Positions 1 through 64,000 of a stretch of DNA of 64,000 bases are shown piece after piece. The translations under genes were made by a program, and so were the position numbers. Under the pieces are notes generated by a model. That model did not search any database. It saw only the letters and a program-made list of their open reading frames with translations, and had not been told where the DNA came from. Within the stretch, counting starts at the first letter, position 1, and the number at the start of each line of letters is the position of its first letter. This stretch comes from Sulfuricystis multivorans. Its GTDB lineage: Bacteria > Pseudomonadota > Gammaproteobacteria > Burkholderiales > Rhodocyclaceae. The stretch spans positions 434,001 through 498,000 of the forward strand of contig NZ_AP018718.1 in assembly GCF_003966565.1 (NCBI RefSeq), read 5' to 3'.

Positions 1-396
1 CATCTCGCGCTCGAGCTGTTCCTTGAAAGGATCCTTGGGCGGCTCCCCCCTCGGTTCAGGCTTGGGCTCGGGTTTCGGTAGCGGTTTGGATTTCTGGGCG
101 ATGTCCGGTTTGGGCGGCGGCTTCACCGGTTCCGGTTTGGCGACAGGCTTGGGCTCAGGCTTGGGCTCGGGCTGCGGTTTCGGTTCGGGCTTCGGCTGCG
201 GGGCAGGTTGAGCTGCGGCAGTCGGCGGCTCCGGGACGGCACGCACCAGGTCGACTTCGACCACGTCCTCTGTTTTCGTCTGCCAGCGGATGCCATAGAC
301 GATCAGCAGGATCAGTACGACATGGATCAGCACGGCGAGGACGAAGGCAATGCGCTTGCCTGGGGCTTTAAGCGGCTGGATGCGGGGTTCGTTCAT
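1..396 (-). CDS. tolA: TolA, N-terminal part (runs off the window)
   Basis: This is the inner-membrane linker of the Tol-Pal envelope system, which connects TolQR in the membrane to TolB/Pal at the outer membrane. The 132 visible residues start with a short cytoplasmic tail, followed by one membrane segment at about residues 15-35. After that comes a long Pro/Lys/Glu-rich stretch (repeated KPEP units, about 55-120) and the start of an acidic/basic helical region. This matches TolA domains I and II; the C-terminal domain III lies outside the window. The ATG at 396 overlaps the tolR stop as ATGA, which fixes the start. The KPEP repeats appear in the DNA as a degenerate ggcttgggctc repeat at about 55-200. 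Confidence 0.93.
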   Translation of the reverse strand, partial: MNEPRIQPLKAPGKRIAFVLAVLIHVVLILLIVYGIRWQTKTEDVVEVDLVRAVPEPPTAAAQPAPQPKPEPKPQPEPKPEPKPVAKPEPVKPPPKPDIAQKSKPLPKPEPKPEPRGEPPKDPFKEQLEREM

Positions 397-803
397 TTGC
401 TTTTGGGTTGAACCAATAGCCCGATCTTCGCCACCTCGGCGCGTTGCAGCGTGTCCATCACCTCGAGCACCGCTTCATAGCGCGCATTGCGGTCGCCGGC
501 GATCAACACCGGCTGATCCGGATGCCGCACTTGCGCTTCGCGGATGCGCTCGAGCAGTTCCATGCGGCCGATGCTGACGGTGGCCCCGCCAAGCGCCCGG
601 TCGCGCATCGCAAGCGAGCCGTCGTTTTTGACGATGATTTCGAGCGGCTCGACTGGTGGCGCGGCGGCCTTGCCGACCGAGGGCAATTCGATCGCGGCCG
701 GGTTGATCATCGGTGCGGTGACCATGAAGATGATCAAGAGCACCAGCATCACGTCGATGTAGGGCACGACGTTGATCTCGTGCTTGAGGCGTCTGGGTCT
801 CAT
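393..803 (-). CDS. tolR: TolR, Tol-Pal proton-channel component (ExbD family)
   Basis: A 136-residue ExbD/TolR protein that couples the proton-motive force to TolA together with TolQ. It has a short basic N-terminus (MRPRRLKHEINVVPYIDVML), a single membrane segment at about residues 16-33 containing the conserved Asp17 of the proton path, and a periplasmic domain of about 100 residues. Length is normal for the family. The gene overlaps tolQ upstream and tolA downstream by 4 bp each, so the three are probably translationally coupled. A longer open frame in the same phase reaches to 1760, but it only shadows tolQ and ybgC. Confidence 0.95.
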   Translation of the reverse strand: MRPRRLKHEINVVPYIDVMLVLLIIFMVTAPMINPAAIELPSVGKAAAPPVEPLEIIVKNDGSLAMRDRALGGATVSIGRMELLERIREAQVRHPDQPVLIAGDRNARYEAVLEVMDTLQRAEVAKIGLLVQPKSK

Positions 804-1474
804 TTCATCTGCCGTTGCAGGATGTTCGAGAACTCTTCCATGAAGCTTTCGAAGCGCACCGCGAGCCGGTCGGTGTCGTGCGCGAAACGGTTGTAGGCGA
901 CCACGGCGGGAATCGCGGCGAACAGGCCGATCGCGGTGGCCACCAGCGCCTCGGCGATACCCGGGGCGACGGCGGCCAGGGTGGCCGTCTGCATGCTGGA
1001 TAGGCCGCGGAACGAGTGCATGATGCCCCAGACGGTGCCGAACAGTCCGACGTAGGGAGAGACCGAGCCGGCCGAGGCGAGGAAGGCCAGATGCGCTTCG
1101 AGATCGTCGACCTCCCGCTGATAAGTGGCGCGCATCGCGCGGCGCACGCCGTCGATCGCGGTGGCCGGATCGAGGCGCTGGCTGCGCAGCTTGGTGAATT
1201 CGCGGAAACCCGCGGCGAAAATGCGTTCCAGGGCGCCGCTGTGCTGCGGGTCGCCGATCGCCTGCTGATACAGCGTGTTCAGATCGCCGCCGCTCCAGAA
1301 GTCGCGCTCGAAGCGGTCGGTCTGCCTGCGCGCGTCGCGCAGCTGGAACCACTTGCGGAAGATCCAGTACCACGACATGACGGAAACATAGGTGAGCAGC
1401 GCCATTACCAGCTTGACGATCAGACTGGCGTTGGCGATCAATTCGACGATGGCGAGATCCTGAGTGACGTTCAT
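800..1474 (-). CDS. tolQ: TolQ, Tol-Pal proton-channel component (ExbB/MotA family)
   Basis: A 224-residue polytopic inner-membrane protein that forms the stator-like channel of the Tol-Pal machine with TolR and serves outer-membrane invagination at division. Three hydrophobic stretches are visible at about residues 12-38, 130-155 and 170-196, with the charged cytoplasmic loop between the first two typical of TolQ/ExbB. It starts with [13 protein letters not shown] at 1474, overlapping the ybgC stop as ATGA. It lies in the order ybgC-tolQ-tolR-tolA, the standard Tol operon of proteobacteria, which separates it from ExbB paralogues. Confidence 0.95.
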   Translation of the reverse strand: MNVTQDLAIVELIANASLIVKLVMALLTYVSVMSWYWIFRKWFQLRDARRQTDRFERDFWSGGDLNTLYQQAIGDPQHSGALERIFAAGFREFTKLRSQRLDPATAIDGVRRAMRATYQREVDDLEAHLAFLASAGSVSPYVGLFGTVWGIMHSFRGLSSMQTATLAAVAPGIAEALVATAIGLFAAIPAVVAYNRFAHDTDRLAVRFESFMEEFSNILQRQMK

Positions 1475-1881
1475 GATGGCTGCGTTTGTCGGAGGCGTTC
1501 TCGAATGGGCGCCGGCAGGGCGGTGGCGCGCCCACGGTGAAGATCGAGACAGGCGACCCTGACCCGGGCGGTGAAGAGCGTCTCCTCACCCCGCTGGATC
1601 GTTTGCGCGAAGGTGACTTGCGCCCGGCCCAGCGCTTCGACCGCGGTGGCGACGACGAGTTCGTCATCAAGCCGCGCCGGCTTGAGATACTCGGCAGCAA
1701 AGGAGCGCACGGCGAAGGCGATCCCCGCCTCTTGTGCCAGTGCGCGTTGTTCGAAGCCAAGCTGACGGAGGAACTCGGTGCGGCCGCGTTCGAGGTATTT
1801 CAGGTAGTTCGCGTAATAGACCACGCCACCGGCATCGGTGTCTTCGTAATAGACGCGCACGGGGAGCGGGCCGGCGCTCAT
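1471..1881 (-). CDS. ybgC: YbgC, Tol-Pal-associated acyl-CoA thioesterase
   Basis: A 136-residue hotdog-fold thioesterase that hydrolyses acyl-CoAs and is encoded at the head of Tol-Pal operons. The family motif [17 protein letters not shown] is at residues 11-27, including the catalytic-type Asp16. The position often occupied by His after VVY is Tyr here, a variation I note without interpreting. The ATG at 1881 overlaps the ruvB stop by 4 bp and gives the usual family length; the open frame extending to 2310 is a ruvB shadow. Confidence 0.92.
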
Positions 1882-2927
1882 TCCTTGTCCCACAGCTCGC
1901 GGTTGGGTTGACTGGGCGCGACCAGGCCAAAGTGCCGCCAGATGCTCGCCGTCGCCATACGGCCGCGCGGCGTGCGCGCTAGATAGCCTTGCTGGATCAG
2001 ATAGGGTTCGAGCACGTCCTCGATCGTGTCGCGCGCCTCGCCGATCGCCGCGGCGAGGTTGTCGAGGCCGACCGGTCCGCCGCCAAACTTTTCCAGCACC
2101 GCGGTCAAGAGCTTGCGGTCCATCACATCGAGGCCGAGGTGATCGACGTCGAGCATGTTCAGCGCCGCATCGGCGATCTCGCGCGTGATCGCGCCGTCGT
2201 GTTTCACTTCGGCGAAGTCGCGCACGCGCCGCAGCAGCCGGTTGGCGATGCGCGGCGTGCCGCGCGAACGGCGCGCGATTTCCAGCGCGCCTTCGTCGGC
2301 GATCGTGCAATTGAGCAGTTGCGCCGAGCGGCGCACGATCAGGGCGAGCTCTTCGGGCGTGTAGAACTCCAGCCGCGCGACGATGCCGAAACGGTCGCGC
2401 AACGGGTTGGTCAGCATGCCGGCGCGGGTGGTCGCGCCGATGAGCGTGAAGGGGGGCAGATCGAGCTTCACCGAGCGCGCCGCCGGGCCTTCGCCGATCA
2501 TGATGTCGATCTGGAAATCTTCCAACGCCGGGTAGAGGATCTCCTCGACCACCGGCGAGAGGCGATGGATCTCGTCGATGAACAGCACGTCATGCGGTTC
2601 GAGATTGGTGAGGATCGCAGCGAGATCGCCGGCGCGCTCCAGCACCGGTCCCGAAGTCTGGCGCAGATTCACACCCATCTCATGGGCGATGATGTGGGCG
2701 AGCGTGGTCTTGCCCAGCCCTGGCGGGCCGAACAGCAGCACATGGTCGAGCGCTTCCTGGCGCTTCTTCGCCGCGCCGATGAAGATTTCGAGTTGGTTGC
2801 GGATCTTTGCTTGACCGACGTATTCGCCAAGCTTCTTCGGCCGCAGCGCGCGCTCGATCGCTTCCTCCTGCGGCGAGGCGCACACCGGCGTGATCGGGCG
2901 TTGGGCCAGGACGTCGGTCTCGATCAT
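1878..2927 (-). CDS. ruvB: RuvB, Holliday junction branch-migration ATPase
   Basis: A 349-residue AAA+ motor that drives branch migration of Holliday junctions with RuvA. Visible are Walker A GPPGLGKT at residues 67-74, Walker B/DEIH at about 118-121, the RDRFG arginine region, and a C-terminal winged-helix part ending in a domain that contains [13 protein letters not shown]. The start [11 protein letters not shown] at 2927 overlaps the upstream transporter stop as ATGA and gives normal family length; upstream in-frame residues are a shadow of that gene. The operon order ruvC-ruvA-transporter-ruvB is slightly unusual. Confidence 0.97.
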
Positions 2928-3970
2928 GAGATTGCCGGTGCTGGCGACAACCAGCTCTCCAAGAGCATTACGCCCAGCGCCAGGATCACCGGGCCGAGGA
3001 AGATGCCGACGAAGCCGAAGGCGAGCACGCCGCCGAAGACGCCCAAGGCGACCAGAAGAATCGGCAGACTGGCGGTGCGGCTGATCAACAGGGGTTTGAT
3101 GAAATTGTCCACGCTGCTGATCACGGCCAGACCCCAGACGAGCATGAAGATCGCCCAGCCGGTTTCTCCCTGGTCGTAGAGCCACCAGGCCGCGCCGCCC
3201 CATATCAAGGGAGGGCCGATTGGAATCATCGACAAGAAGAAGGTCGCCGCGGCCAAGAGCAGCGCGGCCGGTACGCCGGCGATCAGAAAGCCGATCAAGG
3301 CGACGGCCGCCTGGGCGATGGCGGTGCCGACGATGCCGAGCATCACGCCGATGATCGTCGAGCGCGCCAAAACGAGCATGCGGCTGCCCAGATCGCCGCC
3401 GACCTTCTGCGCCAGCAGGACAAGGCGGCTAGAGAGAGCGTGGCCGTCGCGGTAGAAGAAAAACGCGATCAGCACGACCAGCGTCAGTTCCAGCAGACCC
3501 TGGCCGATCAGCGTCGCCGACGCGGTCAGAAACTTGCGCGTCGGTTCGAACAGCTGCTTGCCGAGCTGGGTGAGCTCCGACTGGCTGGCGGCGAGTTTGC
3601 GCCAGTAGGCATCGAGCGATTCGCCGACCAGCGGCAAGCCGGCCAGCCAGGCCGGCGGCGCGTATTCGCCGGTTTCGAACCAAGGGCGCAGCAGGCCGAT
3701 CAACTGGGTGACGGCATCGGCGATCGTCGCGGCGAGATAGGACATCGGCAGCAATACCGCGGCGGCAAGCACGACGGTGGAAACCAGCGCCGCCAGCGTG
3801 GTGCGGCCCTTGAGGCGGGCTTCGAACCAGGCGAACATCGGCCAGGTGGTCAGACAGAGGATCGCGGCGAACAGCAAGGCGGCCAGAAACGGCGCCAGCA
3901 CCCAGACCGCGCCGACGATGATCAGGCCGGCGAGTGCGATCCGGACATGGGCGCGAGTGGATTCATTCAT
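2924..3970 (-). CDS. AI-2E family transporter (PerM/YdiK-like)
   Basis: A 348-residue polytopic membrane protein of the AI-2E/PerM family, whose members include autoinducer exporters and Na+/H+ antiporters. The substrate cannot be read from sequence. There are about seven to eight hydrophobic segments with a less hydrophobic region at about residues 90-150, and the family region [17 protein letters not shown] lies near residue 250. The gene sits between ruvA and ruvB, overlaps ruvB by 4 bp and is 24 bp from ruvA, so it is part of the recombination-gene operon without an evident functional link. Confidence 0.85.
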
Positions 3971-3994
3971 GCCCCGATTCTACCCCCCGCCGTT

Positions 3995-4594
3995 TCATCC
4001 CTTGGCCAAGGCTTTGAGCGCGGCGCGGATGCCCTCGGCCACGCCGATCCCGGGCGAGAGCCCTGTCATCGCGCCAAGCGCCTCGCGCTCGGAGTAGCCC
4101 AACGCGAGCAGTGCATTGAGGATGTCGCTCGCCGCATCCTGGGGGGGCTCGTGTGCCGTGCCACCAGCGCCGAGTTTCGCGGCCGGAGCGATCGTGGGCA
4201 GCTTGCCTTTCAGTTCGAGCAGCAGCCGTTCGGCGGTCTTCTTGCCGATGCCTGGGATCTTGACGATGCGGCCGGTTTCCTGCATCGCCACCGCTTGCGC
4301 GAGCTCCTGCACCGAAAGTCCTGAGAGCACCGCGAGCGCGATGCGCGCGCCGATGCCGGAGATTTTGATCAGCTGGCGGAAGGTCGCCCGCTCGGCTTCG
4401 GTGAGGAAGCCGAACAATGAATGCGCATCCTCGCGCACGACGAGATGGGTGACGAGAGTGATTTTCTCGCCGGGGTTCGGCAGGTTGTAGAAGGTGCTCA
4501 TCGGCACCTCGAGCTCGTAGCCGATGCCGCCGACATCGACGAGGATCTGCGGCGGATTCTTTTCCAGTAAGGTACCGGCGATGCGGCCGATCAT
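3995..4594 (-). CDS. ruvA: RuvA, Holliday junction DNA-binding subunit
   Basis: A 199-residue protein that binds four-way junctions as a tetramer and loads RuvB. An N-terminal OB fold starts [12 protein letters not shown]. Two helix-hairpin-helix motifs follow ([13 protein letters not shown] near residue 70 and [13 protein letters not shown] near residue 105), then a flexible Ala/Gly linker and domain III at the C-terminus. It overlaps ruvC by 4 bp (ATGA at 4591-4594). Confidence 0.97.
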
Positions 4595-5121
4595 ACGAGA
4601 CGACCTTTCCTGACGCGAAAGCCCTGTGTGGCGATGTTACCGAGTCCCTGCCCGCCATGCGCGTGGCAGATCGCACAGGCCAGTGCATCGGCAGCATCCT
4701 TCGAGGGTTCGCCCGGCAGCTGCAAGAGGCGCATCACCATGTGGCCGACCTGTTCCTTCGCCGCCTTGCCGTGGCCCACCACCGCCTGTTTGATCTGCAG
4801 CGCGGTGTATTCGGCGACCGGCAGCCGGGCCGCCACCAGCGCGGCGATCGCCGCACCGCGCGCTTCACCCAGCCGGAGCGTCGATTGCGGATTGACATTG
4901 ACGAAGACTTTTTCGATCGCGGCCTCGTGGGGCGCATAAGCCGCGATCACCTCGCCGATGCCATCGATCAGCGTCTTGAGCCGCTGCGGCACGGGATCGG
5001 TATCAATGCTTTTCACGCAACCGCTCGCCACATAGACGAGCTTCTGGCCGGTCTTGTCGATGATCCCGAAACCGGTGATGCGTAAGCCCGGGTCGATGCC
5101 GAGGATGCGAACGATGGTCAC
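4591..5121 (-). CDS. ruvC: RuvC, Holliday junction resolvase
   Basis: A 176-residue endonuclease that cleaves Holliday junctions symmetrically. The four acidic residues of the RNase H-like active site are in place: Asp10 in LGIDPGLR, Glu70 in AAIEKVF, Asp142 and Asp145 in SKDAADALA. It lies 34 bp downstream of yebC on the same strand and overlaps ruvA, giving the common yebC-ruvC-ruvA order. Length is normal. Confidence 0.97.
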
Positions 5122-5155
5122 GAAAGCCGGCGCAGGCGAAACGGCAGGACGAGGC

Positions 5156-5881
5156 TTATTCGTCCATCACCGCAGTGGTGTAGACCTCCTGCACGTCATC
5201 GAGGTCTTCGAGCGCGTCGAGCAGTTTGCGCATCTTGGCAGCGTCTTCGCCGGCGAGCACGGTTTCAGTGAGTGGCTTCATCGTCACTTCGGCAAATTCG
5301 GCCTTGAAGCCGGCGGCTTCGAGCGCTTCCTTGACGGCGAGGAAATCGGCGGGCTGGGTGATCACCTCGACCGAACCGTCATCGTTGGTCACCACGTCCT
5401 CGGCGCCGGCCTCGATCGCGGCATCCATCAGCTTCACCTCGTCGGTGCCCGGCGCGAAGACGAGCTGACCGCAATGCTTGAACTGGAAGGCGACACAGCC
5501 GTCGGTGCCCATGTTGCCGCCGTATTTGCTGAAAGCATGGCGTACCGCGGCGACGGTACGCGTCTTGTTGTCGGTCATGCAATCGATCATCACCGCCGCG
5601 CCCCCTGGTCCATAGCCTTCGTAACGCACTTCGCTGTAATCGACGCCTTCGAGTTCGCCAGTGCCCTTTTTGATCGCATTCTCGATCTTGTCTTTCGGCA
5701 TGTTGACCGATTTGGCCTTCTCGATCGCCAGCCTAAGACGCGGATTGAAAGACGGATCGCCACCGCCGAGCTTCGCAGCGACGGAGATTTCCTTGGCGAC
5801 GCGCGAGAACGCCGCGCCGCGCTTTTCGTCCTGGCGGCCCTTACGATGCTGGATATTGGCCCATTTGGAATGTCCGGCCAT
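5156..5881 (-). CDS. yebC: YebC/PmpR family regulatory protein
   Basis: A 241-residue member of the YebC/TACO1 family, which acts in transcriptional regulation and in translation of difficult sequences. It begins with the signature [18 protein letters not shown] and carries the family region [15 protein letters not shown] near residue 90. The acidic C-terminus is typical. It is the first gene of a set running through ruvC, ruvA and ruvB into the tol genes. A hairpin at 5917-5936 separates it from the cyclase gene upstream. Confidence 0.95.
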
Positions 5882-5916
5882 AGCGTGAGTTCCTATGGAG
5901 ATTTGCGGAAATGACG

Positions 5917-5936
5917 CCGGCCCTTTGCAGGGCCGG
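5917..5936 (-). terminator. Candidate intrinsic hairpin between cyclase gene and yebC
   Basis: CCGGCCCT and AGGGCCGG form a perfect 8-bp stem around a 4-base loop, 33 bp past the cyclase stop and 36 bp before the yebC start. It could end cyclase transcription. There is no strong U-tract on the minus strand after the stem, so it may instead be a pause or processing site. Confidence 0.45.
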
Positions 5937-5968
5937 GAGACGAAGCCTATTTTAAGGCAGACGCAGAG

Positions 5969-7306
5969 TTACGGATGTTGCCGGGGCTTCACGTCGACGA
6001 TTTCGGTGATCGGCAGATTGGCGATGTCGCGCAATTTTTCCATCCGCGCGCCTTCCTGTTCGAGCAGCGTGCCGACCTGCGAGAAACTCGAGGGGACGAA
6101 GACTTCGCGACCTTCCGGGGCGCGGCGGCGCACGCCGAACGAAACCCGCGCGCGTTCTTCGACCGGCAGCTTGCCGATCAGGTTCTTGGTCACCCAGATG
6201 CTGCCGTGGCGTGCGAAGTCGGAGATGCGTGCAGCCTGGTTGATCGTGTCGCCGAGCACGACGAATTCGACGCTGGTCGGCGATTGGTAGGTGCCGAGCC
6301 ATTCCTGTCCTTCGTTGATGCCGGTGTTCAGGTACAGCTCGTTGAACCACTGCTTGCGAATCTGCCAGGACTTCGACAGGCGCTGGATCTCGCGGCGGAT
6401 CTCGATCGCACAGTCGAGAGCGTTGGCCAGATAGTGGCTGTCTGGCTGCGGAAAGAAGTAATACACCATGCCGTCGCCGACGTGCTTGCCGTAGGTGCCT
6501 TTGTATTTGCGGAAGGTGGGCGCCAGCGTGCGCCAGATTTCGTTGATCAGCTCGAAATACTCTTCAGGTGGCAGCTCGGAACAGATTTTCACCGAACCTT
6601 GCAGATCGGCGACCAGCACCGCCAGATCGGTCAGTACCGGAAGGCGCTTCCTCAGCAGGCCGCGGATCACCTCGTCGCGGCGCGCCAGCAGCTTGAGCAT
6701 CTCGTCGGCCGGCTCCGCTTCCGGCACCAGGACGATGAAGATGCCCTCGCGGAAGAATGAGGCGAAAGCGGTGTGGAAACGCTCCTTGTCGCTGCCGTCG
6801 GCTTCCGGCAACAGCACTGTCGTTTGCACGACAGGCTGAACGGGTGCGGCCTCGGTTTCGAGATAGGCCGCTTGCAAGCGGGCATAACTCACCGGATCTA
6901 GGCCGCGGCACAGGTTGCCGAAGCACTCCGGCCCGAGGCGTGACTTGGCGATCGCAATATGGAAGCCGAGCAGGCTGCCCCATTCGTTACGGCTCACCGG
7001 CAGCAGGCGGAACAGATTACGCTGATCGCTGGTCTGCGGCAGCTCGAGGTGATCGTGGAACAGCACGTGCTGGCCGGCTGGATTGATCCACATCAGCTCG
7101 AAGCCGTGGTTGATCATGTACGCGGGATGCGTGATGTCGTCGAGCGTCAGATGCAGGGGTGCGTCCGCTATACCGGCCGGTTTGAAGCTTGCGGGGCGGG
7201 GCGCGCCGCCTCCTTCCAGACGATCGATGATCTGGGCCATGCTCAAGCCCTCCTGTTTGAGACGACGTATCTCCTCGATGCGGGCGGCGTCGGGAAAAGT
7301 ATTCAT
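5969..7306 (-). CDS. Class III adenylate cyclase with N-terminal PAS-like region
   Basis: A 445-residue soluble protein likely to make cAMP. The class III catalytic domain spans about residues 225-410. It has metal-binding aspartates at Asp234 (VADLQGS) and Asp278 (GDG), the adenine-selecting pair Lys274 and Asp353, and Asn356/Arg360 of the transition-state motif (GDTINQAAR), so it looks catalytically complete. Residues 10-33 resemble the small helix-turn-helix seen in recombinases and regulators (RRLKQEGLSMAQIIDRL), and about 50-150 resemble a PAS domain (DDITHPAYMINHGFELMWIN). No membrane segment is visible. The gene is divergent from the HerA-like ATPase and appears to be transcribed alone. 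The sensed signal is unknown. Confidence 0.82.
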   Translation of the reverse strand: MNTFPDAARIEEIRRLKQEGLSMAQIIDRLEGGGAPRPASFKPAGIADAPLHLTLDDITHPAYMINHGFELMWINPAGQHVLFHDHLELPQTSDQRNLFRLLPVSRNEWGSLLGFHIAIAKSRLGPECFGNLCRGLDPVSYARLQAAYLETEAAPVQPVVQTTVLLPEADGSDKERFHTAFASFFREGIFIVLVPEAEPADEMLKLLARRDEVIRGLLRKRLPVLTDLAVLVADLQGSVKICSELPPEEYFELINEIWRTLAPTFRKYKGTYGKHVGDGMVYYFFPQPDSHYLANALDCAIEIRREIQRLSKSWQIRKQWFNELYLNTGINEGQEWLGTYQSPTSVEFVVLGDTINQAARISDFARHGSIWVTKNLIGKLPVEERARVSFGVRRRAPEGREVFVPSSFSQVGTLLEQEGARMEKLRDIANLPITEIVDVKPRQHP

Positions 7307-7524
7307 GATGCTTGCTGGCGAATCATGGGGCTACAATCGTCGTGCGGTTCTGAGCCAATCTGAGCCAATGGGTGCTATCGTAAATAAATAACGGCAATAT
7401 TTGAAGTCTTTTTTCAGTTTATTTTTGCAACCCGTTGTTTTAACGCACATGAGATGTCTCAGGTCGGTGGCGTCCGGCCTGGCAGTCGTCCCCCCTGCAA
7501 CAAGCGACGTATCTCGTTGAAATC
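7307..7524. other. Divergent intergenic region, no gene seen
   Basis: 218 bp between the divergent cyclase and HerA-like genes. It includes an AT-rich stretch at about 7378-7430, unusual in this GC-rich window, and a short direct repeat of TGAGCCAAT at about 7352-7371. The AT-rich part probably holds promoters, but I cannot assign convincing -35/-10 pairs. I see no coding frame and no RNA gene. Confidence 0.5.
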
Positions 7525-9054
7525 ATGAACAAATCATTACCGATTGCAAGGTCAGGCACAGCCGAGCTTTGCCTGCTTTCCAATCTCGCCAACCGCCACG
7601 GCTTGATCACCGGCGCCACCGGTACCGGCAAGACCGTCACGTTGCAGCGCATGGCCGAACAGTTCTCCGCGATCGGCGTGCCGGTGTTCCTCGCCGACGT
7701 CAAGGGCGATCTTTCCGGCCTTGGCGCGCCCGGCACGCTGACCGACAAGCTGCAAAAGCGCCTCGCCATGCTGGGCATCGGCGACTGGCAGCCGTGCGCG
7801 AACCCGGTGGTGTTCTGGGATGTCTTTGGCGAACAGGGCCATCCGGTGCGCGCGACCGTCTCCGACATGGGGCCGCTCTTGTTCTCACGGTTGCTCGGTC
7901 TCAACGAGACGCAAGAAGGTGTGCTGCAGGTCGTCTTCAGAATCGCCGACGACAACGGCTTGCTGCTGCTCGATCTGAAGGACTTGCGTGCAATGGTGCA
8001 GTTCGTTGGCGACAACGCCGGAGAGTTCAAGACCCAGTACGGCAACATCTCGGCGGCCAGCATCGGCGCGATCCAGCGCGGGCTACTGACGCTGGAGGAG
8101 CAGGGGGGCGATAGGTTTTTCGGCGAGCCGATGCTCGACATCAACGACCTGATGCAGACGCAGGATGGCCGTGGGGTGGTCAACATCCTTGCCGCCGAGA
8201 AGCTGATGAATGCGCCGAAGGTCTATGCCACCTTCTTGCTCTGGCTCTTGGCCGAGCTGTTCGAACAGCTGCCCGAGGTGGGCGACCTGGACAAGCCCAA
8301 ACTCGTGTTCTTCTTCGACGAGGCGCACTTGCTGTTCGACGAGGCGCCGGCGGCGCTCGTCGACAAGATCGAGCAGGTGGTGCGGCTGATCCGCTCGAAA
8401 GGGGTTGGCGTCTATTTCGTCACGCAGAATCCGCTCGACGTTCCGGACAAGGTACTCGGCCAGCTCGGCAACCGCGTGCAACATGCGCTGCGCGCTTTCA
8501 CGCCGCGCGACCAGAAGGCGGTGCAGACTGCAGCGCAGACCTTGCGCGCCAATCCCAAATTCAGCGCCGAGCAGGCGATCACCGAACTGGGGGTCGGCGA
8601 GGCGCTGGTCTCCTTCCTCGACGAAAAAGGAACGCCCGTGGTGGTCGAGCGTGCCTGGATCCTGCCGCCGGGCTCACGCATCGGGCCGCTGACCCCCGAC
8701 GAGCGCCAGCAGATGATCCGCTCCTCGCTGGTCTATGGCCACTATGAAAAGATCGTGGATCGAGAGTCGGCTTACGAGATCCTGCAAGGCCGCACTGGCG
8801 GAGCCGCCGCGGCTGGGGGGGCGAGGCCAGGGAAAGTCGGCGGCTCCGGGACGGCACCCCGCTCCCCGGCGGGCGAGGGGGGCGGTTTGCTCGGCGAAAT
8901 CCTGTTCGGCCGCACCGGCCCGCGCGGCGGCAAGACAGACGGACTGATACAGGCGGCGGCGAAGAGCGTGACACGCACCATCGCCAGCCAGGTCGGCCGG
9001 GAACTGGTGCGCGGTGTGCTCGGCTCGCTGCTCGGCGGTAGCAGGCGGCGTTGA
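7525..9054 (+). CDS. HerA/VirB4-like ATPase, DUF853 family
   Basis: A 509-residue P-loop ATPase of the DUF853 HerA-like helicase family (E. coli YjgR type). Walker A GATGTGKT is at residues 30-37 and Walker [10 protein letters not shown] at 260-268, with a sensor region [10 protein letters not shown] shortly after. The C-terminal ~90 residues are rich in Gly, Ala and Pro ([13 protein letters not shown]...), a low-complexity linker, and end in a basic tail LGGSRRR. DUF853 proteins are widespread, and their role, possibly in DNA processing or conjugative-type pumping, is not settled. It stands alone; repeats follow its stop. Confidence 0.85.
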
Positions 9055-9079
9055 TCGCGTGATACTCTTCTCGACCTCG

Positions 9080-9148
9080 CAGGACGTTCAAAAACGTCGC
9101 GAGGATGGCCAAATGCAAGGCGCCGGGATCGAAGCGACCGAAACATAT
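9080..9148 (-). repeat. Dispersed intergenic repeat B, copy 1
   Basis: Read on the minus strand, this stretch matches about 65 bp at 30476-30541 with few substitutions. Shared blocks include CGCCTTGCAT, TGGCCATCCTCG and GACGTTTTT. It lies just after the HerA-like gene and has no coding frame of its own. It directly abuts repeat A copy 1. Confidence 0.75.
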
Positions 9149-9150
9149 CA

Positions 9151-9262
9151 GGGTTAGTGTGGAAATCGATCAGCCATGCCCTCGACGTTTATGACTCGAT
9201 CGACAGCCAAACTTCGCGGCGAAGCCGCGTACGAAGTCGCCCCTCCCGCGAGAGGGGTTGGA
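9151..9262 (+). repeat. Dispersed intergenic repeat A, copy 1
   Basis: About 110 bp matching 19453-19567 in the same orientation. Shared blocks include GGGTTAG, CAGCC, GACxCGATCGxCAGCCAAAC, TCGCGGCG and a CCTCCC-type end. An open frame from 9157 runs through it into the outer-membrane protein gene, but that N-terminal extension is repeat sequence and not a real protein part. Together with copy 2 it brackets a complete seven-gene operon. Confidence 0.78.
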
Positions 9263-9318
9263 GGTGGGCGGATGTTTGCGCAAGATTTTTTTATCCTTCG
9301 CGGGTGACGTTGCCCTTC

Positions 9319-10536
9319 ATGCGCGTTAGAGACATGCTCGTCAGATCATGGCTGGTCGCGGCGCTCCTGGTTTGTGCTTTCGGCGCAACGGCACAGGAAC
9401 AGAGCGATGGCGCGGCATTCTCGCTGCGCGGCTTTGGAACGCTCGGCCTGGCACGCTCTTCCGCCGACCAGGCCGAGTTCGTGCGCGATCTCTCCCAGCC
9501 CGTCGGCATCAAGGAGGGCCGTTGGTCAGGACGCATCGACAGCATCCTTGGCCTGCAAGCGAACTGGCGCGCAACGGCCGAGCTCGAGCTGGTCGGCCAG
9601 GTCGTCAGCCGCCTGCACTACGACCGAAGCCATAATCCCGAGCTGATGTGGGTTTTCGCGAAATGGGAGCCCGATCCGCGCCTTGCCTTGCGCCTGGGCC
9701 GCATCGGTGCAGATTTCATGATGCTCGCCGACTCGAGGCTGGTCGGCTATTCCTATCTCACGGTACGACCGCCGGCGGATTTCTTCGGCCCGTTGTTCTT
9801 CTCCCATTTCGATGGCGCCGATGCAGCGGTCACCTTGCCGGTGGGAGAAGGGTTGGTGCATGTCAAGGCATTTACGGGCCGCACCCATGAGAAGGCTGCT
9901 GGTGGGTTAGGCATTTGGGATACCAGCGGTTCGCCTGTCTCTGGCCTGGTACTCGACTACACCCACGGCCCCTGGCAGTTGCGCGCGCAGGCGGCACGCA
10001 TTCGTTTCGCAGCGGACATGAACACCGGCTTTCTCGAAGCACCGCTGTTGGCCAGCGGGTTTCTCGAGGCGGCGGCTTCGCTGCAGACGAAAGACAAGAC
10101 CACGCGTTATCTCTCTGCCGGCTTGGTCTACGACCGTGGCCCTCTGCTCGTGCAAGGCATGCTGAACCGCATCCGCCACGAGGCCCAGGTTTTCGAGGAT
10201 TCCCATGCGGGTTATGTATTGGCAGCCTATCGACTGGGGCGGTTTACCCCATTCATCGGGATATCTCGTTGGAAATCGAAACCCCGTGACGATCTGCCCG
10301 CCGTGCCGGTTCCGGTGTTGGGCGAGAACTACCGGCTGTTCATGGCGGGTGCGGCGGTGGATCGGATCACCCATACGCTAGGGGTGCGATGGGACTTCCA
10401 GAGAGATATGGCGTTCAAGCTGCAATGGGATGCGGTGCGAGCCGGCAATGGCGCGAGCTTTACGTTTCCGAATGCCGATCCGGCATGGAATGGCAAGACC
10501 GACGTGCTGAGCGTCACGCTGGATTTTGTGTTCTGA
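9319..10536 (+). CDS. Outer-membrane beta-barrel protein (porin-like)
   Basis: A 405-residue exported protein. It has a signal peptide (about residues 1-25, hydrophobic core WLVAALLVCAFG, cleavage near ATA/QE) and alternating beta-strand-like segments throughout. It ends in SVTLDFVF, where the terminal Phe is the typical barrel-assembly signal. I recognise no specific substrate family. The start at 9319 is chosen because it directly precedes the signal peptide; 9334 is an alternative and there is no strong Shine-Dalgarno for either. It is the first gene of a tight operon, 2 bp before a periplasmic binding protein. It is probably the outer-membrane partner of that binding protein and the c-di-GMP enzyme downstream. 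Confidence 0.7.
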   Translation: MRVRDMLVRSWLVAALLVCAFGATAQEQSDGAAFSLRGFGTLGLARSSADQAEFVRDLSQPVGIKEGRWSGRIDSILGLQANWRATAELELVGQVVSRLHYDRSHNPELMWVFAKWEPDPRLALRLGRIGADFMMLADSRLVGYSYLTVRPPADFFGPLFFSHFDGADAAVTLPVGEGLVHVKAFTGRTHEKAAGGLGIWDTSGSPVSGLVLDYTHGPWQLRAQAARIRFAADMNTGFLEAPLLASGFLEAAASLQTKDKTTRYLSAGLVYDRGPLLVQGMLNRIRHEAQVFEDSHAGYVLAAYRLGRFTPFIGISRWKSKPRDDLPAVPVPVLGENYRLFMAGAAVDRITHTLGVRWDFQRDMAFKLQWDAVRAGNGASFTFPNADPAWNGKTDVLSVTLDFVF

Positions 10537-10538
10537 CC

Positions 10539-10964
10539 ATGCGTGCCTTGCTCTTCCTGATCCTCTGCGTTCTGGTTTGGAGCGCATCGGCGGTGCGTGC
10601 CGAGCTGGTGGTCGTTGCCAACCCGGCGAGCGGCATCGAACGGCTCGGCGAAGAAGATGTCGTCAATATTTTCCTTGGCCGTTACCGGCGCCTTGCTTCA
10701 GGCATCGCTGCCGAGCCGGTCGACATCGAAGACGATACCGCGCTGCGCGCCCGCTTCTATCGCAGTTTGGTGAACAAGAGTCTGCCGGAGATCAATGCCT
10801 ACTGGGCGCGCTTGGTCTTCTCCGGAAAAACACGGCCGCCACGCTTGGTCGGCAGTGCCGAGGCTGCGTTGCGCTTCGTCGCCAGTCAGCCGGGCGGCTT
10901 GGCGTATCTCGAGCGCGCGCAAGCCGATCGACGTGTGAAAATCGTCTTCGAGTTGGCGGAGTAG
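10539..10964 (+). CDS. Small periplasmic phosphate-binding-like protein, orphan
   Basis: A 141-residue exported protein resembling the PstS-like domain of phosphate ABC transporter binding proteins but much shorter. The signal peptide covers residues 1-21 (LLFLILCVLVWSASAVRA), followed by ELVVVANP, a first strand typical of the fold, and a middle segment EDVVNIFLGRYRRL. No ABC permease or ATPase gene lies nearby. It is 2 bp after the porin-like gene and 3 bp before a membrane GGDEF-EAL enzyme with a periplasmic domain. That argues for a sensory role, as for Vibrio NspS with MbaA, rather than uptake. The ligand is unknown. Confidence 0.75.
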   Translation: MRALLFLILCVLVWSASAVRAELVVVANPASGIERLGEEDVVNIFLGRYRRLASGIAAEPVDIEDDTALRARFYRSLVNKSLPEINAYWARLVFSGKTRPPRLVGSAEAALRFVASQPGGLAYLERAQADRRVKIVFELAE

Positions 10965-10967
10965 GCG

Positions 10968-13352
10968 ATGGCGAGGCATTGGCGCCAAGGCATTCTCGTG
11001 CGCAGCTTGTTGACCGTCGCAGGCATCGCCTTGTTGGTCGGTGTGCTCGCGACCTTGTTGGCGCGTCAGATCGTGGGCACGCGTCTTAATGATGAGGCGC
11101 TGACTCGTCTCGCCGAACTGGTCGATACGGTTGAGAGCACCGCTGCAGTCGCCTGTTTCGCCGAAGACGAACAGCTGGCGAAGGAAGTCGCGCAAGGCTT
11201 GCTGCGCAACGGTGAGCTGCGCAGTGTAGTCATTCGCGGTCGGGATCGAGAGTTGGCAAGGGTCGAGCGCACCCCGCGGGAAGACGGCGATCGCGAATCC
11301 CTGCTCGTAGTGCGTGCGCTGCATTCACCCTTCAAATCCGCCGAGACGGTCGGCGAAATCCGTCTGCAGGCCGATCGCGCGTTCATCGATGCGCGCATCG
11401 CACAGACACTTTGGTTGGCGAGTCTGCTGCTCGTCAGTCAGCTGCTGGCGGTGGTCGTCGCGCTGGCCATTGCCTTGATCTGGCTGGTTTTGCGACCGAT
11501 CAAAGCGACTTCCGATCGGCTGCACCATCTCGATGCCGCCGGCGGCGAGCGCCTGCCTATCCCGGTGGGGCACGAAGCCACCGAGATCGGTCGACTCGTC
11601 GCCGACATCAACGCATTGACGGCGCAGCTGGTGGCTACCCTGGAACAGGAACGCCGGTTACGCCGCCAGCATGAAATCGACCAGCGCAAGTACCGCCATT
11701 TGTTCGAGAATGCCGGCACGGGCATATTCGTTGCGGATCGCGATGGTCGGTTGCTTTCTTCCAACCATGCCTACCGTGAACTTGCCTGTCTATCCGGGGA
11801 GAAAACAGCGGAGAGCCGCTGGCTGAGCGATGCGCGTTGGGATGCGCCCGGAGAACTTCTGGCGATGATCCGTGCCTGTCTCGATGGCCAGACCGATGCC
11901 GCGCCTCTGGCGGACGATTTCCTGCTTCGCGACCGGCGCGGAGAGGAGCGCTGGCTGCACGTGATGATGGTGCCGCTTGGGGATGGCAACGTCCAGGGGA
12001 CCGTCACGGATGTGACAAAGCGCAAGAGGGAAGAGTTGGCAGCACGGCGTTTGGCCGTCACCGATGCGCTGACTGGATTTCCCAACCGCGCCGGACTGCA
12101 GCGCAGCCTTGCCGGGCTCGATTCCCTCTCCGAACCCTTCGCCCTGGTGATGATTGATCTCGACGGTTTCAAGCAGATCAACGATGCACTCGGTTTCCCC
12201 GCCGGCGATGCGTTGTTGCTCGCCGTCGCCACCCGCTTGGACGAGCAGCTCGGTGAAAGGGATCGTGTGGCGCGCATCGGCAGCGACGAGTTCGCATTGG
12301 TGTTGGCTGGACTTCAGGATAGGGAAGCAATCGCTGGCCGGATCGACCAGCTGGCAAGTCGGCTGAGGATGCCCTATGACATTCGGCTGGATGATACCCG
12401 CCATGCCGTGGAGGTTGGGGTCAGCATGGGGGTTGCCCTGTTTCCGGCCGATGGTGGCGATGCCCATCAATTGCTACGTGCAGCGGAACTCGCCCTGCAC
12501 AGTGCGCGCATGGCCGGCGGGCGCGGCTGGGCGTTCTTCTCCCCGGTCTTGCAGGCTGCGGCCGAGCACCGCCGCAGGCTGGAGGATGATCTGCGTGCCG
12601 CCGTCGGGGGGCGCGAGTTGCAGTTGGTCTATCAGCCGATCGTCGAGTTGGCGAACGGCAAGATCGTCGGTGCCGAGGCCTTGTTACGCTGGCCCCATCC
12701 ACAGCGTGGGCTAGTACCGCCGGATGTTTTCGTGCCACTGGCCGAGGAAATCGGCCTGATCGGCGTCATCGGCCTGGAGGTGGTCGATGCCGTCTGCCGT
12801 CAGCTGGCGCAGTGGCGCCAGCTGGGACATGTGCTTTATTGCTCGATCAACGTCTCGGCACGCCAGATTCCCGATGCGCTGCCGCCTGCGCTTCTGCTCG
12901 AACGCCTCGGCCACCATGGTTTGCCGGCGGAAAGTGTCGCGATCGAGATCACCGAGAGCGTGCTGATGCGCGATGTCACGGTCGCACGGAGCTGGATCGG
13001 TAGTCTGCGTGCCGCCGGCGTGTGCATTTTTCTCGATGACTTCGGCACTGGCTTTTCATCTCTGTCCTATCTGAAACGCTTCCCGCTCGATACCCTCAAG
13101 ATCGACAAGTCGTTCATCCGCGATCTTCACGCTGACCGGAACGATCGCACGCTTGTCGAGGCCATCATTGCGATGGCAAACAGCCTTGGCTTGCGCGTCG
13201 TCGCCGAAGGTATCGAAAATGTGCAGCAACTCGCGCTGCTGCAGGAGATGCGTTGCCGTTACGGACAGGGCTACCATATCGCCCGCCCGCTGGCCGCCGA
13301 AGATTTCTCCGCGATTCTGGCGCGGGGAAGCGTCATGCCCGGAGACACCTGA
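10968..13352 (+). CDS. Membrane c-di-GMP phosphodiesterase (HAMP-PAS-GGDEF-EAL)
   Basis: A 794-residue inner-membrane protein. Domains in order are: a membrane segment at about 8-30, a periplasmic sensor at about 31-145, a second membrane segment at about 146-172, HAMP (about 173-230), PAS (about 240-355), GGDEF (about 365-525) and EAL (about 535-785). The GGDEF signature is degenerate (GSDEF, 438-442) and lacks an RxxD inhibitory site, so cyclase activity is doubtful. The EAL domain keeps EALLRW (Glu570), the NVSARQ and ITESV metal and substrate residues, DDFGTG (690-695) and AEGIE, so phosphodiesterase activity is expected. It sits 3 bp after the orphan binding protein and 1 bp before a TonB-dependent receptor. 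The GGDEF domain may bind GTP as an activator. Confidence 0.9.
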   Translation: MARHWRQGILVRSLLTVAGIALLVGVLATLLARQIVGTRLNDEALTRLAELVDTVESTAAVACFAEDEQLAKEVAQGLLRNGELRSVVIRGRDRELARVERTPREDGDRESLLVVRALHSPFKSAETVGEIRLQADRAFIDARIAQTLWLASLLLVSQLLAVVVALAIALIWLVLRPIKATSDRLHHLDAAGGERLPIPVGHEATEIGRLVADINALTAQLVATLEQERRLRRQHEIDQRKYRHLFENAGTGIFVADRDGRLLSSNHAYRELACLSGEKTAESRWLSDARWDAPGELLAMIRACLDGQTDAAPLADDFLLRDRRGEERWLHVMMVPLGDGNVQGTVTDVTKRKREELAARRLAVTDALTGFPNRAGLQRSLAGLDSLSEPFALVMIDLDGFKQINDALGFPAGDALLLAVATRLDEQLGERDRVARIGSDEFALVLAGLQDREAIAGRIDQLASRLRMPYDIRLDDTRHAVEVGVSMGVALFPADGGDAHQLLRAAELALHSARMAGGRGWAFFSPVLQAAAEHRRRLEDDLRAAVGGRELQLVYQPIVELANGKIVGAEALLRWPHPQRGLVPPDVFVPLAEEIGLIGVIGLEVVDAVCRQLAQWRQLGHVLYCSINVSARQIPDALPPALLLERLGHHGLPAESVAIEITESVLMRDVTVARSWIGSLRAAGVCIFLDDFGTGFSSLSYLKRFPLDTLKIDKSFIRDLHADRNDRTLVEAIIAMANSLGLRVVAEGIENVQQLALLQEMRCRYGQGYHIARPLAAEDFSAILARGSVMPGDT

Positions 13353-13353
13353 G

Positions 13354-15375
13354 ATGGCTGGCATGCACATCCAGTTGGTGACTCTCTCGGCTCTGCTGCT
13401 CGTCTCGCGAGCTGCGGCAACGGAGCTGTCGGAGAACGATTATTTCGGCGAGCTGCCGACGGTGCTGACGGTCAGCCGCCTCGCCCAGCCGCTCAACGAA
13501 ACGCCTGGCGCCGTGACGGTGATCGAGCGCGAGACGATCCGGCGTTCCGGGGCACGCGAACTGGCTGACGTGCTGCGGCTGGTGCCTGGTTATCTGGTGT
13601 CCGGTTACAACGGCGCCAATCCGACCGCTTCCTATCATGCTCCTCTCGATGACTACGGCATCCGTAACTTGGTCCTGATCGATGGTCGGCCCGTCTATTC
13701 GGCCTATTATCTGGGTGGCACGGCCGACGGGATGATGGGTGTATTGCTCGAGGATGTGGAACGCATCGAGGTGCTGCGTGGCTCGAATTCCGCTGCCTAC
13801 GGGGCGAATGCGCTATTCGGTGTCATCAACGTCATCACCCGTCATGCCCAGGATACGCATGGCGTGGAGGCATCCGTCAGTGCAGGCGACGGCGCGATCC
13901 GCGACAACTATGCGCGCATTGGTTGGGGCGGTCCCGCCGCCAGCTTTCGTCTCAGCGCCGGACGCCGCAGTGACAGCGGCTATGCCAATCTCTATGATGA
14001 CAAAAACATCAGCCAGCTGCATTTCCGCGGTGACCTGCGTCCTGCACCCGATCAGGAGCTACTGCTTTCCGCAGGGGTAGTCGATCGCTCCAGCGGCGAG
14101 GGTTTTGCCGATCAGCCGGCCAATCCACCTCGTAGCCGGGGGTGGCGCAATATCCACCTGCTGGGCCAATGGCGGCAGCAGTCCGGGCCTGGCGAGGAGC
14201 TCAAGCTGACTGCCAGCTTCAATGAGGAAACGCTGCGTGAGCGTTTCACTTATCCTTATGACAATAGCGTCATCGTCAGCGGGGATGGCTTCGGTCGGCG
14301 CGTCAATCTCGAACTGCAGCAGCAAACCCAGCTCGCGAAGCAGCTGCGTGCCGTGTGGGGCGCCGGTTACCGTTACGAGAATGCCATTTCACGGCCGCTT
14401 TACAACACCGATGATCCGGTGGCGCTCCATGAGGAACGCCTGTTCGGCAATCTCGAATGGCGCCCGCATCCGCAATGGCTGATCAATGCCGGCGGCTTTG
14501 CCGCTCACCACAGCCGCATCGGCGGTTACTTCTCGCCACGCCTGATGGCCAATTATCTGATCGCGCCACAGCATACATTGCGTTTCGGAATGACCAGCGC
14601 AGTGCGGACGCCGACCCTGTTCGAGCTGGCCAGCGATGTGCGTTTCCATCCGCAGGATGTTGCCAGTCTGTTGGCGGCGAACAAGCGACTCGAAGCCCTG
14701 CTCGCCTGGGCGCATCAGCCTTTTCTCCTCTACAAGGCGAGCGGTGGGGCGCAGCCAGAAAGACTCAAGGTGATCGAATTCGGCTATTTCGGCAACCTGA
14801 GCGAACTGCGGCTGACGCTCGACTTGCGCGCCTATCTGGAAAAGATGGAGGATCTGCTTGCCAAGGATCGCCGTGCTAACGTCGCCTGGTATGTGACGCC
14901 AGCCAACCCGTTCGGTATTCCAGCCGGCGAGGCCATCCCGGTACAGGATTTTCGCAATACGCCAGGACTGCGCAGCCGTGGCATCGAGGCTCAGTTGCGC
15001 TGGAAACCCTTCCAGACGACGGAAATCTGGTTGAACCAGTCGTTCCAGCATCTGCATTGGGAAGAAGACGGCAACCGGCCTTTCCCTCCCAGCCGTGCCA
15101 CAACGATCGCCTGGTTCCAGCAGTTGCCAGGTGCATGGGATATCACAGTCATCTATCAGTCGCTCGGCAGTCATTCTTGGGGCGCCGGGTCGGGTCCCCT
15201 GCCGACCCAGCAGCGCCTCGATGCCCGTCTGGCCAGGCAATTCGCGATCGGCACGACGCGCTTGGAAGCAGCGATAGCCATCCAGGCGGCGAATGGCAGT
15301 CTGCCGGTGTATGCAGCCGGAAGTGCTATGCAGCTCGAACGCCGCCTTTGGGGAACTCTACGCTTGGCGTTTTGA
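13354..15375 (+). CDS. TonB-dependent outer-membrane receptor 1
   Basis: A 673-residue receptor. It has a signal peptide (about 1-22), a TonB-box-like start (LPTVLTVSRLAQPL, about 32-45), a plug domain with ETIRRSGARELADVLRLVPG and the ERIEVLRGSNSAAYGANA segment, and a barrel ending in GTLRLAF. The plug resembles BtuB/FepA-type receptors, but the substrate cannot be told. The start at 13354, 1 bp after the phosphodiesterase stop, is favoured over the same-frame extension back to 13153, which overlaps that gene. Tight spacing places it in the same transcript as the c-di-GMP enzyme. Confidence 0.87.
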   Translation: MAGMHIQLVTLSALLLVSRAAATELSENDYFGELPTVLTVSRLAQPLNETPGAVTVIERETIRRSGARELADVLRLVPGYLVSGYNGANPTASYHAPLDDYGIRNLVLIDGRPVYSAYYLGGTADGMMGVLLEDVERIEVLRGSNSAAYGANALFGVINVITRHAQDTHGVEASVSAGDGAIRDNYARIGWGGPAASFRLSAGRRSDSGYANLYDDKNISQLHFRGDLRPAPDQELLLSAGVVDRSSGEGFADQPANPPRSRGWRNIHLLGQWRQQSGPGEELKLTASFNEETLRERFTYPYDNSVIVSGDGFGRRVNLELQQQTQLAKQLRAVWGAGYRYENAISRPLYNTDDPVALHEERLFGNLEWRPHPQWLINAGGFAAHHSRIGGYFSPRLMANYLIAPQHTLRFGMTSAVRTPTLFELASDVRFHPQDVASLLAANKRLEALLAWAHQPFLLYKASGGAQPERLKVIEFGYFGNLSELRLTLDLRAYLEKMEDLLAKDRRANVAWYVTPANPFGIPAGEAIPVQDFRNTPGLRSRGIEAQLRWKPFQTTEIWLNQSFQHLHWEEDGNRPFPPSRATTIAWFQQLPGAWDITVIYQSLGSHSWGAGSGPLPTQQRLDARLARQFAIGTTRLEAAIAIQAANGSLPVYAAGSAMQLERRLWGTLRLAF

Positions 15376-15415
15376 GTGATAATGACAAAGAGTTGTCTGG
15401 TCATGCAATAAGAAA

Positions 15416-17377
15416 ATGACGATCAGGGAGAGGGTGCGACGCGTCGTCGCTGTGCTCGTGATGCTGTCTTCCTTGCCGGCGCTCGCCGGGGAGGGCGAAG
15501 GCATTCGGCAAGTGCTGGCGTTGAGTTTGGAGGAGCAGATGGCCATCACGGTGAAGATCGCCAGCCAGATGGAGCAGTCGATGGCCGAGGCTCCTGCGGT
15601 GGTGTCGGTGATCACTGCCGACGATCTGCGCGCCACCGGCGCGACGAATCTGATGGAAATCTTGCAAAGCGTGCCGGGCGTGTATGTGAAAACCAACCTG
15701 TTCGGCGCCAAACCGCTGCTCTCCATGCGTGGTGCTTCCGGCGTCAATGTGTTGTTGATGATCGATGGCGCGCCGGCCAAGGATCTCGTCTGGTCGCCCG
15801 GCATCTTCTGGAAGGGTGTGCCGGCGAACATGATCGAACGCATCGAGATCATCCGCGGCCCTGGCTCGGCGCTGTTCGGTGCGGATGCCTCGGCGGGTGT
15901 GATCAACGTAGTCACCAAGACTGCCGGGAGGATTTCCGGCGGCGAAGCCGGGCTCCGGGTCGGCAGCGATGACAGCTGGGCGGGCTGGCTGCAGCAGGGT
16001 GGGCAGTGGAACGGTTTCGCCATCGCCTTCACGGCCGATCTGGCAGGCAGCGAAGGCCATTCGCCCTGGATCGCCCGCGACAAGCTGGGGAGCGCAGGGC
16101 ATGCTTACTTTGGCCATGACGATGCCGATCTGCATTTATCGATCGCCCGGCAGCATTGGCGTTTGCTGGTCGATCACACGCGCCACGAGGATGTCGGTAT
16201 CGGGCTGACCGGCGCGGCCGTGCTCGATCCGCTCACCCGCGCGAAAGATCGCCAGTCGAGCCTGGCCTTGCTCTACCAGAACGACGCCGTGAGCGCCGAT
16301 TGGGGGCTTTCCGGCGAGGCACGCTTTCGCGATCTGGCCTACGATTCCGGCAACGGTTTCTGGGAGCGGCCGCCGGGGCCCGGCGAGCTGCGCAATGTGC
16401 TCGCGGTCGCCGAGCGCCGGGTCGATGTCGAGCTGATGGCGCACTATCGCGGCCGGCGCGATCATCTGGGGCAGTTCGGCGCTGGCCATGTCTGGCAGAC
16501 GCCGTATGACGTCAGTCAGACGCTGAATGGCGTGCCGGCCGTTTTCGTGCCCGAGAAAACCCGGCGCAATGCCTATCTCTTCGTCCAGGACATCTGGCAT
16601 ATCGCCCCGGAATGGGAACTGACGGCCGGCGCGCGTTACGATCATTATTCCGATTTCGGCAGCACGCTCAATCCGCGCCTGGCGCTGGTCTGGCAGAGCA
16701 GTCCGCGGCTGACCACGAAGCTGATGTATGGCCAGGCGTTTCGCGCCCCATCGTATCTCGAGCTGTATTCGCAGACGGCAGCCAATGCGGCCAACCCCGA
16801 TCTGCGGCCGGAACGCTCGCGCACCGTGGAGCTGTCGTTCAACTACCGTGCCAGCCGCGACCTGAACTTCGGCTTGAATGTCTATCGATTCGTGCGCAGT
16901 GACGTCATCGCGCCAGAAGCGCTGCCACCCTATCGCTTTGCGAACCTGGGCCGTTATGTAAGCCAAGGCATCGAGCTCGAGGCGCAGTGGCAGGCGGGTC
17001 GCTCCCTGCGGCTGAGCGGCAATGTGAGCCAAATGCAGCTCGGCGCCGTCGATGATCCATTGCGGGATCTGGCTGTTCCGCGGCGTCAGGCCTATCTGCG
17101 TGCCGACTGGATGATCGCACCGAAGTGGCACTGGAACCTACAGGCCCACTGGTTCGACCGGCGCCCGCTGCCCGCCAATGATCCGCGCATGCCGCTGGGC
17201 AGCGCTCTCTTGTTGTCGACCAGTCTGCGCTACTTCCACGGCAGCGACTGGGAATTCGCCGCCACCCTCCGCAACCTGGCGGACCGCGACCTGCACGAAT
17301 ACTCGAGTCGTGCGCTGGTGGACAATCTTCCCTTGCCCGGCCGCAGTTTCGCAGCCGAACTCCGCTACAAGTTCTGA
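15416..17377 (+). CDS. TonB-dependent outer-membrane receptor 2
   Basis: A 653-residue receptor. It has a signal peptide (about 1-24, ending LPALA), a plug domain (PAVVSVITADDLRATGATNL, then ERIEIIRGPGSALFGADA near residue 140) and a barrel ending in FAAELRYKF. It differs clearly from receptor 1 in sequence, so it is not a recent tandem copy. It follows receptor 1 after 40 bp and precedes a binding protein by 8 bp. No cobalamin riboswitch or Fur box is apparent in the 40-bp gap. The substrate is unknown; iron complexes, corrinoids or carbohydrates are all possible. Confidence 0.87.
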   Translation: MTIRERVRRVVAVLVMLSSLPALAGEGEGIRQVLALSLEEQMAITVKIASQMEQSMAEAPAVVSVITADDLRATGATNLMEILQSVPGVYVKTNLFGAKPLLSMRGASGVNVLLMIDGAPAKDLVWSPGIFWKGVPANMIERIEIIRGPGSALFGADASAGVINVVTKTAGRISGGEAGLRVGSDDSWAGWLQQGGQWNGFAIAFTADLAGSEGHSPWIARDKLGSAGHAYFGHDDADLHLSIARQHWRLLVDHTRHEDVGIGLTGAAVLDPLTRAKDRQSSLALLYQNDAVSADWGLSGEARFRDLAYDSGNGFWERPPGPGELRNVLAVAERRVDVELMAHYRGRRDHLGQFGAGHVWQTPYDVSQTLNGVPAVFVPEKTRRNAYLFVQDIWHIAPEWELTAGARYDHYSDFGSTLNPRLALVWQSSPRLTTKLMYGQAFRAPSYLELYSQTAANAANPDLRPERSRTVELSFNYRASRDLNFGLNVYRFVRSDVIAPEALPPYRFANLGRYVSQGIELEAQWQAGRSLRLSGNVSQMQLGAVDDPLRDLAVPRRQAYLRADWMIAPKWHWNLQAHWFDRRPLPANDPRMPLGSALLLSTSLRYFHGSDWEFAATLRNLADRDLHEYSSRALVDNLPLPGRSFAAELRYKF

Positions 17378-17385
17378 TCTGCGCC

Positions 17386-18324
17386 ATGGGCCGCTTGCTA
17401 CTCCGCTTCCTCCTGCTGTGCCTGGTCTCTATGACTTTGGTATCAGAGGCGCTGGCTGCGCCCCTCGTCTGGGTGGTGCTGGCCGAGAGCGGCGCTGTGC
17501 ATCTGGAAACCGCGAACGACCTGAAGGCGGCTCTCACCGGCACCGCCGACGTACGCGTCGATCGCGGCGCGGAACTCTTTGCCGGCAGAGGCGCAAGACC
17601 GGATCTGATCGTCACCGTGGGTACGGCAGCCCTCGACGGCGCTCTCGAGCAATTGCCCAAGAAGGATGCGAGTTGGTCGAAAATCCCCCTCATCGCCACG
17701 CTCGTGCCGCAGTCCATCGTCGAGGCGCGACGGGCGATCGTAGGATCGCGGCCATTCGCGGCGGTAGTTCTGGACCAGCCGTTGGCAAGGCAGCTGGCGC
17801 TGATCCGCCGGGCGTTGCCGGAGAGCCGCCGAGTGGGCGTGCTGCCCGGCCCGCTGACACGCCCGCGCCTTGCAGAGATCGAAAAAGAGGCGCACTCACG
17901 TGGGTTACAGCTGGTCGTGGGGCCTGCGGTGCGCGCAGCCGAGGATATCTACCCTTCGCTGAAAGAAGTACTCATCTCCGCCGATGTCGTGCTGGCGCTA
18001 CCGGACCCGCTGATCTATAACGCCGGGACGTTACAGAACATCCTGCTCACCACCTACCGCGCACGGGTGCCGTTGGTCGCATTCTCATCGGCCTACGTCA
18101 AGGCGGGTGCATTGCTGGCCGTCTATTCATCACCATCGCAGGTGGCGCGGCAGACGGCGAAAGTCGTGCGTGACTGGCTGAGGGAACGCAAGCTCTCGCC
18201 AATCGTTTTCATCCGCGAATTCACGGTCGTCGCCAACGACAGGGTGGCCGCTTCGCTCGGTCTGCCGCCTTTCGAAGTCGATGAGATCGCCGCTGATCTG
18301 CATCGGTTGGAGGCAGGGCAATGA
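17386..18324 (+). CDS. ABC-type substrate-binding protein (DUF534-like), orphan
   Basis: A 312-residue exported protein related to the ABC substrate-binding family PF04392/DUF534. The signal peptide is about residues 1-24 (LLLRFLLLCLVSMTLVS). The two-lobed fold is suggested by DLIVTVGTAALDG near residue 65, SRRVGVLPGPLTRPRL near 145 and YRARVPLVAFSSAYVKAGAL near 225. There are no permease or ATPase genes nearby. The stop overlaps the start of a diguanylate cyclase gene by 4 bp. As for the smaller binding protein upstream, coupling to a membrane c-di-GMP enzyme suggests signalling rather than transport. Confidence 0.78.
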   Translation: MGRLLLRFLLLCLVSMTLVSEALAAPLVWVVLAESGAVHLETANDLKAALTGTADVRVDRGAELFAGRGARPDLIVTVGTAALDGALEQLPKKDASWSKIPLIATLVPQSIVEARRAIVGSRPFAAVVLDQPLARQLALIRRALPESRRVGVLPGPLTRPRLAEIEKEAHSRGLQLVVGPAVRAAEDIYPSLKEVLISADVVLALPDPLIYNAGTLQNILLTTYRARVPLVAFSSAYVKAGALLAVYSSPSQVARQTAKVVRDWLRERKLSPIVFIREFTVVANDRVAASLGLPPFEVDEIAADLHRLEAGQ

Positions 18325-19460
18325 CGCGCTCGGGGCTCGGCTTTCGGGTGCGGCTGCTGCTCGGGTCGGTTTTGCCTGCCTTGACCATGGTGCTGCTGTT
18401 GGGCGCCGTCTTTTTCGATCGCTATCAGAACGATCTGGAATCGGTTTTTCAAGAACGCGGTCATGCCGTTGCCCATCAAATCGGCGCGGCTGCCGAATAT
18501 GCACTGTTCAGCGGCAGTCTCGATACGCTCGGCAGACTGGCCGATGCCGCGCGCCAGAGCGATCCGACGATCGTCGCGGTGACCGTGTTCGACGCCACGG
18601 GAAAGCAGGTTGCACATTCCGGTGATCCGCCACATCATCGACTGCCGCTCACCGAAAAACCGCAAGTGTTCAAGGGCGAGCACGTGACGGCGGTGCTCAC
18701 GCCGGTGTTCCAGGCAATCCTGCCCCTCAATGACGAACTTTCGGACGGTCATCCGCCCCTGCCGAAGATCGTCGGCTATGTGGCCGTGGAAATCGCCCAC
18801 GATGCGCTCGAAGCGCGCAAGCGAGAGATGCTGCAAATCACACTGGCGATCATGTTGGGCGGGCTGCTCTTGGCGAGTTGGATGTCGCTGCGCATCGCCC
18901 ACGGGGTGCTGACCACGCTGGACTCGGCACAGACGGCGCTGCGTCGGCAGATGGAAACCGCGGAGCTCTTGGCGCGCACCGATGCGCTGACAGGACTTGC
19001 CAACCGGCGGGCCTTCGACGAGGTGGCGCAGCAGGAAATTCAGCGCGCGCAGCGCTATGGCACGCCGCTGACCCTCGTGCTGGCCGATCTCGATCATTTC
19101 AAGGCGATCAACGACAGCCACGGTCACGATGTCGGCGATTGCGTGCTGCAGAACTTTGCGCGCATCCTGGCCGCATCGGTGCGCACCGTCGATCTCGTCG
19201 GCCGCTGGGGTGGCGAAGAGTTCGCGATTCTGATGCCGGGTACCGATCTGCCGGAAGCCACCCAGGCGGCAGAGCGGATGCGCAAGCAGGTCGAGCAGGC
19301 ACAGCTGTGTATCGACGAGAGGGCGTGCCGCTACACCGCGAGTTTCGGTGTCGCCGCGTTCCGTGCCGACATGCCGACGCTGGCATCGTTACTCGGTCGT
19401 GCCGACATGGCGTTGTATCGGGCCAAACGGTTGGGTCGGAATAGGGTCGAAGTGGGTTAG
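18321..19460 (+). CDS. Membrane diguanylate cyclase with periplasmic sensor
   Basis: A 379-residue inner-membrane enzyme expected to make c-di-GMP. Membrane segments lie at about 8-30 and 172-195, enclosing a periplasmic domain of about 140 residues. After a short helical linker, the GGDEF domain spans about 215-375. The signature is canonical (GGEEF, 297-301) and the product-inhibition I-site RxxD is present at 288-291 (RTVD), five residues before it. It has no EAL domain. Its start overlaps the upstream binding-protein gene as ATGA, strong evidence of joint expression. It is the last gene of the seven-gene operon, and its stop lies inside repeat A copy 2. Confidence 0.93.
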   Translation: MTRSGLGFRVRLLLGSVLPALTMVLLLGAVFFDRYQNDLESVFQERGHAVAHQIGAAAEYALFSGSLDTLGRLADAARQSDPTIVAVTVFDATGKQVAHSGDPPHHRLPLTEKPQVFKGEHVTAVLTPVFQAILPLNDELSDGHPPLPKIVGYVAVEIAHDALEARKREMLQITLAIMLGGLLLASWMSLRIAHGVLTTLDSAQTALRRQMETAELLARTDALTGLANRRAFDEVAQQEIQRAQRYGTPLTLVLADLDHFKAINDSHGHDVGDCVLQNFARILAASVRTVDLVGRWGGEEFAILMPGTDLPEATQAAERMRKQVEQAQLCIDERACRYTASFGVAAFRADMPTLASLLGRADMALYRAKRLGRNRVEVG

Positions 19461-19567
19461 CGTGAAATCCACTCAGCCCTGTCTGCGACGGCCTTCGTGA
19501 CGCGATCGGCAGCCAAACCTCGCGGCGGCACGCCGCGCCCAAAAGCTCCTCTCCCGTAAGTGGGCGT
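19453..19567 (+). repeat. Dispersed intergenic repeat A, copy 2
   Basis: About 112 bp matching 9151-9262 in direct orientation. It begins at the GGGTTAG that supplies the diguanylate cyclase stop and ends just before the convergent metF stop. It fills the whole gap between the two convergent genes. No terminator-like hairpin with a T-run was identified. Confidence 0.78.
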
Positions 19568-19572
19568 GGCGA

Positions 19573-20415
19573 TCATGCCCGTTGGTTGGCGTATCCCAGG
19601 CGGCGCAGTATCTCCAACGACAGCGCAGCCTGATTGAGCGTGTAAAAGTGCAGACCGGGCGCGCCGAGCGCGAGCAGGCGTTCGCACAGCTCGGTCACCA
19701 CATCGAGGCCGAAGGCGCGGATCGATTCGCCATCGTCGCCGAAGCTCTCGAATTTCTTCCGCATCCAGCGCGGGATTTCGGCACCGCTGGCATCGGCGAA
19801 ACGGGCGAGCTTGGCAAAGCTGCCGATCGGCATGATGCCTGGAGTGATCGGGATCGCAATGCCCAGCGCGCGCGCCTCGGCGACGAAATGGGCGTAGGCA
19901 TCGGCGTTGTAGAAGAACTGCGTGATCGCCGAGTTCGCCCCGGCCTCGACCTTGCGCTTGAAGGCGAGGAGGTCATCGCGCGGGCTCTTCGCCTGCGGGT
20001 GCCACTCTGGATAGGCGGCCACTTCGATGTGAAACCACTCGCCGGTCTCGGCGCGGATGAATGCGACCAGCTCGTTTGCATAGCGGAATTCGCCCGCGTC
20101 GGCCATCCCGGAAGGCAAGTCGCCGCGCAATGCGACGATGCGGCGGATGCCGTGGTCGCGGTAGTCATGCAAAATCTTGCGGATGTTCTCGCGCGTCGAG
20201 CCGATGCAGGAAAGATGGGGACAGGCGGCATGTCCCTCGGCGGCGATCTCCAGCACGATGTCGAAGGTGCGGCTGCGCGTCGAGCCGCCGGCGCCATAGG
20301 TGACGGAAAAGAAACTTGGCGCCACCGCGGCGAGGCGCTCGCGTGTCGCGCGCAGTTTTTCGAGGCCTTCGGCGGTCTGCGGCGGGAAGAATTCGAAAGA
20401 GATTTCAGGTTTCAT
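19573..20415 (-). CDS. metF: Methylenetetrahydrofolate reductase
   Basis: A 280-residue FAD-dependent reductase that makes 5-methyl-THF for methionine synthesis. It starts MKPEISFEFFPPQT, the classic MetF beginning with the flavin-site Glu, and carries the expected barrel segments (FSVTYGAGGSTR near residue 45, FHIEVAAYPEWHP near 140). It overlaps tlyA by 11 bp and is the last gene of the ahcY-antitoxin-toxin-tlyA-metF run. The longer open frame to 20622 lies within tlyA. Confidence 0.96.
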   Translation of the reverse strand: MKPEISFEFFPPQTAEGLEKLRATRERLAAVAPSFFSVTYGAGGSTRSRTFDIVLEIAAEGHAACPHLSCIGSTRENIRKILHDYRDHGIRRIVALRGDLPSGMADAGEFRYANELVAFIRAETGEWFHIEVAAYPEWHPQAKSPRDDLLAFKRKVEAGANSAITQFFYNADAYAHFVAEARALGIAIPITPGIMPIGSFAKLARFADASGAEIPRWMRKKFESFGDDGESIRAFGLDVVTELCERLLALGAPGLHFYTLNQAALSLEILRRLGYANQRA

Positions 20416-21241
20416 GACGAACGTGGAGGAAGAATTCGCGGTTGCCGTCGGCGCCGGTGATCGGGCTTTCGAATCGGTCGAGCACGGCCAGGCGATGGGC
20501 CGCGCAGCAGGCGGCGAGCGTATCGAGCACGCGGGGATAGAGCGAGGCATCGCTGACGATGCCGCCCTTGCCGACGTTTTCCGGCCCGACCTCGAACTGC
20601 GGCTTGACGAGGAGCAGCACATCGCCCGATCGCGCCAGAAAAGGCGGCAGCTGCGGGATGATCAGAGCAAGCGAGATGAAAGAGACGTCGGCGACGATCA
20701 AGTCGAACTGCCGTCCTGCCAGCGCCGACTTTGCGAGGGTGCGGGCGTTGATGCCTTCGTGGGCCTCGACGCGCGGGTCGGCGGCGAGCCGCGGGTGCAG
20801 CTGACCGTGGCCGACGTCGACGCCGACGACCTTGGCCGCGCCGTGCTGCAACAGGCAATCGGTGAAGCCGCCCGTCGATTGGCCGATGTCGAGACATCGT
20901 TTGCCAGCCGCTTCGATGCCACAATGGGCGAGCGCGCCAGCAAGCTTATGGCCGCCGCGCGAGACGTACTCCGGCTCTCCTGCCGGGACGACGTAAAGTC
21001 GTCGTTCGCTGGATAAACGATCCGAAGGAGCGCACACGGGCACGCGTTCTCCCGTGCCCCACGATTCGATGAATACCCGCCCCGCCTCGATGAGCCGCTG
21101 CGCCGCGGTGCGCGAGGGCGCGAGCCCGCGCTCTACGAGCAGCGCATCGACACGCACACCTTGCGCGTCGCAGCGCGGCTGGCGTGGCTTGGCGGCGCGC
21201 CTCGGTTTGCTCGTTCGCGCGTGAAACGAGTTCATGCTCAT
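20405..21241 (-). CDS. tlyA: TlyA family rRNA 2'-O-methyltransferase
   Basis: A 278-residue S4-domain/RrmJ-fold methyltransferase. TlyA proteins methylate 16S/23S rRNA cytidines using SAM. The S4 domain covers about residues 28-90 (RVDALLVERGLAPSR), followed by the SAM site LDIGQSTGGFTDCLL near 115 and catalytic-type segments VADVSFISL and LLVKPQFEVG. Older annotation as hemolysin is a historical label. The start at 21241 (MSMNSF) overlaps the PIN toxin stop as ATGA; 21235 is an alternative. As a SAM user it fits the SAM-cycle operon. Confidence 0.92.
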   Translation of the reverse strand: MSMNSFHARTSKPRRAAKPRQPRCDAQGVRVDALLVERGLAPSRTAAQRLIEAGRVFIESWGTGERVPVCAPSDRLSSERRLYVVPAGEPEYVSRGGHKLAGALAHCGIEAAGKRCLDIGQSTGGFTDCLLQHGAAKVVGVDVGHGQLHPRLAADPRVEAHEGINARTLAKSALAGRQFDLIVADVSFISLALIIPQLPPFLARSGDVLLLVKPQFEVGPENVGKGGIVSDASLYPRVLDTLAACCAAHRLAVLDRFESPITGADGNREFFLHVRHET

Positions 21242-21675
21242 GATGCCGAGCCTTGCAGATAGTTCTGCGCCGCTTCGGCAAGCGTCTTGTCGAGCGTAAA
21301 AAGCGGGACGGAGAGCTCGCCGGCGAGCCACAGGTAGCTTGCATCGTAGGTCGAAAGCGCGTAACGGTGAGCCAACGCGAAAACAGCCGCCGGCTCGATG
21401 GCGCACAGACGCACGGAAGCGAAGTCGAACGCGGCAAGCCGTGCACCGGTCTCGGCGGCGTCGAGAATCCGCCGCCGACATTTGTTCAAGCCGGCATTGG
21501 CGACTTCGAAAGGCAATAGCGTGGGTGCGAAGAGTTCATACGGGCCGAGCAGCGCTTCGATTTGGGCAGCCTCCGGTTCGCCGAAGACGATCGCCACCAG
21601 CAGGCTTGCATCGACCACGGCGGGCGGCCGCGCGCCATAGGGCGGGGCAATGGTTTCGGCGACGCGATGGCTCAT
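21238..21675 (-). CDS. PIN-domain toxin (VapC/FitB-like)
   Basis: A 145-residue PIN-domain ribonuclease of a type II toxin-antitoxin pair. The four acidic residues of the active site are recognisable: Asp22 (VVDASLLV), Glu57 (PFEVANA), Asp111 (TYDASYLWLA) and Asp129 (TLDKTLAE). It overlaps the antitoxin gene upstream and tlyA downstream by 4 bp each. The start at 21675 gives a somewhat longer N-terminus (about 18 residues before the first PIN strand) than most VapCs. The toxin appears intact. Confidence 0.88.
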   Translation of the reverse strand: MSHRVAETIAPPYGARPPAVVDASLLVAIVFGEPEAAQIEALLGPYELFAPTLLPFEVANAGLNKCRRRILDAAETGARLAAFDFASVRLCAIEPAAVFALAHRYALSTYDASYLWLAGELSVPLFTLDKTLAEAAQNYLQGSAS

Positions 21676-22040
21676 GCTGGGCGCTTGGGCTTCACGCAAT
21701 AGACGGTATGCCCAAGCGGCTCGCTTTCGCCGGGCTGTGAGGGCCAGTGGCCGTCCTTGACGCGCGCCATGACCCAGGCTTCGCCATAGTGCGTGTCGCG
21801 CATCTCGCGGACGACTGCGGCCGAGCCGAGCGGGTCGGGGATCGTCCGCGAAAAGCGGCTGTGAAAGCGGCTCGCCGCTTCCGGAAAGCCCGGTGCGGCC
21901 GGAGGGGTAGGCGGTGGCTGCACCGCCGCCTCGATGATCGCCATGAGCTCCCCTTGCAGCGAGCGATGGTTGCGCGCAGCGCGCTCGCGCAAGGCTTGGG
22001 CGATGTCTTCTGGCACATCCTTGATCGACAGATTGGGCAT
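21672..22040 (-). CDS. FitA/RHH-type antitoxin
   Basis: A 122-residue partner of the PIN toxin. The N-terminal ~40 residues (MPNLSIKDVPEDIAQALRER then a RNHRSLQGELMAIIEAA helix) form the ribbon-helix-helix DNA-binding domain of FitA-like antitoxins. After a Pro-rich linker (about 45-55), the C-terminal part is longer than usual and would bind the toxin. The start at 22040 is preferred: a purine-rich GTGGGG lies upstream, while the earlier ATG at 22052 falls inside the operator palindrome. Autoregulation through that palindrome is expected. Confidence 0.82.
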   Translation of the reverse strand: MPNLSIKDVPEDIAQALRERAARNHRSLQGELMAIIEAAVQPPPTPPAAPGFPEAASRFHSRFSRTIPDPLGSAAVVREMRDTHYGEAWVMARVKDGHWPSQPGESEPLGHTVYCVKPKRPA

Positions 22041-22048
22041 GATCGACC

Positions 22049-22079
22049 CCACAATGATTCCAAAACGGAACCATTGTGG
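22049..22079. promoter_or_regulatory. 31-bp palindromic operator of the toxin-antitoxin pair
   Basis: Outer arms CCACAATG/CATTGTGG and inner arms TTCC/GGAA pair at 12 of 13 positions around a 5-base centre. The dyad ends 9 bp before the antitoxin start and 18 bp after the ahcY stop. It has the place and form of an operator for an RHH antitoxin. It could also form a hairpin in a transcript reading through from ahcY. Confidence 0.85.
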
Positions 22080-22097
22080 ATCTTTTGGCGAGTCGCG

Positions 22098-23489
<1,392 letters not shown>

Positions 23490-23512
23490 GGCAGGTCTCC
23501 AATCGATATGAT

Positions 23513-23592
23513 GAAGGGGCGCCGTTACCATGGACGGGTTTTGACGGCGAGCCTGACGATCGAAAGCGATCGCTGCAGCGCCCCTCGCCGTG
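23513..23592 (-). ncRNA. SAH riboswitch upstream of ahcY
   Basis: On the minus strand the leader contains, in order, CGGCGAGGGGCGCTGCAG, a variable GATCG hairpin, CAGGCTCGCCG, a spacer and AACGGCGCCCC. These are the conserved blocks of the SAH riboswitch (Rfam RF01057). The first block pairs both with GGCTCGCCG and, as a pseudoknot, with GGCGCCCC. In this class, SAH binding turns ahcY on. It sits between metK and ahcY and ends 23 bp before the ahcY ATG, so it should act on ahcY and possibly on the genes downstream in the same run. Confidence 0.9.
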
Positions 23593-23603
23593 ATATGCGA
23601 ATT

Positions 23604-24770
<1,167 letters not shown>

Positions 24771-24783
24771 GAAAGCTCCTTGT

Positions 24784-24822
24784 CATCCCCTGACTCGTCC
24801 CGTCGGACCGGCTCTGGGGATG
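24784..24822 (-). promoter_or_regulatory. Nested hairpin in the metK leader
   Basis: On the minus strand CATCCCC and GGGGATG form a perfect 7-bp outer stem, enclosing an inner GTCC-loop-GGAC hairpin. The 3' arm ends 13 bp before the metK ATG, next to the AGGAG ribosome-binding site. I do not recognise it as any of the SAM riboswitch classes I know. Confidence 0.5.
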
Positions 24823-24952
24823 GGAGCAGGCGACGCTTTAGCAGTATTTGTAGGCCGCCCTGCAAGTTGTCCCGGTGGCGCAGCCACGCTTAACTCGGCG
24901 GAGGTCGCGGATAATAGCGTTTTTTGGCGCGGCGTCAAACCGCATCTCCCAC

Positions 24953-25765
24953 GTGGTCTTCCTGTTCCGTCTCGTCTCCCGCCTGCCCTTGCCGCTGCTG
25001 CATGCCTTGGGTGCCTGGCTTGGCTGGCTGGTCTATGGCCTGTCGCCGACTTATCGGCGTCATCTGCGCGAGAACATCGCCCAGGCCGGCTGCCGTGACG
25101 CGCTCGGCACGGCGGTGGCCGAGGCAGGCAAGACGGTGCTCGAGCTGCCGAAGCTGTGGCTGCGGCCGCAAGCCGAGGTCATCGCCCGCGTCGTCAGAGT
25201 GAGTGGTTGGGAACTGGTCGAACAGGCATGGCGCGCGGGCCGCGGCATCCTGTTCTTGACGCCGCATCTGGGCTGTTTCGAAATCACCGCCCAGTATTAC
25301 GCCCGCTTTGCGCCGATCACCGTGCTCTACCGTCCGCCCAAGCAGCCTTGGCTGGCCCCCTTGATCGAGCAAGGGCGCGGCGCGAGCCTCAAGCTCGCGC
25401 CAGCCGACGTAAGCGGGGTGCGCAAGCTCATCAAGGCGCTCAAAGCCGGGGAGGCGGTGGGCATGCTGCCCGACCAGGCGCCTGGGGTCGGCGAGGGCGA
25501 ATGGGCGCCGTTTTTCGGCAGGCCGGCCTGGACGATGACGCTGGCGCCGCGGCTTGCGCGTGGCGGCGCGACGGTGATCCTCGCCTGGGCCGAGCGTCTG
25601 CCGCACGGCGCCGGCTACCACCTGCATTTGCTGGCGCCCGCTGGGCCGGTCGCTCAGCCTGCCGACGTCAATCGCGAGATCGAGCGCCTCGTGCGTTTGT
25701 GCCCCGGCCAGTATCTGTGGGGCTACAACCGTTACAAAGTGCCGCGCGGGGTGAAGTGTCCATGA
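24953..25765 (+). CDS. Lipid A-type acyltransferase 1 (LpxL/HtrB family)
   Basis: A roughly 270-residue inner-membrane acyltransferase related to LpxL/LpxM, which add secondary acyl chains to lipid A. An N-terminal hydrophobic anchor (LFRLVSRLPLPLLHALGAWL) is followed by the catalytic HX4E motif in TPHLGCFE and LPDQAPGVGEGEWAPFFG. The start is uncertain: there is no ATG, the GTG at 24953 fits the family N-terminus, and a GTG at 24875 would add 26 basic residues. It overlaps the second acyltransferase gene by 4 bp. It is divergent from metK. Confidence 0.85.
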   Translation: MVFLFRLVSRLPLPLLHALGAWLGWLVYGLSPTYRRHLRENIAQAGCRDALGTAVAEAGKTVLELPKLWLRPQAEVIARVVRVSGWELVEQAWRAGRGILFLTPHLGCFEITAQYYARFAPITVLYRPPKQPWLAPLIEQGRGASLKLAPADVSGVRKLIKALKAGEAVGMLPDQAPGVGEGEWAPFFGRPAWTMTLAPRLARGGATVILAWAERLPHGAGYHLHLLAPAGPVAQPADVNREIERLVRLCPGQYLWGYNRYKVPRGVKCP

Positions 25766-26622
25766 TCCGCCTGTTGGCGTTTCTGATGTGGCTCGTCACC
25801 TTGCTGCCGTTCCCGCTCCTGGCGGGCGCAGGCCGGGGCTTGGGCTTGCTGCTCTACCTTTTCGGGCGCGAGCGGCGCCAGGTGACGCTGATCAATCTGG
25901 GGCTGTGCTTTCCGACCTTGAGCGAGCAAGAAAAGTCGGCGCTGGCCAGACGGCACTTCATGCTCTTCGGCCGTAGTTTCCTCGAACGCGGCATGCTGTG
26001 GTGGTCGTCGCCCGAGCGTATCCGCCGTCGCGTAAAGTTGACCGGACGCGAGCATCTCGATGCGCTGAAGGGCCGGCCGGTGATCCTGCTGGTGCCGCAT
26101 TTCCTCGGTTTGGATGCCGCCTGGACGCGGCTGTCGATGGAATACGACCTGTCGGGCATCTATGCCAACCAGAAAGATCCGGTTTTCAATGCGCTGCTCT
26201 ATGCGGGGCGCGCGCGTTTCGGTAGATCCTTGATGCTCTCGCGGCAAGACGGCACGCTGCGCGGCGTGCGCGCCATCCGTTCCGGCTATCCGTTCTTCTA
26301 CCTGCCCGATCTCGACTATGGCCCTCGCGATGCGATCTTCGTGCCGTTTTTCGGCGTGCCGGCGGCCACCATCACCGGGTTGTCGCGCCTGACGCGCCTG
26401 ACCGGAGCGACGGTGCTGCCGGTCATCGCGCGCATGACCGATGATGGGTATCGGGTCAGCATCGGCGAGCCGTGGCGGGATTTTCCCGGCGCGAGCGTCG
26501 AGATGGATACGCGGCGTATGAACGCCTTCATCGAAGCCGAAGTCATGAAGATGCCAGAGCAGTATTACTGGCTGCACAAGCGCTTCAAGACCCGCCCGCC
26601 CGGGGAAAAGCGGCCGTATTGA
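25762..26622 (+). CDS. Lipid A-type acyltransferase 2 (LpxL/HtrB family)
   Basis: A 286-residue paralogue of the preceding gene, and a member of the same lipid A secondary acyltransferase family. It has an N-terminal anchor (LLAFLMWLVTLLPFPLL), the HX4D motif in VPHFLGLD near residue 115, and PDLDYGPRDAIFVPFFG near 190. The C-terminus contains the family segment PEQYYWLHKRFKTRP. The ATG at 25762 overlaps the upstream stop as ATGA. Together the two genes probably complete hexa-acylated lipid A, but which chain each adds cannot be told. Confidence 0.9.
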   Translation: MIRLLAFLMWLVTLLPFPLLAGAGRGLGLLLYLFGRERRQVTLINLGLCFPTLSEQEKSALARRHFMLFGRSFLERGMLWWSSPERIRRRVKLTGREHLDALKGRPVILLVPHFLGLDAAWTRLSMEYDLSGIYANQKDPVFNALLYAGRARFGRSLMLSRQDGTLRGVRAIRSGYPFFYLPDLDYGPRDAIFVPFFGVPAATITGLSRLTRLTGATVLPVIARMTDDGYRVSIGEPWRDFPGASVEMDTRRMNAFIEAEVMKMPEQYYWLHKRFKTRPPGEKRPY

Positions 26623-26671
26623 GCCGCTATTGCCAAAAGCCTGAGGCGACGGTACGGCGTATGCTTGCCCG

Positions 26672-27517
26672 ATGAAGATCCGCTTCACCAAAATGCAGGG
26701 GCTCGGCAACGACTTCGTCGTGCTCGATGCCGTGCGCCAGAACTTCGTGCCCACGCTTGCGCAGGCGCGCTGGCTCGCCGACCGCCATTTTGGTGTCGGC
26801 TGCGACCAGATCCTCGTCGTCGAGCGGCCGCAGACCGAGAATGCCGACTTCCGTTATCGCATCTTCAATGCCGACGGCAGCGAGGTCGAGCAATGCGGCA
26901 ACGGCGCGCGCTGTTTCGTGCGCTTCGTCCATGAGCAGGGGCTGACCGACAAACGCGAGATCCGCGTCGAGACGCTTTCCGGCATCATCACGCCGCGGCT
27001 CGAAGACGACGGCGAAGTCACGGTGGATATGGGCGTGCCGCGCTTTGCTCCGGCCGACATTCCCTTCCTGACCGACAGCGACGCGCTGGTGCAGACGCTC
27101 GAATTCGACGGTCGCACTGCCGAGATCACCGCGGTGTCGATGGGCAACCCGCATGCCGTGCAGGTGGTCGACCATGTCGATTCCGCGCCGGTGGCGCGCG
27201 ATGGTCCGCTGATCGAAGCGCATCCGCGCTTTCCCAGGCGTGTCAATGCCGGCTTCATGGAAGTCGTCGACCGCCACGCGATCCGTCTGCGCGTCTATGA
27301 GCGCGGCGCCGGAGAGACACTCGCCTGCGGCAGCGGGGCCTGTGCCGCCGTCGTGGTCGGCATCCGGCGCGGCTTGCTCGATTCGCCGGTGCGCGTGGCG
27401 ACCCGAGGCGGCGAGCTGACCGTCGCCTGGGCCGGCCCTGGGCAGCCGGTCAGGATGACCGGCCCGGCCGTCACCGTATTCACCGGCGAACTCGAGTTAC
27501 CCAAGGAGCTTGCATGA
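26672..27517 (+). CDS. dapF: Diaminopimelate epimerase
   Basis: A 281-residue cofactor-free racemase converting LL- to meso-diaminopimelate for lysine and peptidoglycan synthesis. It starts [17 protein letters not shown]. The two catalytic cysteines are Cys75 ([11 protein letters not shown]) and Cys219 ([11 protein letters not shown]). It is 49 bp after the acyltransferase pair and overlaps the DUF484 gene by 4 bp, giving the usual dapF-DUF484-xerC order. lysA, the next enzyme in the pathway, is elsewhere in the window at 39820-41061. Confidence 0.97.
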
Positions 27518-28170
27518 ACCTCGTCGCGAAGGATGTCGCCCAGTACCTGAAAGACCATCCGGACTTCTTCAACCAGTATGCCGAGCTGCTCGCGCAGATC
27601 AGCATCCCCGATCCCCACGGCGGGCGCGCGGTGTCGATCACCGAACGGCAGATCGGCGCCTTGCGTGACCAGGTGCGGCGGCTCGAGGGCAAGCTCGCCG
27701 AACTGCTGCGTTTCGGTGAGGAAAACGACGTGCTGTCGGCGAAGACGCATCGGCTGGCCGTGGCCTTGGCCCGCTGCGGCGACAGCGCGAGCGTGTTCCT
27801 GGTGCTGTATGCGCACCTCGGCGGTGGTTTTGCGATTCCCCATGTCGCCGTGCGGCTGTGGGACGTGCCGGGCAATCCGGAAGCGCTGGAATTCCAGCCG
27901 GTCAGCGCAGCGGCGAAAGACTATGTGCGGGAACTGAAATACCCCTATTGCGGCGCCTCGAGCTGGGCGGATGTCGAAGACTGGTTCGGCGAGGATGGCA
28001 AAGGGGTGCGCTCGCTCGCCATCGTCCCCTTGCGCGACGAAGAGACGACCTTCGGGATGCTGGCCCTCGGCAGCGAAGAGCCGGAAAGGTTTTATCCCGG
28101 GATGGGCACGGTCTATCTCGAGCGCATCGGCGAGCTGGCCTCCGCGGCGCTGACGCGCACGCTCGCTTGA
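27514..28170 (+). CDS. DUF484 family protein (GAF-like)
   Basis: A 218-residue DUF484 protein. The N-terminus ([20 protein letters not shown]) is the family signature. A coiled segment ([19 protein letters not shown], about 47-65) precedes a GAF-like domain at about 85-215. The molecular role is unknown; it is regularly encoded between dapF and xerC in proteobacteria. It overlaps dapF (ATGA) and shares TGATG with xerC. Confidence 0.9.
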
Positions 28171-29057
28171 TGGCCGAGTCGGTCGTCGAGCGTTTTCTCG
28201 CCGAATTGGCGCATCAGCGCCGGATGAGCCCTCATACGCTCGCCGCCTACCGGCACGATCTCGCGATGCTCGCTGCGGGCAGTGATGGGAAGCCCCTCGA
28301 AACCCTGCAGCCTCCCGATCTCAAACGCCAGGTGATGCGTCTGAATGGCCGGGGTTTGTCGCCACGTTCGATCGCGCGCACGCTCTCCGCCTGGCGTGCG
28401 TTCTACCGCTGGCTGGCGCGGCGCGGGATGCTCAGCGTAAATCCCTGCGCTGGCCTCAAGGCGCCCAGACGCCCGCGTGCCTTGCCGAAAGCCTTGCGCC
28501 CGGAGCAAGCCTGCGCATTGCTCGATGCGCCGGCGGCAGACGATTGTCTTGGCTTGCGCGACAAGGCGATGTTCGAGCTGTTCTACTCCTCGGGGCTGCG
28601 TCTTGCCGAACTCGTCTCGCTCGATGTCACCGCCAGCCTCGATCTGACGGCGGGCGAGGTGACGGTGACCGGCAAGCGCGGCAAGACGCGCACCGTGCCG
28701 GTAGGCAGCCAAGCCGTCGCCGCGATCGAGGACTGGCTCGAACGACGCCCGCTCCTCGCAGCCAGCGATGAGAAGGCGCTGTTCGTCGGTCGCGGCGGCA
28801 AGCGGCTTTCCGCCCGCGCGGTGGAGCTGCGCCTGGCGCAATGGGCGAAGAAAAGCGGTCTGGGCCAGCACGTCCATCCGCACATGCTGCGTCACTCTTG
28901 CGCCAGCCACCTCTTGCAATCCTCGCAAGATCTACGCGCGGTGCAGGAAATGCTGGGACACGCGAGCATCGCCACGACGCAGATCTACACGCATCTGGAT
29001 TTCCAGCATCTGGCGAAAATTTACGATGCGGCGCACCCGCGCGCACACAAGAAATGA
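28170..29057 (+). CDS. xerC: Tyrosine recombinase XerC
   Basis: A 295-residue tyrosine recombinase that resolves chromosome dimers at dif with XerD. The catalytic set is complete: Arg144 (SSGLRLAEL), Lys169, His238 and Arg241 (HPHMLRHS), His264 (LGHASI) and the nucleophile Tyr273 (QIYTHLD). The N-terminal SAM-like core-binding domain spans about 1-90. Location after DUF484 identifies it as XerC rather than XerD or a mobile-element integrase. The start at 28170 overlaps the DUF484 stop. Confidence 0.95.
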   Translation: MAESVVERFLAELAHQRRMSPHTLAAYRHDLAMLAAGSDGKPLETLQPPDLKRQVMRLNGRGLSPRSIARTLSAWRAFYRWLARRGMLSVNPCAGLKAPRRPRALPKALRPEQACALLDAPAADDCLGLRDKAMFELFYSSGLRLAELVSLDVTASLDLTAGEVTVTGKRGKTRTVPVGSQAVAAIEDWLERRPLLAASDEKALFVGRGGKRLSARAVELRLAQWAKKSGLGQHVHPHMLRHSCASHLLQSSQDLRAVQEMLGHASIATTQIYTHLDFQHLAKIYDAAHPRAHKK

Positions 29058-30247
29058 GCGCCACACTGATCCTTCACCCCGGCAAGGAGCGTTCGCTCAT
29101 CAAGCGCCACCCGTGGATTTTCGACACCTCGCTGGCGCGGCTTGTCGGCCAGGCGCGGCTGGGCGATACCGTCACCGTCTGCGATACCCACGGCAAGCCG
29201 CTCGCGAAGGCGGCGTATTCGCCCCACTCGAAGATCCGCGCGCGGGTCTGGAGCTTCGATCCGGATGTGCCGATCGATCACGCGTTCTTCAAACGCCGTG
29301 TGGCCGAGGCCGTCCGCCGCCGCGCCGCGCTGCCAGAGCTCGCTACCCAGCAGGGCTTACGGCTGATCCATGCCGAATCCGATGGCTTGCCTGGCGTGAT
29401 CGCCGACCGTTACGGCGATACGGTGGTCGTGCAGCTGACCAGCGCCGGCGCCGACAAGTGGCGCGATGCAATCATTGCTGGCCTCATCCAGGCCACCGGC
29501 TGCGCGCGACTTTTCGAGCGCTCGGATTCCGAGCTGCGCGCGCTCGAGGGGCTTGAGCCGGCGACCGGCTGGCGATTCGGTGCGGCGCCAGAAGGCGAGA
29601 TCGTCATCGAAGAGCACGGCGTGAAAATGGCCGTGGACATCGTCGCCGGCCACAAGACCGGCTTCTATCTCGACCAGCGCGCGAACCGGCGGCTGTTGGC
29701 CGAACTCTCGCACGGCAAGCGGGTTCTCAACTGCTTTTGCTACACCGGTGGTTTTTCATTACAGGCGCTTGCCGGCGGCGCGACGCGCGTGCTGTCGATC
29801 GACAGCTCACAGCCCGCGCTCGAGCGCGCGGTGGCGAACCTCGCGTTGAATCCCGGGCTCGATGCTTCACGTGCCGTATGGCGTTGCGCCAACGTCTTCG
29901 AAGAGCTGCGCCAGCTGAAGGCGGCCGGCGAAACCTTCGATCTGATCGTGCTCGATCCGCCGAAGTTCGCGCCGTCCGCGGCGCATATCGGGCGAGCGAG
30001 CCGTGCCTACAAGGACGTCAACCTGCTCGGCTTCAAGCTCCTTGCACCCGGCGGGCTGATGATGACCTACTCCTGCTCGGGCGGCATCGGCGTGGAACTG
30101 TTCCAGAAGATCGTCGCCGGCGCAGCCTTGGATGCCGGCCGCACGGCGCGCATCGTCAAACGCCTGCAAGGCGCGGCCGATCATCCGATCGATCTCGCCT
30201 TTCCCGAGGGCGAATACCTCAAGGGGCTATTGCTGCAGGTTGATTGA
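29054..30247 (+). CDS. rlmI: RlmI-like 23S rRNA cytosine-C5 methyltransferase
   Basis: A 397-residue SAM-dependent methyltransferase of the RlmI/YccW family that modifies a 23S rRNA cytosine. An N-terminal PUA domain (about 1-75, ILHPGKERSLIKRHPWIFD) is followed by the Rossmann fold with LNCFCYTGGFSLQALAGG near residue 230, VLDPPKFAPS near 300 and the TYSCSGG cysteine motif. The start MSATLILHPG at 29054 overlaps the xerC stop as ATGA. The substrate position is inferred from family membership. Confidence 0.92.
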   Translation: MSATLILHPGKERSLIKRHPWIFDTSLARLVGQARLGDTVTVCDTHGKPLAKAAYSPHSKIRARVWSFDPDVPIDHAFFKRRVAEAVRRRAALPELATQQGLRLIHAESDGLPGVIADRYGDTVVVQLTSAGADKWRDAIIAGLIQATGCARLFERSDSELRALEGLEPATGWRFGAAPEGEIVIEEHGVKMAVDIVAGHKTGFYLDQRANRRLLAELSHGKRVLNCFCYTGGFSLQALAGGATRVLSIDSSQPALERAVANLALNPGLDASRAVWRCANVFEELRQLKAAGETFDLIVLDPPKFAPSAAHIGRASRAYKDVNLLGFKLLAPGGLMMTYSCSGGIGVELFQKIVAGAALDAGRTARIVKRLQGAADHPIDLAFPEGEYLKGLLLQVD

Positions 30248-30587
30248 ACCCAGATTGTCCATTAGGGAAACGCTGAATAAGTTGCTGCGCGGGCGCATCG
30301 CCGCGTTGCGCGGTGTTGGCTTCGGCCGCTTCGCTCAACCTCGGCAAAGCCAAAGTGAGCCTTCGCCGCAACTTCGTTGTCGCTCCCGCGCCTAACTCCA
30401 TGTCATGTGGTTCCGGCATGACTTGCGCTTCGCTCCTGTTAGCCTGCGCCGAAACTTCGCCTTCGGCTCGTTTTCTCGGTCGCTGCGCACCAAACGCCTT
30501 GCATCTGGCCATCCTCGTGACGTTTTTCAACGGCCTGTTAAGCGGAGTGGCCAAGAGGCAGGCCAGGAAAAATGCTTTGCGCATCAT
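30219..30587 (-). pseudogene. Signal-peptide stub fused to repeat sequence (fifth gene of the zinc operon)
   Basis: An ATG-ATG start lies 1 bp after the ABC permease stop and opens with MMRKAFFLACLLATPL, a clear signal peptide. After about 16 residues the frame enters repeat B (NRPLKNVTRMARCKAFG...) and continues as basic, low-complexity sequence into the end of rlmI on the other strand. The natural gene has most likely been lost by repeat insertion or a deletion ending at the repeat. By analogy with Vibrio ZrgABCDE, a small periplasmic or lipoprotein component is expected here, but this is inference. Confidence 0.5.
30267..30541 (+). repeat. Dispersed repeat region including repeat B copy 2
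   Basis: The 340-bp gap between rlmI and the convergent ABC permease gene is almost wholly repeat-like. Its right ~65 bp (30476-30541) match 9080-9148. The rest contains imperfect internal copies of an AACTTCG.. TCGCTC pattern (near 30370 and 30453) and the segments CGCTTCGCTC and GCTTCGCTC. There is no supported gene. The right edge cuts into the start of a signal-peptide gene on the minus strand. Confidence 0.65.
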
Positions 30588-30588
30588 T

Positions 30589-31848
30589 TCAGTTCCTTGG
30601 CGTGAGTCCATCGGCGAGCGACATGCGCCACGCGCGCCAGCCCGGCGCGAGGCTGGCCGTAAGACCCGTAGCGAGGATCGCGGCGAATAACCACCATTCG
30701 CTGGCTGCCGGCAGGCGCAATGAGAGCGCGATGCCGAAATGCGCTTGGACGACGGGCGCGAAGACAGCGATGCCGGCGGCGAGCAGCGCGACGCCCACCA
30801 GTGCGCCCAGCAGCGTCACGACGCAACCCTCGATGAGGAGCATCAGGAAGATGTCGCCGGCTCCGGCACCGAGGCTGCGCAGGATCGCGAGTTCCCGCCG
30901 GCGCTCGTTCAAGCCCGCCAAAAGTGTCGCGGCCAGCCCGGAAAGCCCCACCACGACGACCAGGGCCGAGACGGCGAGGAGGCTTTTTTCGACCATGCCG
31001 ATCGTTTGCCACAGCTCGTCGAGCGCCACCCCAGGCATCACGGCCAAGAGCGGCTCGCCGCGATAGCCGTTGATCCAGCGCTGCACGCGGAAGACCTCGG
31101 CGCGGTTTTTCAAGCCCACCAGCGCGGCGGTGATCTCCTTCGGCGCGAGATCGAATTTCTTCACGTATTCGGCCGGGATCGACAAACCCGGCAAGGGTGC
31201 ACCACCCGCCCAGTCGAGATGGATCGCGCTGATCGCTTCAAGGCCGACATGGATGCTGCGATCGACCGGCGTGCCGGTCGGCGCGAGGATGCCGACGACT
31301 TTGAAGGGTTTGTCGCCATGCTCCGGCCCGAATTCGGCCATGCCGTGTGACAGCGTGATGCGATCGCCGAGCCGGTAGCCGAGCGCGCGGGCGATTTCGC
31401 TGCCGAGCACGGCTTCGAAGACGTCGGCAAACGGCTTGCCGGCGGCAAAGGCCAGCGGCTTACGGTCGGCATAGCGGAAATGTTCGAAGTAAGCGGCCGT
31501 CGTGCCGACGACCGGAAAGCCGCGATGGCCATCGCCGAGCGAGATCGGCACCGCCCAGGCGACGGCCGGGTGAGCGGCGATGGCCGTAAAGCTTTCCCAG
31601 CGGATGTCGTTGGTCGCCGCGCCCGAATGGAACACCGCATAGAGCATCAACTGCACGCCCCCGGTGCGCGCGCCGACCACCAGATCGACGCCGGAGATCG
31701 ATTGCGAAAAGCTCGCGCGCGCATCGAGTCGCACGCGCTCGACGGCGAGCAGCACGGCCGAGGAAAGGGCAATCGCAAACAGCGCGATGGCGAGCGTGAG
31801 CCGGCGCGCCCAGGCGCTTTGCAAGGCAAGCCGCACGATGGCCTTCAC
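30589..31848 (-). CDS. ABC transporter permease (FtsX/MacB type), zinc locus
   Basis: A 419-residue permease with an N-terminal membrane segment (about 15-35), a large periplasmic domain (about 40-265) and three C-terminal membrane segments (about 280-310, 330-360, 375-400). This is the FtsX/LolC/MacB layout. It overlaps its ATPase gene by 4 bp. Co-location with a DUF2796 protein, a ZIP transporter and a divergent Zur-type repressor points to a zinc-related role, resembling the ZrgABCDE system of Vibrio cholerae. The substrate is inferred from context. Confidence 0.83.
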   Translation of the reverse strand: MKAIVRLALQSAWARRLTLAIALFAIALSSAVLLAVERVRLDARASFSQSISGVDLVVGARTGGVQLMLYAVFHSGAATNDIRWESFTAIAAHPAVAWAVPISLGDGHRGFPVVGTTAAYFEHFRYADRKPLAFAAGKPFADVFEAVLGSEIARALGYRLGDRITLSHGMAEFGPEHGDKPFKVVGILAPTGTPVDRSIHVGLEAISAIHLDWAGGAPLPGLSIPAEYVKKFDLAPKEITAALVGLKNRAEVFRVQRWINGYRGEPLLAVMPGVALDELWQTIGMVEKSLLAVSALVVVVGLSGLAATLLAGLNERRRELAILRSLGAGAGDIFLMLLIEGCVVTLLGALVGVALLAAGIAVFAPVVQAHFGIALSLRLPAASEWWLFAAILATGLTASLAPGWRAWRMSLADGLTPRN

Positions 31849-32537
31849 GCCGTCACCTCCTGTGCTGCGCGGTTGATGTCGGAAAGCGTGACGATGCGGT
31901 CGAAATGGGCGGCCAGCCGCAGATCGTGGCTGACGAAAAGCAAGGCGGCGCCCGCTGCCGTGCTTTCCTGAAGCAGCAAATCGATGAAAGTCTGCTGGCG
32001 CGCCGCGTCGAGGGCCGAGGTTGGTTCATCGCAGATGACGATCTCCGGCCCGCCAATCAGCGCCCGCGCCGCGGCCACCCGCTGCTGCTGGCCGACCGAC
32101 AGCTGCGCGGCGGGCCGATGCCACAGCTCGGGGGCGAGATCGAGCTCGTCTAGCAAACGTTCTGCGGCGGCGCGGGGCTGCCCGGCGCGTGCCTTGCGCC
32201 GCGCCGAAAACGTGCAAGGCAGCAGCACGTTGTCGAGGGCCGACAGCCACGGCAGCAGATTGAACTGCTGGAAGACGAAGCCGATGTGTTCCGCCCGGAA
32301 AGCGTCGCGCCGGGGACCGGAAAACCGGCTGATGTCCTGCCCCAGGAGCAGGATGCGGCCGCGCTCGGGCAGCATCACGCCGGCGATCAGATTGAGCAGC
32401 GTGCTCTTGCCACTGCCGGAAGGCCCATGCAGGAACACGCGCTCGCCGGCTTCGATGCTGAAATCGGCGATGTCGAGACAAGCTGTAAGCTGCTTGGGCC
32501 AGCGGAAAAAAAGATCGGTGATCGAAAGGGCGTTCAC
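31845..32537 (-). CDS. ABC transporter ATPase (LolD/MacB type), zinc locus
   Basis: A 230-residue ATP-binding subunit with Walker A GPSGSGKST near residue 39, Q-loop FVFQQFNLLPW, signature LSVGQQQRVAAARAL, Walker B IVICDEPTSALD and the switch His in FVSHD. It resembles LolD/MacB ATPases that partner FtsX-type permeases. It overlaps the permease gene and lies 10 bp after the DUF2796 gene. Context suggests metal homeostasis rather than lipoprotein sorting. Confidence 0.88.
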   Translation of the reverse strand: MNALSITDLFFRWPKQLTACLDIADFSIEAGERVFLHGPSGSGKSTLLNLIAGVMLPERGRILLLGQDISRFSGPRRDAFRAEHIGFVFQQFNLLPWLSALDNVLLPCTFSARRKARAGQPRAAAERLLDELDLAPELWHRPAAQLSVGQQQRVAAARALIGGPEIVICDEPTSALDAARQQTFIDLLLQESTAAGAALLFVSHDLRLAAHFDRIVTLSDINRAAQEVTA

Positions 32538-32547
32538 GCCTTCCAGC

Positions 32548-33039
32548 TTACCAGGCCAACACGGGAGCCTTCGGTGTCAGCCGCTGCGCGCCTTGGCCTG
32601 AGGGTCCCACGCGCTGCGCTTCGAGTCGATAAAGGCGCGGCATCGTCGTAAACAGCGTCGTTTCGATCTCCTTGAGCGCGGCGGGATTGCTGCAGCGAAT
32701 GAGATAACGTGCTGCGAGATCGGCATGTTCCCCACCGTCGAACTTCGGCAGCTCGATCGCGACATCTTGGACGACGCAGCCCGCGGCGGCAGGAAAACGC
32801 CATAGCGCCGCTGCGTCTTTGAGCGTCTTCACGGCCTTGTCCAACGCGGCTTTTTCCTTTTCGTTCCTGGGCGCGCGCTCGAAACCGACGGCGGCATCGA
32901 GCGGCAGTTCGAGTTCGAGCATCACGTTGTCCTGGTCGAGCACGGCCTCGAGCCGGCCTTCGCCATGCACATGCCTGTGCTGGGCAAGGACGGGTAGGGC
33001 GAAAGTCAATGCGGCAAGCACGGGAAGAACTTTGGGCAT
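32548..33039 (-). CDS. DUF2796 periplasmic protein (ZrgA-like)
   Basis: A 163-residue exported protein. The signal peptide is about residues 1-19 (VLPVLAALTFALPVLA), then a mature N-terminus with a His-rich metal-binding stretch (QHRHVHGEGRLE) typical of DUF2796/ZrgA, a zinc-uptake component of Vibrio cholerae. The start at 33039 is chosen because GGAG lies 6 bases upstream; the in-frame ATG at 33051 overlaps the ZIP stop and would place that ribosome-binding site inside the gene. It lies between the ZIP and ABC genes. Confidence 0.85.
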   Translation of the reverse strand: MPKVLPVLAALTFALPVLAQHRHVHGEGRLEAVLDQDNVMLELELPLDAAVGFERAPRNEKEKAALDKAVKTLKDAAALWRFPAAAGCVVQDVAIELPKFDGGEHADLAARYLIRCSNPAALKEIETTLFTTMPRLYRLEAQRVGPSGQGAQRLTPKAPVLAW

Positions 33040-33050
33040 CAGAAGCTCCA

Positions 33051-33839
33051 TCAGTGGGAATGGGTACTGGAAAAGACGACGATCGCGATACCGCAGGCGA
33101 GCAAAGCGGCATGCCAGACGAGGCCCTGCTGCTCGCGTTTCAGGCGCGGCATCAGGTCGGCCACCGCGATGTAGAGGAAGCTCGCCGCGGCGAGCGTCAG
33201 GATCTGCGGCACCCAGCCGAGCGCGCGCTCCAGCGCGAAATAGCCGACGATGCCGCCGAAAAGCGAGGCGAGGCTGGAAACACCGTTCCAGAACAGCGCG
33301 CGGCCGCGCCGCCAGCCGGCGGAAAGCAGGATCGCGAAGTCGCCGGCTTCCTGCGGCACTTCGTGGGCGATGATGGCGAGCGTGGTGGCCCAGCCGAGTT
33401 TTGGGTCGGCGAGGAAGGCGGCGGCGATCAACAGGCCATCGGTGAAGTTGTGAAAGCCATCGCCGACGAGGATCGACAGCGTGCCATCATCGAGGCGCAT
33501 GTGATGATGGCTGTGCGTATGGTCTTCGCAGTGACCGGCGTCGGGATGGGCATCGTTGCCATGCGCGTGGCGCCAGAGGGCAAACTTTTCCAGCGCGAAG
33601 AAACCGAGGATACCGGCCAGCAGCAGCGGGAAGACTTCGTGCGGCGTGAGCCCGGATTCGAGCACCTCCGGCATCAGATGCAATGTTGCCGTGGCGAGCA
33701 GGATTCCAGTCGAGAAGCTGACGGTATAGGTCAGCCAGCGCCTGGGCAGCCCGAACATCACCAGGGCGGCGGCGAATAGCGAAAGCAGACCGCCCAACAG
33801 ACAGCCGGCAACGATCTGGGCGAGGAGAGGAAGGCTCAT
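33051..33839 (-). CDS. ZIP family metal (zinc) transporter
   Basis: A 262-residue polytopic ZIP transporter, expected to carry zinc or a related divalent metal into the cytoplasm. It has about eight membrane segments. A His-rich loop near residues 115-140 contains HAHGNDAHPDAGH and THSHHH. The metal-site helices are recognisable (DGFHNFTDGLLIAA and IIAHEVPQEAGDFAIL, each with the conserved His). The start is ATG 33839; a GTG at 33857 is possible. It is the first gene of the minus zinc operon, 34 bp from the putative Zur dyad. Confidence 0.92.
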   Translation of the reverse strand: MSLPLLAQIVAGCLLGGLLSLFAAALVMFGLPRRWLTYTVSFSTGILLATATLHLMPEVLESGLTPHEVFPLLLAGILGFFALEKFALWRHAHGNDAHPDAGHCEDHTHSHHHMRLDDGTLSILVGDGFHNFTDGLLIAAAFLADPKLGWATTLAIIAHEVPQEAGDFAILLSAGWRRGRALFWNGVSSLASLFGGIVGYFALERALGWVPQILTLAAASFLYIAVADLMPRLKREQQGLVWHAALLACGIAIVVFSSTHSH

Positions 33840-33872
33840 GGCGGCGCATTCAAGCACGATTCATAGGCAAAC

Positions 33873-33885
33873 GCAACAATGTTGC
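33873..33885. promoter_or_regulatory. Putative Zur operator in the divergent zinc promoter
   Basis: GCAACA-A-TGTTGC is a perfect 6+1+6 dyad in the 77-bp space between the ZIP gene and the divergent Fur-family gene. It lies 34 bp from one start and 31 bp from the other, in an AT-richer stretch. Position and form match a Zur box regulating both directions. Confidence 0.75.
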
Positions 33886-33916
33886 ATTTATGGGAGGACT
33901 GTGGTTTGATTCGCAT

Positions 33917-34345
33917 ATGGGCGAGAGAACCCTTCCCCCGACTTCCGCGGCGCTGTTGCGCGCTGCCGGCATCAAGGTGACCCAGCCGCGGCTGGCGGTG
34001 CTCGACGCCTTGCGTGCTGCTGCCCGGCCGATGAGCCATGCCGAGCTCGAGGCGCTGCTTGCCAAGATCGACCGCGTCACCCTCTACCGCATCCTCGATG
34101 CCTTCGTCCGGCATGGCCTGGCCACCAAGGCCGCCGATGCGCGCGGCGTGTTCCGCTTCGCCGCTGCGGGTGCGCCGCGCCCGCACGAGGACCATCTGCA
34201 TTTCCGCTGTCAGGCTTGCGGCGGCGTGTTTTGTCTCAAAGCGCCGCGACCGCCGGCGCCCAAGCTTCCGCCCGGCTTTCAACTCGACGAAGCCGAATTC
34301 GATCTGCGCGGCACTTGCGCCGCCTGCGCGAAAGGGGTTCGATGA
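33917..34345 (+). CDS. zur: Zur-type Fur family repressor
   Basis: A 142-residue Fur-family regulator. The winged helix covers about 10-80 (AAGIKVTQPRLAVLDAL, then DRVTLYRILDAFVRHGLA). The C-terminal metal and dimer domain carries HEDHLHFRCQACGG (a CxxC zinc site) and a second pair, CAAC, near the end. Divergence from a ZIP/DUF2796/ABC operon and the dyad between them support Zur rather than Fur or PerR. The start at 33917 gives family-like length but lacks a good Shine-Dalgarno; 33890 is in frame but would begin almost on the dyad. Confidence 0.85.
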   Translation: MGERTLPPTSAALLRAAGIKVTQPRLAVLDALRAAARPMSHAELEALLAKIDRVTLYRILDAFVRHGLATKAADARGVFRFAAAGAPRPHEDHLHFRCQACGGVFCLKAPRPPAPKLPPGFQLDEAEFDLRGTCAACAKGVR

Positions 34346-34602
34346 GCCGCTTGCTGCGCCTGTTGCTGCTTGCCGCCACCTTGCTCTGGGCGCAATTCGC
34401 GCTCGCCGAGCATGGCGTCACGCATGCGCTGGAAGGCGGGAACGCAGCTTGCATCGAGTGCCAGGCGCTACCTGGTTTCGCCGCGCTGCCTGCCGTGCCG
34501 GTGGTCTTGCCTCGATCCCGCGTCGCAGTTGCGGCGCCAGCGAGTGCCGCCCCGCCTGCGCCGACTTTTTCGAGGAGTAAAATCGCCGCTTCATTTTCAT
34601 GA
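34342..34602 (+). CDS. Small exported His/Cys protein, co-transcribed with zur
   Basis: An 86-residue protein with a signal peptide (about 1-22, LLRLLLLAATLLWAQFALA). Its short mature part has His and Cys positions resembling a metal site (EHGVTHALEGGNAACIECQAL, about 23-42) and a Pro/Ala-rich tail. It overlaps zur by 4 bp and precedes hslV by 9 bp. It resembles the small DUF2946-type exported proteins often found near metal genes, but I cannot assign it firmly. A periplasmic metal-binding or metal-sensing role is plausible from context. Confidence 0.65.
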   Translation: MSRLLRLLLLAATLLWAQFALAEHGVTHALEGGNAACIECQALPGFAALPAVPVVLPRSRVAVAAPASAAPPAPTFSRSKIAASFS

Positions 34603-34611
34603 AAGCGGCTT

Positions 34612-35148
34612 ATGGAGCAGTATCACGGCACCACCATCCTCTCGGTGCGGCGCGGGCCGGTCGTCGCCTTGGGCGGCGACGGCCAGGTAACCCTTGGCAA
34701 CGTCGTCGTCAAGGCTAGCGCCAAGAAAGTGCGCCGGCTTTACAACGAGCGCATCCTCGCCGGTTTCGCCGGCGGCACGGCGGATGCTTTCACGCTGTTC
34801 GAGCGCTTCGAAGCGAAGCTCGAAAAGCATCAGGGCAATCTGCTGCGCTCTGCGGTGGAGCTGGCGAAGGACTGGCGCACCGACCGGATGCTCAGGCGCC
34901 TCGAAGCGATGCTGGCGGTCGCCGACCGCGACAATTCCTTGATCATCACCGGCAACGGCGATGTGCTGGAGCCGGAGCTGGGCATCGTCGCGATCGGCAG
35001 CGGCGGGCCTTACGCGCAGGCCGCCGCGCGGGCGCTCTTCGAAAACACCGATCTCGCGCCGGCCGAGATCGTCAAGAAGGCGCTGACGATCGCCGCCGAT
35101 TTGTGCATCTATACCAACCAGAATCATCTGATCGAAACCTTGGAGTGA
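34612..35148 (+). CDS. hslV: HslV, ATP-dependent protease peptidase subunit
   Basis: A 178-residue proteasome-like peptidase. The sequence [15 protein letters not shown] places the catalytic N-terminal threonine at Thr7 after removal of six residues. The [11 protein letters not shown] and [12 protein letters not shown] segments are typical. It works with the HslU unfoldase in stress proteolysis. Unusually, hslU does not follow directly: a PilZ-domain gene lies between them, 16 bp after hslV and 16 bp before hslU. Confidence 0.96.
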
Positions 35149-35164
35149 CGGGGTACGAGTTCCG

Positions 35165-36055
35165 ATGGCGATGACCACGATCACGGCCAGCGAGCTATTG
35201 ACCGATCGACCGGTCGAATGGGACGTCTTCGACCCGGATGGCACGTTATTGCTGGCCAAGGGATCGATTCTCGATGCCGAGGCCAAGAAAACCCTGCTCA
35301 AGCGCGGTGCGGTACGGGCAGTGGATGCCGAAATCGGCAAGTTATTGGAGACGATCGAAAAACCATCGCCGGCAAGCTCGGCAGCGCCGCAGAAGAGTGT
35401 GCGCATGTTGCTCAGCGAAACGGCGATCCAGCCAGGGGATACGATCTACCTCGACCGCAATCTCGACGGCTCACGCATCACGGCCAGCCTGATCGGCTAT
35501 CTCAAAGGCCGGTCGGTCATCATCACCGTGCCTGCCGACGAGCGCGGTGCCATTTTTCTGAAGGAAGGTGAATCGGTCTTTGCCAAGGTGTTTTCCGGCA
35601 AGCATGTGGTAGCTTTTCCCTCCTCGGTTCTCGCCGTCGTCCTCAAACCTTTTCCGCATCTGCATCTCAACTACCCCGCCGAGGTGACCGGTATCGTGGT
35701 GCGGCGTTCGGAGCGGGTCGGCGTGCGCCTGATCGCCGCGATCGAAACCGCGAATGAAAAGGCAGCAGGCATCGTCATGGATCTGAGTACCGGCGGTCTT
35801 TCGTTCGCATCGCGCTTTGCGAGCCTCAAGCCTGGTATCGGAGTCCTGTGCAACTTCAAGCTGACGTTGTCGGACAGCGTTTATTTGATGAGCCTCAGGG
35901 CAGTGGTGCGCACGGTCTATCCCGGACAGCCGGATGTGCTGGATGGCGCGCCGCGCTATGGAGCCCAGTTCATGGAAATGTCGGCCGAGGATACATTGAT
36001 CATCGGCTTGTTCGTCCGACAGCAGTTGGTGGCGGCCAGAGCCGCCGCGGCATGA
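35165..36055 (+). CDS. PilZ-domain c-di-GMP-binding protein between hslV and hslU
   Basis: A 296-residue cytoplasmic protein. The N-terminal half (about 10-165) resembles the YcgR-type N domain ([11 protein letters not shown] near residue 90, [18 protein letters not shown] near 115). The C-terminal PilZ domain carries the c-di-GMP motif RxxxR (Arg180-Arg184 in [12 protein letters not shown]) and DxSxxG (DLSTGG, Asp206-Gly211). It should therefore bind c-di-GMP, with an output such as pilus or flagellar control. Its start follows hslV by 16 bp, and hslU follows by 16 bp, so it seems part of that operon. No flagellar genes are in the window. Confidence 0.85.
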
Positions 36056-36071
36056 CCCGAAGGAAAACGAG

Positions 36072-37391
36072 ATGACCCAGATGACCCCCGCCGAGATCGT
36101 CTCCGAACTCGACAAGCACATCGTCGGCCAGGATCGCGCCAAACGCGCGGTGGCGATCGCGCTCCGAAACCGCTGGCGTCGTTCCCAGGTGGCGGAACCC
36201 TTGCGCTCCGAGATCACGCCGAAGAACATCCTGATGATTGGGCCCACCGGCGTGGGCAAGACCGAGATCGCCCGGCGGCTGGCGCGGCTTGCCAATGCGC
36301 CGTTCATCAAGGTCGAGGCGACCAAGTTCACCGAAGTCGGCTATGTCGGCCGCGACGTCGATACCATCATCCGCGATCTTGCCGAAACGGCGGTCAAGGA
36401 TGAGCGCGAACGGGCGATGAAGGCAGTGCGCGAGCGGGCGCTGGATGCCGCCGAAGACCGCATCCTCGACGTTTTGCTGCCTGCTGCGAGAGTCGGCGCT
36501 GAAATGACGGCACCGGTCGAGGCAAGCAGCACCCGCCAAAAGTTTCGCAAGAAACTGCGCGAGGGCGAGCTCGACGAGAAAGAAATCGAGATCGAGGTGG
36601 CCATGCCGATCGCCAGCATGGAAATCCTCGCCCCGCCTGGCATGGAGGACTTGACCCAGCAGCTGCAAGGGATGTTTCAAAGTCTTTCCGGTGGCAAGCG
36701 ACGCACGCGCAAGATGAAGATCCGTGACGCGTTGAAGGCGCTGGCCGACGAGGAGGCCGCGCGGCTCATCAACGACGAGGAGGTGAAGTCGCGCGCGATC
36801 CGCAATGTCGAGCACAACGGCATCGTCTTTCTCGACGAGATGGACAAGATCGCCTCGCGTAGCGAAACCCACGGCGCGGATGTCTCGCGCCAGGGCGTGC
36901 AGCGGGATCTGCTGCCGCTCGTCGAAGGCACGACGGTGTCGACCAAGTACGGGATGATCAAGACCGACCACATCCTGTTCATCGCCAGCGGCGCCTTCCA
37001 TTTCGCGAAGCCCTCCGACCTGATCCCCGAACTGCAGGGGCGCTTTCCGATCCGCGTCGAGCTGGATTCCCTTTCGGTGGAAGATTTCGAGCGGATTCTC
37101 ACCCAGACCGATGCCTGTCTGACGCGCCAGTACGAGGCGCTCCTCGCCACCGAAGGTGTTGCGCTCGAATTCACCGCGGATGGCATCCGGCGCCTTGCCG
37201 AAATCGCCTTCGAAGTCAATGAACGCACCGAGAACATCGGCGCGCGCCGGCTCTACACGGTGATGGAAAAACTGCTCGAAGAAGTCTCGTTTGCCGCCAC
37301 GACCGGCACGGTGACCATCGATGGCGGCTATGTCGAACAACGTCTTGCCGAGCTGGCCCGCCGCGAGGATTTGTCGCGATACGTGCTTTGA
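36072..37391 (+). CDS. hslU: HslU, ATP-dependent protease ATPase subunit
   Basis: A 439-residue AAA+ unfoldase for HslV. It has Walker A GPTGVGKT at residues 57-64, the I-domain insertion (about 110-235), Walker [15 protein letters not shown] near 255 and the C-terminal family end [10 protein letters not shown], which inserts into HslV. A GAAGGAAAACGAG stretch provides the ribosome-binding site. It is separated from hslV by a PilZ gene. Confidence 0.97.
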
Positions 37392-37424
37392 ATTCTTCAA
37401 TGATTGCCTGCCATGTGAGCTGAA

Positions 37425-39812
37425 ATGGTCCGAATGGCTGATCTGATCCAGAAGTACCCGAAAATCGGCAGCGTTTTCGCCAAGGCCGAGCAAGGGTTTC
37501 CGGTCCATCTGCTCGAGCAGCACGAGCATCTGCTGCGCGAATTGGATGCCTCGTGGGGTACGGCTGACTGTGTCAGGCTACTCGAAGATCTGGTCTTCTC
37601 CGATCGTCCCGACCGGCATGGTTTCACCAGCGAAGTGATGATGGAACTCTTTGCACTGAAGAGCCATCATGACCGTTTGTATCCGCAATTCGTCGCCAAT
37701 CAATTCGATCCGTTTGCGGCCATCAAGACGGACGAGGCTGATGAACTGTTTCTTAAACATGGTGGCTCTAGCATCGAGAAAACAACCCCGGCCCCAGCCA
37801 GGGTGCCTGCCGCACCCGCCGGTGTTGCGGCCTCTTCAGCAGCCGGCCCGTCGCCCCAGGCGAAAAGCCGACCGGTGCAGACCCCGGCACCGGTTGCTCA
37901 GGAGGCTGCGAAAATGCGACCGATTGGCAGCTGGCCGGAAATCGCTAGTCTCGAGGAGCTGCGTGAGTTGCAGAAACGACGCGCCGCCGGTGAGCGTCTG
38001 CCAGCGCGCGATCGGCGCAGGATCGTCGAAATCCTCAAGCAGTATGCCGACATCACCGACGCCGACCTAGCCAAAGCGATCCAGGCACAAAACGATGGCC
38101 GCAGCGGCAAGAAACGCGAGCCGATCGGCAAAGTGTTGCTGAACTTGGGCATGGTCGACGAAGAAGCAGTGATCCGAGCGCTCTGTCTGCAATATGGCGT
38201 AATCATGGTCAATCTACAACGTTTTCACGTCGAGGCGGAGACCATGCGCACGATCGCTCCCGAGGTGGCCAAGAGCTTGCGCGCCATTCCCATCGCGATG
38301 CTCGATGGCACGCTGTTTCTTGCCGTCGAAAATCCGTTCAGCTTCGAGCAGCGCGAGTATTTCGTTTTCCTCACCAAGCGCAAGGTCGAACTGGTGATGG
38401 CGAGTGGCGCACAGATCGACCAGAAGTTGCTCGATTATGGCCAGGTGCGTTCGGTACAGCAGGGTAAGGAGGAGTTTCGCACCCTCGCCCAAAAAGCCCT
38501 CGGCACGCCAGATATCGAATTCGCCAATGCCGAAGCCGATAGCGACACCGACAGCACGCTGACGCAGGATGATGCCTCGATCGTCGGGTTGGTGAACAAA
38601 ATCATTTCCGATGCCGCCGAAGTGAATGCCTCCGACATCCATATCGAGAGCTTCCATGGCGATGCGCTGGCCTATATTCGTTTCCGGCGCGATGGTCGGC
38701 TGGAAGAATATTCACAATACCCAGCGAGCTACCATCGGGCGGTGGTATCGCGCATCAAGATCATGTCGAATCTCGACATCTCCGAGCGGCGCATCGCCCA
38801 GGACGGCAAGATCTCATTCTTGCGCCCTGGCCGCGAACGCATGGACCTACGTGTGGCCACCATTCCGACCACCCGCGGCATCGAGAACGTCTCCATCCGC
38901 CTGCTGCATGCGGGCGACCCGTATCCGATGGAAGCACTGAAGATGTCCGAACGCGACCTCACTCTGTTCCGGCGACTGATCCATCGTCCCTATGGCCTGA
39001 TCTTGGTGTGCGGACCGACTGGCAGCGGCAAGACGACGACGCTGCATTCCGCACTGCGCGAGCTCAATACACCAGACAAGAAGATCTGGACGGCGGAAGA
39101 TCCGATCGAGATCGTGCAGAAAAAAATCTGTCAGGTGCAGGTCAATCCGAAAATCGGCTGGACTTTCGCCGCCGCGCTACGTTCATTCCTGCGTGCCGAT
39201 CCCGACATCATCATGATCGGCGAGATGCGCGATCAGGAGACTGCCAAGATCGCCCTGGAAGCTTCGATGACCGGCCACCTCGTGCTATCGACTTTGCATA
39301 CCAACTCGGCGTCCGAGACGGCGGCGCGTCTGATCGATCTCGAAGTCGATCCGTTCAATCTCGGCGATGCGCTGATCATGATCCTTGCCCAACGCCTCAC
39401 CCGCCGCCTGTGCACCCACTGTGCCGAAAAAGTGCTGCTCGGCTCCGGCGAGATCGATGATCTGACCAGCGAGTATTACTACTCGGCGCACAAGCGCATG
39501 CCTTCGCTGGCGGAACGCGAGCTGATCGTCCATGGCTGGAAGAAACAGCTGACGCATGGCACTGAGCTGGCTCTGTGGAAAGCGAAGGGCTGCGAGCAAT
39601 GCGGGATGACCGGATACCAGGGCCGCATGGCCTTGTTCGAGCTGCTGGAAGGCACGCCGGAGATCCGAGAACTGGTGGTGCACCGTGCGCCGGCCGCTGA
39701 ATACCAGCGCATAGCCGTGGCCCAGGGCATGCGCACGCTGAAGCAGGATGGCATCGAAAAGGCCTTGCGCGGCCTGACCGATATGGCCGAGGTGCGTGGC
39801 GCCTGCAACTGA
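37425..39812 (+). CDS. GspE/PilB-like ATPase with MshEN-like region
   Basis: A 795-residue secretion-type ATPase. Residues 1-115 are an extra N-terminal region I do not recognise, followed by a Pro/Ala-rich linker (about 120-165). An N-terminal GspE/MshEN-like domain covers about 180-330, with IGKVLLNLGMVDEEAVIRAL matching the repeat that binds c-di-GMP in MshE. The ATPase domain follows: Walker A GPTGSGKT at 530-537, Asp box and Walker B DPDIIMIGEMRD, and zinc cysteines near 663-666 and 723-726. It stands apart from the pilMNOPQ operon, just after hslU, so which pilus or secretion system it powers is not clear. Confidence 0.85.
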   Translation: MVRMADLIQKYPKIGSVFAKAEQGFPVHLLEQHEHLLRELDASWGTADCVRLLEDLVFSDRPDRHGFTSEVMMELFALKSHHDRLYPQFVANQFDPFAAIKTDEADELFLKHGGSSIEKTTPAPARVPAAPAGVAASSAAGPSPQAKSRPVQTPAPVAQEAAKMRPIGSWPEIASLEELRELQKRRAAGERLPARDRRRIVEILKQYADITDADLAKAIQAQNDGRSGKKREPIGKVLLNLGMVDEEAVIRALCLQYGVIMVNLQRFHVEAETMRTIAPEVAKSLRAIPIAMLDGTLFLAVENPFSFEQREYFVFLTKRKVELVMASGAQIDQKLLDYGQVRSVQQGKEEFRTLAQKALGTPDIEFANAEADSDTDSTLTQDDASIVGLVNKIISDAAEVNASDIHIESFHGDALAYIRFRRDGRLEEYSQYPASYHRAVVSRIKIMSNLDISERRIAQDGKISFLRPGRERMDLRVATIPTTRGIENVSIRLLHAGDPYPMEALKMSERDLTLFRRLIHRPYGLILVCGPTGSGKTTTLHSALRELNTPDKKIWTAEDPIEIVQKKICQVQVNPKIGWTFAAALRSFLRADPDIIMIGEMRDQETAKIALEASMTGHLVLSTLHTNSASETAARLIDLEVDPFNLGDALIMILAQRLTRRLCTHCAEKVLLGSGEIDDLTSEYYYSAHKRMPSLAERELIVHGWKKQLTHGTELALWKAKGCEQCGMTGYQGRMALFELLEGTPEIRELVVHRAPAAEYQRIAVAQGMRTLKQDGIEKALRGLTDMAEVRGACN

Positions 39813-39819
39813 AGAGCCG

Positions 39820-41061
39820 TTACAGCAAAGGCAGCTCGTTGGCGAGCAGTTCGGCAATGGTCTCGCGCCTGCGGATCAGGCGCATTTCGGTCCCCGCTAC
39901 CATCACTTCGGCGGCCCGCGGCCGGGTGTTGTAGTTCGAGCTCATCGCCATGCCATAGGCGCCGGCCGAAAGGATCGCCAGAAGGTCGCCTTCGGCAAGC
40001 GCCAGCTCGCGGTCGTGGCCGAGGAAATCGCCGGATTCGCAGACCGGGCCGACGATTTCGTAACGCTGACGGTGTGCCGTCTCGCTACCGCCGACTTTGA
40101 CGATCTCGTGATAGGCATCGTAAAGCGCGGGGCGAGCCAGATCGTTCATCGCGGCATCGACCACGGCGAAGTTCTTTTCCGCGCCGTGCTTGAGGATTTC
40201 GACGCGCGTGAGCAGCAGTCCCGCATTGCCGACCAGCGAGCGACCCGGTTCGAGCAGCAACAGCTCTTTGCGATCGGCCAGCCGACCGAGCATCGGCGAG
40301 AGATAGTCGGCGACCGACAGCACCGGTTCATCGCGGTAGCGGATGCCCATGCCGCCGCCCAGGTCGATGTGGCTAAAGACGATGCCTTCCGCAGTGAGCA
40401 GGTCGACGAGCTCGACAACCTTGCCGGCGGCATCGGCAGCCGGCTGCGGGTCGATCAGCTGCGAGCCGATGTGACAGGCGATGCCGCGAATCTCCAGATG
40501 CGGCAGCGCCCGCGCGCGGCGGTACAAATCGATCGCGGTGTCGAAGGCCACGCCGAATTTCGCGCTCTTGAGTCCGGTGGAGATGTAGGGATGGGTTTTC
40601 GGATCGACATCCGGATTGACGCGCAAGGCGATCGGTGCGCGCTCGCCTGCCGCACCTGCCACGGCGTTCAGATGTTCCAGCTCGCTGGCCGATTCGACGT
40701 TGAAGCAGTAAATGCCCGCGGCCAAGGCTTCCTGCATCTCCGCACGTGTCTTGCCGACACCGGAAAACACCACCTTGCCCGGATCGCCACCTGCCGCGAT
40801 GACGCGGGCGAGTTCGCCGCCGGAGACGATGTCGAAGCCGGCGCTCAAGGACGCGAACAGCTTCAGGATCGACAGATTCGAGTTGGCCTTGACGGCATAG
40901 CAGATGCGCGCCGGCCGATCCGCAAGGGCCTCGCGGTAGGCATTGAAAGCATTTTCCAGCGCTGCGCGGGAATAGACATAGCAGGGCGTGCCGTGACGGG
41001 CGGCGATTTCGGCCAGCGGCACACCCTCGACGTGTGCGCTGCCGTTTGCAATTTCGATCAT
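39820..41061 (-). CDS. lysA: Diaminopimelate decarboxylase
   Basis: A 413-residue PLP enzyme that converts meso-diaminopimelate to lysine. It has the PLP lysine in RICYAVKANSNLSIL near residue 58, the glycine-rich DLGGGMGIRY near 235 and the dimer-active-site segment VCESGDFLG near 335. It overlaps the small lptM gene upstream (stop and start share 41058-41061). It is convergent with the GspE-like gene, 7 bp away. Confidence 0.97.
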   Translation of the reverse strand: MIEIANGSAHVEGVPLAEIAARHGTPCYVYSRAALENAFNAYREALADRPARICYAVKANSNLSILKLFASLSAGFDIVSGGELARVIAAGGDPGKVVFSGVGKTRAEMQEALAAGIYCFNVESASELEHLNAVAGAAGERAPIALRVNPDVDPKTHPYISTGLKSAKFGVAFDTAIDLYRRARALPHLEIRGIACHIGSQLIDPQPAADAAGKVVELVDLLTAEGIVFSHIDLGGGMGIRYRDEPVLSVADYLSPMLGRLADRKELLLLEPGRSLVGNAGLLLTRVEILKHGAEKNFAVVDAAMNDLARPALYDAYHEIVKVGGSETAHRQRYEIVGPVCESGDFLGHDRELALAEGDLLAILSAGAYGMAMSSNYNTRPRAAEVMVAGTEMRLIRRRETIAELLANELPLL

Positions 41062-41198
41062 GAGGACTTAACTTGCGAAGATGTGCCGTCGGGCGCAGCG
41101 TTTTTCTCGGGCAGCACGAGCGGGCCCTTATTGCCGCAGGCGGTAAGGGATAGTGCCGCGGCAGCCGTCAGGATGGCCAGGAGAAAGCGCAGGTTCAT
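41058..41198 (-). CDS. lptM: LptM (YifL-like) small lipoprotein
   Basis: A 46-residue lipoprotein. The signal peptide (LRFLLAILTAAAALSLTAC) has the lipobox LTAC with Cys21, followed by the family signature GNKGPLVLP. LptM assists assembly of the LptDE lipopolysaccharide translocon, and its gene commonly precedes lysA, as here. It overlaps lysA by 4 bp and starts with ATG at 41198. Confidence 0.9.
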   Translation of the reverse strand: MNLRFLLAILTAAAALSLTACGNKGPLVLPEKNAAPDGTSSQVKSS

Positions 41199-41224
41199 GT
41201 CTGCATGTTAACACGGAGGTGAAA

Positions 41225-41566
41225 TTGAACGAACGGGAATTCCTCGCGATGGCGGATGCCGAGCTGGCACGCATCGAAGCCGCGCTGGAGGCGCTGCAGG
41301 AACGCGCAGACACTGACTGGGACTATGAGATCAAGCCCGGCGGCATCATCGAGCTGGATTTCGCCGATGGCAGCAAGATCATCGTCAATCGCCACGCAGC
41401 GGCGCAGGAGATCTGGGTGGCCGCGAAGGCCGGCGGCTTTCATTTCAAGCCACCGGCTGAGCCGGGAGGACATTGGCTGGATACGAAAAGCGGCGAAAGT
41501 TTGCCTGCCCTGCTGTCACGCTGCATCGCTGCGCAGGCCGGAGCGACGGTGAAACTCGCTTGGTAG
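41225..41566 (+). CDS. cyaY: CyaY, bacterial frataxin
   Basis: A 113-residue frataxin that binds iron and tunes Fe-S cluster assembly. It starts LNEREFLAMADAEL, followed by an acidic first helix (about 8-25) and the family core GGIIELDFADGSKIIVNRH. The start is TTG at 41225, 5 bases after a strong GGAGG; no ATG fits the family N-terminus. It is divergent from lptM-lysA with only 26 bp between starts, and convergent with mrcA. Confidence 0.92.
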   Translation: MNEREFLAMADAELARIEAALEALQERADTDWDYEIKPGGIIELDFADGSKIIVNRHAAAQEIWVAAKAGGFHFKPPAEPGGHWLDTKSGESLPALLSRCIAAQAGATVKLAW

Positions 41567-41574
41567 GCCGCGGA

Positions 41575-43917
41575 CTACGGTGCGACGGGTTTCGCCTGTC
41601 CTTCTTGCACCGGGGCGGCAGGGCTCTTTCCGGTGAAGAAGCGCAGCACGTCAGATAGGAAAGAGGAGCCCTCGGCAGCCGGCTCAGGAATCGCTTCCCG
41701 ATACACGTAATCGCTGATCGGCGCACCGGTGGCTGGATCCTGTCCAGTCACCCGCACAATACCGTCGGGCATCGCGGGCTGCATTTCAGGCACATTCTTG
41801 AGCGCGGCCTGCATGAAATTGATCCAGATCGGCAGCGCGGCGCGCCCACCGGTTTCGCCATTGCCGAGCCGCCGCGGCTGGTCGAAACCCATCCAGGCGA
41901 TGCCGACCAGCGTCGGTTGGTAACCGCAGAACCAGGCGTCGACGTAATCGTTGGTGGTGCCGGTCTTGCCCGCCAGATCCCCGCGCTTGAGCACCTGGCC
42001 GGCGCGTGCCGCGGTGCCGCGGTGCACGACATCCTGCAACATGCTGTTCATGATCCAGGCATTGCGCGCATCGATCACGCGCAGGGTTTCGTCGCCCGCC
42101 TGTCCATGCGGCGTTTCGGCCAGTATCTTGCCATTGGCATCGAGGATCTGCTTGACGATGTAAGGGGTGATCCGGTAGCCACCATTGGCGAACACGGCAT
42201 AGGCCGCCAAATGCTGCCAGGGGGTGACGCTGCCGGCGCCGAGGGCCAGTGTCAGATAGGGCGGATTCTTGTCGGCATCGAAGCCGAAGCGAGTGATGTA
42301 ATCCTGCGCATAGTGCGGGTCGATGGCGCGGATCAGCCGGATCGAAACCATGTTCTTGGATTTGGTCAGCGCCGTGCGCAGCGTCATCGGCCCTTCGTAT
42401 TTGCCATCATAGTTTTTCGGCGCCCACGCCTGGCTGCCAGTTTCTTCGGCGGAAATCGACAAGGGTTCGTCCGGAAAGACCGACAGCGGCGTGTAGCCCT
42501 TTTCCAGCGCCGCGGAATAGACGAAGGGCTTCATGCTCGAACCGGGTTGGCGCCAGGCTTGGGTGACGTGGTTGAACTTGTTGGCGGCGAAATCGAACCC
42601 GCCGACCAATGCGCGCACTGCGCCATCGCGTGGGTCGGCGGCGACGAAGGCGGCTTCGACTTCCGGCCATTGGGCGATCTGCCAGTGTCCTTTGCTGTCC
42701 TGGCTGACGCGAATGATCGCCCCCCGACGCAGGCGCTTGTTGGGTGGCGCACGGTTGTCGAGCATCGGCTGGGCGAACTTCAGACCCGCGCCTTCGACGG
42801 TGACGATCTCGCCACCAGGCAGATAGGCGCGGAGCTTTTCCGGGCTTGCCTCCAAGACCAGCGCGGGCCGCAGATCCGGCGCATCCGCTACTTCCGATAA
42901 CAAATCCTCGAGGGCTTCGTCGTCATCGCGGGTGATCGCCTTCATGTCGGCATAGCCTTCCGCGCCGCGATAGCCATGGCGACGGTCATAGTCGATCACG
43001 CCTTGGCGCAGGCTGTGCCACGCAGCTTCCTGCTCTGGGCGGGTGAGCGTCGTGATGACCGTCAGACCTGCGGTATAAGCGTCGGGAAAAGCTTCGACTG
43101 CGATCTGCCGGGCCATTTCGGCGACATGATCGGCTTTCAAGGCGAAGCCGTCGATCTGGCGCCGAACCTGGAGCGGTTCCTGCAGCGCCTTTTCGTACTG
43201 TTCCGCGTCGATGAAGTTCAATTCGCGCATCCGCCGCAACACGTATTGCTGGCGCAGTTTCGCCCGCTTGGGATTGGCGACCGGATTGAAAGTCGAGGGT
43301 GCTTTGGGCAGTCCGGCGAGCATCGCCATCTCGGCAACGCTCAGCTCATGGATGTCCTTACCGAAATAGATGTGTGCCGCGGCGGCGAAACCGTAAGCGC
43401 GCTGACCGAGGTAGATCTGGTTGAAATAGATCTGCAGGATGTCGTCTTTCGACAAACTGTTTTCGATCTTGAAGGCCAACAGGGCTTCATAGAGCTTGCG
43501 CGTCAGGGTCTTTTCCGAGCTGAGGAAGAAATTGCGCGCCACCTGCATCGTGATCGTCGACGCCCCCTGCCTTTTTCCTCCGCTGATCAGATTGGCCCAC
43601 CCGGCGCGCAGGATGCCCACCACGTCGACGCCGGGGTGCTGGTAGAAGCGCTCGTCCTCGGCGGCGAGGATCGCCTGTTTCATCATCTCGGGCACATCCT
43701 GGATGCGCACGAACTGGCGCCGCTCTTCGCCAAACTCGCCGATCAGATGGCCATCGGCGGTATAAACGCGCAAGGGCATCTTCGGACGATAGTCGGTCAA
43801 CGCCTCGAGCGAAGGTAGGCGCGGCCAGGCAAGGATCAGCGCAATGCCCAAGAGGGCAAGCGCTGCAAGCATTGCACCCAGGATTGCGCCGACCGGCAGT
43901 AATATCCAACGAAGCAT
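41575..43917 (-). CDS. mrcA: Penicillin-binding protein 1A
   Basis: A 780-residue bifunctional peptidoglycan synthase. An N-terminal membrane anchor (about 5-30) is followed by the glycosyltransferase domain (QAILAAEDERFYQHPGVD near residue 90, with the catalytic Glu) and an OB-like insertion (about 315-415). The transpeptidase domain follows, with SxxK at Ser460-Lys463 (GSSMKPF), SKN and KTGTTNDYVDAWF. It is divergent from the pilM operon, a common arrangement in proteobacteria, with 223 bp between starts. Confidence 0.96.
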   Translation of the reverse strand: MLRWILLPVGAILGAMLAALALLGIALILAWPRLPSLEALTDYRPKMPLRVYTADGHLIGEFGEERRQFVRIQDVPEMMKQAILAAEDERFYQHPGVDVVGILRAGWANLISGGKRQGASTITMQVARNFFLSSEKTLTRKLYEALLAFKIENSLSKDDILQIYFNQIYLGQRAYGFAAAAHIYFGKDIHELSVAEMAMLAGLPKAPSTFNPVANPKRAKLRQQYVLRRMRELNFIDAEQYEKALQEPLQVRRQIDGFALKADHVAEMARQIAVEAFPDAYTAGLTVITTLTRPEQEAAWHSLRQGVIDYDRRHGYRGAEGYADMKAITRDDDEALEDLLSEVADAPDLRPALVLEASPEKLRAYLPGGEIVTVEGAGLKFAQPMLDNRAPPNKRLRRGAIIRVSQDSKGHWQIAQWPEVEAAFVAADPRDGAVRALVGGFDFAANKFNHVTQAWRQPGSSMKPFVYSAALEKGYTPLSVFPDEPLSISAEETGSQAWAPKNYDGKYEGPMTLRTALTKSKNMVSIRLIRAIDPHYAQDYITRFGFDADKNPPYLTLALGAGSVTPWQHLAAYAVFANGGYRITPYIVKQILDANGKILAETPHGQAGDETLRVIDARNAWIMNSMLQDVVHRGTAARAGQVLKRGDLAGKTGTTNDYVDAWFCGYQPTLVGIAWMGFDQPRRLGNGETGGRAALPIWINFMQAALKNVPEMQPAMPDGIVRVTGQDPATGAPISDYVYREAIPEPAAEGSSFLSDVLRFFTGKSPAAPVQEGQAKPVAP

Positions 43918-44059
43918 GGTCAGCGTGAAAAAATTTGTGTCGCGGCGGTAGGCGTTGCATTATAGAGGGTGTTGGGAGTCTCTTCCTTCGTAACGCTCGT
44001 CCGAGTGTTGTATGAATGCAGAATCGAAAAGAATGGCTGGCGAGTATTCAAAAAAAATC

Positions 44060-44088
44060 TTTACAGCCGATAATGTTGCTGCTAGCAT
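44060..44088 (+). promoter_or_regulatory. Candidate sigma-70 promoter of the pilM operon
   Basis: TTTACA (44060-44065) and TAGCAT (44083-44088) are spaced by 17 bp and match the -35 and -10 consensus at 5/6 and 4/6. They lie in the AT-rich 223-bp region between mrcA and pilM, about 52 bp before the pilM start. The mrcA promoter should be in the same region on the other strand; I could not pick it out. Confidence 0.5.
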
Positions 44089-44140
44089 TTGATCCGAAGT
44101 ATCGATAAACGATGCAACTAACTGAATATCAAGGATTATC

Positions 44141-45220
44141 TTGAACTTCGATTTTTCGATCCTCAATCCCAAAGCGCGATCTCTGGTCGGATTGAACATC
44201 GGTTCGGCGGCCATCAAGATGGTCGAACTCTCCGCTGGGCGTGGGGAAGGGTATCAGTTGGAGTGCTATGCCATCGAGCCTCTGCCGGAAGGTGCGGTAA
44301 GCGATGGCAACATCGCCAATCACGATGCAGTGACCGGTGCGATCGCTCGCTGCTGGAAACGGCTCGATACTGCGACACGCTATGTCGCGATGGCGCTGCC
44401 CACCGCGGCAGTGATCACGAAGAAAATCATCCTGCCCGCCAACCTGCGCGAATCGGCAATGGAGGTGCAGGTGGAGTCAGAGGCGAACCAATACATTCCC
44501 TTTACGCTCGACGAGGTCAATCTCGATTTTCAGGTCATCGGTCCGACGGCCAACGACCCCGACGAGGTCGAGGTACTGATCGCGGCTTCGCGCAAGGAAG
44601 GGGTCGAGGATCGCGTTGCCGTTGCCGAGGCTGCCGGCCTCAAGCCGGTGGTGATGGATGTGGAATCCTACGCGATGCTGCGCGCCTTCGAGTTGGTGCG
44701 CGAGCAGTTCGCGGGCAGCACTCCTGAGACTTTGTTTGCACTGGTCGACATCGGCGCCTCGGCGATGAAAGTCACGATGATGCGCGGCGATCAGCAGGTC
44801 TATACCCGCGAACAGGCCTTCGGCGGCAATCAGTTGACCCAGGACATCGTGCGGGCTTACGGGATGAGCTTCGATGAGGCCGAGGCGCTCAAGCGCACCG
44901 GGCCGATGCCGGAAAATTTCGCAAGCGAGATTCTGCAGCCATTCCTGGATGCCTTGGCGCTGGAAGTGTCGCGCGCCATCCAATTCTTTTTCACTTCCAC
45001 CCAGTACAGCGAGGTGCATCACATCGTGTTGATGGGGGGCGGGGCTTTGTTGCCTGGTGTCGCCCCGGTGGTGGCCGAGCGTACCCAGATCGATACCGTG
45101 CTCGCCAATCCCTTCGCTGAGATGATGCTCTCATCGAAAGTGAGGCCGAAGCAGCTCGTACAGGATGCGCCGGCCTTGATGGTAGCCTGCGGCCTGGCGC
45201 TCAGGAGGTTCGATCCATGA
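44141..45220 (+). CDS. pilM: PilM, type IV pilus actin-like inner-membrane protein
   Basis: A 359-residue actin-like cytoplasmic protein that binds PilN and links the pilus alignment complex to the motor. Features are GLNIGSAAIKMVEL at about 17-30, EVQVESEANQYIPF near residue 110, LVDIGASAMKV near 205 and IVLMGGGALLPGV near 302. The start is TTG at 44141, with AAGGA five bases upstream. It overlaps pilN by 4 bp and opens the pilMNOPQ operon. Confidence 0.95.
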   Translation: MNFDFSILNPKARSLVGLNIGSAAIKMVELSAGRGEGYQLECYAIEPLPEGAVSDGNIANHDAVTGAIARCWKRLDTATRYVAMALPTAAVITKKIILPANLRESAMEVQVESEANQYIPFTLDEVNLDFQVIGPTANDPDEVEVLIAASRKEGVEDRVAVAEAAGLKPVVMDVESYAMLRAFELVREQFAGSTPETLFALVDIGASAMKVTMMRGDQQVYTREQAFGGNQLTQDIVRAYGMSFDEAEALKRTGPMPENFASEILQPFLDALALEVSRAIQFFFTSTQYSEVHHIVLMGGGALLPGVAPVVAERTQIDTVLANPFAEMMLSSKVRPKQLVQDAPALMVACGLALRRFDP

Positions 45221-45813
45221 TCCGCATCAATCTCCTGCCGCATCGGGAGACGCGTCGCAAGGCATTGCGACAGCAGTTCTATGCGCTGGCCGGGCTGGTG
45301 GCGGTGCTTGCCGGTGTCATCTGGTTCTTCGGCTATACTTTGATCAATGCGATGATCGAGCATCAGGCAGAGAAAAACCGCTTCCTGAAGAACGAGATCG
45401 CCGCCCTCGACAAGCAGATCGGGGAAATCAAGAAGCTCAAGGAACAGACCGAGGCACTCCTGCAGCGCAAGCAGGTGATCGAGTCCTTGCAGGTGAATCG
45501 TTCCGAGACCGTGCACCTGTTCAATGAGTTGGCGCGTCAATTGCCCAGTGGGGTCTATCTGAAGACGATCAGGCAGGAAGGGCAGAAGATCACGCTGACC
45601 GGGTATGCGCAATCAAACGCCCGAGTCTCGACGCTGATGCACAACCTCGACGAGTCACCGCTGCTGGAGCGGCCGGTGCTGATCGAGATCAAGGCCGCGC
45701 AAGTCGGCAAGCGGCGCCTGAGCGAGTTTGCGATGAACGTCTTCTTCACCCGTCAGTCCACCGCGCAAGATGCGGCAGGCAGCGCGAAAAAAACGGGGGT
45801 GAACAAAAAATGA
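45217..45813 (+). CDS. pilN: PilN, type IV pilus alignment protein
   Basis: A 198-residue bitopic inner-membrane protein. The short cytoplasmic start MIRINLLPHRE is the PilM-binding signature INLLP. One membrane segment (about 22-45) is followed by a periplasmic coiled-coil (about 46-95) and a ferredoxin-like domain. It overlaps pilM and pilO by 4 bp each. Confidence 0.95.
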   Translation: MIRINLLPHRETRRKALRQQFYALAGLVAVLAGVIWFFGYTLINAMIEHQAEKNRFLKNEIAALDKQIGEIKKLKEQTEALLQRKQVIESLQVNRSETVHLFNELARQLPSGVYLKTIRQEGQKITLTGYAQSNARVSTLMHNLDESPLLERPVLIEIKAAQVGKRRLSEFAMNVFFTRQSTAQDAAGSAKKTGVNKK

Positions 45814-46502
45814 AGAAGCCAGCGCTGCCTTCCGGTATGGCGAAACCGGCAATGCCGAAGATCGATTTCCAATCGATCGCAGAGGATTTTCGCACGCTCG
45901 ATCCGAAAGATCCTGGCGCATGGCCACTGATTCCTCGCATCGTCGTCCTCGTTGGCCTGTTTGTGTCATTGGTCGCGGCGGCCGCCTGGTTTGGCTGGCA
46001 GGTTCAGTATGAAGATCTCGAGGCAAAGCGGCAGGAAGAGGCCAAGCTCAAAGAGGATTGGCTGGCGAAGAAAAAGCAGGCGGTCAATCTCGACGCCTAT
46101 CGCAACCAGTTGGTCGAGATCGAGCGCTCCTTCGGGGCACTGCTCAAGCAGTTGCCCAATGCGGCTGAAATGGAATCGCTGCTGGTCGATATCAACCAGG
46201 CGGGCTTGGGGCGCGGTTTGCAGTTCGAGCTCTTCAAGCCAGGGAGCGAGGTCGTGAAAGACTTTTACGCGGAGCTGCCGATCACGATCAACCTGACGGG
46301 CAGTTATCATGATTTCGGCAATTTTGCCGGCGACATCGCCAAGCTACCACGCATCGTCACCTTGAACGATATCAATGTCGCGCCCGGAAAATCGGGGGAT
46401 GTGCTGACCATGAGCACCATCGCCAAGACTTTCCGCTATCTCGATGAAGAAGAGATGGCAGCGCGAAAACGAGCGGAAAAAGCCAAGGGGGCCAAGAAAT
46501 GA
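45810..46502 (+). CDS. pilO: PilO, type IV pilus alignment protein
   Basis: A 230-residue bitopic protein that dimerises with PilN. The cytoplasmic tail is about 1-45, the membrane segment about 48-68 (IVVLVGLFVSLVAAAAWFGW), then a periplasmic coiled-coil (about 70-115) and a ferredoxin-like fold (QAGLGRGLQFELFKPG). The C-terminus is a basic, Ala-rich tail. It overlaps pilN and pilP by 4 bp. Confidence 0.95.
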   Translation: MKKPALPSGMAKPAMPKIDFQSIAEDFRTLDPKDPGAWPLIPRIVVLVGLFVSLVAAAAWFGWQVQYEDLEAKRQEEAKLKEDWLAKKKQAVNLDAYRNQLVEIERSFGALLKQLPNAAEMESLLVDINQAGLGRGLQFELFKPGSEVVKDFYAELPITINLTGSYHDFGNFAGDIAKLPRIVTLNDINVAPGKSGDVLTMSTIAKTFRYLDEEEMAARKRAEKAKGAKK

Positions 46503-47047
46503 GAGCGCTTGGCATCTATTTCTTTGCGCTGCTCACTCTGGCTGGTTGTGCCGAGCGCGGGCACGACGAGATCAGACAGTGGATGGAAGAGTCTTCCCGC
46601 GACTTGAAGGGCGGCATTCCTCCGCTACCCGAGCTCAAGCCCTTTCCCGTCGTTTCCTATGAAGCGAACGACATGGTGGATCCGTTCAATCCCTCCCGGA
46701 TCGAGCCGGAGCGGAAAGGGGCGGGCGGGGCGAACAAGCCGGATTTCGACCGCCCGCGCGAGCAGCTCGAAAACTATCCGCTCGAGTCGATCAGTTTCAT
46801 CGGCGTGGTCGACAAAACCAAAAGCAAGACGAAACGGGCCATCGTCCAGGCCGACGGTGTCGTCTATCAGGTGGGTGTCGGCAATTATCTCGGCCAGAAT
46901 TTCGGCCGCATCGTGGCGATCACGCCCAACGAGATCGTCTTGAAGGAAATCGTGCAGGACCCGAGCGGGCAGACGTCCGACTGGGTGGAGCGGGAAATGA
47001 CCCTGCAGTTCAGAGACGGGGCGCAGGGCAAGGAGTCGAAAAAATGA
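46499..47047 (+). CDS. pilP: PilP, type IV pilus lipoprotein
   Basis: A 182-residue inner-membrane lipoprotein that connects PilN/PilO to the PilQ secretin. The signal peptide ends in the lipobox LAGC (Cys17), followed by a disordered region with DPFNPSRIEPE near residue 60 and the HR domain (PLESISFIGVVDK near 95, YQVGVGNYLGQNFGRI near 120). It overlaps pilQ by 4 bp. Confidence 0.95.
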   Translation: MRALGIYFFALLTLAGCAERGHDEIRQWMEESSRDLKGGIPPLPELKPFPVVSYEANDMVDPFNPSRIEPERKGAGGANKPDFDRPREQLENYPLESISFIGVVDKTKSKTKRAIVQADGVVYQVGVGNYLGQNFGRIVAITPNEIVLKEIVQDPSGQTSDWVEREMTLQFRDGAQGKESKK

Positions 47048-49266
47048 AATTCATGCGTTTACTTATGACCGGCTTGACCCTGTTGCTGGCGGCGGTCACG
47101 CCATCCCTGGCGCAAAACGCTGAGCAGACCGGCAAGACGAATGTCATCGAGAGCCTCGAGGTCGGCAAGGTCGCCGGGAGTACCGTCGTCAAGCTAACGC
47201 TGCGCAAAGAGCTTGCGGCGACGCCCTCGAATTTCATGATCACCAACCCGGCCAGGATCGTGTTCGATTTCCCCGCTACGGAAAACGGCCTGGGTCATAC
47301 CAGCAAACCGGTCAATGAAGGGGTTTTGCGCAGCTACAACGTCGTTCAGGCCGGTGATCGTTCCCGACTGGTTCTCAATCTGGCGCAGAATGCCCGTTTC
47401 GAGGCACGCGTCGATGGCAAACGGCTCACCATCACACTGTTGGACGACGTGCGTTCCGACGTTGCCGCAACACCTGCCGGCGTGCAGCATTTCGCCCAGA
47501 CCGGTCGCAGCGAGGAGAACGAAATCCGCAGCATCCAGTTCCGTCGCAACAAGGAGGGCGCTGGCGTCGTGCTCGTCGACATGAGCTCGTCTGACGCTGC
47601 CATCGACGTGACTCAAAAAGGTTCGAAACTGTATGTGGCTTTCAAAAAGACACGGCTGCCCGAATCGCAGCGCAAACGTCTCGATGTCGTCGATTTCGGC
47701 ACGCCGGTTACCGCGGTGACGACACGTCCGGAAGGCGATGGCGTGACCATGGAAATCGTTCCAACCGGCCTGTGGGAGCACACCGCTTATCAGAGCGACA
47801 ACCAGTTCATCGTCGAGGTTCGGCCGGTCAAGGAGGACCCGAGCAAGCTCTTCCAAGGCAGCAAGAAGGGCTATCAGGGCGAGCTCGTTTCGCTCAACTT
47901 TCAGAACATTCCCTTACGCGAGCTGCTACACGTCTTCGCCGACATCACCAATTTCAACATCGTCATCAGCGACTCGGTCGGCGGTAATGTTTCCTTGCGC
48001 CTCAACGACGTGCCGTGGGATCAGGCGCTCGAAATCGTCCTGCAACAGAAGAACCTGGCGATGCGCAAGAACGGCAACGTGATCTGGATCGCGCCGCAAG
48101 ACGAACTTGCCGCACGCGACGAGCAGGCGATCAAGTCACGCGAAACCGCGATCGCCGCCGAACAGCCCCGTCTTGAGTTGTTCCAACTCAACTACGTCAA
48201 GGCGGAAGATTTGCTGACGATGATCGAGAAAGAGAAGGACGATTTGAAAGGTAAGGACAAGGCGTCCGCATTCTTGTCGTCGGTTGGCAAGATCACCATC
48301 GACAAACGCACCAACCAAGTGTTCATCTACGACGTGCCAAGCAAGCTCGAGATGATCTCCAGTCTGCTGAAGCAGATCGACCGTCCGGTGCGTCAGGTGT
48401 TGATCGAGGCGCGCATCGTCGAGGCGGACACCAATTTCACCAAGTCGCTCGGTGTCCGATTGGGCACTCATGACCATCAAGGCATGAATGTCGGGCACAG
48501 CATTGGCAGCGACACCAACGTGCGCTTCGGGCTTGCCGCATCGAGTGAGGATGCCTACGCACACTTGCCGGAATTAGGGAACTACCCGGCCACCGCGATC
48601 ATCACCGACATCGACCGCACCACAGGCGAGATCACCTATACCCGCGAGGTGCCGACACCGAAGCTCGTGAACAGTCAGATGGTGAATCTCGCGGTGCCGA
48701 ATCCGGCCGGCCAATTCGCACTGACTTTGATGAACCGAGCCAAGACCATGCTGCTGACCCTGGAGCTGTCCGCCCTCGAGGCTGATGGCAAGGGCAAGAC
48801 CATCTCCAGCCCACGCATCATGACGATGGATCAGATGGAGGCAACCATCCAACAAGGCGTGCGGGTCCCGTATCTGGTGTCGAGTGCTTCGGGTGCGACC
48901 TCGATCGCCTGGCAAGATGCAAATCTGTCCTTGAAGGTCAAGCCGCACATCACACCCGACGGCCGCGTCATGCTGAAGCTGAAGATCACCAAGAATGCCC
49001 TGGGGCCACAGGTTAGCTCTTTCCTTGGTTACTCGATCAAGACCAAGGAAGTGGAATCCGACGTCCTGGTCGACAATGGCGGTACGGTTGTCATCGGCGG
49101 CATCTATGAGCAAGAGGAACGCGATAGCACGACGAGAGTGCCCTTCCTCGGCGATCTGCCTTATGTCGGTTTCTTGTTCAAGACCCGTTCGCGTACTGAC
49201 AACCGCGTCGAGCTGCTGGTCATGATCACGCCGAAGATCATCGACAATGCGCTAAGCATGCGCTGA
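47044..49266 (+). CDS. pilQ: PilQ, type IV pilus secretin
   Basis: A 740-residue outer-membrane secretin pore for the pilus. It has a signal peptide (about 1-23), AMIN-type peptidoglycan-binding domains (about 35-270), an STN/N0 domain (about 285-355, ISLNFQNIPLRELL-type), an N1 domain and the secretin domain to the end. The family segment VPFLGDLPYVGFLFK lies near residue 700. The Shine-Dalgarno AAGGAG lies 8 bases before the ATG. aroK follows after 22 bp. Confidence 0.96.
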   Translation: MKFMRLLMTGLTLLLAAVTPSLAQNAEQTGKTNVIESLEVGKVAGSTVVKLTLRKELAATPSNFMITNPARIVFDFPATENGLGHTSKPVNEGVLRSYNVVQAGDRSRLVLNLAQNARFEARVDGKRLTITLLDDVRSDVAATPAGVQHFAQTGRSEENEIRSIQFRRNKEGAGVVLVDMSSSDAAIDVTQKGSKLYVAFKKTRLPESQRKRLDVVDFGTPVTAVTTRPEGDGVTMEIVPTGLWEHTAYQSDNQFIVEVRPVKEDPSKLFQGSKKGYQGELVSLNFQNIPLRELLHVFADITNFNIVISDSVGGNVSLRLNDVPWDQALEIVLQQKNLAMRKNGNVIWIAPQDELAARDEQAIKSRETAIAAEQPRLELFQLNYVKAEDLLTMIEKEKDDLKGKDKASAFLSSVGKITIDKRTNQVFIYDVPSKLEMISSLLKQIDRPVRQVLIEARIVEADTNFTKSLGVRLGTHDHQGMNVGHSIGSDTNVRFGLAASSEDAYAHLPELGNYPATAIITDIDRTTGEITYTREVPTPKLVNSQMVNLAVPNPAGQFALTLMNRAKTMLLTLELSALEADGKGKTISSPRIMTMDQMEATIQQGVRVPYLVSSASGATSIAWQDANLSLKVKPHITPDGRVMLKLKITKNALGPQVSSFLGYSIKTKEVESDVLVDNGGTVVIGGIYEQEERDSTTRVPFLGDLPYVGFLFKTRSRTDNRVELLVMITPKIIDNALSMR

Positions 49267-49288
49267 GTGTGGGCGAGACCAGATTCGT

Positions 49289-49822
49289 TTGAGTAGTTTA
49301 TTCACGGGGCCGCCGACCTTCCTCATCGGCATGATGGGTGCCGGCAAGTCGACGCTCGGCCGTCGCCTTGCCGCGGCGACAGGGCGCGAGTTCGTCGACC
49401 TCGACCGCGAAATCGAGCGGCGCACGGGCGTGTCCGTCGCGACCATCTTCGAGATCGAAGGCGAGGCCGGTTTCCGGCTCCGGGAAATGCAGCTTTTGGC
49501 AGAAATCGTGACTCGCCCGGGACTCGTCGTCGCCACCGGCGGCGGGGTGGTGCTCGATCCGCTCAACCGCGCGAGACTGTTGGCGAGTCGTTGCGTTGTA
49601 TATTTACACGCCGAACCGGGCCTGATCTTTGCGCGCATCCGCCATGACCGCAGCCGACCGCTGTTGCAGGTGGCCGACCCGCTGGCCAGGATTCGGCAAC
49701 TGGTCATCCAGCGTGACCCGCTCTATCGTGAAGTCGCCGATCTGGTCGTCGAAGCCGGCCGCGATGCGACGACGATCGTCAAAGAACTCAAGCAGCTATT
49801 GCCCAGCCCATGCACACATTGA
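49289..49822 (+). CDS. aroK: Shikimate kinase
   Basis: A 177-residue kinase that phosphorylates shikimate in aromatic amino acid synthesis. Walker [10 protein letters not shown] is near residues 14-22, the substrate Asp lies in [11 protein letters not shown], and the LATGGGVVL-type glycine motif is present near residue 77. The start is TTG at 49289: the nearest ATGs lie inside Walker A. It overlaps aroB by 13 bp in the standard pilQ-aroK-aroB order. Confidence 0.94.
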
Positions 49823-50901
49823 CCATCGAGCTCAAGGAACGTAGTTATCCGATCCTGATCGGCGCCGGCTTGCTGGCGGAATCCGCCGGTACGTTCTCGA
49901 GCCTTGCTGGCCAGCGCGCGGCGATCGTCACCAATGAAACGATCGCGCCGCTCTACTTAGGCCGTTTGCAGGCAGCGCTCGCCAAAGTCGGCGCTAGCAC
50001 GACGGCACTGGTTTTGCCGGATGGCGAGGCCTACAAGAACTGGGAGACGCTCAACCGCATTTACGATCACCTGCTCGATGAGCGCTGCGATCGGGGCACG
50101 ACCATCGTCGCGCTCGGCGGCGGTGTGATCGGCGATCTGGCGGGCTTTGCCGCTGCCACCTATCAGCGCGGCGTGCCGTTCATCCAGGTGCCGACCACGC
50201 TGCTCGCCCAGGTCGATTCCTCGGTGGGCGGCAAGACCGGCATCAACCACCCACGGGGCAAGAACATGATCGGTGCTTTCTGGCAGCCGCGCCTGGTCGT
50301 CGCCGACACCGATACCCTACGAACGCTGCCCGACCGTGAGCTGTCCGCAGGGATGGCCGAGGTGATCAAGTATGGCCTGATCCGCGACCTGCCTTTTCTC
50401 GACTGGCTCGATGCCCAGATGGAACGTCTGATGGCGCGCGACGGCCAGGCGCTTGCCTTCGCGATCGAACGTTCCTGCGCCAACAAGGCGCAGGTCGTCG
50501 CCGGTGACGAACTGGAAACCGCCAAGGAGGGGGGGCGCGCCCTATTGAACCTCGGCCACACCTTTGGTCATGCGATCGAGGCAGGGGCTGGCTATGGTGT
50601 CTGGCTGCATGGCGAAGCGGTGGCGGCGGGCACCGTGATGGCGCTGGAGCTGTCGAGGCGACTGGGTTGGCTCGGCGAGGCCGATGTCCAGCGCGTGATC
50701 AAACTGTTCGAACGGGCCCATCTGCCGGTGCGCGGCCCCAGACTCGGCGTCGACCGCTATCTCGACCTGATGGCGCACGACAAGAAGGTGCTCGATGGCA
50801 AGTTACGCCTCGTGCTACTGAAAAAGCTGGGTGAGGCGATGACCTTTGCCGATGCGCCGCTGCCCGAGATTCGCGCGGCGATCGAAACCTGCTGTGAGTG
50901 A
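49810..50901 (+). CDS. aroB: 3-dehydroquinate synthase
   Basis: A 363-residue NAD- and metal-dependent enzyme, the second step of the shikimate pathway. Motifs are [11 protein letters not shown] near residue 70, [13 protein letters not shown] near 100, [13 protein letters not shown] near 138 and the metal-site segment [11 protein letters not shown] near 250. It overlaps both aroK and dgt. Confidence 0.97.
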
Positions 50902-52018
50902 GCTGGCCAGTTACGCCGTCGGCGAGCACAATTCACGCGGCCGGCAGCATCCCGAGCCGCGGCCGAAGACGCGCGGCGAGTTCGCTCGCGACCGCGACCG
51001 CATCATTCATTCGACGGCTTTTCGGCGTCTCGAATACAAGACCCAGGTCTTCGTCAATCACGAAGGCGACCTGTTCCGCACGCGGCTGACGCATTCGATC
51101 GAGGTCGCGCAGATCGCGCGCACCATCGCGCGCGCGCTCAAGCTCAACGACGATCTGACCGAGGCGATCGCACTGGCGCACGATCTCGGCCACACACCGT
51201 TCGGTCATGCCGGGCAGGATGCGCTGAACGAATGCATGGCCGATTACGGCGGCTTCGAGCACAATCTGCAGTCCTTGCGCATCGTAGACAAGCTCGAGGA
51301 GCGCTATGGCGCCTTCGACGGGTTGAATCTGATGTTCGAGACGCGGGCTGGCATCCTCAAACATTGCTCGCCAGCGAAAGCGCGCGAATTGGGCGAAGTC
51401 GCGGAACGCTTCCTCAAAGACCATCGCCCGTCGCTGGAGGCGCAGGTCTGCAATTTCGCCGATCAGATCGCCTACAACAACCATGACGTCGACGACGGCT
51501 TGCGCTCGGGGTTGATCACTCTCGATGCGCTCGAATCGCTGACGCTGTTCGCCGAACATCGGACGGCGGCGCTGCAGGAATTCCCTCATCTGACCGGCCG
51601 CCGGCTGATCCACGAAACGGTGCGCCGGATGATCGATGCGCAGGTGACCGACTTGCTCGCGGAAACACAGGCGCGCATCGCCCGGTTGGGGATTGCGACC
51701 CTCGAAGATGTGGCCGAGGCCCCGCCGCTGGTCGCCTTTTCACCAGCAATGCACGAAATGAACCGTGAGTTGAAACACTTCCTGCACACATCGCTTTATC
51801 GCCACTACCAAGTGGTGCGCATGACGACCAAGGCGCGACGCATCGTCAAGGACCTGTTCTCCGCCTTTCTATCGAACATCCGGCTATTGCCCGATCAATA
51901 CCGCATCAGGGCAGAATGCGAGGGCGAGCCGCGCGCCATCGCCGACTACATCGCCGGCATGACCGACCGTTATGCGATCAAAGAACATCGGCGTCTGTTC
52001 GCCGTCGGTGAGTTTTGA
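50894..52018 (+). CDS. dgt: dGTPase-like deoxynucleotide triphosphohydrolase
   Basis: A 374-residue HD-domain hydrolase of the dGTPase family, which removes triphosphate from deoxynucleotides. The HD motif is visible in [13 protein letters not shown] and [16 protein letters not shown] near residues 55-105. The start is GTG at 50894, giving the family N-terminus (SELASYAV) and overlapping aroB by 8 bp. The ORF reading from 50846 would only add aroB-encoded codons. A terminator-like hairpin follows 157 bp downstream. Confidence 0.93.
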
Positions 52019-52142
52019 CAGACATGCGGCGGCCAGGTCGTGCCATGGCCCTTGAAGGCTCCGCCGAATCTGCGTAACATCGCGAGTTCGCTCGTATTTG
52101 CCGATAGCGGGAAGGCGCTTATCGCGCGCACAGTGTGTGCTG

Positions 52143-52156
52143 CCGCCATGTGGCGG
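52143..52156. promoter_or_regulatory. Palindrome upstream of gltB
   Basis: CCGCCA-TG-TGGCGG is a 6-bp inverted repeat in the 250-bp gap between dgt and gltB, 113 bp before the gltB start. It may be an operator, but the regulator is unknown. The rest of the gap up to 52140 shows no gene or clear promoter. Confidence 0.4.
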
Positions 52157-52175
52157 GCTCCCCGGGACGTCGCGC

Positions 52176-52204
52176 AACGGGCGCCCCGTTATTTTTGTTT
52201 TTTT
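52176..52204 (+). terminator. Intrinsic terminator (or attenuator) between dgt and gltB
   Basis: AACGGG-CGC-CCCGTT forms a perfect 6-bp stem followed by a T-rich run (ATTTTTGTTTTTTT). It is a good intrinsic terminator on the plus strand. It lies 64 bp before the gltB start, so it either ends the pilM-dgt transcript or attenuates a gltB transcript that begins upstream. Confidence 0.75.
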
Positions 52205-52268
52205 GCGCATGGGGTTTTCATTCTCTGCGGATGTCAATCCCTGTCGTGCGCGTCAGAGGAAGCCAGCA

Positions 52269-56884
<4,616 letters not shown>

Positions 56885-56897
<13 letters not shown>

Positions 56898-57120
56898 AGT
56901 CCCCCATCCCCCCAGCCCCCTTCCCGAGGAAGGGGGAGACTGCGAGCTCGCTTCGCTCGAATTTCGTTGAATGGCTGCCTCCTTGGGGCGGCCCTGCGGA
57001 GGCAGCATGAAGTCCCCCATCCCCCCAGCCCCCTTCCCGAGGAAGGGGGAGATTGCGAGCTCGCTTCGCTCGAATTTCGTTGAATGGCTGCCTCCTTGGG
57101 GCGGCCCTGCGGAGGTAGCA
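56885..57120 (+). repeat. 113-bp tandem duplication between gltB and gltD
   Basis: Two units of exactly 113 bp (56885-56997 and 56998-57110) differ at a single base (C/T in GGGGGAGAcTGCGAG). They are followed by a 10-bp partial third unit GGAGGTAGCA at 57111. Each unit begins with GGAGGCAGCATGAAG and contains a 9-bp hairpin (CCCCCTTCC-CGA-GGAAGGGGG), a GAGCTCGCTTCGCTCG stretch and the inverse segment GGCTGCCTCC. The first unit holds the gltB stop. The sequence is of the intergenic-repeat type and not coding. Confidence 0.95.
57087..57119 (+). promoter_or_regulatory. Hairpin sequestering the gltD ribosome-binding site
   Basis: GCTGCCTCC (57087-57095) can pair with GGAGGTAGC (57111-57119) over 9 bp with one G-U pair, leaving a 15-base loop. 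The 3' arm is the gltD Shine-Dalgarno (GGAGG), 8 bases before the ATG. The same pairing is possible at the end of the first repeat unit. This could lower gltD translation or couple it to ribosomes arriving from gltB. Confidence 0.65.
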
Positions 57121-57122
57121 TA

Positions 57123-58589
57123 ATGGGCAAGCCCACCGGTTTTCTTGAGTTCGAGCGCGTGTCCGAAGGCTATGAGCCGGTCGATCAGCGCCTGAAGCAT
57201 TATCACGAATTCGTTGCTCGTCTGACCGACGAGCAGGCCAAGGTGCAGGGCGCACGCTGCATGGATTGCGGCATTCCGTTTTGCAACAACGGTTGCCCGG
57301 TGAACAACAACATCCCGGACTTCAACGATGCCGTGTATCGCGGCGACTGGCGCGCGGCCCTGGACATCTTGCATTCCACCAACAACTTCCCGGAAGTCAC
57401 GGGCCGTGTTTGTCCGGCCCCCTGCGAAACCGCGTGCACGCTGAACATCAATGTCGAGCCGGTCGGCATCAAGTCGCTCGAACACGCGATCATCGACCGG
57501 GCCGGTGAGAACGGTTGGGTCGTGCCACTCATCAATACCGTCAAGACGGGCAAGAAGGTCGCCATCGTCGGCTCCGGTCCGGCGGGACTGGCCGCCGCAC
57601 AACAGCTGGTCCGCGCCGGCCATGACGTAACGGTATTCGAGAAAAACGATGCGATCGGCGGCTTGATGCGTTATGGCATTCCGGACTTCAAGCTCGACAA
57701 GCGCCTGATCGAATGGCGTGTCGCGCAGCTCAAGGTCGAGGGAGTGAAGTTCCGTCTGAAAACGCTGGTGGCGGCCGACACGCGCCTGCCGAAAGGTGTG
57801 GCCTGCGATGCGACGAAGGTCGTCGCGCCCGCCGAGCTGCTCGAAGCGTTCGATGCGGTGATCCTCGCCGGCGGCTCCGAAACGCCGCGCGATCTACCCA
57901 TCCCTGGCCGCGATCTCGACGGCGTGCACTTCGCGCTCGAATTCCTCATCCCTCAGAACAAGGCGGTTGCCGGGGGCCGGAAGAACCCCATCGATGCCAA
58001 AGACAAGCGGGTCGTCGTGATCGGCGGCGGTGATACCGGTTCCGACTGCGTGGGTACTGCGAACCGCCACGGCGCCGCGAGTGTCACGCAGATCGAGCTC
58101 ATGCCCAAGCCGCCGGAACAGGAAAACAAGCTGCTGACCTGGCCTTATTGGCCGAACAAGCTGCGCACTTCCTCGTCGCATGAAGAAGGCTGCACGCGCG
58201 ACTGGGCGATCGCCACCAAGGAGTTCATCGGCGCGAAAGGGAAACTCAAGGCGCTCAAATGCGTGCGCCTCGACTGGAGCGGGGGCAAGATGAAAGAAAT
58301 CCCCGGCTCGGAGTTCGAGATCGAAGCGGATCTTGCCTTCCTCGCCATGGGTTTCACACAGCCGGTGCAGGCGCTGCTCGACGCCTTCGGTGTCGCCAAG
58401 GATGCGCGTGGGAATGCGGCAGCCAGCACCGATGGCCCCGGCTGTTATGCGACCAGCGTGCCCAAGGTGTTTGCCGCCGGGGATATGCGGCGCGGCCAGT
58501 CGCTGGTGGTCTGGGCGATCCGCGAAGGGCGTCAGTGCGCCCGCGCCGTCGATGAATTCTTGATGGGAAGCTCGCTGCTACCGCGCTGA
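57123..58589 (+). CDS. gltD: Glutamate synthase small subunit
   Basis: A 488-residue flavoprotein subunit that passes NADPH electrons to GltB. Fe-S cysteines lie in [17 protein letters not shown] near residues 47-63 and [13 protein letters not shown] near 100. The FAD site is [17 protein letters not shown] near 147 and the NADPH site [17 protein letters not shown] near 300. The ATG at 57123 ([12 protein letters not shown]) is preceded by GGAGG. The upstream frame to 57084 is repeat sequence. Confidence 0.97.
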
Positions 58590-58604
58590 CTCAGGGTGTG
58601 CGCG

Positions 58605-59921
58605 ATGCTCGACGTCGTCATCCTCGCAGCCGGCCAGGGCAAGCGTATGCACTCGGCGCTGCCGAAGGTGCTGCACCCCATCGCCGGCAAGCCGATGCTG
58701 GCGCATGTCATCGATACGGCGCGGCAACTCGATCCGGCGCAGATTTGCGTGGTCTATGGCCACGGTGGCGAGGCCGTGCGCGCAGCGCTCGATGCCCCCG
58801 ATCTCATCTGGGCGAAACAGGAACCGCAGCTCGGCACCGGCCATGCGGTGATGCAAGCCTTGCCGGTGCTGAAAGTCGGCGCGGGTAGCACGGCACTGGT
58901 GCTCTATGGCGACGTGCCGCTGATCCGCGCCGAAACCCTGCGGCGACTGATCGCCGCCGCCGGCGACGACAAGCTCGCGCTACTGACCGCCCATTTGCTC
59001 GACCCTCACGGCTACGGCCGCATCGTGCGTGTCGATGGCAAGGTGGTGCGCATCGTCGAAGAAAAGGATGCCGACGATGCCGAGCGAATGATCGGCGAGA
59101 TCAATACCGGCATCCTCGTCGCGCCCGCCGCGCATCTGGCACGCTGGCTGCCGCAGCTATCCAACCGCAATGCGCAGGGTGAGTATTATCTGACCGATAT
59201 CGTCGCTCTCGCCGTCGCCGAGGGCGTCGAGGTCGTGACCGCGCAGCCGGCTGACTGCTGGGAGACCGACGGGGTCAACAGCAAAGCCCAGCTGGCACGA
59301 TTGGAGCGCATCCACCAGCGCAACATCGCCGCAGCCCTGATGGCGCAGGGCGTCACGCTGGCCGACCCAGACCGCATCGACGTGCGCGGCGAACTCGTTT
59401 GCGGGCGCGACGTGTTCATCGACGTCAATTGCGTCTTTGAAGGTCACGTCGAATTGCAAGACGGCGTGCGCATCCTGCCCAATTGTGTGATCCAGGATGC
59501 GATCGTCGGCCCAGGGTCGATCGTCGGCCCCTTCGCCCGGCTGAGGCCGGGCACCGTGCTCGCCGAGGATGTGCATATCGGCAATTTCGTCGAGGTCAAG
59601 AATTCGACCATCGCCGCCCACTCGAAAGCGAACCATCTCGCCTACATCGGCGATACGACGATGGGCAGCCGCGTCAATGTCGGCGCCGGCACGATTACCT
59701 GCAACTACGACGGTGCCAACAAACACCGCACTGTGATCGAGGACGATGTCTTCATCGGCTCGGATACGCAGCTCGTCGCTCCGGTGACCGTCGGCCGCGG
59801 CGCTACCCTCGGCGCCGGCACCACGCTGACGCGCGACGCGCCGGCAGATCAGCTCACGCTCTCGCGCGCGAAACAAGTGACGGTTCCTGGCTGGAAGCGG
59901 CCGATCAAGAAGAAGAAATAG
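58605..59921 (+). CDS. glmU: Bifunctional GlmU (UDP-GlcNAc synthesis)
   Basis: A 438-residue enzyme with two activities. The N-terminal uridyltransferase has [19 protein letters not shown] at about residues 7-25. The C-terminal acetyltransferase is a left-handed beta-helix with hexapeptide repeats ([16 protein letters not shown] near 305, [15 protein letters not shown] near 365). It feeds peptidoglycan and lipopolysaccharide synthesis. The start ATG 58605 has AGGG eight bases upstream; a GTG at 58596 is less likely. glmS, which supplies its substrate pathway, is two genes downstream. Confidence 0.96.
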
Positions 59922-59925
59922 GCTG

Positions 59926-60166
59926 ATGCCCACGGTCCTGTTGTCTGGCCCCTCTCGGTTCTTCTTCTTTTCGGGCGACAGGGACGAACCCTTGCACATC
60001 CACGTAGAACGCGAAAGAATGCTGGCCAAGTTTTGGCTTGTTCCCGTGCGGTTGCATTACAGCACCGGATTCGGGCGAGCGGGCGGAGCTTTTGAGACTT
60101 GAGAGCTTGGTTCGCGAACGGCGTGATTTTTTTGTGGAGAGATGGAATGATCATTTCGCCCGCTGA
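59926..60166 (+). pseudogene. DUF4160 protein gene with a single-base frameshift
   Basis: From ATG 59926 the frame reads MPTVLLSGPSRFFFFSGD, DEPLHIHVER and LAKFWLVPVRLHYSTGFGRA, a clear DUF4160 protein, then runs to a premature TGA. One base out of frame the sequence continues as AELLRLESLVRERRDFF and ERWNDHFAR to a TGA at 60164, which is the normal C-terminus. A single extra G in the GCGGGCGG run near 60080-60090 explains this. It overlaps the DUF2442 gene by 20 bp, the usual arrangement for this pair. It could be a true frameshift, programmed slippage or a sequencing error. Confidence 0.8.
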
Positions 60167-60467
60167 ATTTGCGGTGTCGAATGCGCAGCGCGTCACGGTG
60201 ACCGACGATACGCTGATAGTCGAGCCGGAAGATGGCCGCACGGTGAGCGCACCGCTCGGCTGGTTCCCGCGACTTTGTCATGCAACCGAGGAAGAGCGCG
60301 CCAATTGGCGGCTGATCGGTCCTGGCCTTGGTATTCATTGGGAAGATATCGACGAGGACATCAGCATCGAGAGTCTGCTGCTCGGCAAGGGCTCGGGCGA
60401 GAGCCAAGCCTCCTTCCAGCGCTGGCTAAAAGCCAGAACCGCGAACAAAGAGCAAACGGGGAACTGA
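60147..60467 (+). CDS. DUF2442 family protein
   Basis: A 106-residue DUF2442 protein. It starts [16 protein letters not shown], with the family body [21 protein letters not shown] and [22 protein letters not shown]2442 genes are regularly paired with DUF4160 genes, and the pair has been suggested to resemble toxin-antitoxin modules, though a mechanism is not settled. It overlaps the frameshifted DUF4160 gene and ends 4 bp before glmS. The C-terminus is basic ([12 protein letters not shown]). Confidence 0.85.
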
Positions 60468-60471
60468 AACC

Positions 60472-62289
60472 ATGTGCGGTATCGTCGCGGCTGTCGCGCA
60501 GAACAACATCGTTCCGGTGCTCATCGAAGGGCTGAAGAAGCTCGAATACCGTGGCTACGACTCCGCCGGCCTCGCGCTGCTCGATCCCGGTCTCACTCGG
60601 CTGCGGAGCGTCGGGCGCGTCAGTGAGCTTGCCGCGCAAGCCGAAGGGCTGACGGCACGAATCGGCATCGCCCACACCCGCTGGGCGACGCATGGCGTGC
60701 CCTGCGAAAAGAATGCCCATCCCCATGTGTCGGGGGGGCTCGCCGTCGTCCATAACGGCATCATCGAGAACTACGCCGAGCTCAAACAGGAACTCGTGGG
60801 CAAGGGCTACACCTTCACTTCGGATACCGATACCGAGGTGATCGCTCACCTGATCAGGGCAGCGCTCGATTCATGTTCAGACCTCTTCGAGGCGGTGCAG
60901 CGCGCCACGCAGCGCCTTACCGGTGCTTATGCGATCGCGGTGCTGTGTGAGGGGGGCAGCCGCATCGTCGTGGCGCGTCATGGCGCACCGCTGCTGCTTG
61001 GGCTTGGCAGGGATGGTCACTATGCGGCCTCGGATGCCGCGGCGCTGTTGCAGGTCACGCGCCGCATGATCTATCTGGAAGACGGCGACGTCGCCGAGCT
61101 GCGCCGAGAGGGATATCGGATCGTCGGCGCTGACGGCGCGGCAACCGAACGCGCCGTGCATGAGAGCACGCTGTCCACCGAGGCGGTCGAGCTAGGTGGT
61201 TACCGCCACTACATGCAAAAGGAAATCTTCGAGCAACCGCAGGCGTTGGCGGCGACGCTCGAGTTGATCGGTGGCGCGCAGACCTTCTCGGCCAACCTGT
61301 TCGGCGCCATTGCAGCGGAAGTCTTCACCGGTGTGAAATCGGTGTTGATCGTCGCCTGTGGCACGAGCTACCACGCTGGCCTCGTGGCGCGCTACTGGAT
61401 CGAGCAGCTTGCCGGCATTCCCTGCACGGTCGAGGTGGCGAGCGAGTACCGCTATCGTGTCTCGGTGCCGAATCCAGACCAGCTCGTCGTCGCCATTTCG
61501 CAGTCGGGCGAGACGGCGGATACGCTCGCTTCGATCAGGTATGCCAAGTCGCTCGGCATGACGAAAACCTTGGCGATCTGCAATGTGCCAGAGTCTGCCA
61601 TCGTGCGCGAATGCGCATTGCGTTTCCTGACGCGCGCCGGCCCGGAAATCGGCGTGGCCTCGACCAAGGCGTTTACCACGCAGCTCGTCAGCCTGTTCCT
61701 GCTCGCCGCGACATTGGCCAAGCTAAACGGCCGGCTGACGGCGGATCAGGAGGCCGCTTACCTCGCTTCGCTGCGCCATCTGCCGGTTGCGGTACAAAAG
61801 GTTCTGGCCCTGGAACCCGAGATCGCCGCCTGGGCACAGCGCTTCGCCGGCAAGCGCCATGCGCTGTTCCTCGGTCGGGGGCATCATTATCCGATCGCGC
61901 TGGAAGGCGCCTTGAAACTGAAGGAAATCTCCTACATCCATGCCGAGGCCTATCCAGCCGGCGAGCTCAAGCACGGCCCGTTGGCGCTGGTGGATAAGGA
62001 AATGCCAGTAGTTAGCGTCGCCCCGAACGATGCGCTGCTGGAAAAACTGAAATCCAACCTCAAGGAAGTCGCGGCGCGCGGCGGCGAGCTGTTTGTCTTC
62101 GCCGATGCCGATTCCCAGGTCGAGGAGGAAGCGGGTTTGCACATCCTGCGCCTGCCGGAACATTACGGCCTGCTCTCGCCGGTGTTGCACGTCGTGCCTT
62201 TGCAGCTCTTGGCTTATCATGCAGCTCTGGTCAAGGGCACGGATGTCGACAAGCCACGCAATTTGGCAAAGTCGGTGACCGTCGAATAA
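60472..62289 (+). CDS. glmS: Glucosamine-6-phosphate synthase
   Basis: A 605-residue class II amidotransferase that makes glucosamine-6-phosphate from fructose-6-phosphate and glutamine. The nucleophile is Cys2 ([10 protein letters not shown]). The glutaminase domain runs to about residue 235. Two SIS isomerase domains follow ([16 protein letters not shown] near 297, [13 protein letters not shown] near 343, EVAxxG-type segments after), and the C-terminus is [13 protein letters not shown]. No glmS ribozyme is seen in the 4-bp gap upstream. Confidence 0.97.
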
Positions 62290-62308
62290 AAATCAGGGAG
62301 AGTCAGTC

Positions 62309-64000
62309 ATGCCAAAGTTTCATACCGAACGTATTCGTGCCGTCGCCCTCGTCGGGCATGGCGGCGCTGGCAAGACCACGCTGGCGGAGGCCTTGCTCGC
62401 CCGTGCCGGTGCGATTCCGGCCGCCGGCAGCGTCGAGAAGGGCAACACGGTCTGCGACTACGATGCGCAGGAAAAGGCCGCCGGTCATTCGCTGCAATCC
62501 GCCTTGGTCAATTTCGCCTGGGAAGACGTGCATGTACATCTGATCGATACCCCGGGTTATCCCGATTTCGCCGGCCAGGCGTTGGCTGCCTTGGCGGGCG
62601 TCGATACGGCGCTCATCGTGATCAACGCGCAGACCGGCATCGAGCTGATGACCGAACGCATGATGAAGGCCGCCCAACAGCGGGGGCTGGCCTGCATGAT
62701 CGTCGTCAATAAGATCGACGCCGAGAATCTCGATCTTAAGGGTCTGATGACCGACATCCGCGCGCGCTTCGGCACGGCCTGCAAGTTCCTCGATTTGCCC
62801 ACGCCCGATCATCGCCAGGTCGTCGAGGTGATGGAGCACGACTCAGGGGAAGCCGACATCGATACGGTGGCCCATGCCCACCGGGAACTGATCGACCAGC
62901 TCGTCGAAGAGGATGAAAGCCTGATGGAGCGCTACCTCGAGGACGGCCAGGACCCGAGCGCCGGTGAGCTACACGCGCCCTTCGAGAAGGGGCTGCGCGA
63001 AGGGCACCTGATTCCCGTGCTGTTTACCTCTGCCAAGACCGGCGCAGGCATCGACGAACTGTTGCACGTGCTGGCGACGCTCGCGCCCAATCCCGCCGAG
63101 GCCAACTTGCCGCCGTTCTATAAAGATGGCGAGCCGTTCCAGCGCGAGCCGGATGCCTCGAAACATGTCCTGGCGCACGTCTTCAAGGTGATCGTCGACC
63201 CCTACATGGGTAAGGTCGGTGTGTTCCGCGTCCATCAGGGCACGATCAGGAAGGATTCGCAGCTCTTCATCGGCGATGGCAAAAAACCGTTCAAGGTCGG
63301 CCATCTGTACCAGTTGCAGGGCAAGGATTACGTCGAGGTCGATGAGCTGCTGCCTGGGGATCTGGGCGCGATCGCCAAAGTCGAGGAGATCCAATTCGAC
63401 AGCGTGCTGCACGATTCGCACGACGAGGATCATATTCATCTCAAGCCGCTCGAATTCCCGAAACCGATGCAGGGCCTGGCCGTCGAGACGACCAAGAAGG
63501 GCGATGAACAGCGGCTGTTCGAAATCCTCCATAAACTCGAGCTCGAAGACCCCTGCTTCAAGGTCGAACGTCATCCAACCACGCATGAGACCGTGATCTT
63601 CGGTCTCGGCGAGATGCATCTGAAAACCAAGCTCGAACGCATGGCGACGCAATACAAGCTGGAGCTCGCCACCCGTCCGCCACAGATTCCTTATCGCGAG
63701 ACGATCACCCGCCCCGCCGAAGGCCACTGCCGCCACAAGAAGCAGTCCGGCGGCGCCGGCCAGTTCGGCGAGGTGTATCTGAAAATCGAGCCGCTTGCGC
63801 GTGGTGCCGGCTTCGAATTCGTCGATCAGGTCAAGGGCGGCGTGATCCCCGGCGTGTTCATGCCGGCGGTCGAGAAGGGGGTGCGTCAGGCGCTGGAAGG
63901 CGGCGTGGTCGCGGGCTTCCCAGTCGAGGATGTGCGCGTCATCGTCTATGACGGCAAGACCCACCCGGTCGATGGCAAGGAGGTCGCCTTCGTCCAGGCC
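62309..64000 (+). CDS. EF-G paralogue (FusA2-type), N-terminal part
   Basis: 564 residues of a translation-factor GTPase that runs off the window. The G domain has GHGGAGKTT at about 17-25, DTPGYPDF near 80 and NKID near 132. An acidic insertion and domain II (KVIVDPYMGKVGVFRVHQG near 295) follow, then domain IV (GHCRHKKQSGGAGQFGEV near 475). It lacks the HGTTDWM-type segments of canonical EF-G and resembles the second EF-G (FusA2/EF-G II-like) of many bacteria, whose role is poorly known. The Shine-Dalgarno GGGAG lies 8 bases before ATG 62309. Confidence 0.88.
   Translation, partial: MPKFHTERIRAVALVGHGGAGKTTLAEALLARAGAIPAAGSVEKGNTVCDYDAQEKAAGHSLQSALVNFAWEDVHVHLIDTPGYPDFAGQALAALAGVDTALIVINAQTGIELMTERMMKAAQQRGLACMIVVNKIDAENLDLKGLMTDIRARFGTACKFLDLPTPDHRQVVEVMEHDSGEADIDTVAHAHRELIDQLVEEDESLMERYLEDGQDPSAGELHAPFEKGLREGHLIPVLFTSAKTGAGIDELLHVLATLAPNPAEANLPPFYKDGEPFQREPDASKHVLAHVFKVIVDPYMGKVGVFRVHQGTIRKDSQLFIGDGKKPFKVGHLYQLQGKDYVEVDELLPGDLGAIAKVEEIQFDSVLHDSHDEDHIHLKPLEFPKPMQGLAVETTKKGDEQRLFEILHKLELEDPCFKVERHPTTHETVIFGLGEMHLKTKLERMATQYKLELATRPPQIPYRETITRPAEGHCRHKKQSGGAGQFGEVYLKIEPLARGAGFEFVDQVKGGVIPGVFMPAVEKGVRQALEGGVVAGFPVEDVRVIVYDGKTHPVDGKEVAFVQA

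Follow-up and report, generated by a model that had tools for sequence, protein, structure and literature searches.

What connects outer-membrane barrels, periplasmic binding proteins and membrane-bound c-di-GMP enzymes that are encoded side by side? We addressed this question in a 64-kb window of the Sulfuricystis multivorans genome (assembly GCF_003966565.1, contig NZ_AP018718.1, positions 434,001–498,000), the whole stretch of DNA analysed here, in which positions 9319–19460 carry seven such genes. We favour, with a probability of roughly 0.6, a reading in which the locus encodes two independent three-layer relays placed head to tail, similar to YfiBNR in design and built on unrelated periplasmic messengers.

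Layout of the seven-gene locus

Reading of the open reading frames in the window places all seven genes on the plus strand, each with an ATG start (Table 1). Consecutive genes are separated by gaps of 2, 3, 1, 40 and 8 bp and then a 4-bp overlap, an arrangement that on re-measurement matched the original prediction exactly. A promoter scan revealed two sigma-70-like sites, not above the 1.4 found in shuffled sequences, and a terminator scan revealed 14 terminator-like sites compared to 8.8 (s.d. 2.9) in shuffles, with those on the plus strand all inside genes and none at any gene junction. One transcript across the seven genes is plausible, and we infer co-transcription. A motif test detected no ABC ATPase-like open reading frame in the window, in agreement with the earlier statement that the two binding proteins lack transporter genes nearby.

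Table 1. Coordinates within the window, predicted products and basis of assignment for the seven genes (Pfam scan at E ≤ 0.1)
Gene	Position	Strand	Predicted product	Basis
A1	9319..10536	+	Porin-like outer-membrane barrel, 405 aa	Weak Porin_4; signal peptide by eye
A2	10539..10964	+	Single-lobe PstS-fold protein, 141 aa	AF2, Foldseek, profile; signal peptide by eye
A3	10968..13352	+	Inner-membrane receptor, predicted c-di-GMP phosphodiesterase; PAS-fold/CHASE8-like periplasmic sensor, HAMP, PAS, degenerate GSDEF, intact EAL	Pfam, sensor model, motifs
B1	13354..15375	+	TonB-dependent receptor 1	Pfam Plug + TonB barrel
B2	15416..17377	+	TonB-dependent receptor 2	Pfam Plug + TonB barrel
B3	17386..18324	+	PF04392 (ABC_sub_bind) periplasmic binding protein, distantly TrpX-like	Pfam
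B4	18321..19460	+	Inner-membrane receptor, sCache_4 + GGEEF with I-site, predicted diguanylate cyclase	Pfam, motifs

A half-sized PstS relative and its neighbouring receptor

A2 had been described as PstS-like, a resemblance that holds and is limited to one lobe. The protein itself has no Pfam match at E ≤ 0.1, and 19 of 80 A2-family members match PF12849 at the same threshold (best E-value 2.6e-5). An AF2 model (pLDDT 92, pTM 0.80) retrieves phosphate-binding proteins as its top 11 Foldseek matches, with TM-scores of 0.61–0.64 by query and 0.35–0.38 by target, and the A2 profile aligns to two pieces from the middle of PstS (4exl/1twy). Given the low scores by target and a length of only 141 aa including the signal peptide, the two-lobed ligand cleft of PstS/PBP_like_2 proteins is predicted to be absent. 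These proteins bind oxyanions through an SGT motif, and the A2 family does not retain it: SG[TS] occurs in one of the 80 members, by eye at a different position. A full-length binding protein of the same genome (L085), which we take to be TupA-like, contains RSGTH; the stricter pattern GSGT is found in neither of the genome's two full-length PF12849 loci, and the A2 profile matches no open reading frame around them. A2 is thus predicted to be a single free-standing lobe of the PstS type that lacks the oxyanion motif. A role for A2 as an ordinary phosphate importer component was considered and dropped on the profile, Foldseek, motif and neighbourhood evidence. The family is widespread: 70 of the 274 class genomes sampled, about a quarter, have matches at E ≤ 1e-8. 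Inclusion of weak matches raises the count to 88 genomes, of which 18 have only matches above 1e-8, several of these covering just a short part of a longer frame that may encode a full-length binding protein.

The adjacent receptor A3 matches HAMP (below cut-off), PAS, GGDEF and EAL families. Active c-di-GMP enzymes are expected to carry the EAL catalytic motifs or GG[DE]EF, and A3 has GSDEF instead of GG[DE]EF together with all seven EAL-side motifs searched for, in line with the original prediction that an intact EAL domain is combined with a degenerate cyclase motif. From its sequence A3 is predicted to be a c-di-GMP phosphodiesterase. A model of the periplasmic sensor adopts a PAS-like fold with weak structural matches to WalK and an LapD orthologue, one with E ≤ 0.001. 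Of the 44 sequences in the sensor alignment, 11 match CHASE8 weakly (best E-value 0.0015), and A3 itself has no CHASE8 match.

Conserved neighbourhoods of the two binding proteins

We examined the best 80 of 572 confirmed A2-family stretches listed, a sample that therefore leans towards close relatives. A porin homologue is present in 79 of these 80 loci, which also supports assignment of A1 as a porin beyond its weak Porin_4 match, below that family's cut-off. A receptor with the CHASE8-like sensor domain of A3 is present in 77, and its output is exchanged between loci: EAL in 46, GGDEF in 14 and histidine kinase in 10, with 4 cut by a contig end and 3 scored as other, including two of nine receptor frames checked against Pfam (L131, HAMP only; L165, no match). 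The motif test identified ABC ATPase-like open reading frames in 6 of these 80 regions and in 5 of 100 regions of a wider sample, compared to both full-length binding-protein loci, one of them clearly with an ABC ATPase. The A2 family appears to be a signalling part.

The wider sample (110 genes in 100 regions, listed matches to about E = 3e-16, weaker ones omitted) is more heterogeneous. A porin lies within 400 bp of 64 of the 110 genes, exceeding linkage to any single receptor type (chemoreceptor 21, EAL 17, histidine kinase 17 and GGDEF-only 3, overlapping counts without a chance baseline), and 55 of the genes have no detected signalling gene up to 2.5 kb away. Likewise, locus L095 on an Alteromonas plasmid carries the half-lobe and a barrel without an annotated signalling gene (neighbourhoods were inspected in 10 of 22 matched plasmid records; L093 has no annotated features). 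These observations would suit a role for A2 mainly as a porin partner in assembly, gating or solute hand-over, with a loosely attached receptor that senses the same solute without contacting A2. We consider this explanation unlikely given the specific sensor domain that accompanies A2 at 77 of 80 loci in the window's clade and the outcome of a reverse search: when the A3 sensor domain was used to find receptors in the sampled genomes of the order and class, 10 of 15 (9 of 14 excluding the window itself) proved to lie beside an A2-family gene, and at the other 5 none occurs within 1.5 kb. Distances between A2 proteins also track the sensor (partial r = 0.41) above the porin and GGDEF domain (0.28 each), a comparison of 58 loci that ignores kinship and only modestly favours A2–sensor linkage.

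Module B has the same order of parts. B1 and B2 score 159.5 and 158.5 bits against the TOL_0244-family TonB receptor model (NF053590; cut-off 645) and fall outside that family. B3 matches PF04392 over its cut-off (E = 2e-9), scores 42 bits against NCBIfam TrpX, far below the cut-off of 390, and is the only PF04392 match in the whole genome. The PF02653 permeases of the genome occur only as three neighbouring pairs, presumably Liv-type, leaving no obvious spare transporter for B3 as judged from PF04392 and PF02653 matches. B4, originally noted as a GGDEF protein, has a defined sCache_4 sensor domain in addition to GGDEF; its GGEEF motif and an RxxD I-site five residues upstream agree with the original assignment, and B4 is predicted to be a diguanylate cyclase. 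In a tblastn search against plasmids, B4 returned general cyclase matches. Across 20 class-wide regions (ranks 2–21 of 42 PF04392 matches listed; domains labelled by BLAST), a TonB receptor occurs in 16, a signalling receptor occurs in 19 (a kinase in 17), a B4-like sensor region accompanies the PF04392 protein in 17, and the motif test found an ABC ATPase-like open reading frame in none. The proposed tie between each binding protein, a barrel in the outer membrane and a membrane-bound signalling receptor is thus borne out by conserved neighbourhoods, mostly without ABC genes.

Operon sharing may instead reflect common physiology without direct contact. In P. aeruginosa, proximity of substrate-binding protein and sensor genes does not always entail a functional link, as the reported negative cases AgtB/AgtS and PA4985/AruS illustrate (PMC11113362), and three genomes (G008, G013 and G016) keep the TonB receptor and PF04392 protein with no adjacent B4, only weak B4-sensor matches occurring elsewhere. 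We regard a mere neighbour relationship as improbable, since shared physiology by itself would hardly account for a pairing in which one specific sensor domain is conserved and the outputs vary.

The seven genes had also been proposed as a single unit, a view we dropped because the modules separate within the genus. Of 19 genomes, four (G000, G018, G003 and G010) show the A3–B1 junction, whereas G005, G014 and G011 carry the two modules at separate places. Among the 13 A2-family members from the genus, those of G004 and G008 have no A3-like receptor on the stretch read. Opposite c-di-GMP outputs hold for the motifs of this genome and not as a general feature: with a kinase as the usual module-B receptor and a variable module-A output, the opposition is best read as a lineage-specific local pairing. 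A single integrated circuit, with the two enzymes balancing each other, would fit the short gaps, including the single base pair between A3 and B1, and the four genomes with that junction, but is very unlikely in view of the separated modules and species-dependent outputs.

Proposed relays and known systems

In the two-relay reading, an outer-membrane barrel (porin A1 or TonB receptors B1/B2) would admit or report something, a small periplasmic protein would carry the information inward, and a receptor in the inner membrane, whose periplasmic domain is of the PAS/Cache type, would convert it into a cytoplasmic output. The A2 lobe would dock onto the CHASE8-like sensor of A3 and alter its phosphodiesterase activity, and the full-length PF04392 protein B3 would dock on the sCache_4 domain of B4 and change its cyclase activity. 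Gene anatomy, the predicted folds of A2 and the A3 sensor, conservation of the triplets and the exchange of outputs were computed directly; we infer docking, ligand, sign of control and barrel function. A bolder version, rather unlikely in our judgement, is that A2 is half of a Venus flytrap and the PAS-type sensor the other jaw, such that a ligand is caught between them and this very act of capture provides the signal. In Proteobacteria and further afield, the half-lobe would then be a general adaptor that couples porins to phosphodiesterases, cyclases, kinases or chemoreceptors. In this genome A2 may have a second partner in an orphan kinase with an A3-type sensor domain (G000:C1:946632-947135).

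If the A2 family is indeed a signalling part, its transport annotations mislead; 12 of 22 matched plasmid records bear the label "phosphate ABC transporter substrate-binding protein". There would then also be a general route by which outer-membrane barrels report to kinases, to c-di-GMP enzymes and perhaps also to chemoreceptors, testable with three-gene cassettes, with relatives of both modules wired to different outputs in different bacteria.

We recognised no description of either triplet in open-licence literature searched with narrow terms. Among binding proteins, A2 shares with PstS (PF12849) the predicted fold and order of one lobe and differs in lacking the other lobe, the SGT motif and an ABC ATPase-like frame in the window; B3 belongs with TrpX/PF04392 proteins by score and differs in lacking a nearby ABC ATPase-like frame and in its pairing with TonB and signalling receptors. 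A phosphate-binding-type protein acting on a membrane receptor has a proposed likeness in P. aeruginosa, where PstS is reported to bind and stimulate CtpL (PMC4926252), although that protein is a full PstS also serving a transporter and its receptor is a chemoreceptor.

NspS-MbaA, the system originally named, is a precedent for one step. NspS is a PotD-like polyamine-binding protein, not a single PstS-type lobe like A2. In Vibrio cholerae the nspS gene immediately precedes that of a membrane GGDEF/EAL receptor, and NspS controls the phosphodiesterase activity of this receptor; the excerpted description mentions no outer-membrane gene (PMC8079147). A2 likewise lies directly upstream of a GGDEF/EAL receptor gene.

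YfiBNR (TpbB) is the closer parallel, since it too includes a component in the outer membrane. YfiB is an OmpA-like lipoprotein, where the present locus has a barrel, and the Pfam scan found no YfiR or OmpA-like family among the seven proteins at E ≤ 0.1. YfiBNR spans outer membrane, periplasm and inner membrane with c-di-GMP output, as here, and YfiR is able to bind small molecules (PMC4887326); YfiN is named among the best studied CHASE8-GGDEF cyclases (PMC8294551). The messenger is YfiR in that system and a PstS-type lobe or PF04392 protein here, and unlike YfiBNR the outputs of these relays also include phosphodiesterases and kinases and, in the wider family, chemoreceptor neighbours.

Two modules in the genus

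The seven genes are spaced as the original prediction stated, with intergenic gaps of 2, 3, 1, 40 and 8 bp followed by a 4-bp overlap, and are flanked by a HerA-like gene and an MTHFR gene in a 2.81 Mb source genome of 3 contigs. A motif search also confirmed the predicted enzyme motifs: A3, the inner-membrane receptor of module A, carries GSDEF together with each EAL-side motif sought, and B4, the receptor of module B, carries GGEEF with an I-site. Across 19 genomes of the genus, including the window's own, the periplasmic binding protein B3 of module B occurs in 15 and the family of A2, the 141-aa periplasmic protein of module A, in 13. The A3–B1 junction between the modules is visible in four of the 19 (G000, the window's own, G018, G003 and G010); G007 is compatible with it, although a contig break separates its two modules. 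Three genomes (G005, G014 and G011) have module B alone in the HerA–MTHFR interval, with module A located elsewhere. The proposal of one conserved seven-gene set is therefore not supported, and the genes are two modules rather than one operon unit.

An A3-like EAL receptor adjoins the A2 family in nine of the 13 genomes with A2, the window's own included; G017 has only the sensor part of A3 there, G013 a sensor match and then a GGDEF match, and G004 and G008 carry the A2 family without an A3-like receptor. B1 and B3 are kept with no adjoining B4 in G008, G013 and G016. In five inspected loci lacking module A, the HerA–B1 interval holds an ORF of ~300 codons that by eye looks like a DMT-type transporter. 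On the far side of HerA, homologues of a possible cyclase protein hold the same position in several relatives.

Features of the window and of related loci
Feature	Position	Strand	Assignment
Seven-gene run	9319-19460	+	all ATG starts
A1, porin-like barrel		+	weak porin match (Pfam)
A2, periplasmic protein		+	no match (Pfam)
A3, receptor		+	HAMP-PAS-GGDEF-EAL (Pfam)
B1, B2		+	two TonB receptors (Pfam)
B3, binding protein		+	PF04392 (Pfam)
B4, receptor		+	sCache_4-GGDEF (Pfam)
Protein beyond HerA	5969-7306	-	possible PAS + class III adenylate cyclase (by eye)
Larger A2-type protein, L231	6243-8264	-	674 aa
Larger A2-type protein, L243	3231-4934	+	568 aa
Orphan histidine kinase, L370	G000:C1:946632-947135		478 aa
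Best PF12849 protein of genome, L085	G000:C1:1948642		TupA-like (tungstate) more than PstS-like (by eye)

Module A and its predicted half-lobe protein

Module A occurs widely, with outputs that differ between loci. An A2-family match reaches E ≤ 1e-3 in 88 of 274 genomes sampled from the class, and 70 of these pass the stricter E ≤ 1e-8. Among the best 80 of 572 genome loci, 79 contain a porin homologue and 77 a receptor with A3's sensor domain (none in 3), usually as the next gene and in four loci on the opposite strand. These receptors carry EAL (46), GGDEF-only (14), histidine kinase (10) or other (3) outputs, or are contig-cut (4). Pfam confirmed five receptors as hybrid kinases (L104, L120, L145, L149 and L150), L132 as a cyclase and L156 as an EAL protein; for three further proteins it returned HAMP only (L131), nothing (L165) and, for the L103 barrel, Porin_4 below cut-off. 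The closest titled loci in this set are Rhodocyclaceae and Sulfuritalea MAGs; Acidobacteria, Holophagaceae and Desulfocapsa are also among the MAG titles, which may reflect mis-binning.

In a wider set of 110 A2-family genes from 100 regions, a porin lies ≤ 400 bp from 64. Raw, overlapping counts without a chance baseline place a chemoreceptor (21), EAL (17), kinase (17) or GGDEF-only (3) gene within 2.5 kb, and no signalling gene was detected within that distance of 55. Ten plasmid loci were examined; annotation assigns three an EAL protein (two Caballeronia, one Comamonadaceae), four a chemoreceptor (Massilia, Ideonella, P. aeruginosa, Pseudoalteromonas), L092 an ATP-binding protein followed at some distance by a sigma-54 regulator, and L095 no signalling gene, while L093 carries no annotation. 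In L095, Alteromonas macleodii pKD01, annotated half-lobe and barrel-sized genes adjoin a type IV CRISPR csf cluster.

An AlphaFold2 model of A2 (pLDDT 92, pTM 0.80, 80 sequences) gave 17 Foldseek matches at E ≤ 0.001, every one a phosphate-binding or phosphate-transport protein, with TM 0.54–0.64 by query and 0.28–0.38 by target. The A2 profile matches PstS chains in two collinear pieces from the chain middle, individually weak (4exl residues 73–123 and 145–183, whole-sequence E 1.3e-4; 1twy residues 99–134 and 183–216, E 5.4e-4). The oxyanion motif SGT is absent from the family, appearing in 1 of 80 members and there, by eye, elsewhere in the sequence. The description of A2 as PstS-like stands for predicted fold and profile, but for one lobe of PstS only and without SGT; A2 looks like half of a binding protein. 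"Phosphate ABC transporter substrate-binding protein" is the gene name in 12 of 22 plasmid records with an A2 match. The half-lobe domain is also C-terminal in two larger proteins (L231, L243) with an apparent transmembrane stretch, a long linker and an N-terminal part DnaJ-like by eye. Permease-like and ATPase-like ORFs adjoin L085, the top PF12849 protein of the window's genome.

In the AlphaFold2 model of the A3 sensor (pLDDT 91.5, pTM 0.77, 44 sequences), a long helix precedes a PAS-like sheet, and a second helix runs into HAMP. Its structural matches are weak, with only a WalK-YYCH model at E ≤ 0.001, followed by a LapD orthologue periplasmic domain and WalK; 11 of 44 alignment members weakly match CHASE8, the sensor class reported for YfiN-type enzymes (PMC8294551). 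In a reverse search by the sensor alone, the A2 family adjoins 10 of 15 receptors, the window's own included. Two of the other five, the kinase L370 of the window's genome and its G018 counterpart L376, have no A2 family within 1.5 kb. L370, whose sensor is related to A3's, also has no porin within 1.5 kb and may share A2.

Module B across the class

PF04392 relatives of B3 were detected at E ≤ 1e-8 in 37 of the 185 genomes sampled from the class. In 20 regions read from the matches listed, a TonB receptor adjoins the relative in 16, B4's sensor region is found by BLAST in 17, and a signalling receptor lies beside the relative in 19, comprising 17 kinases, 15 of which share their reading frame with a receiver domain, and two EAL+GGDEF proteins; an ABC ATPase-like ORF appears in none of the 20. 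Like module A, module B is modular, and among these regions the cyclase ending seen in the window's genus is in the minority. The opposing c-di-GMP outputs originally proposed are predicted in the window from the motifs of A3 (EAL) and B4 (GGEEF), but in the other loci read module B mostly ends in kinases and module A is variable.

Proposed relays and known systems

We favor two relays, in which A2 would act on A3 and B3 on B4, because a barrel, periplasmic messenger and membrane receptor plan is common to both modules and YfiBNR, NspS–MbaA and PstS–CtpL provide precedents. For both relays we infer docking, ligands and signs of control. Adjacent binding-protein and kinase genes need not interact, according to published work (PMC11113362), a caution that applies to both proposed pairs. 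Our searches of open-access papers gave no description of the module A or module B triplet. The relay principle is already known, and the half-lobe messenger and output exchange are the new elements. NspS controls MbaA (PMC8079147), PstS stimulates CtpL (PMC4926252), and YfiBNR follows the same three-layer working plan as proposed for modules A and B, built from other parts (PMC4887326).
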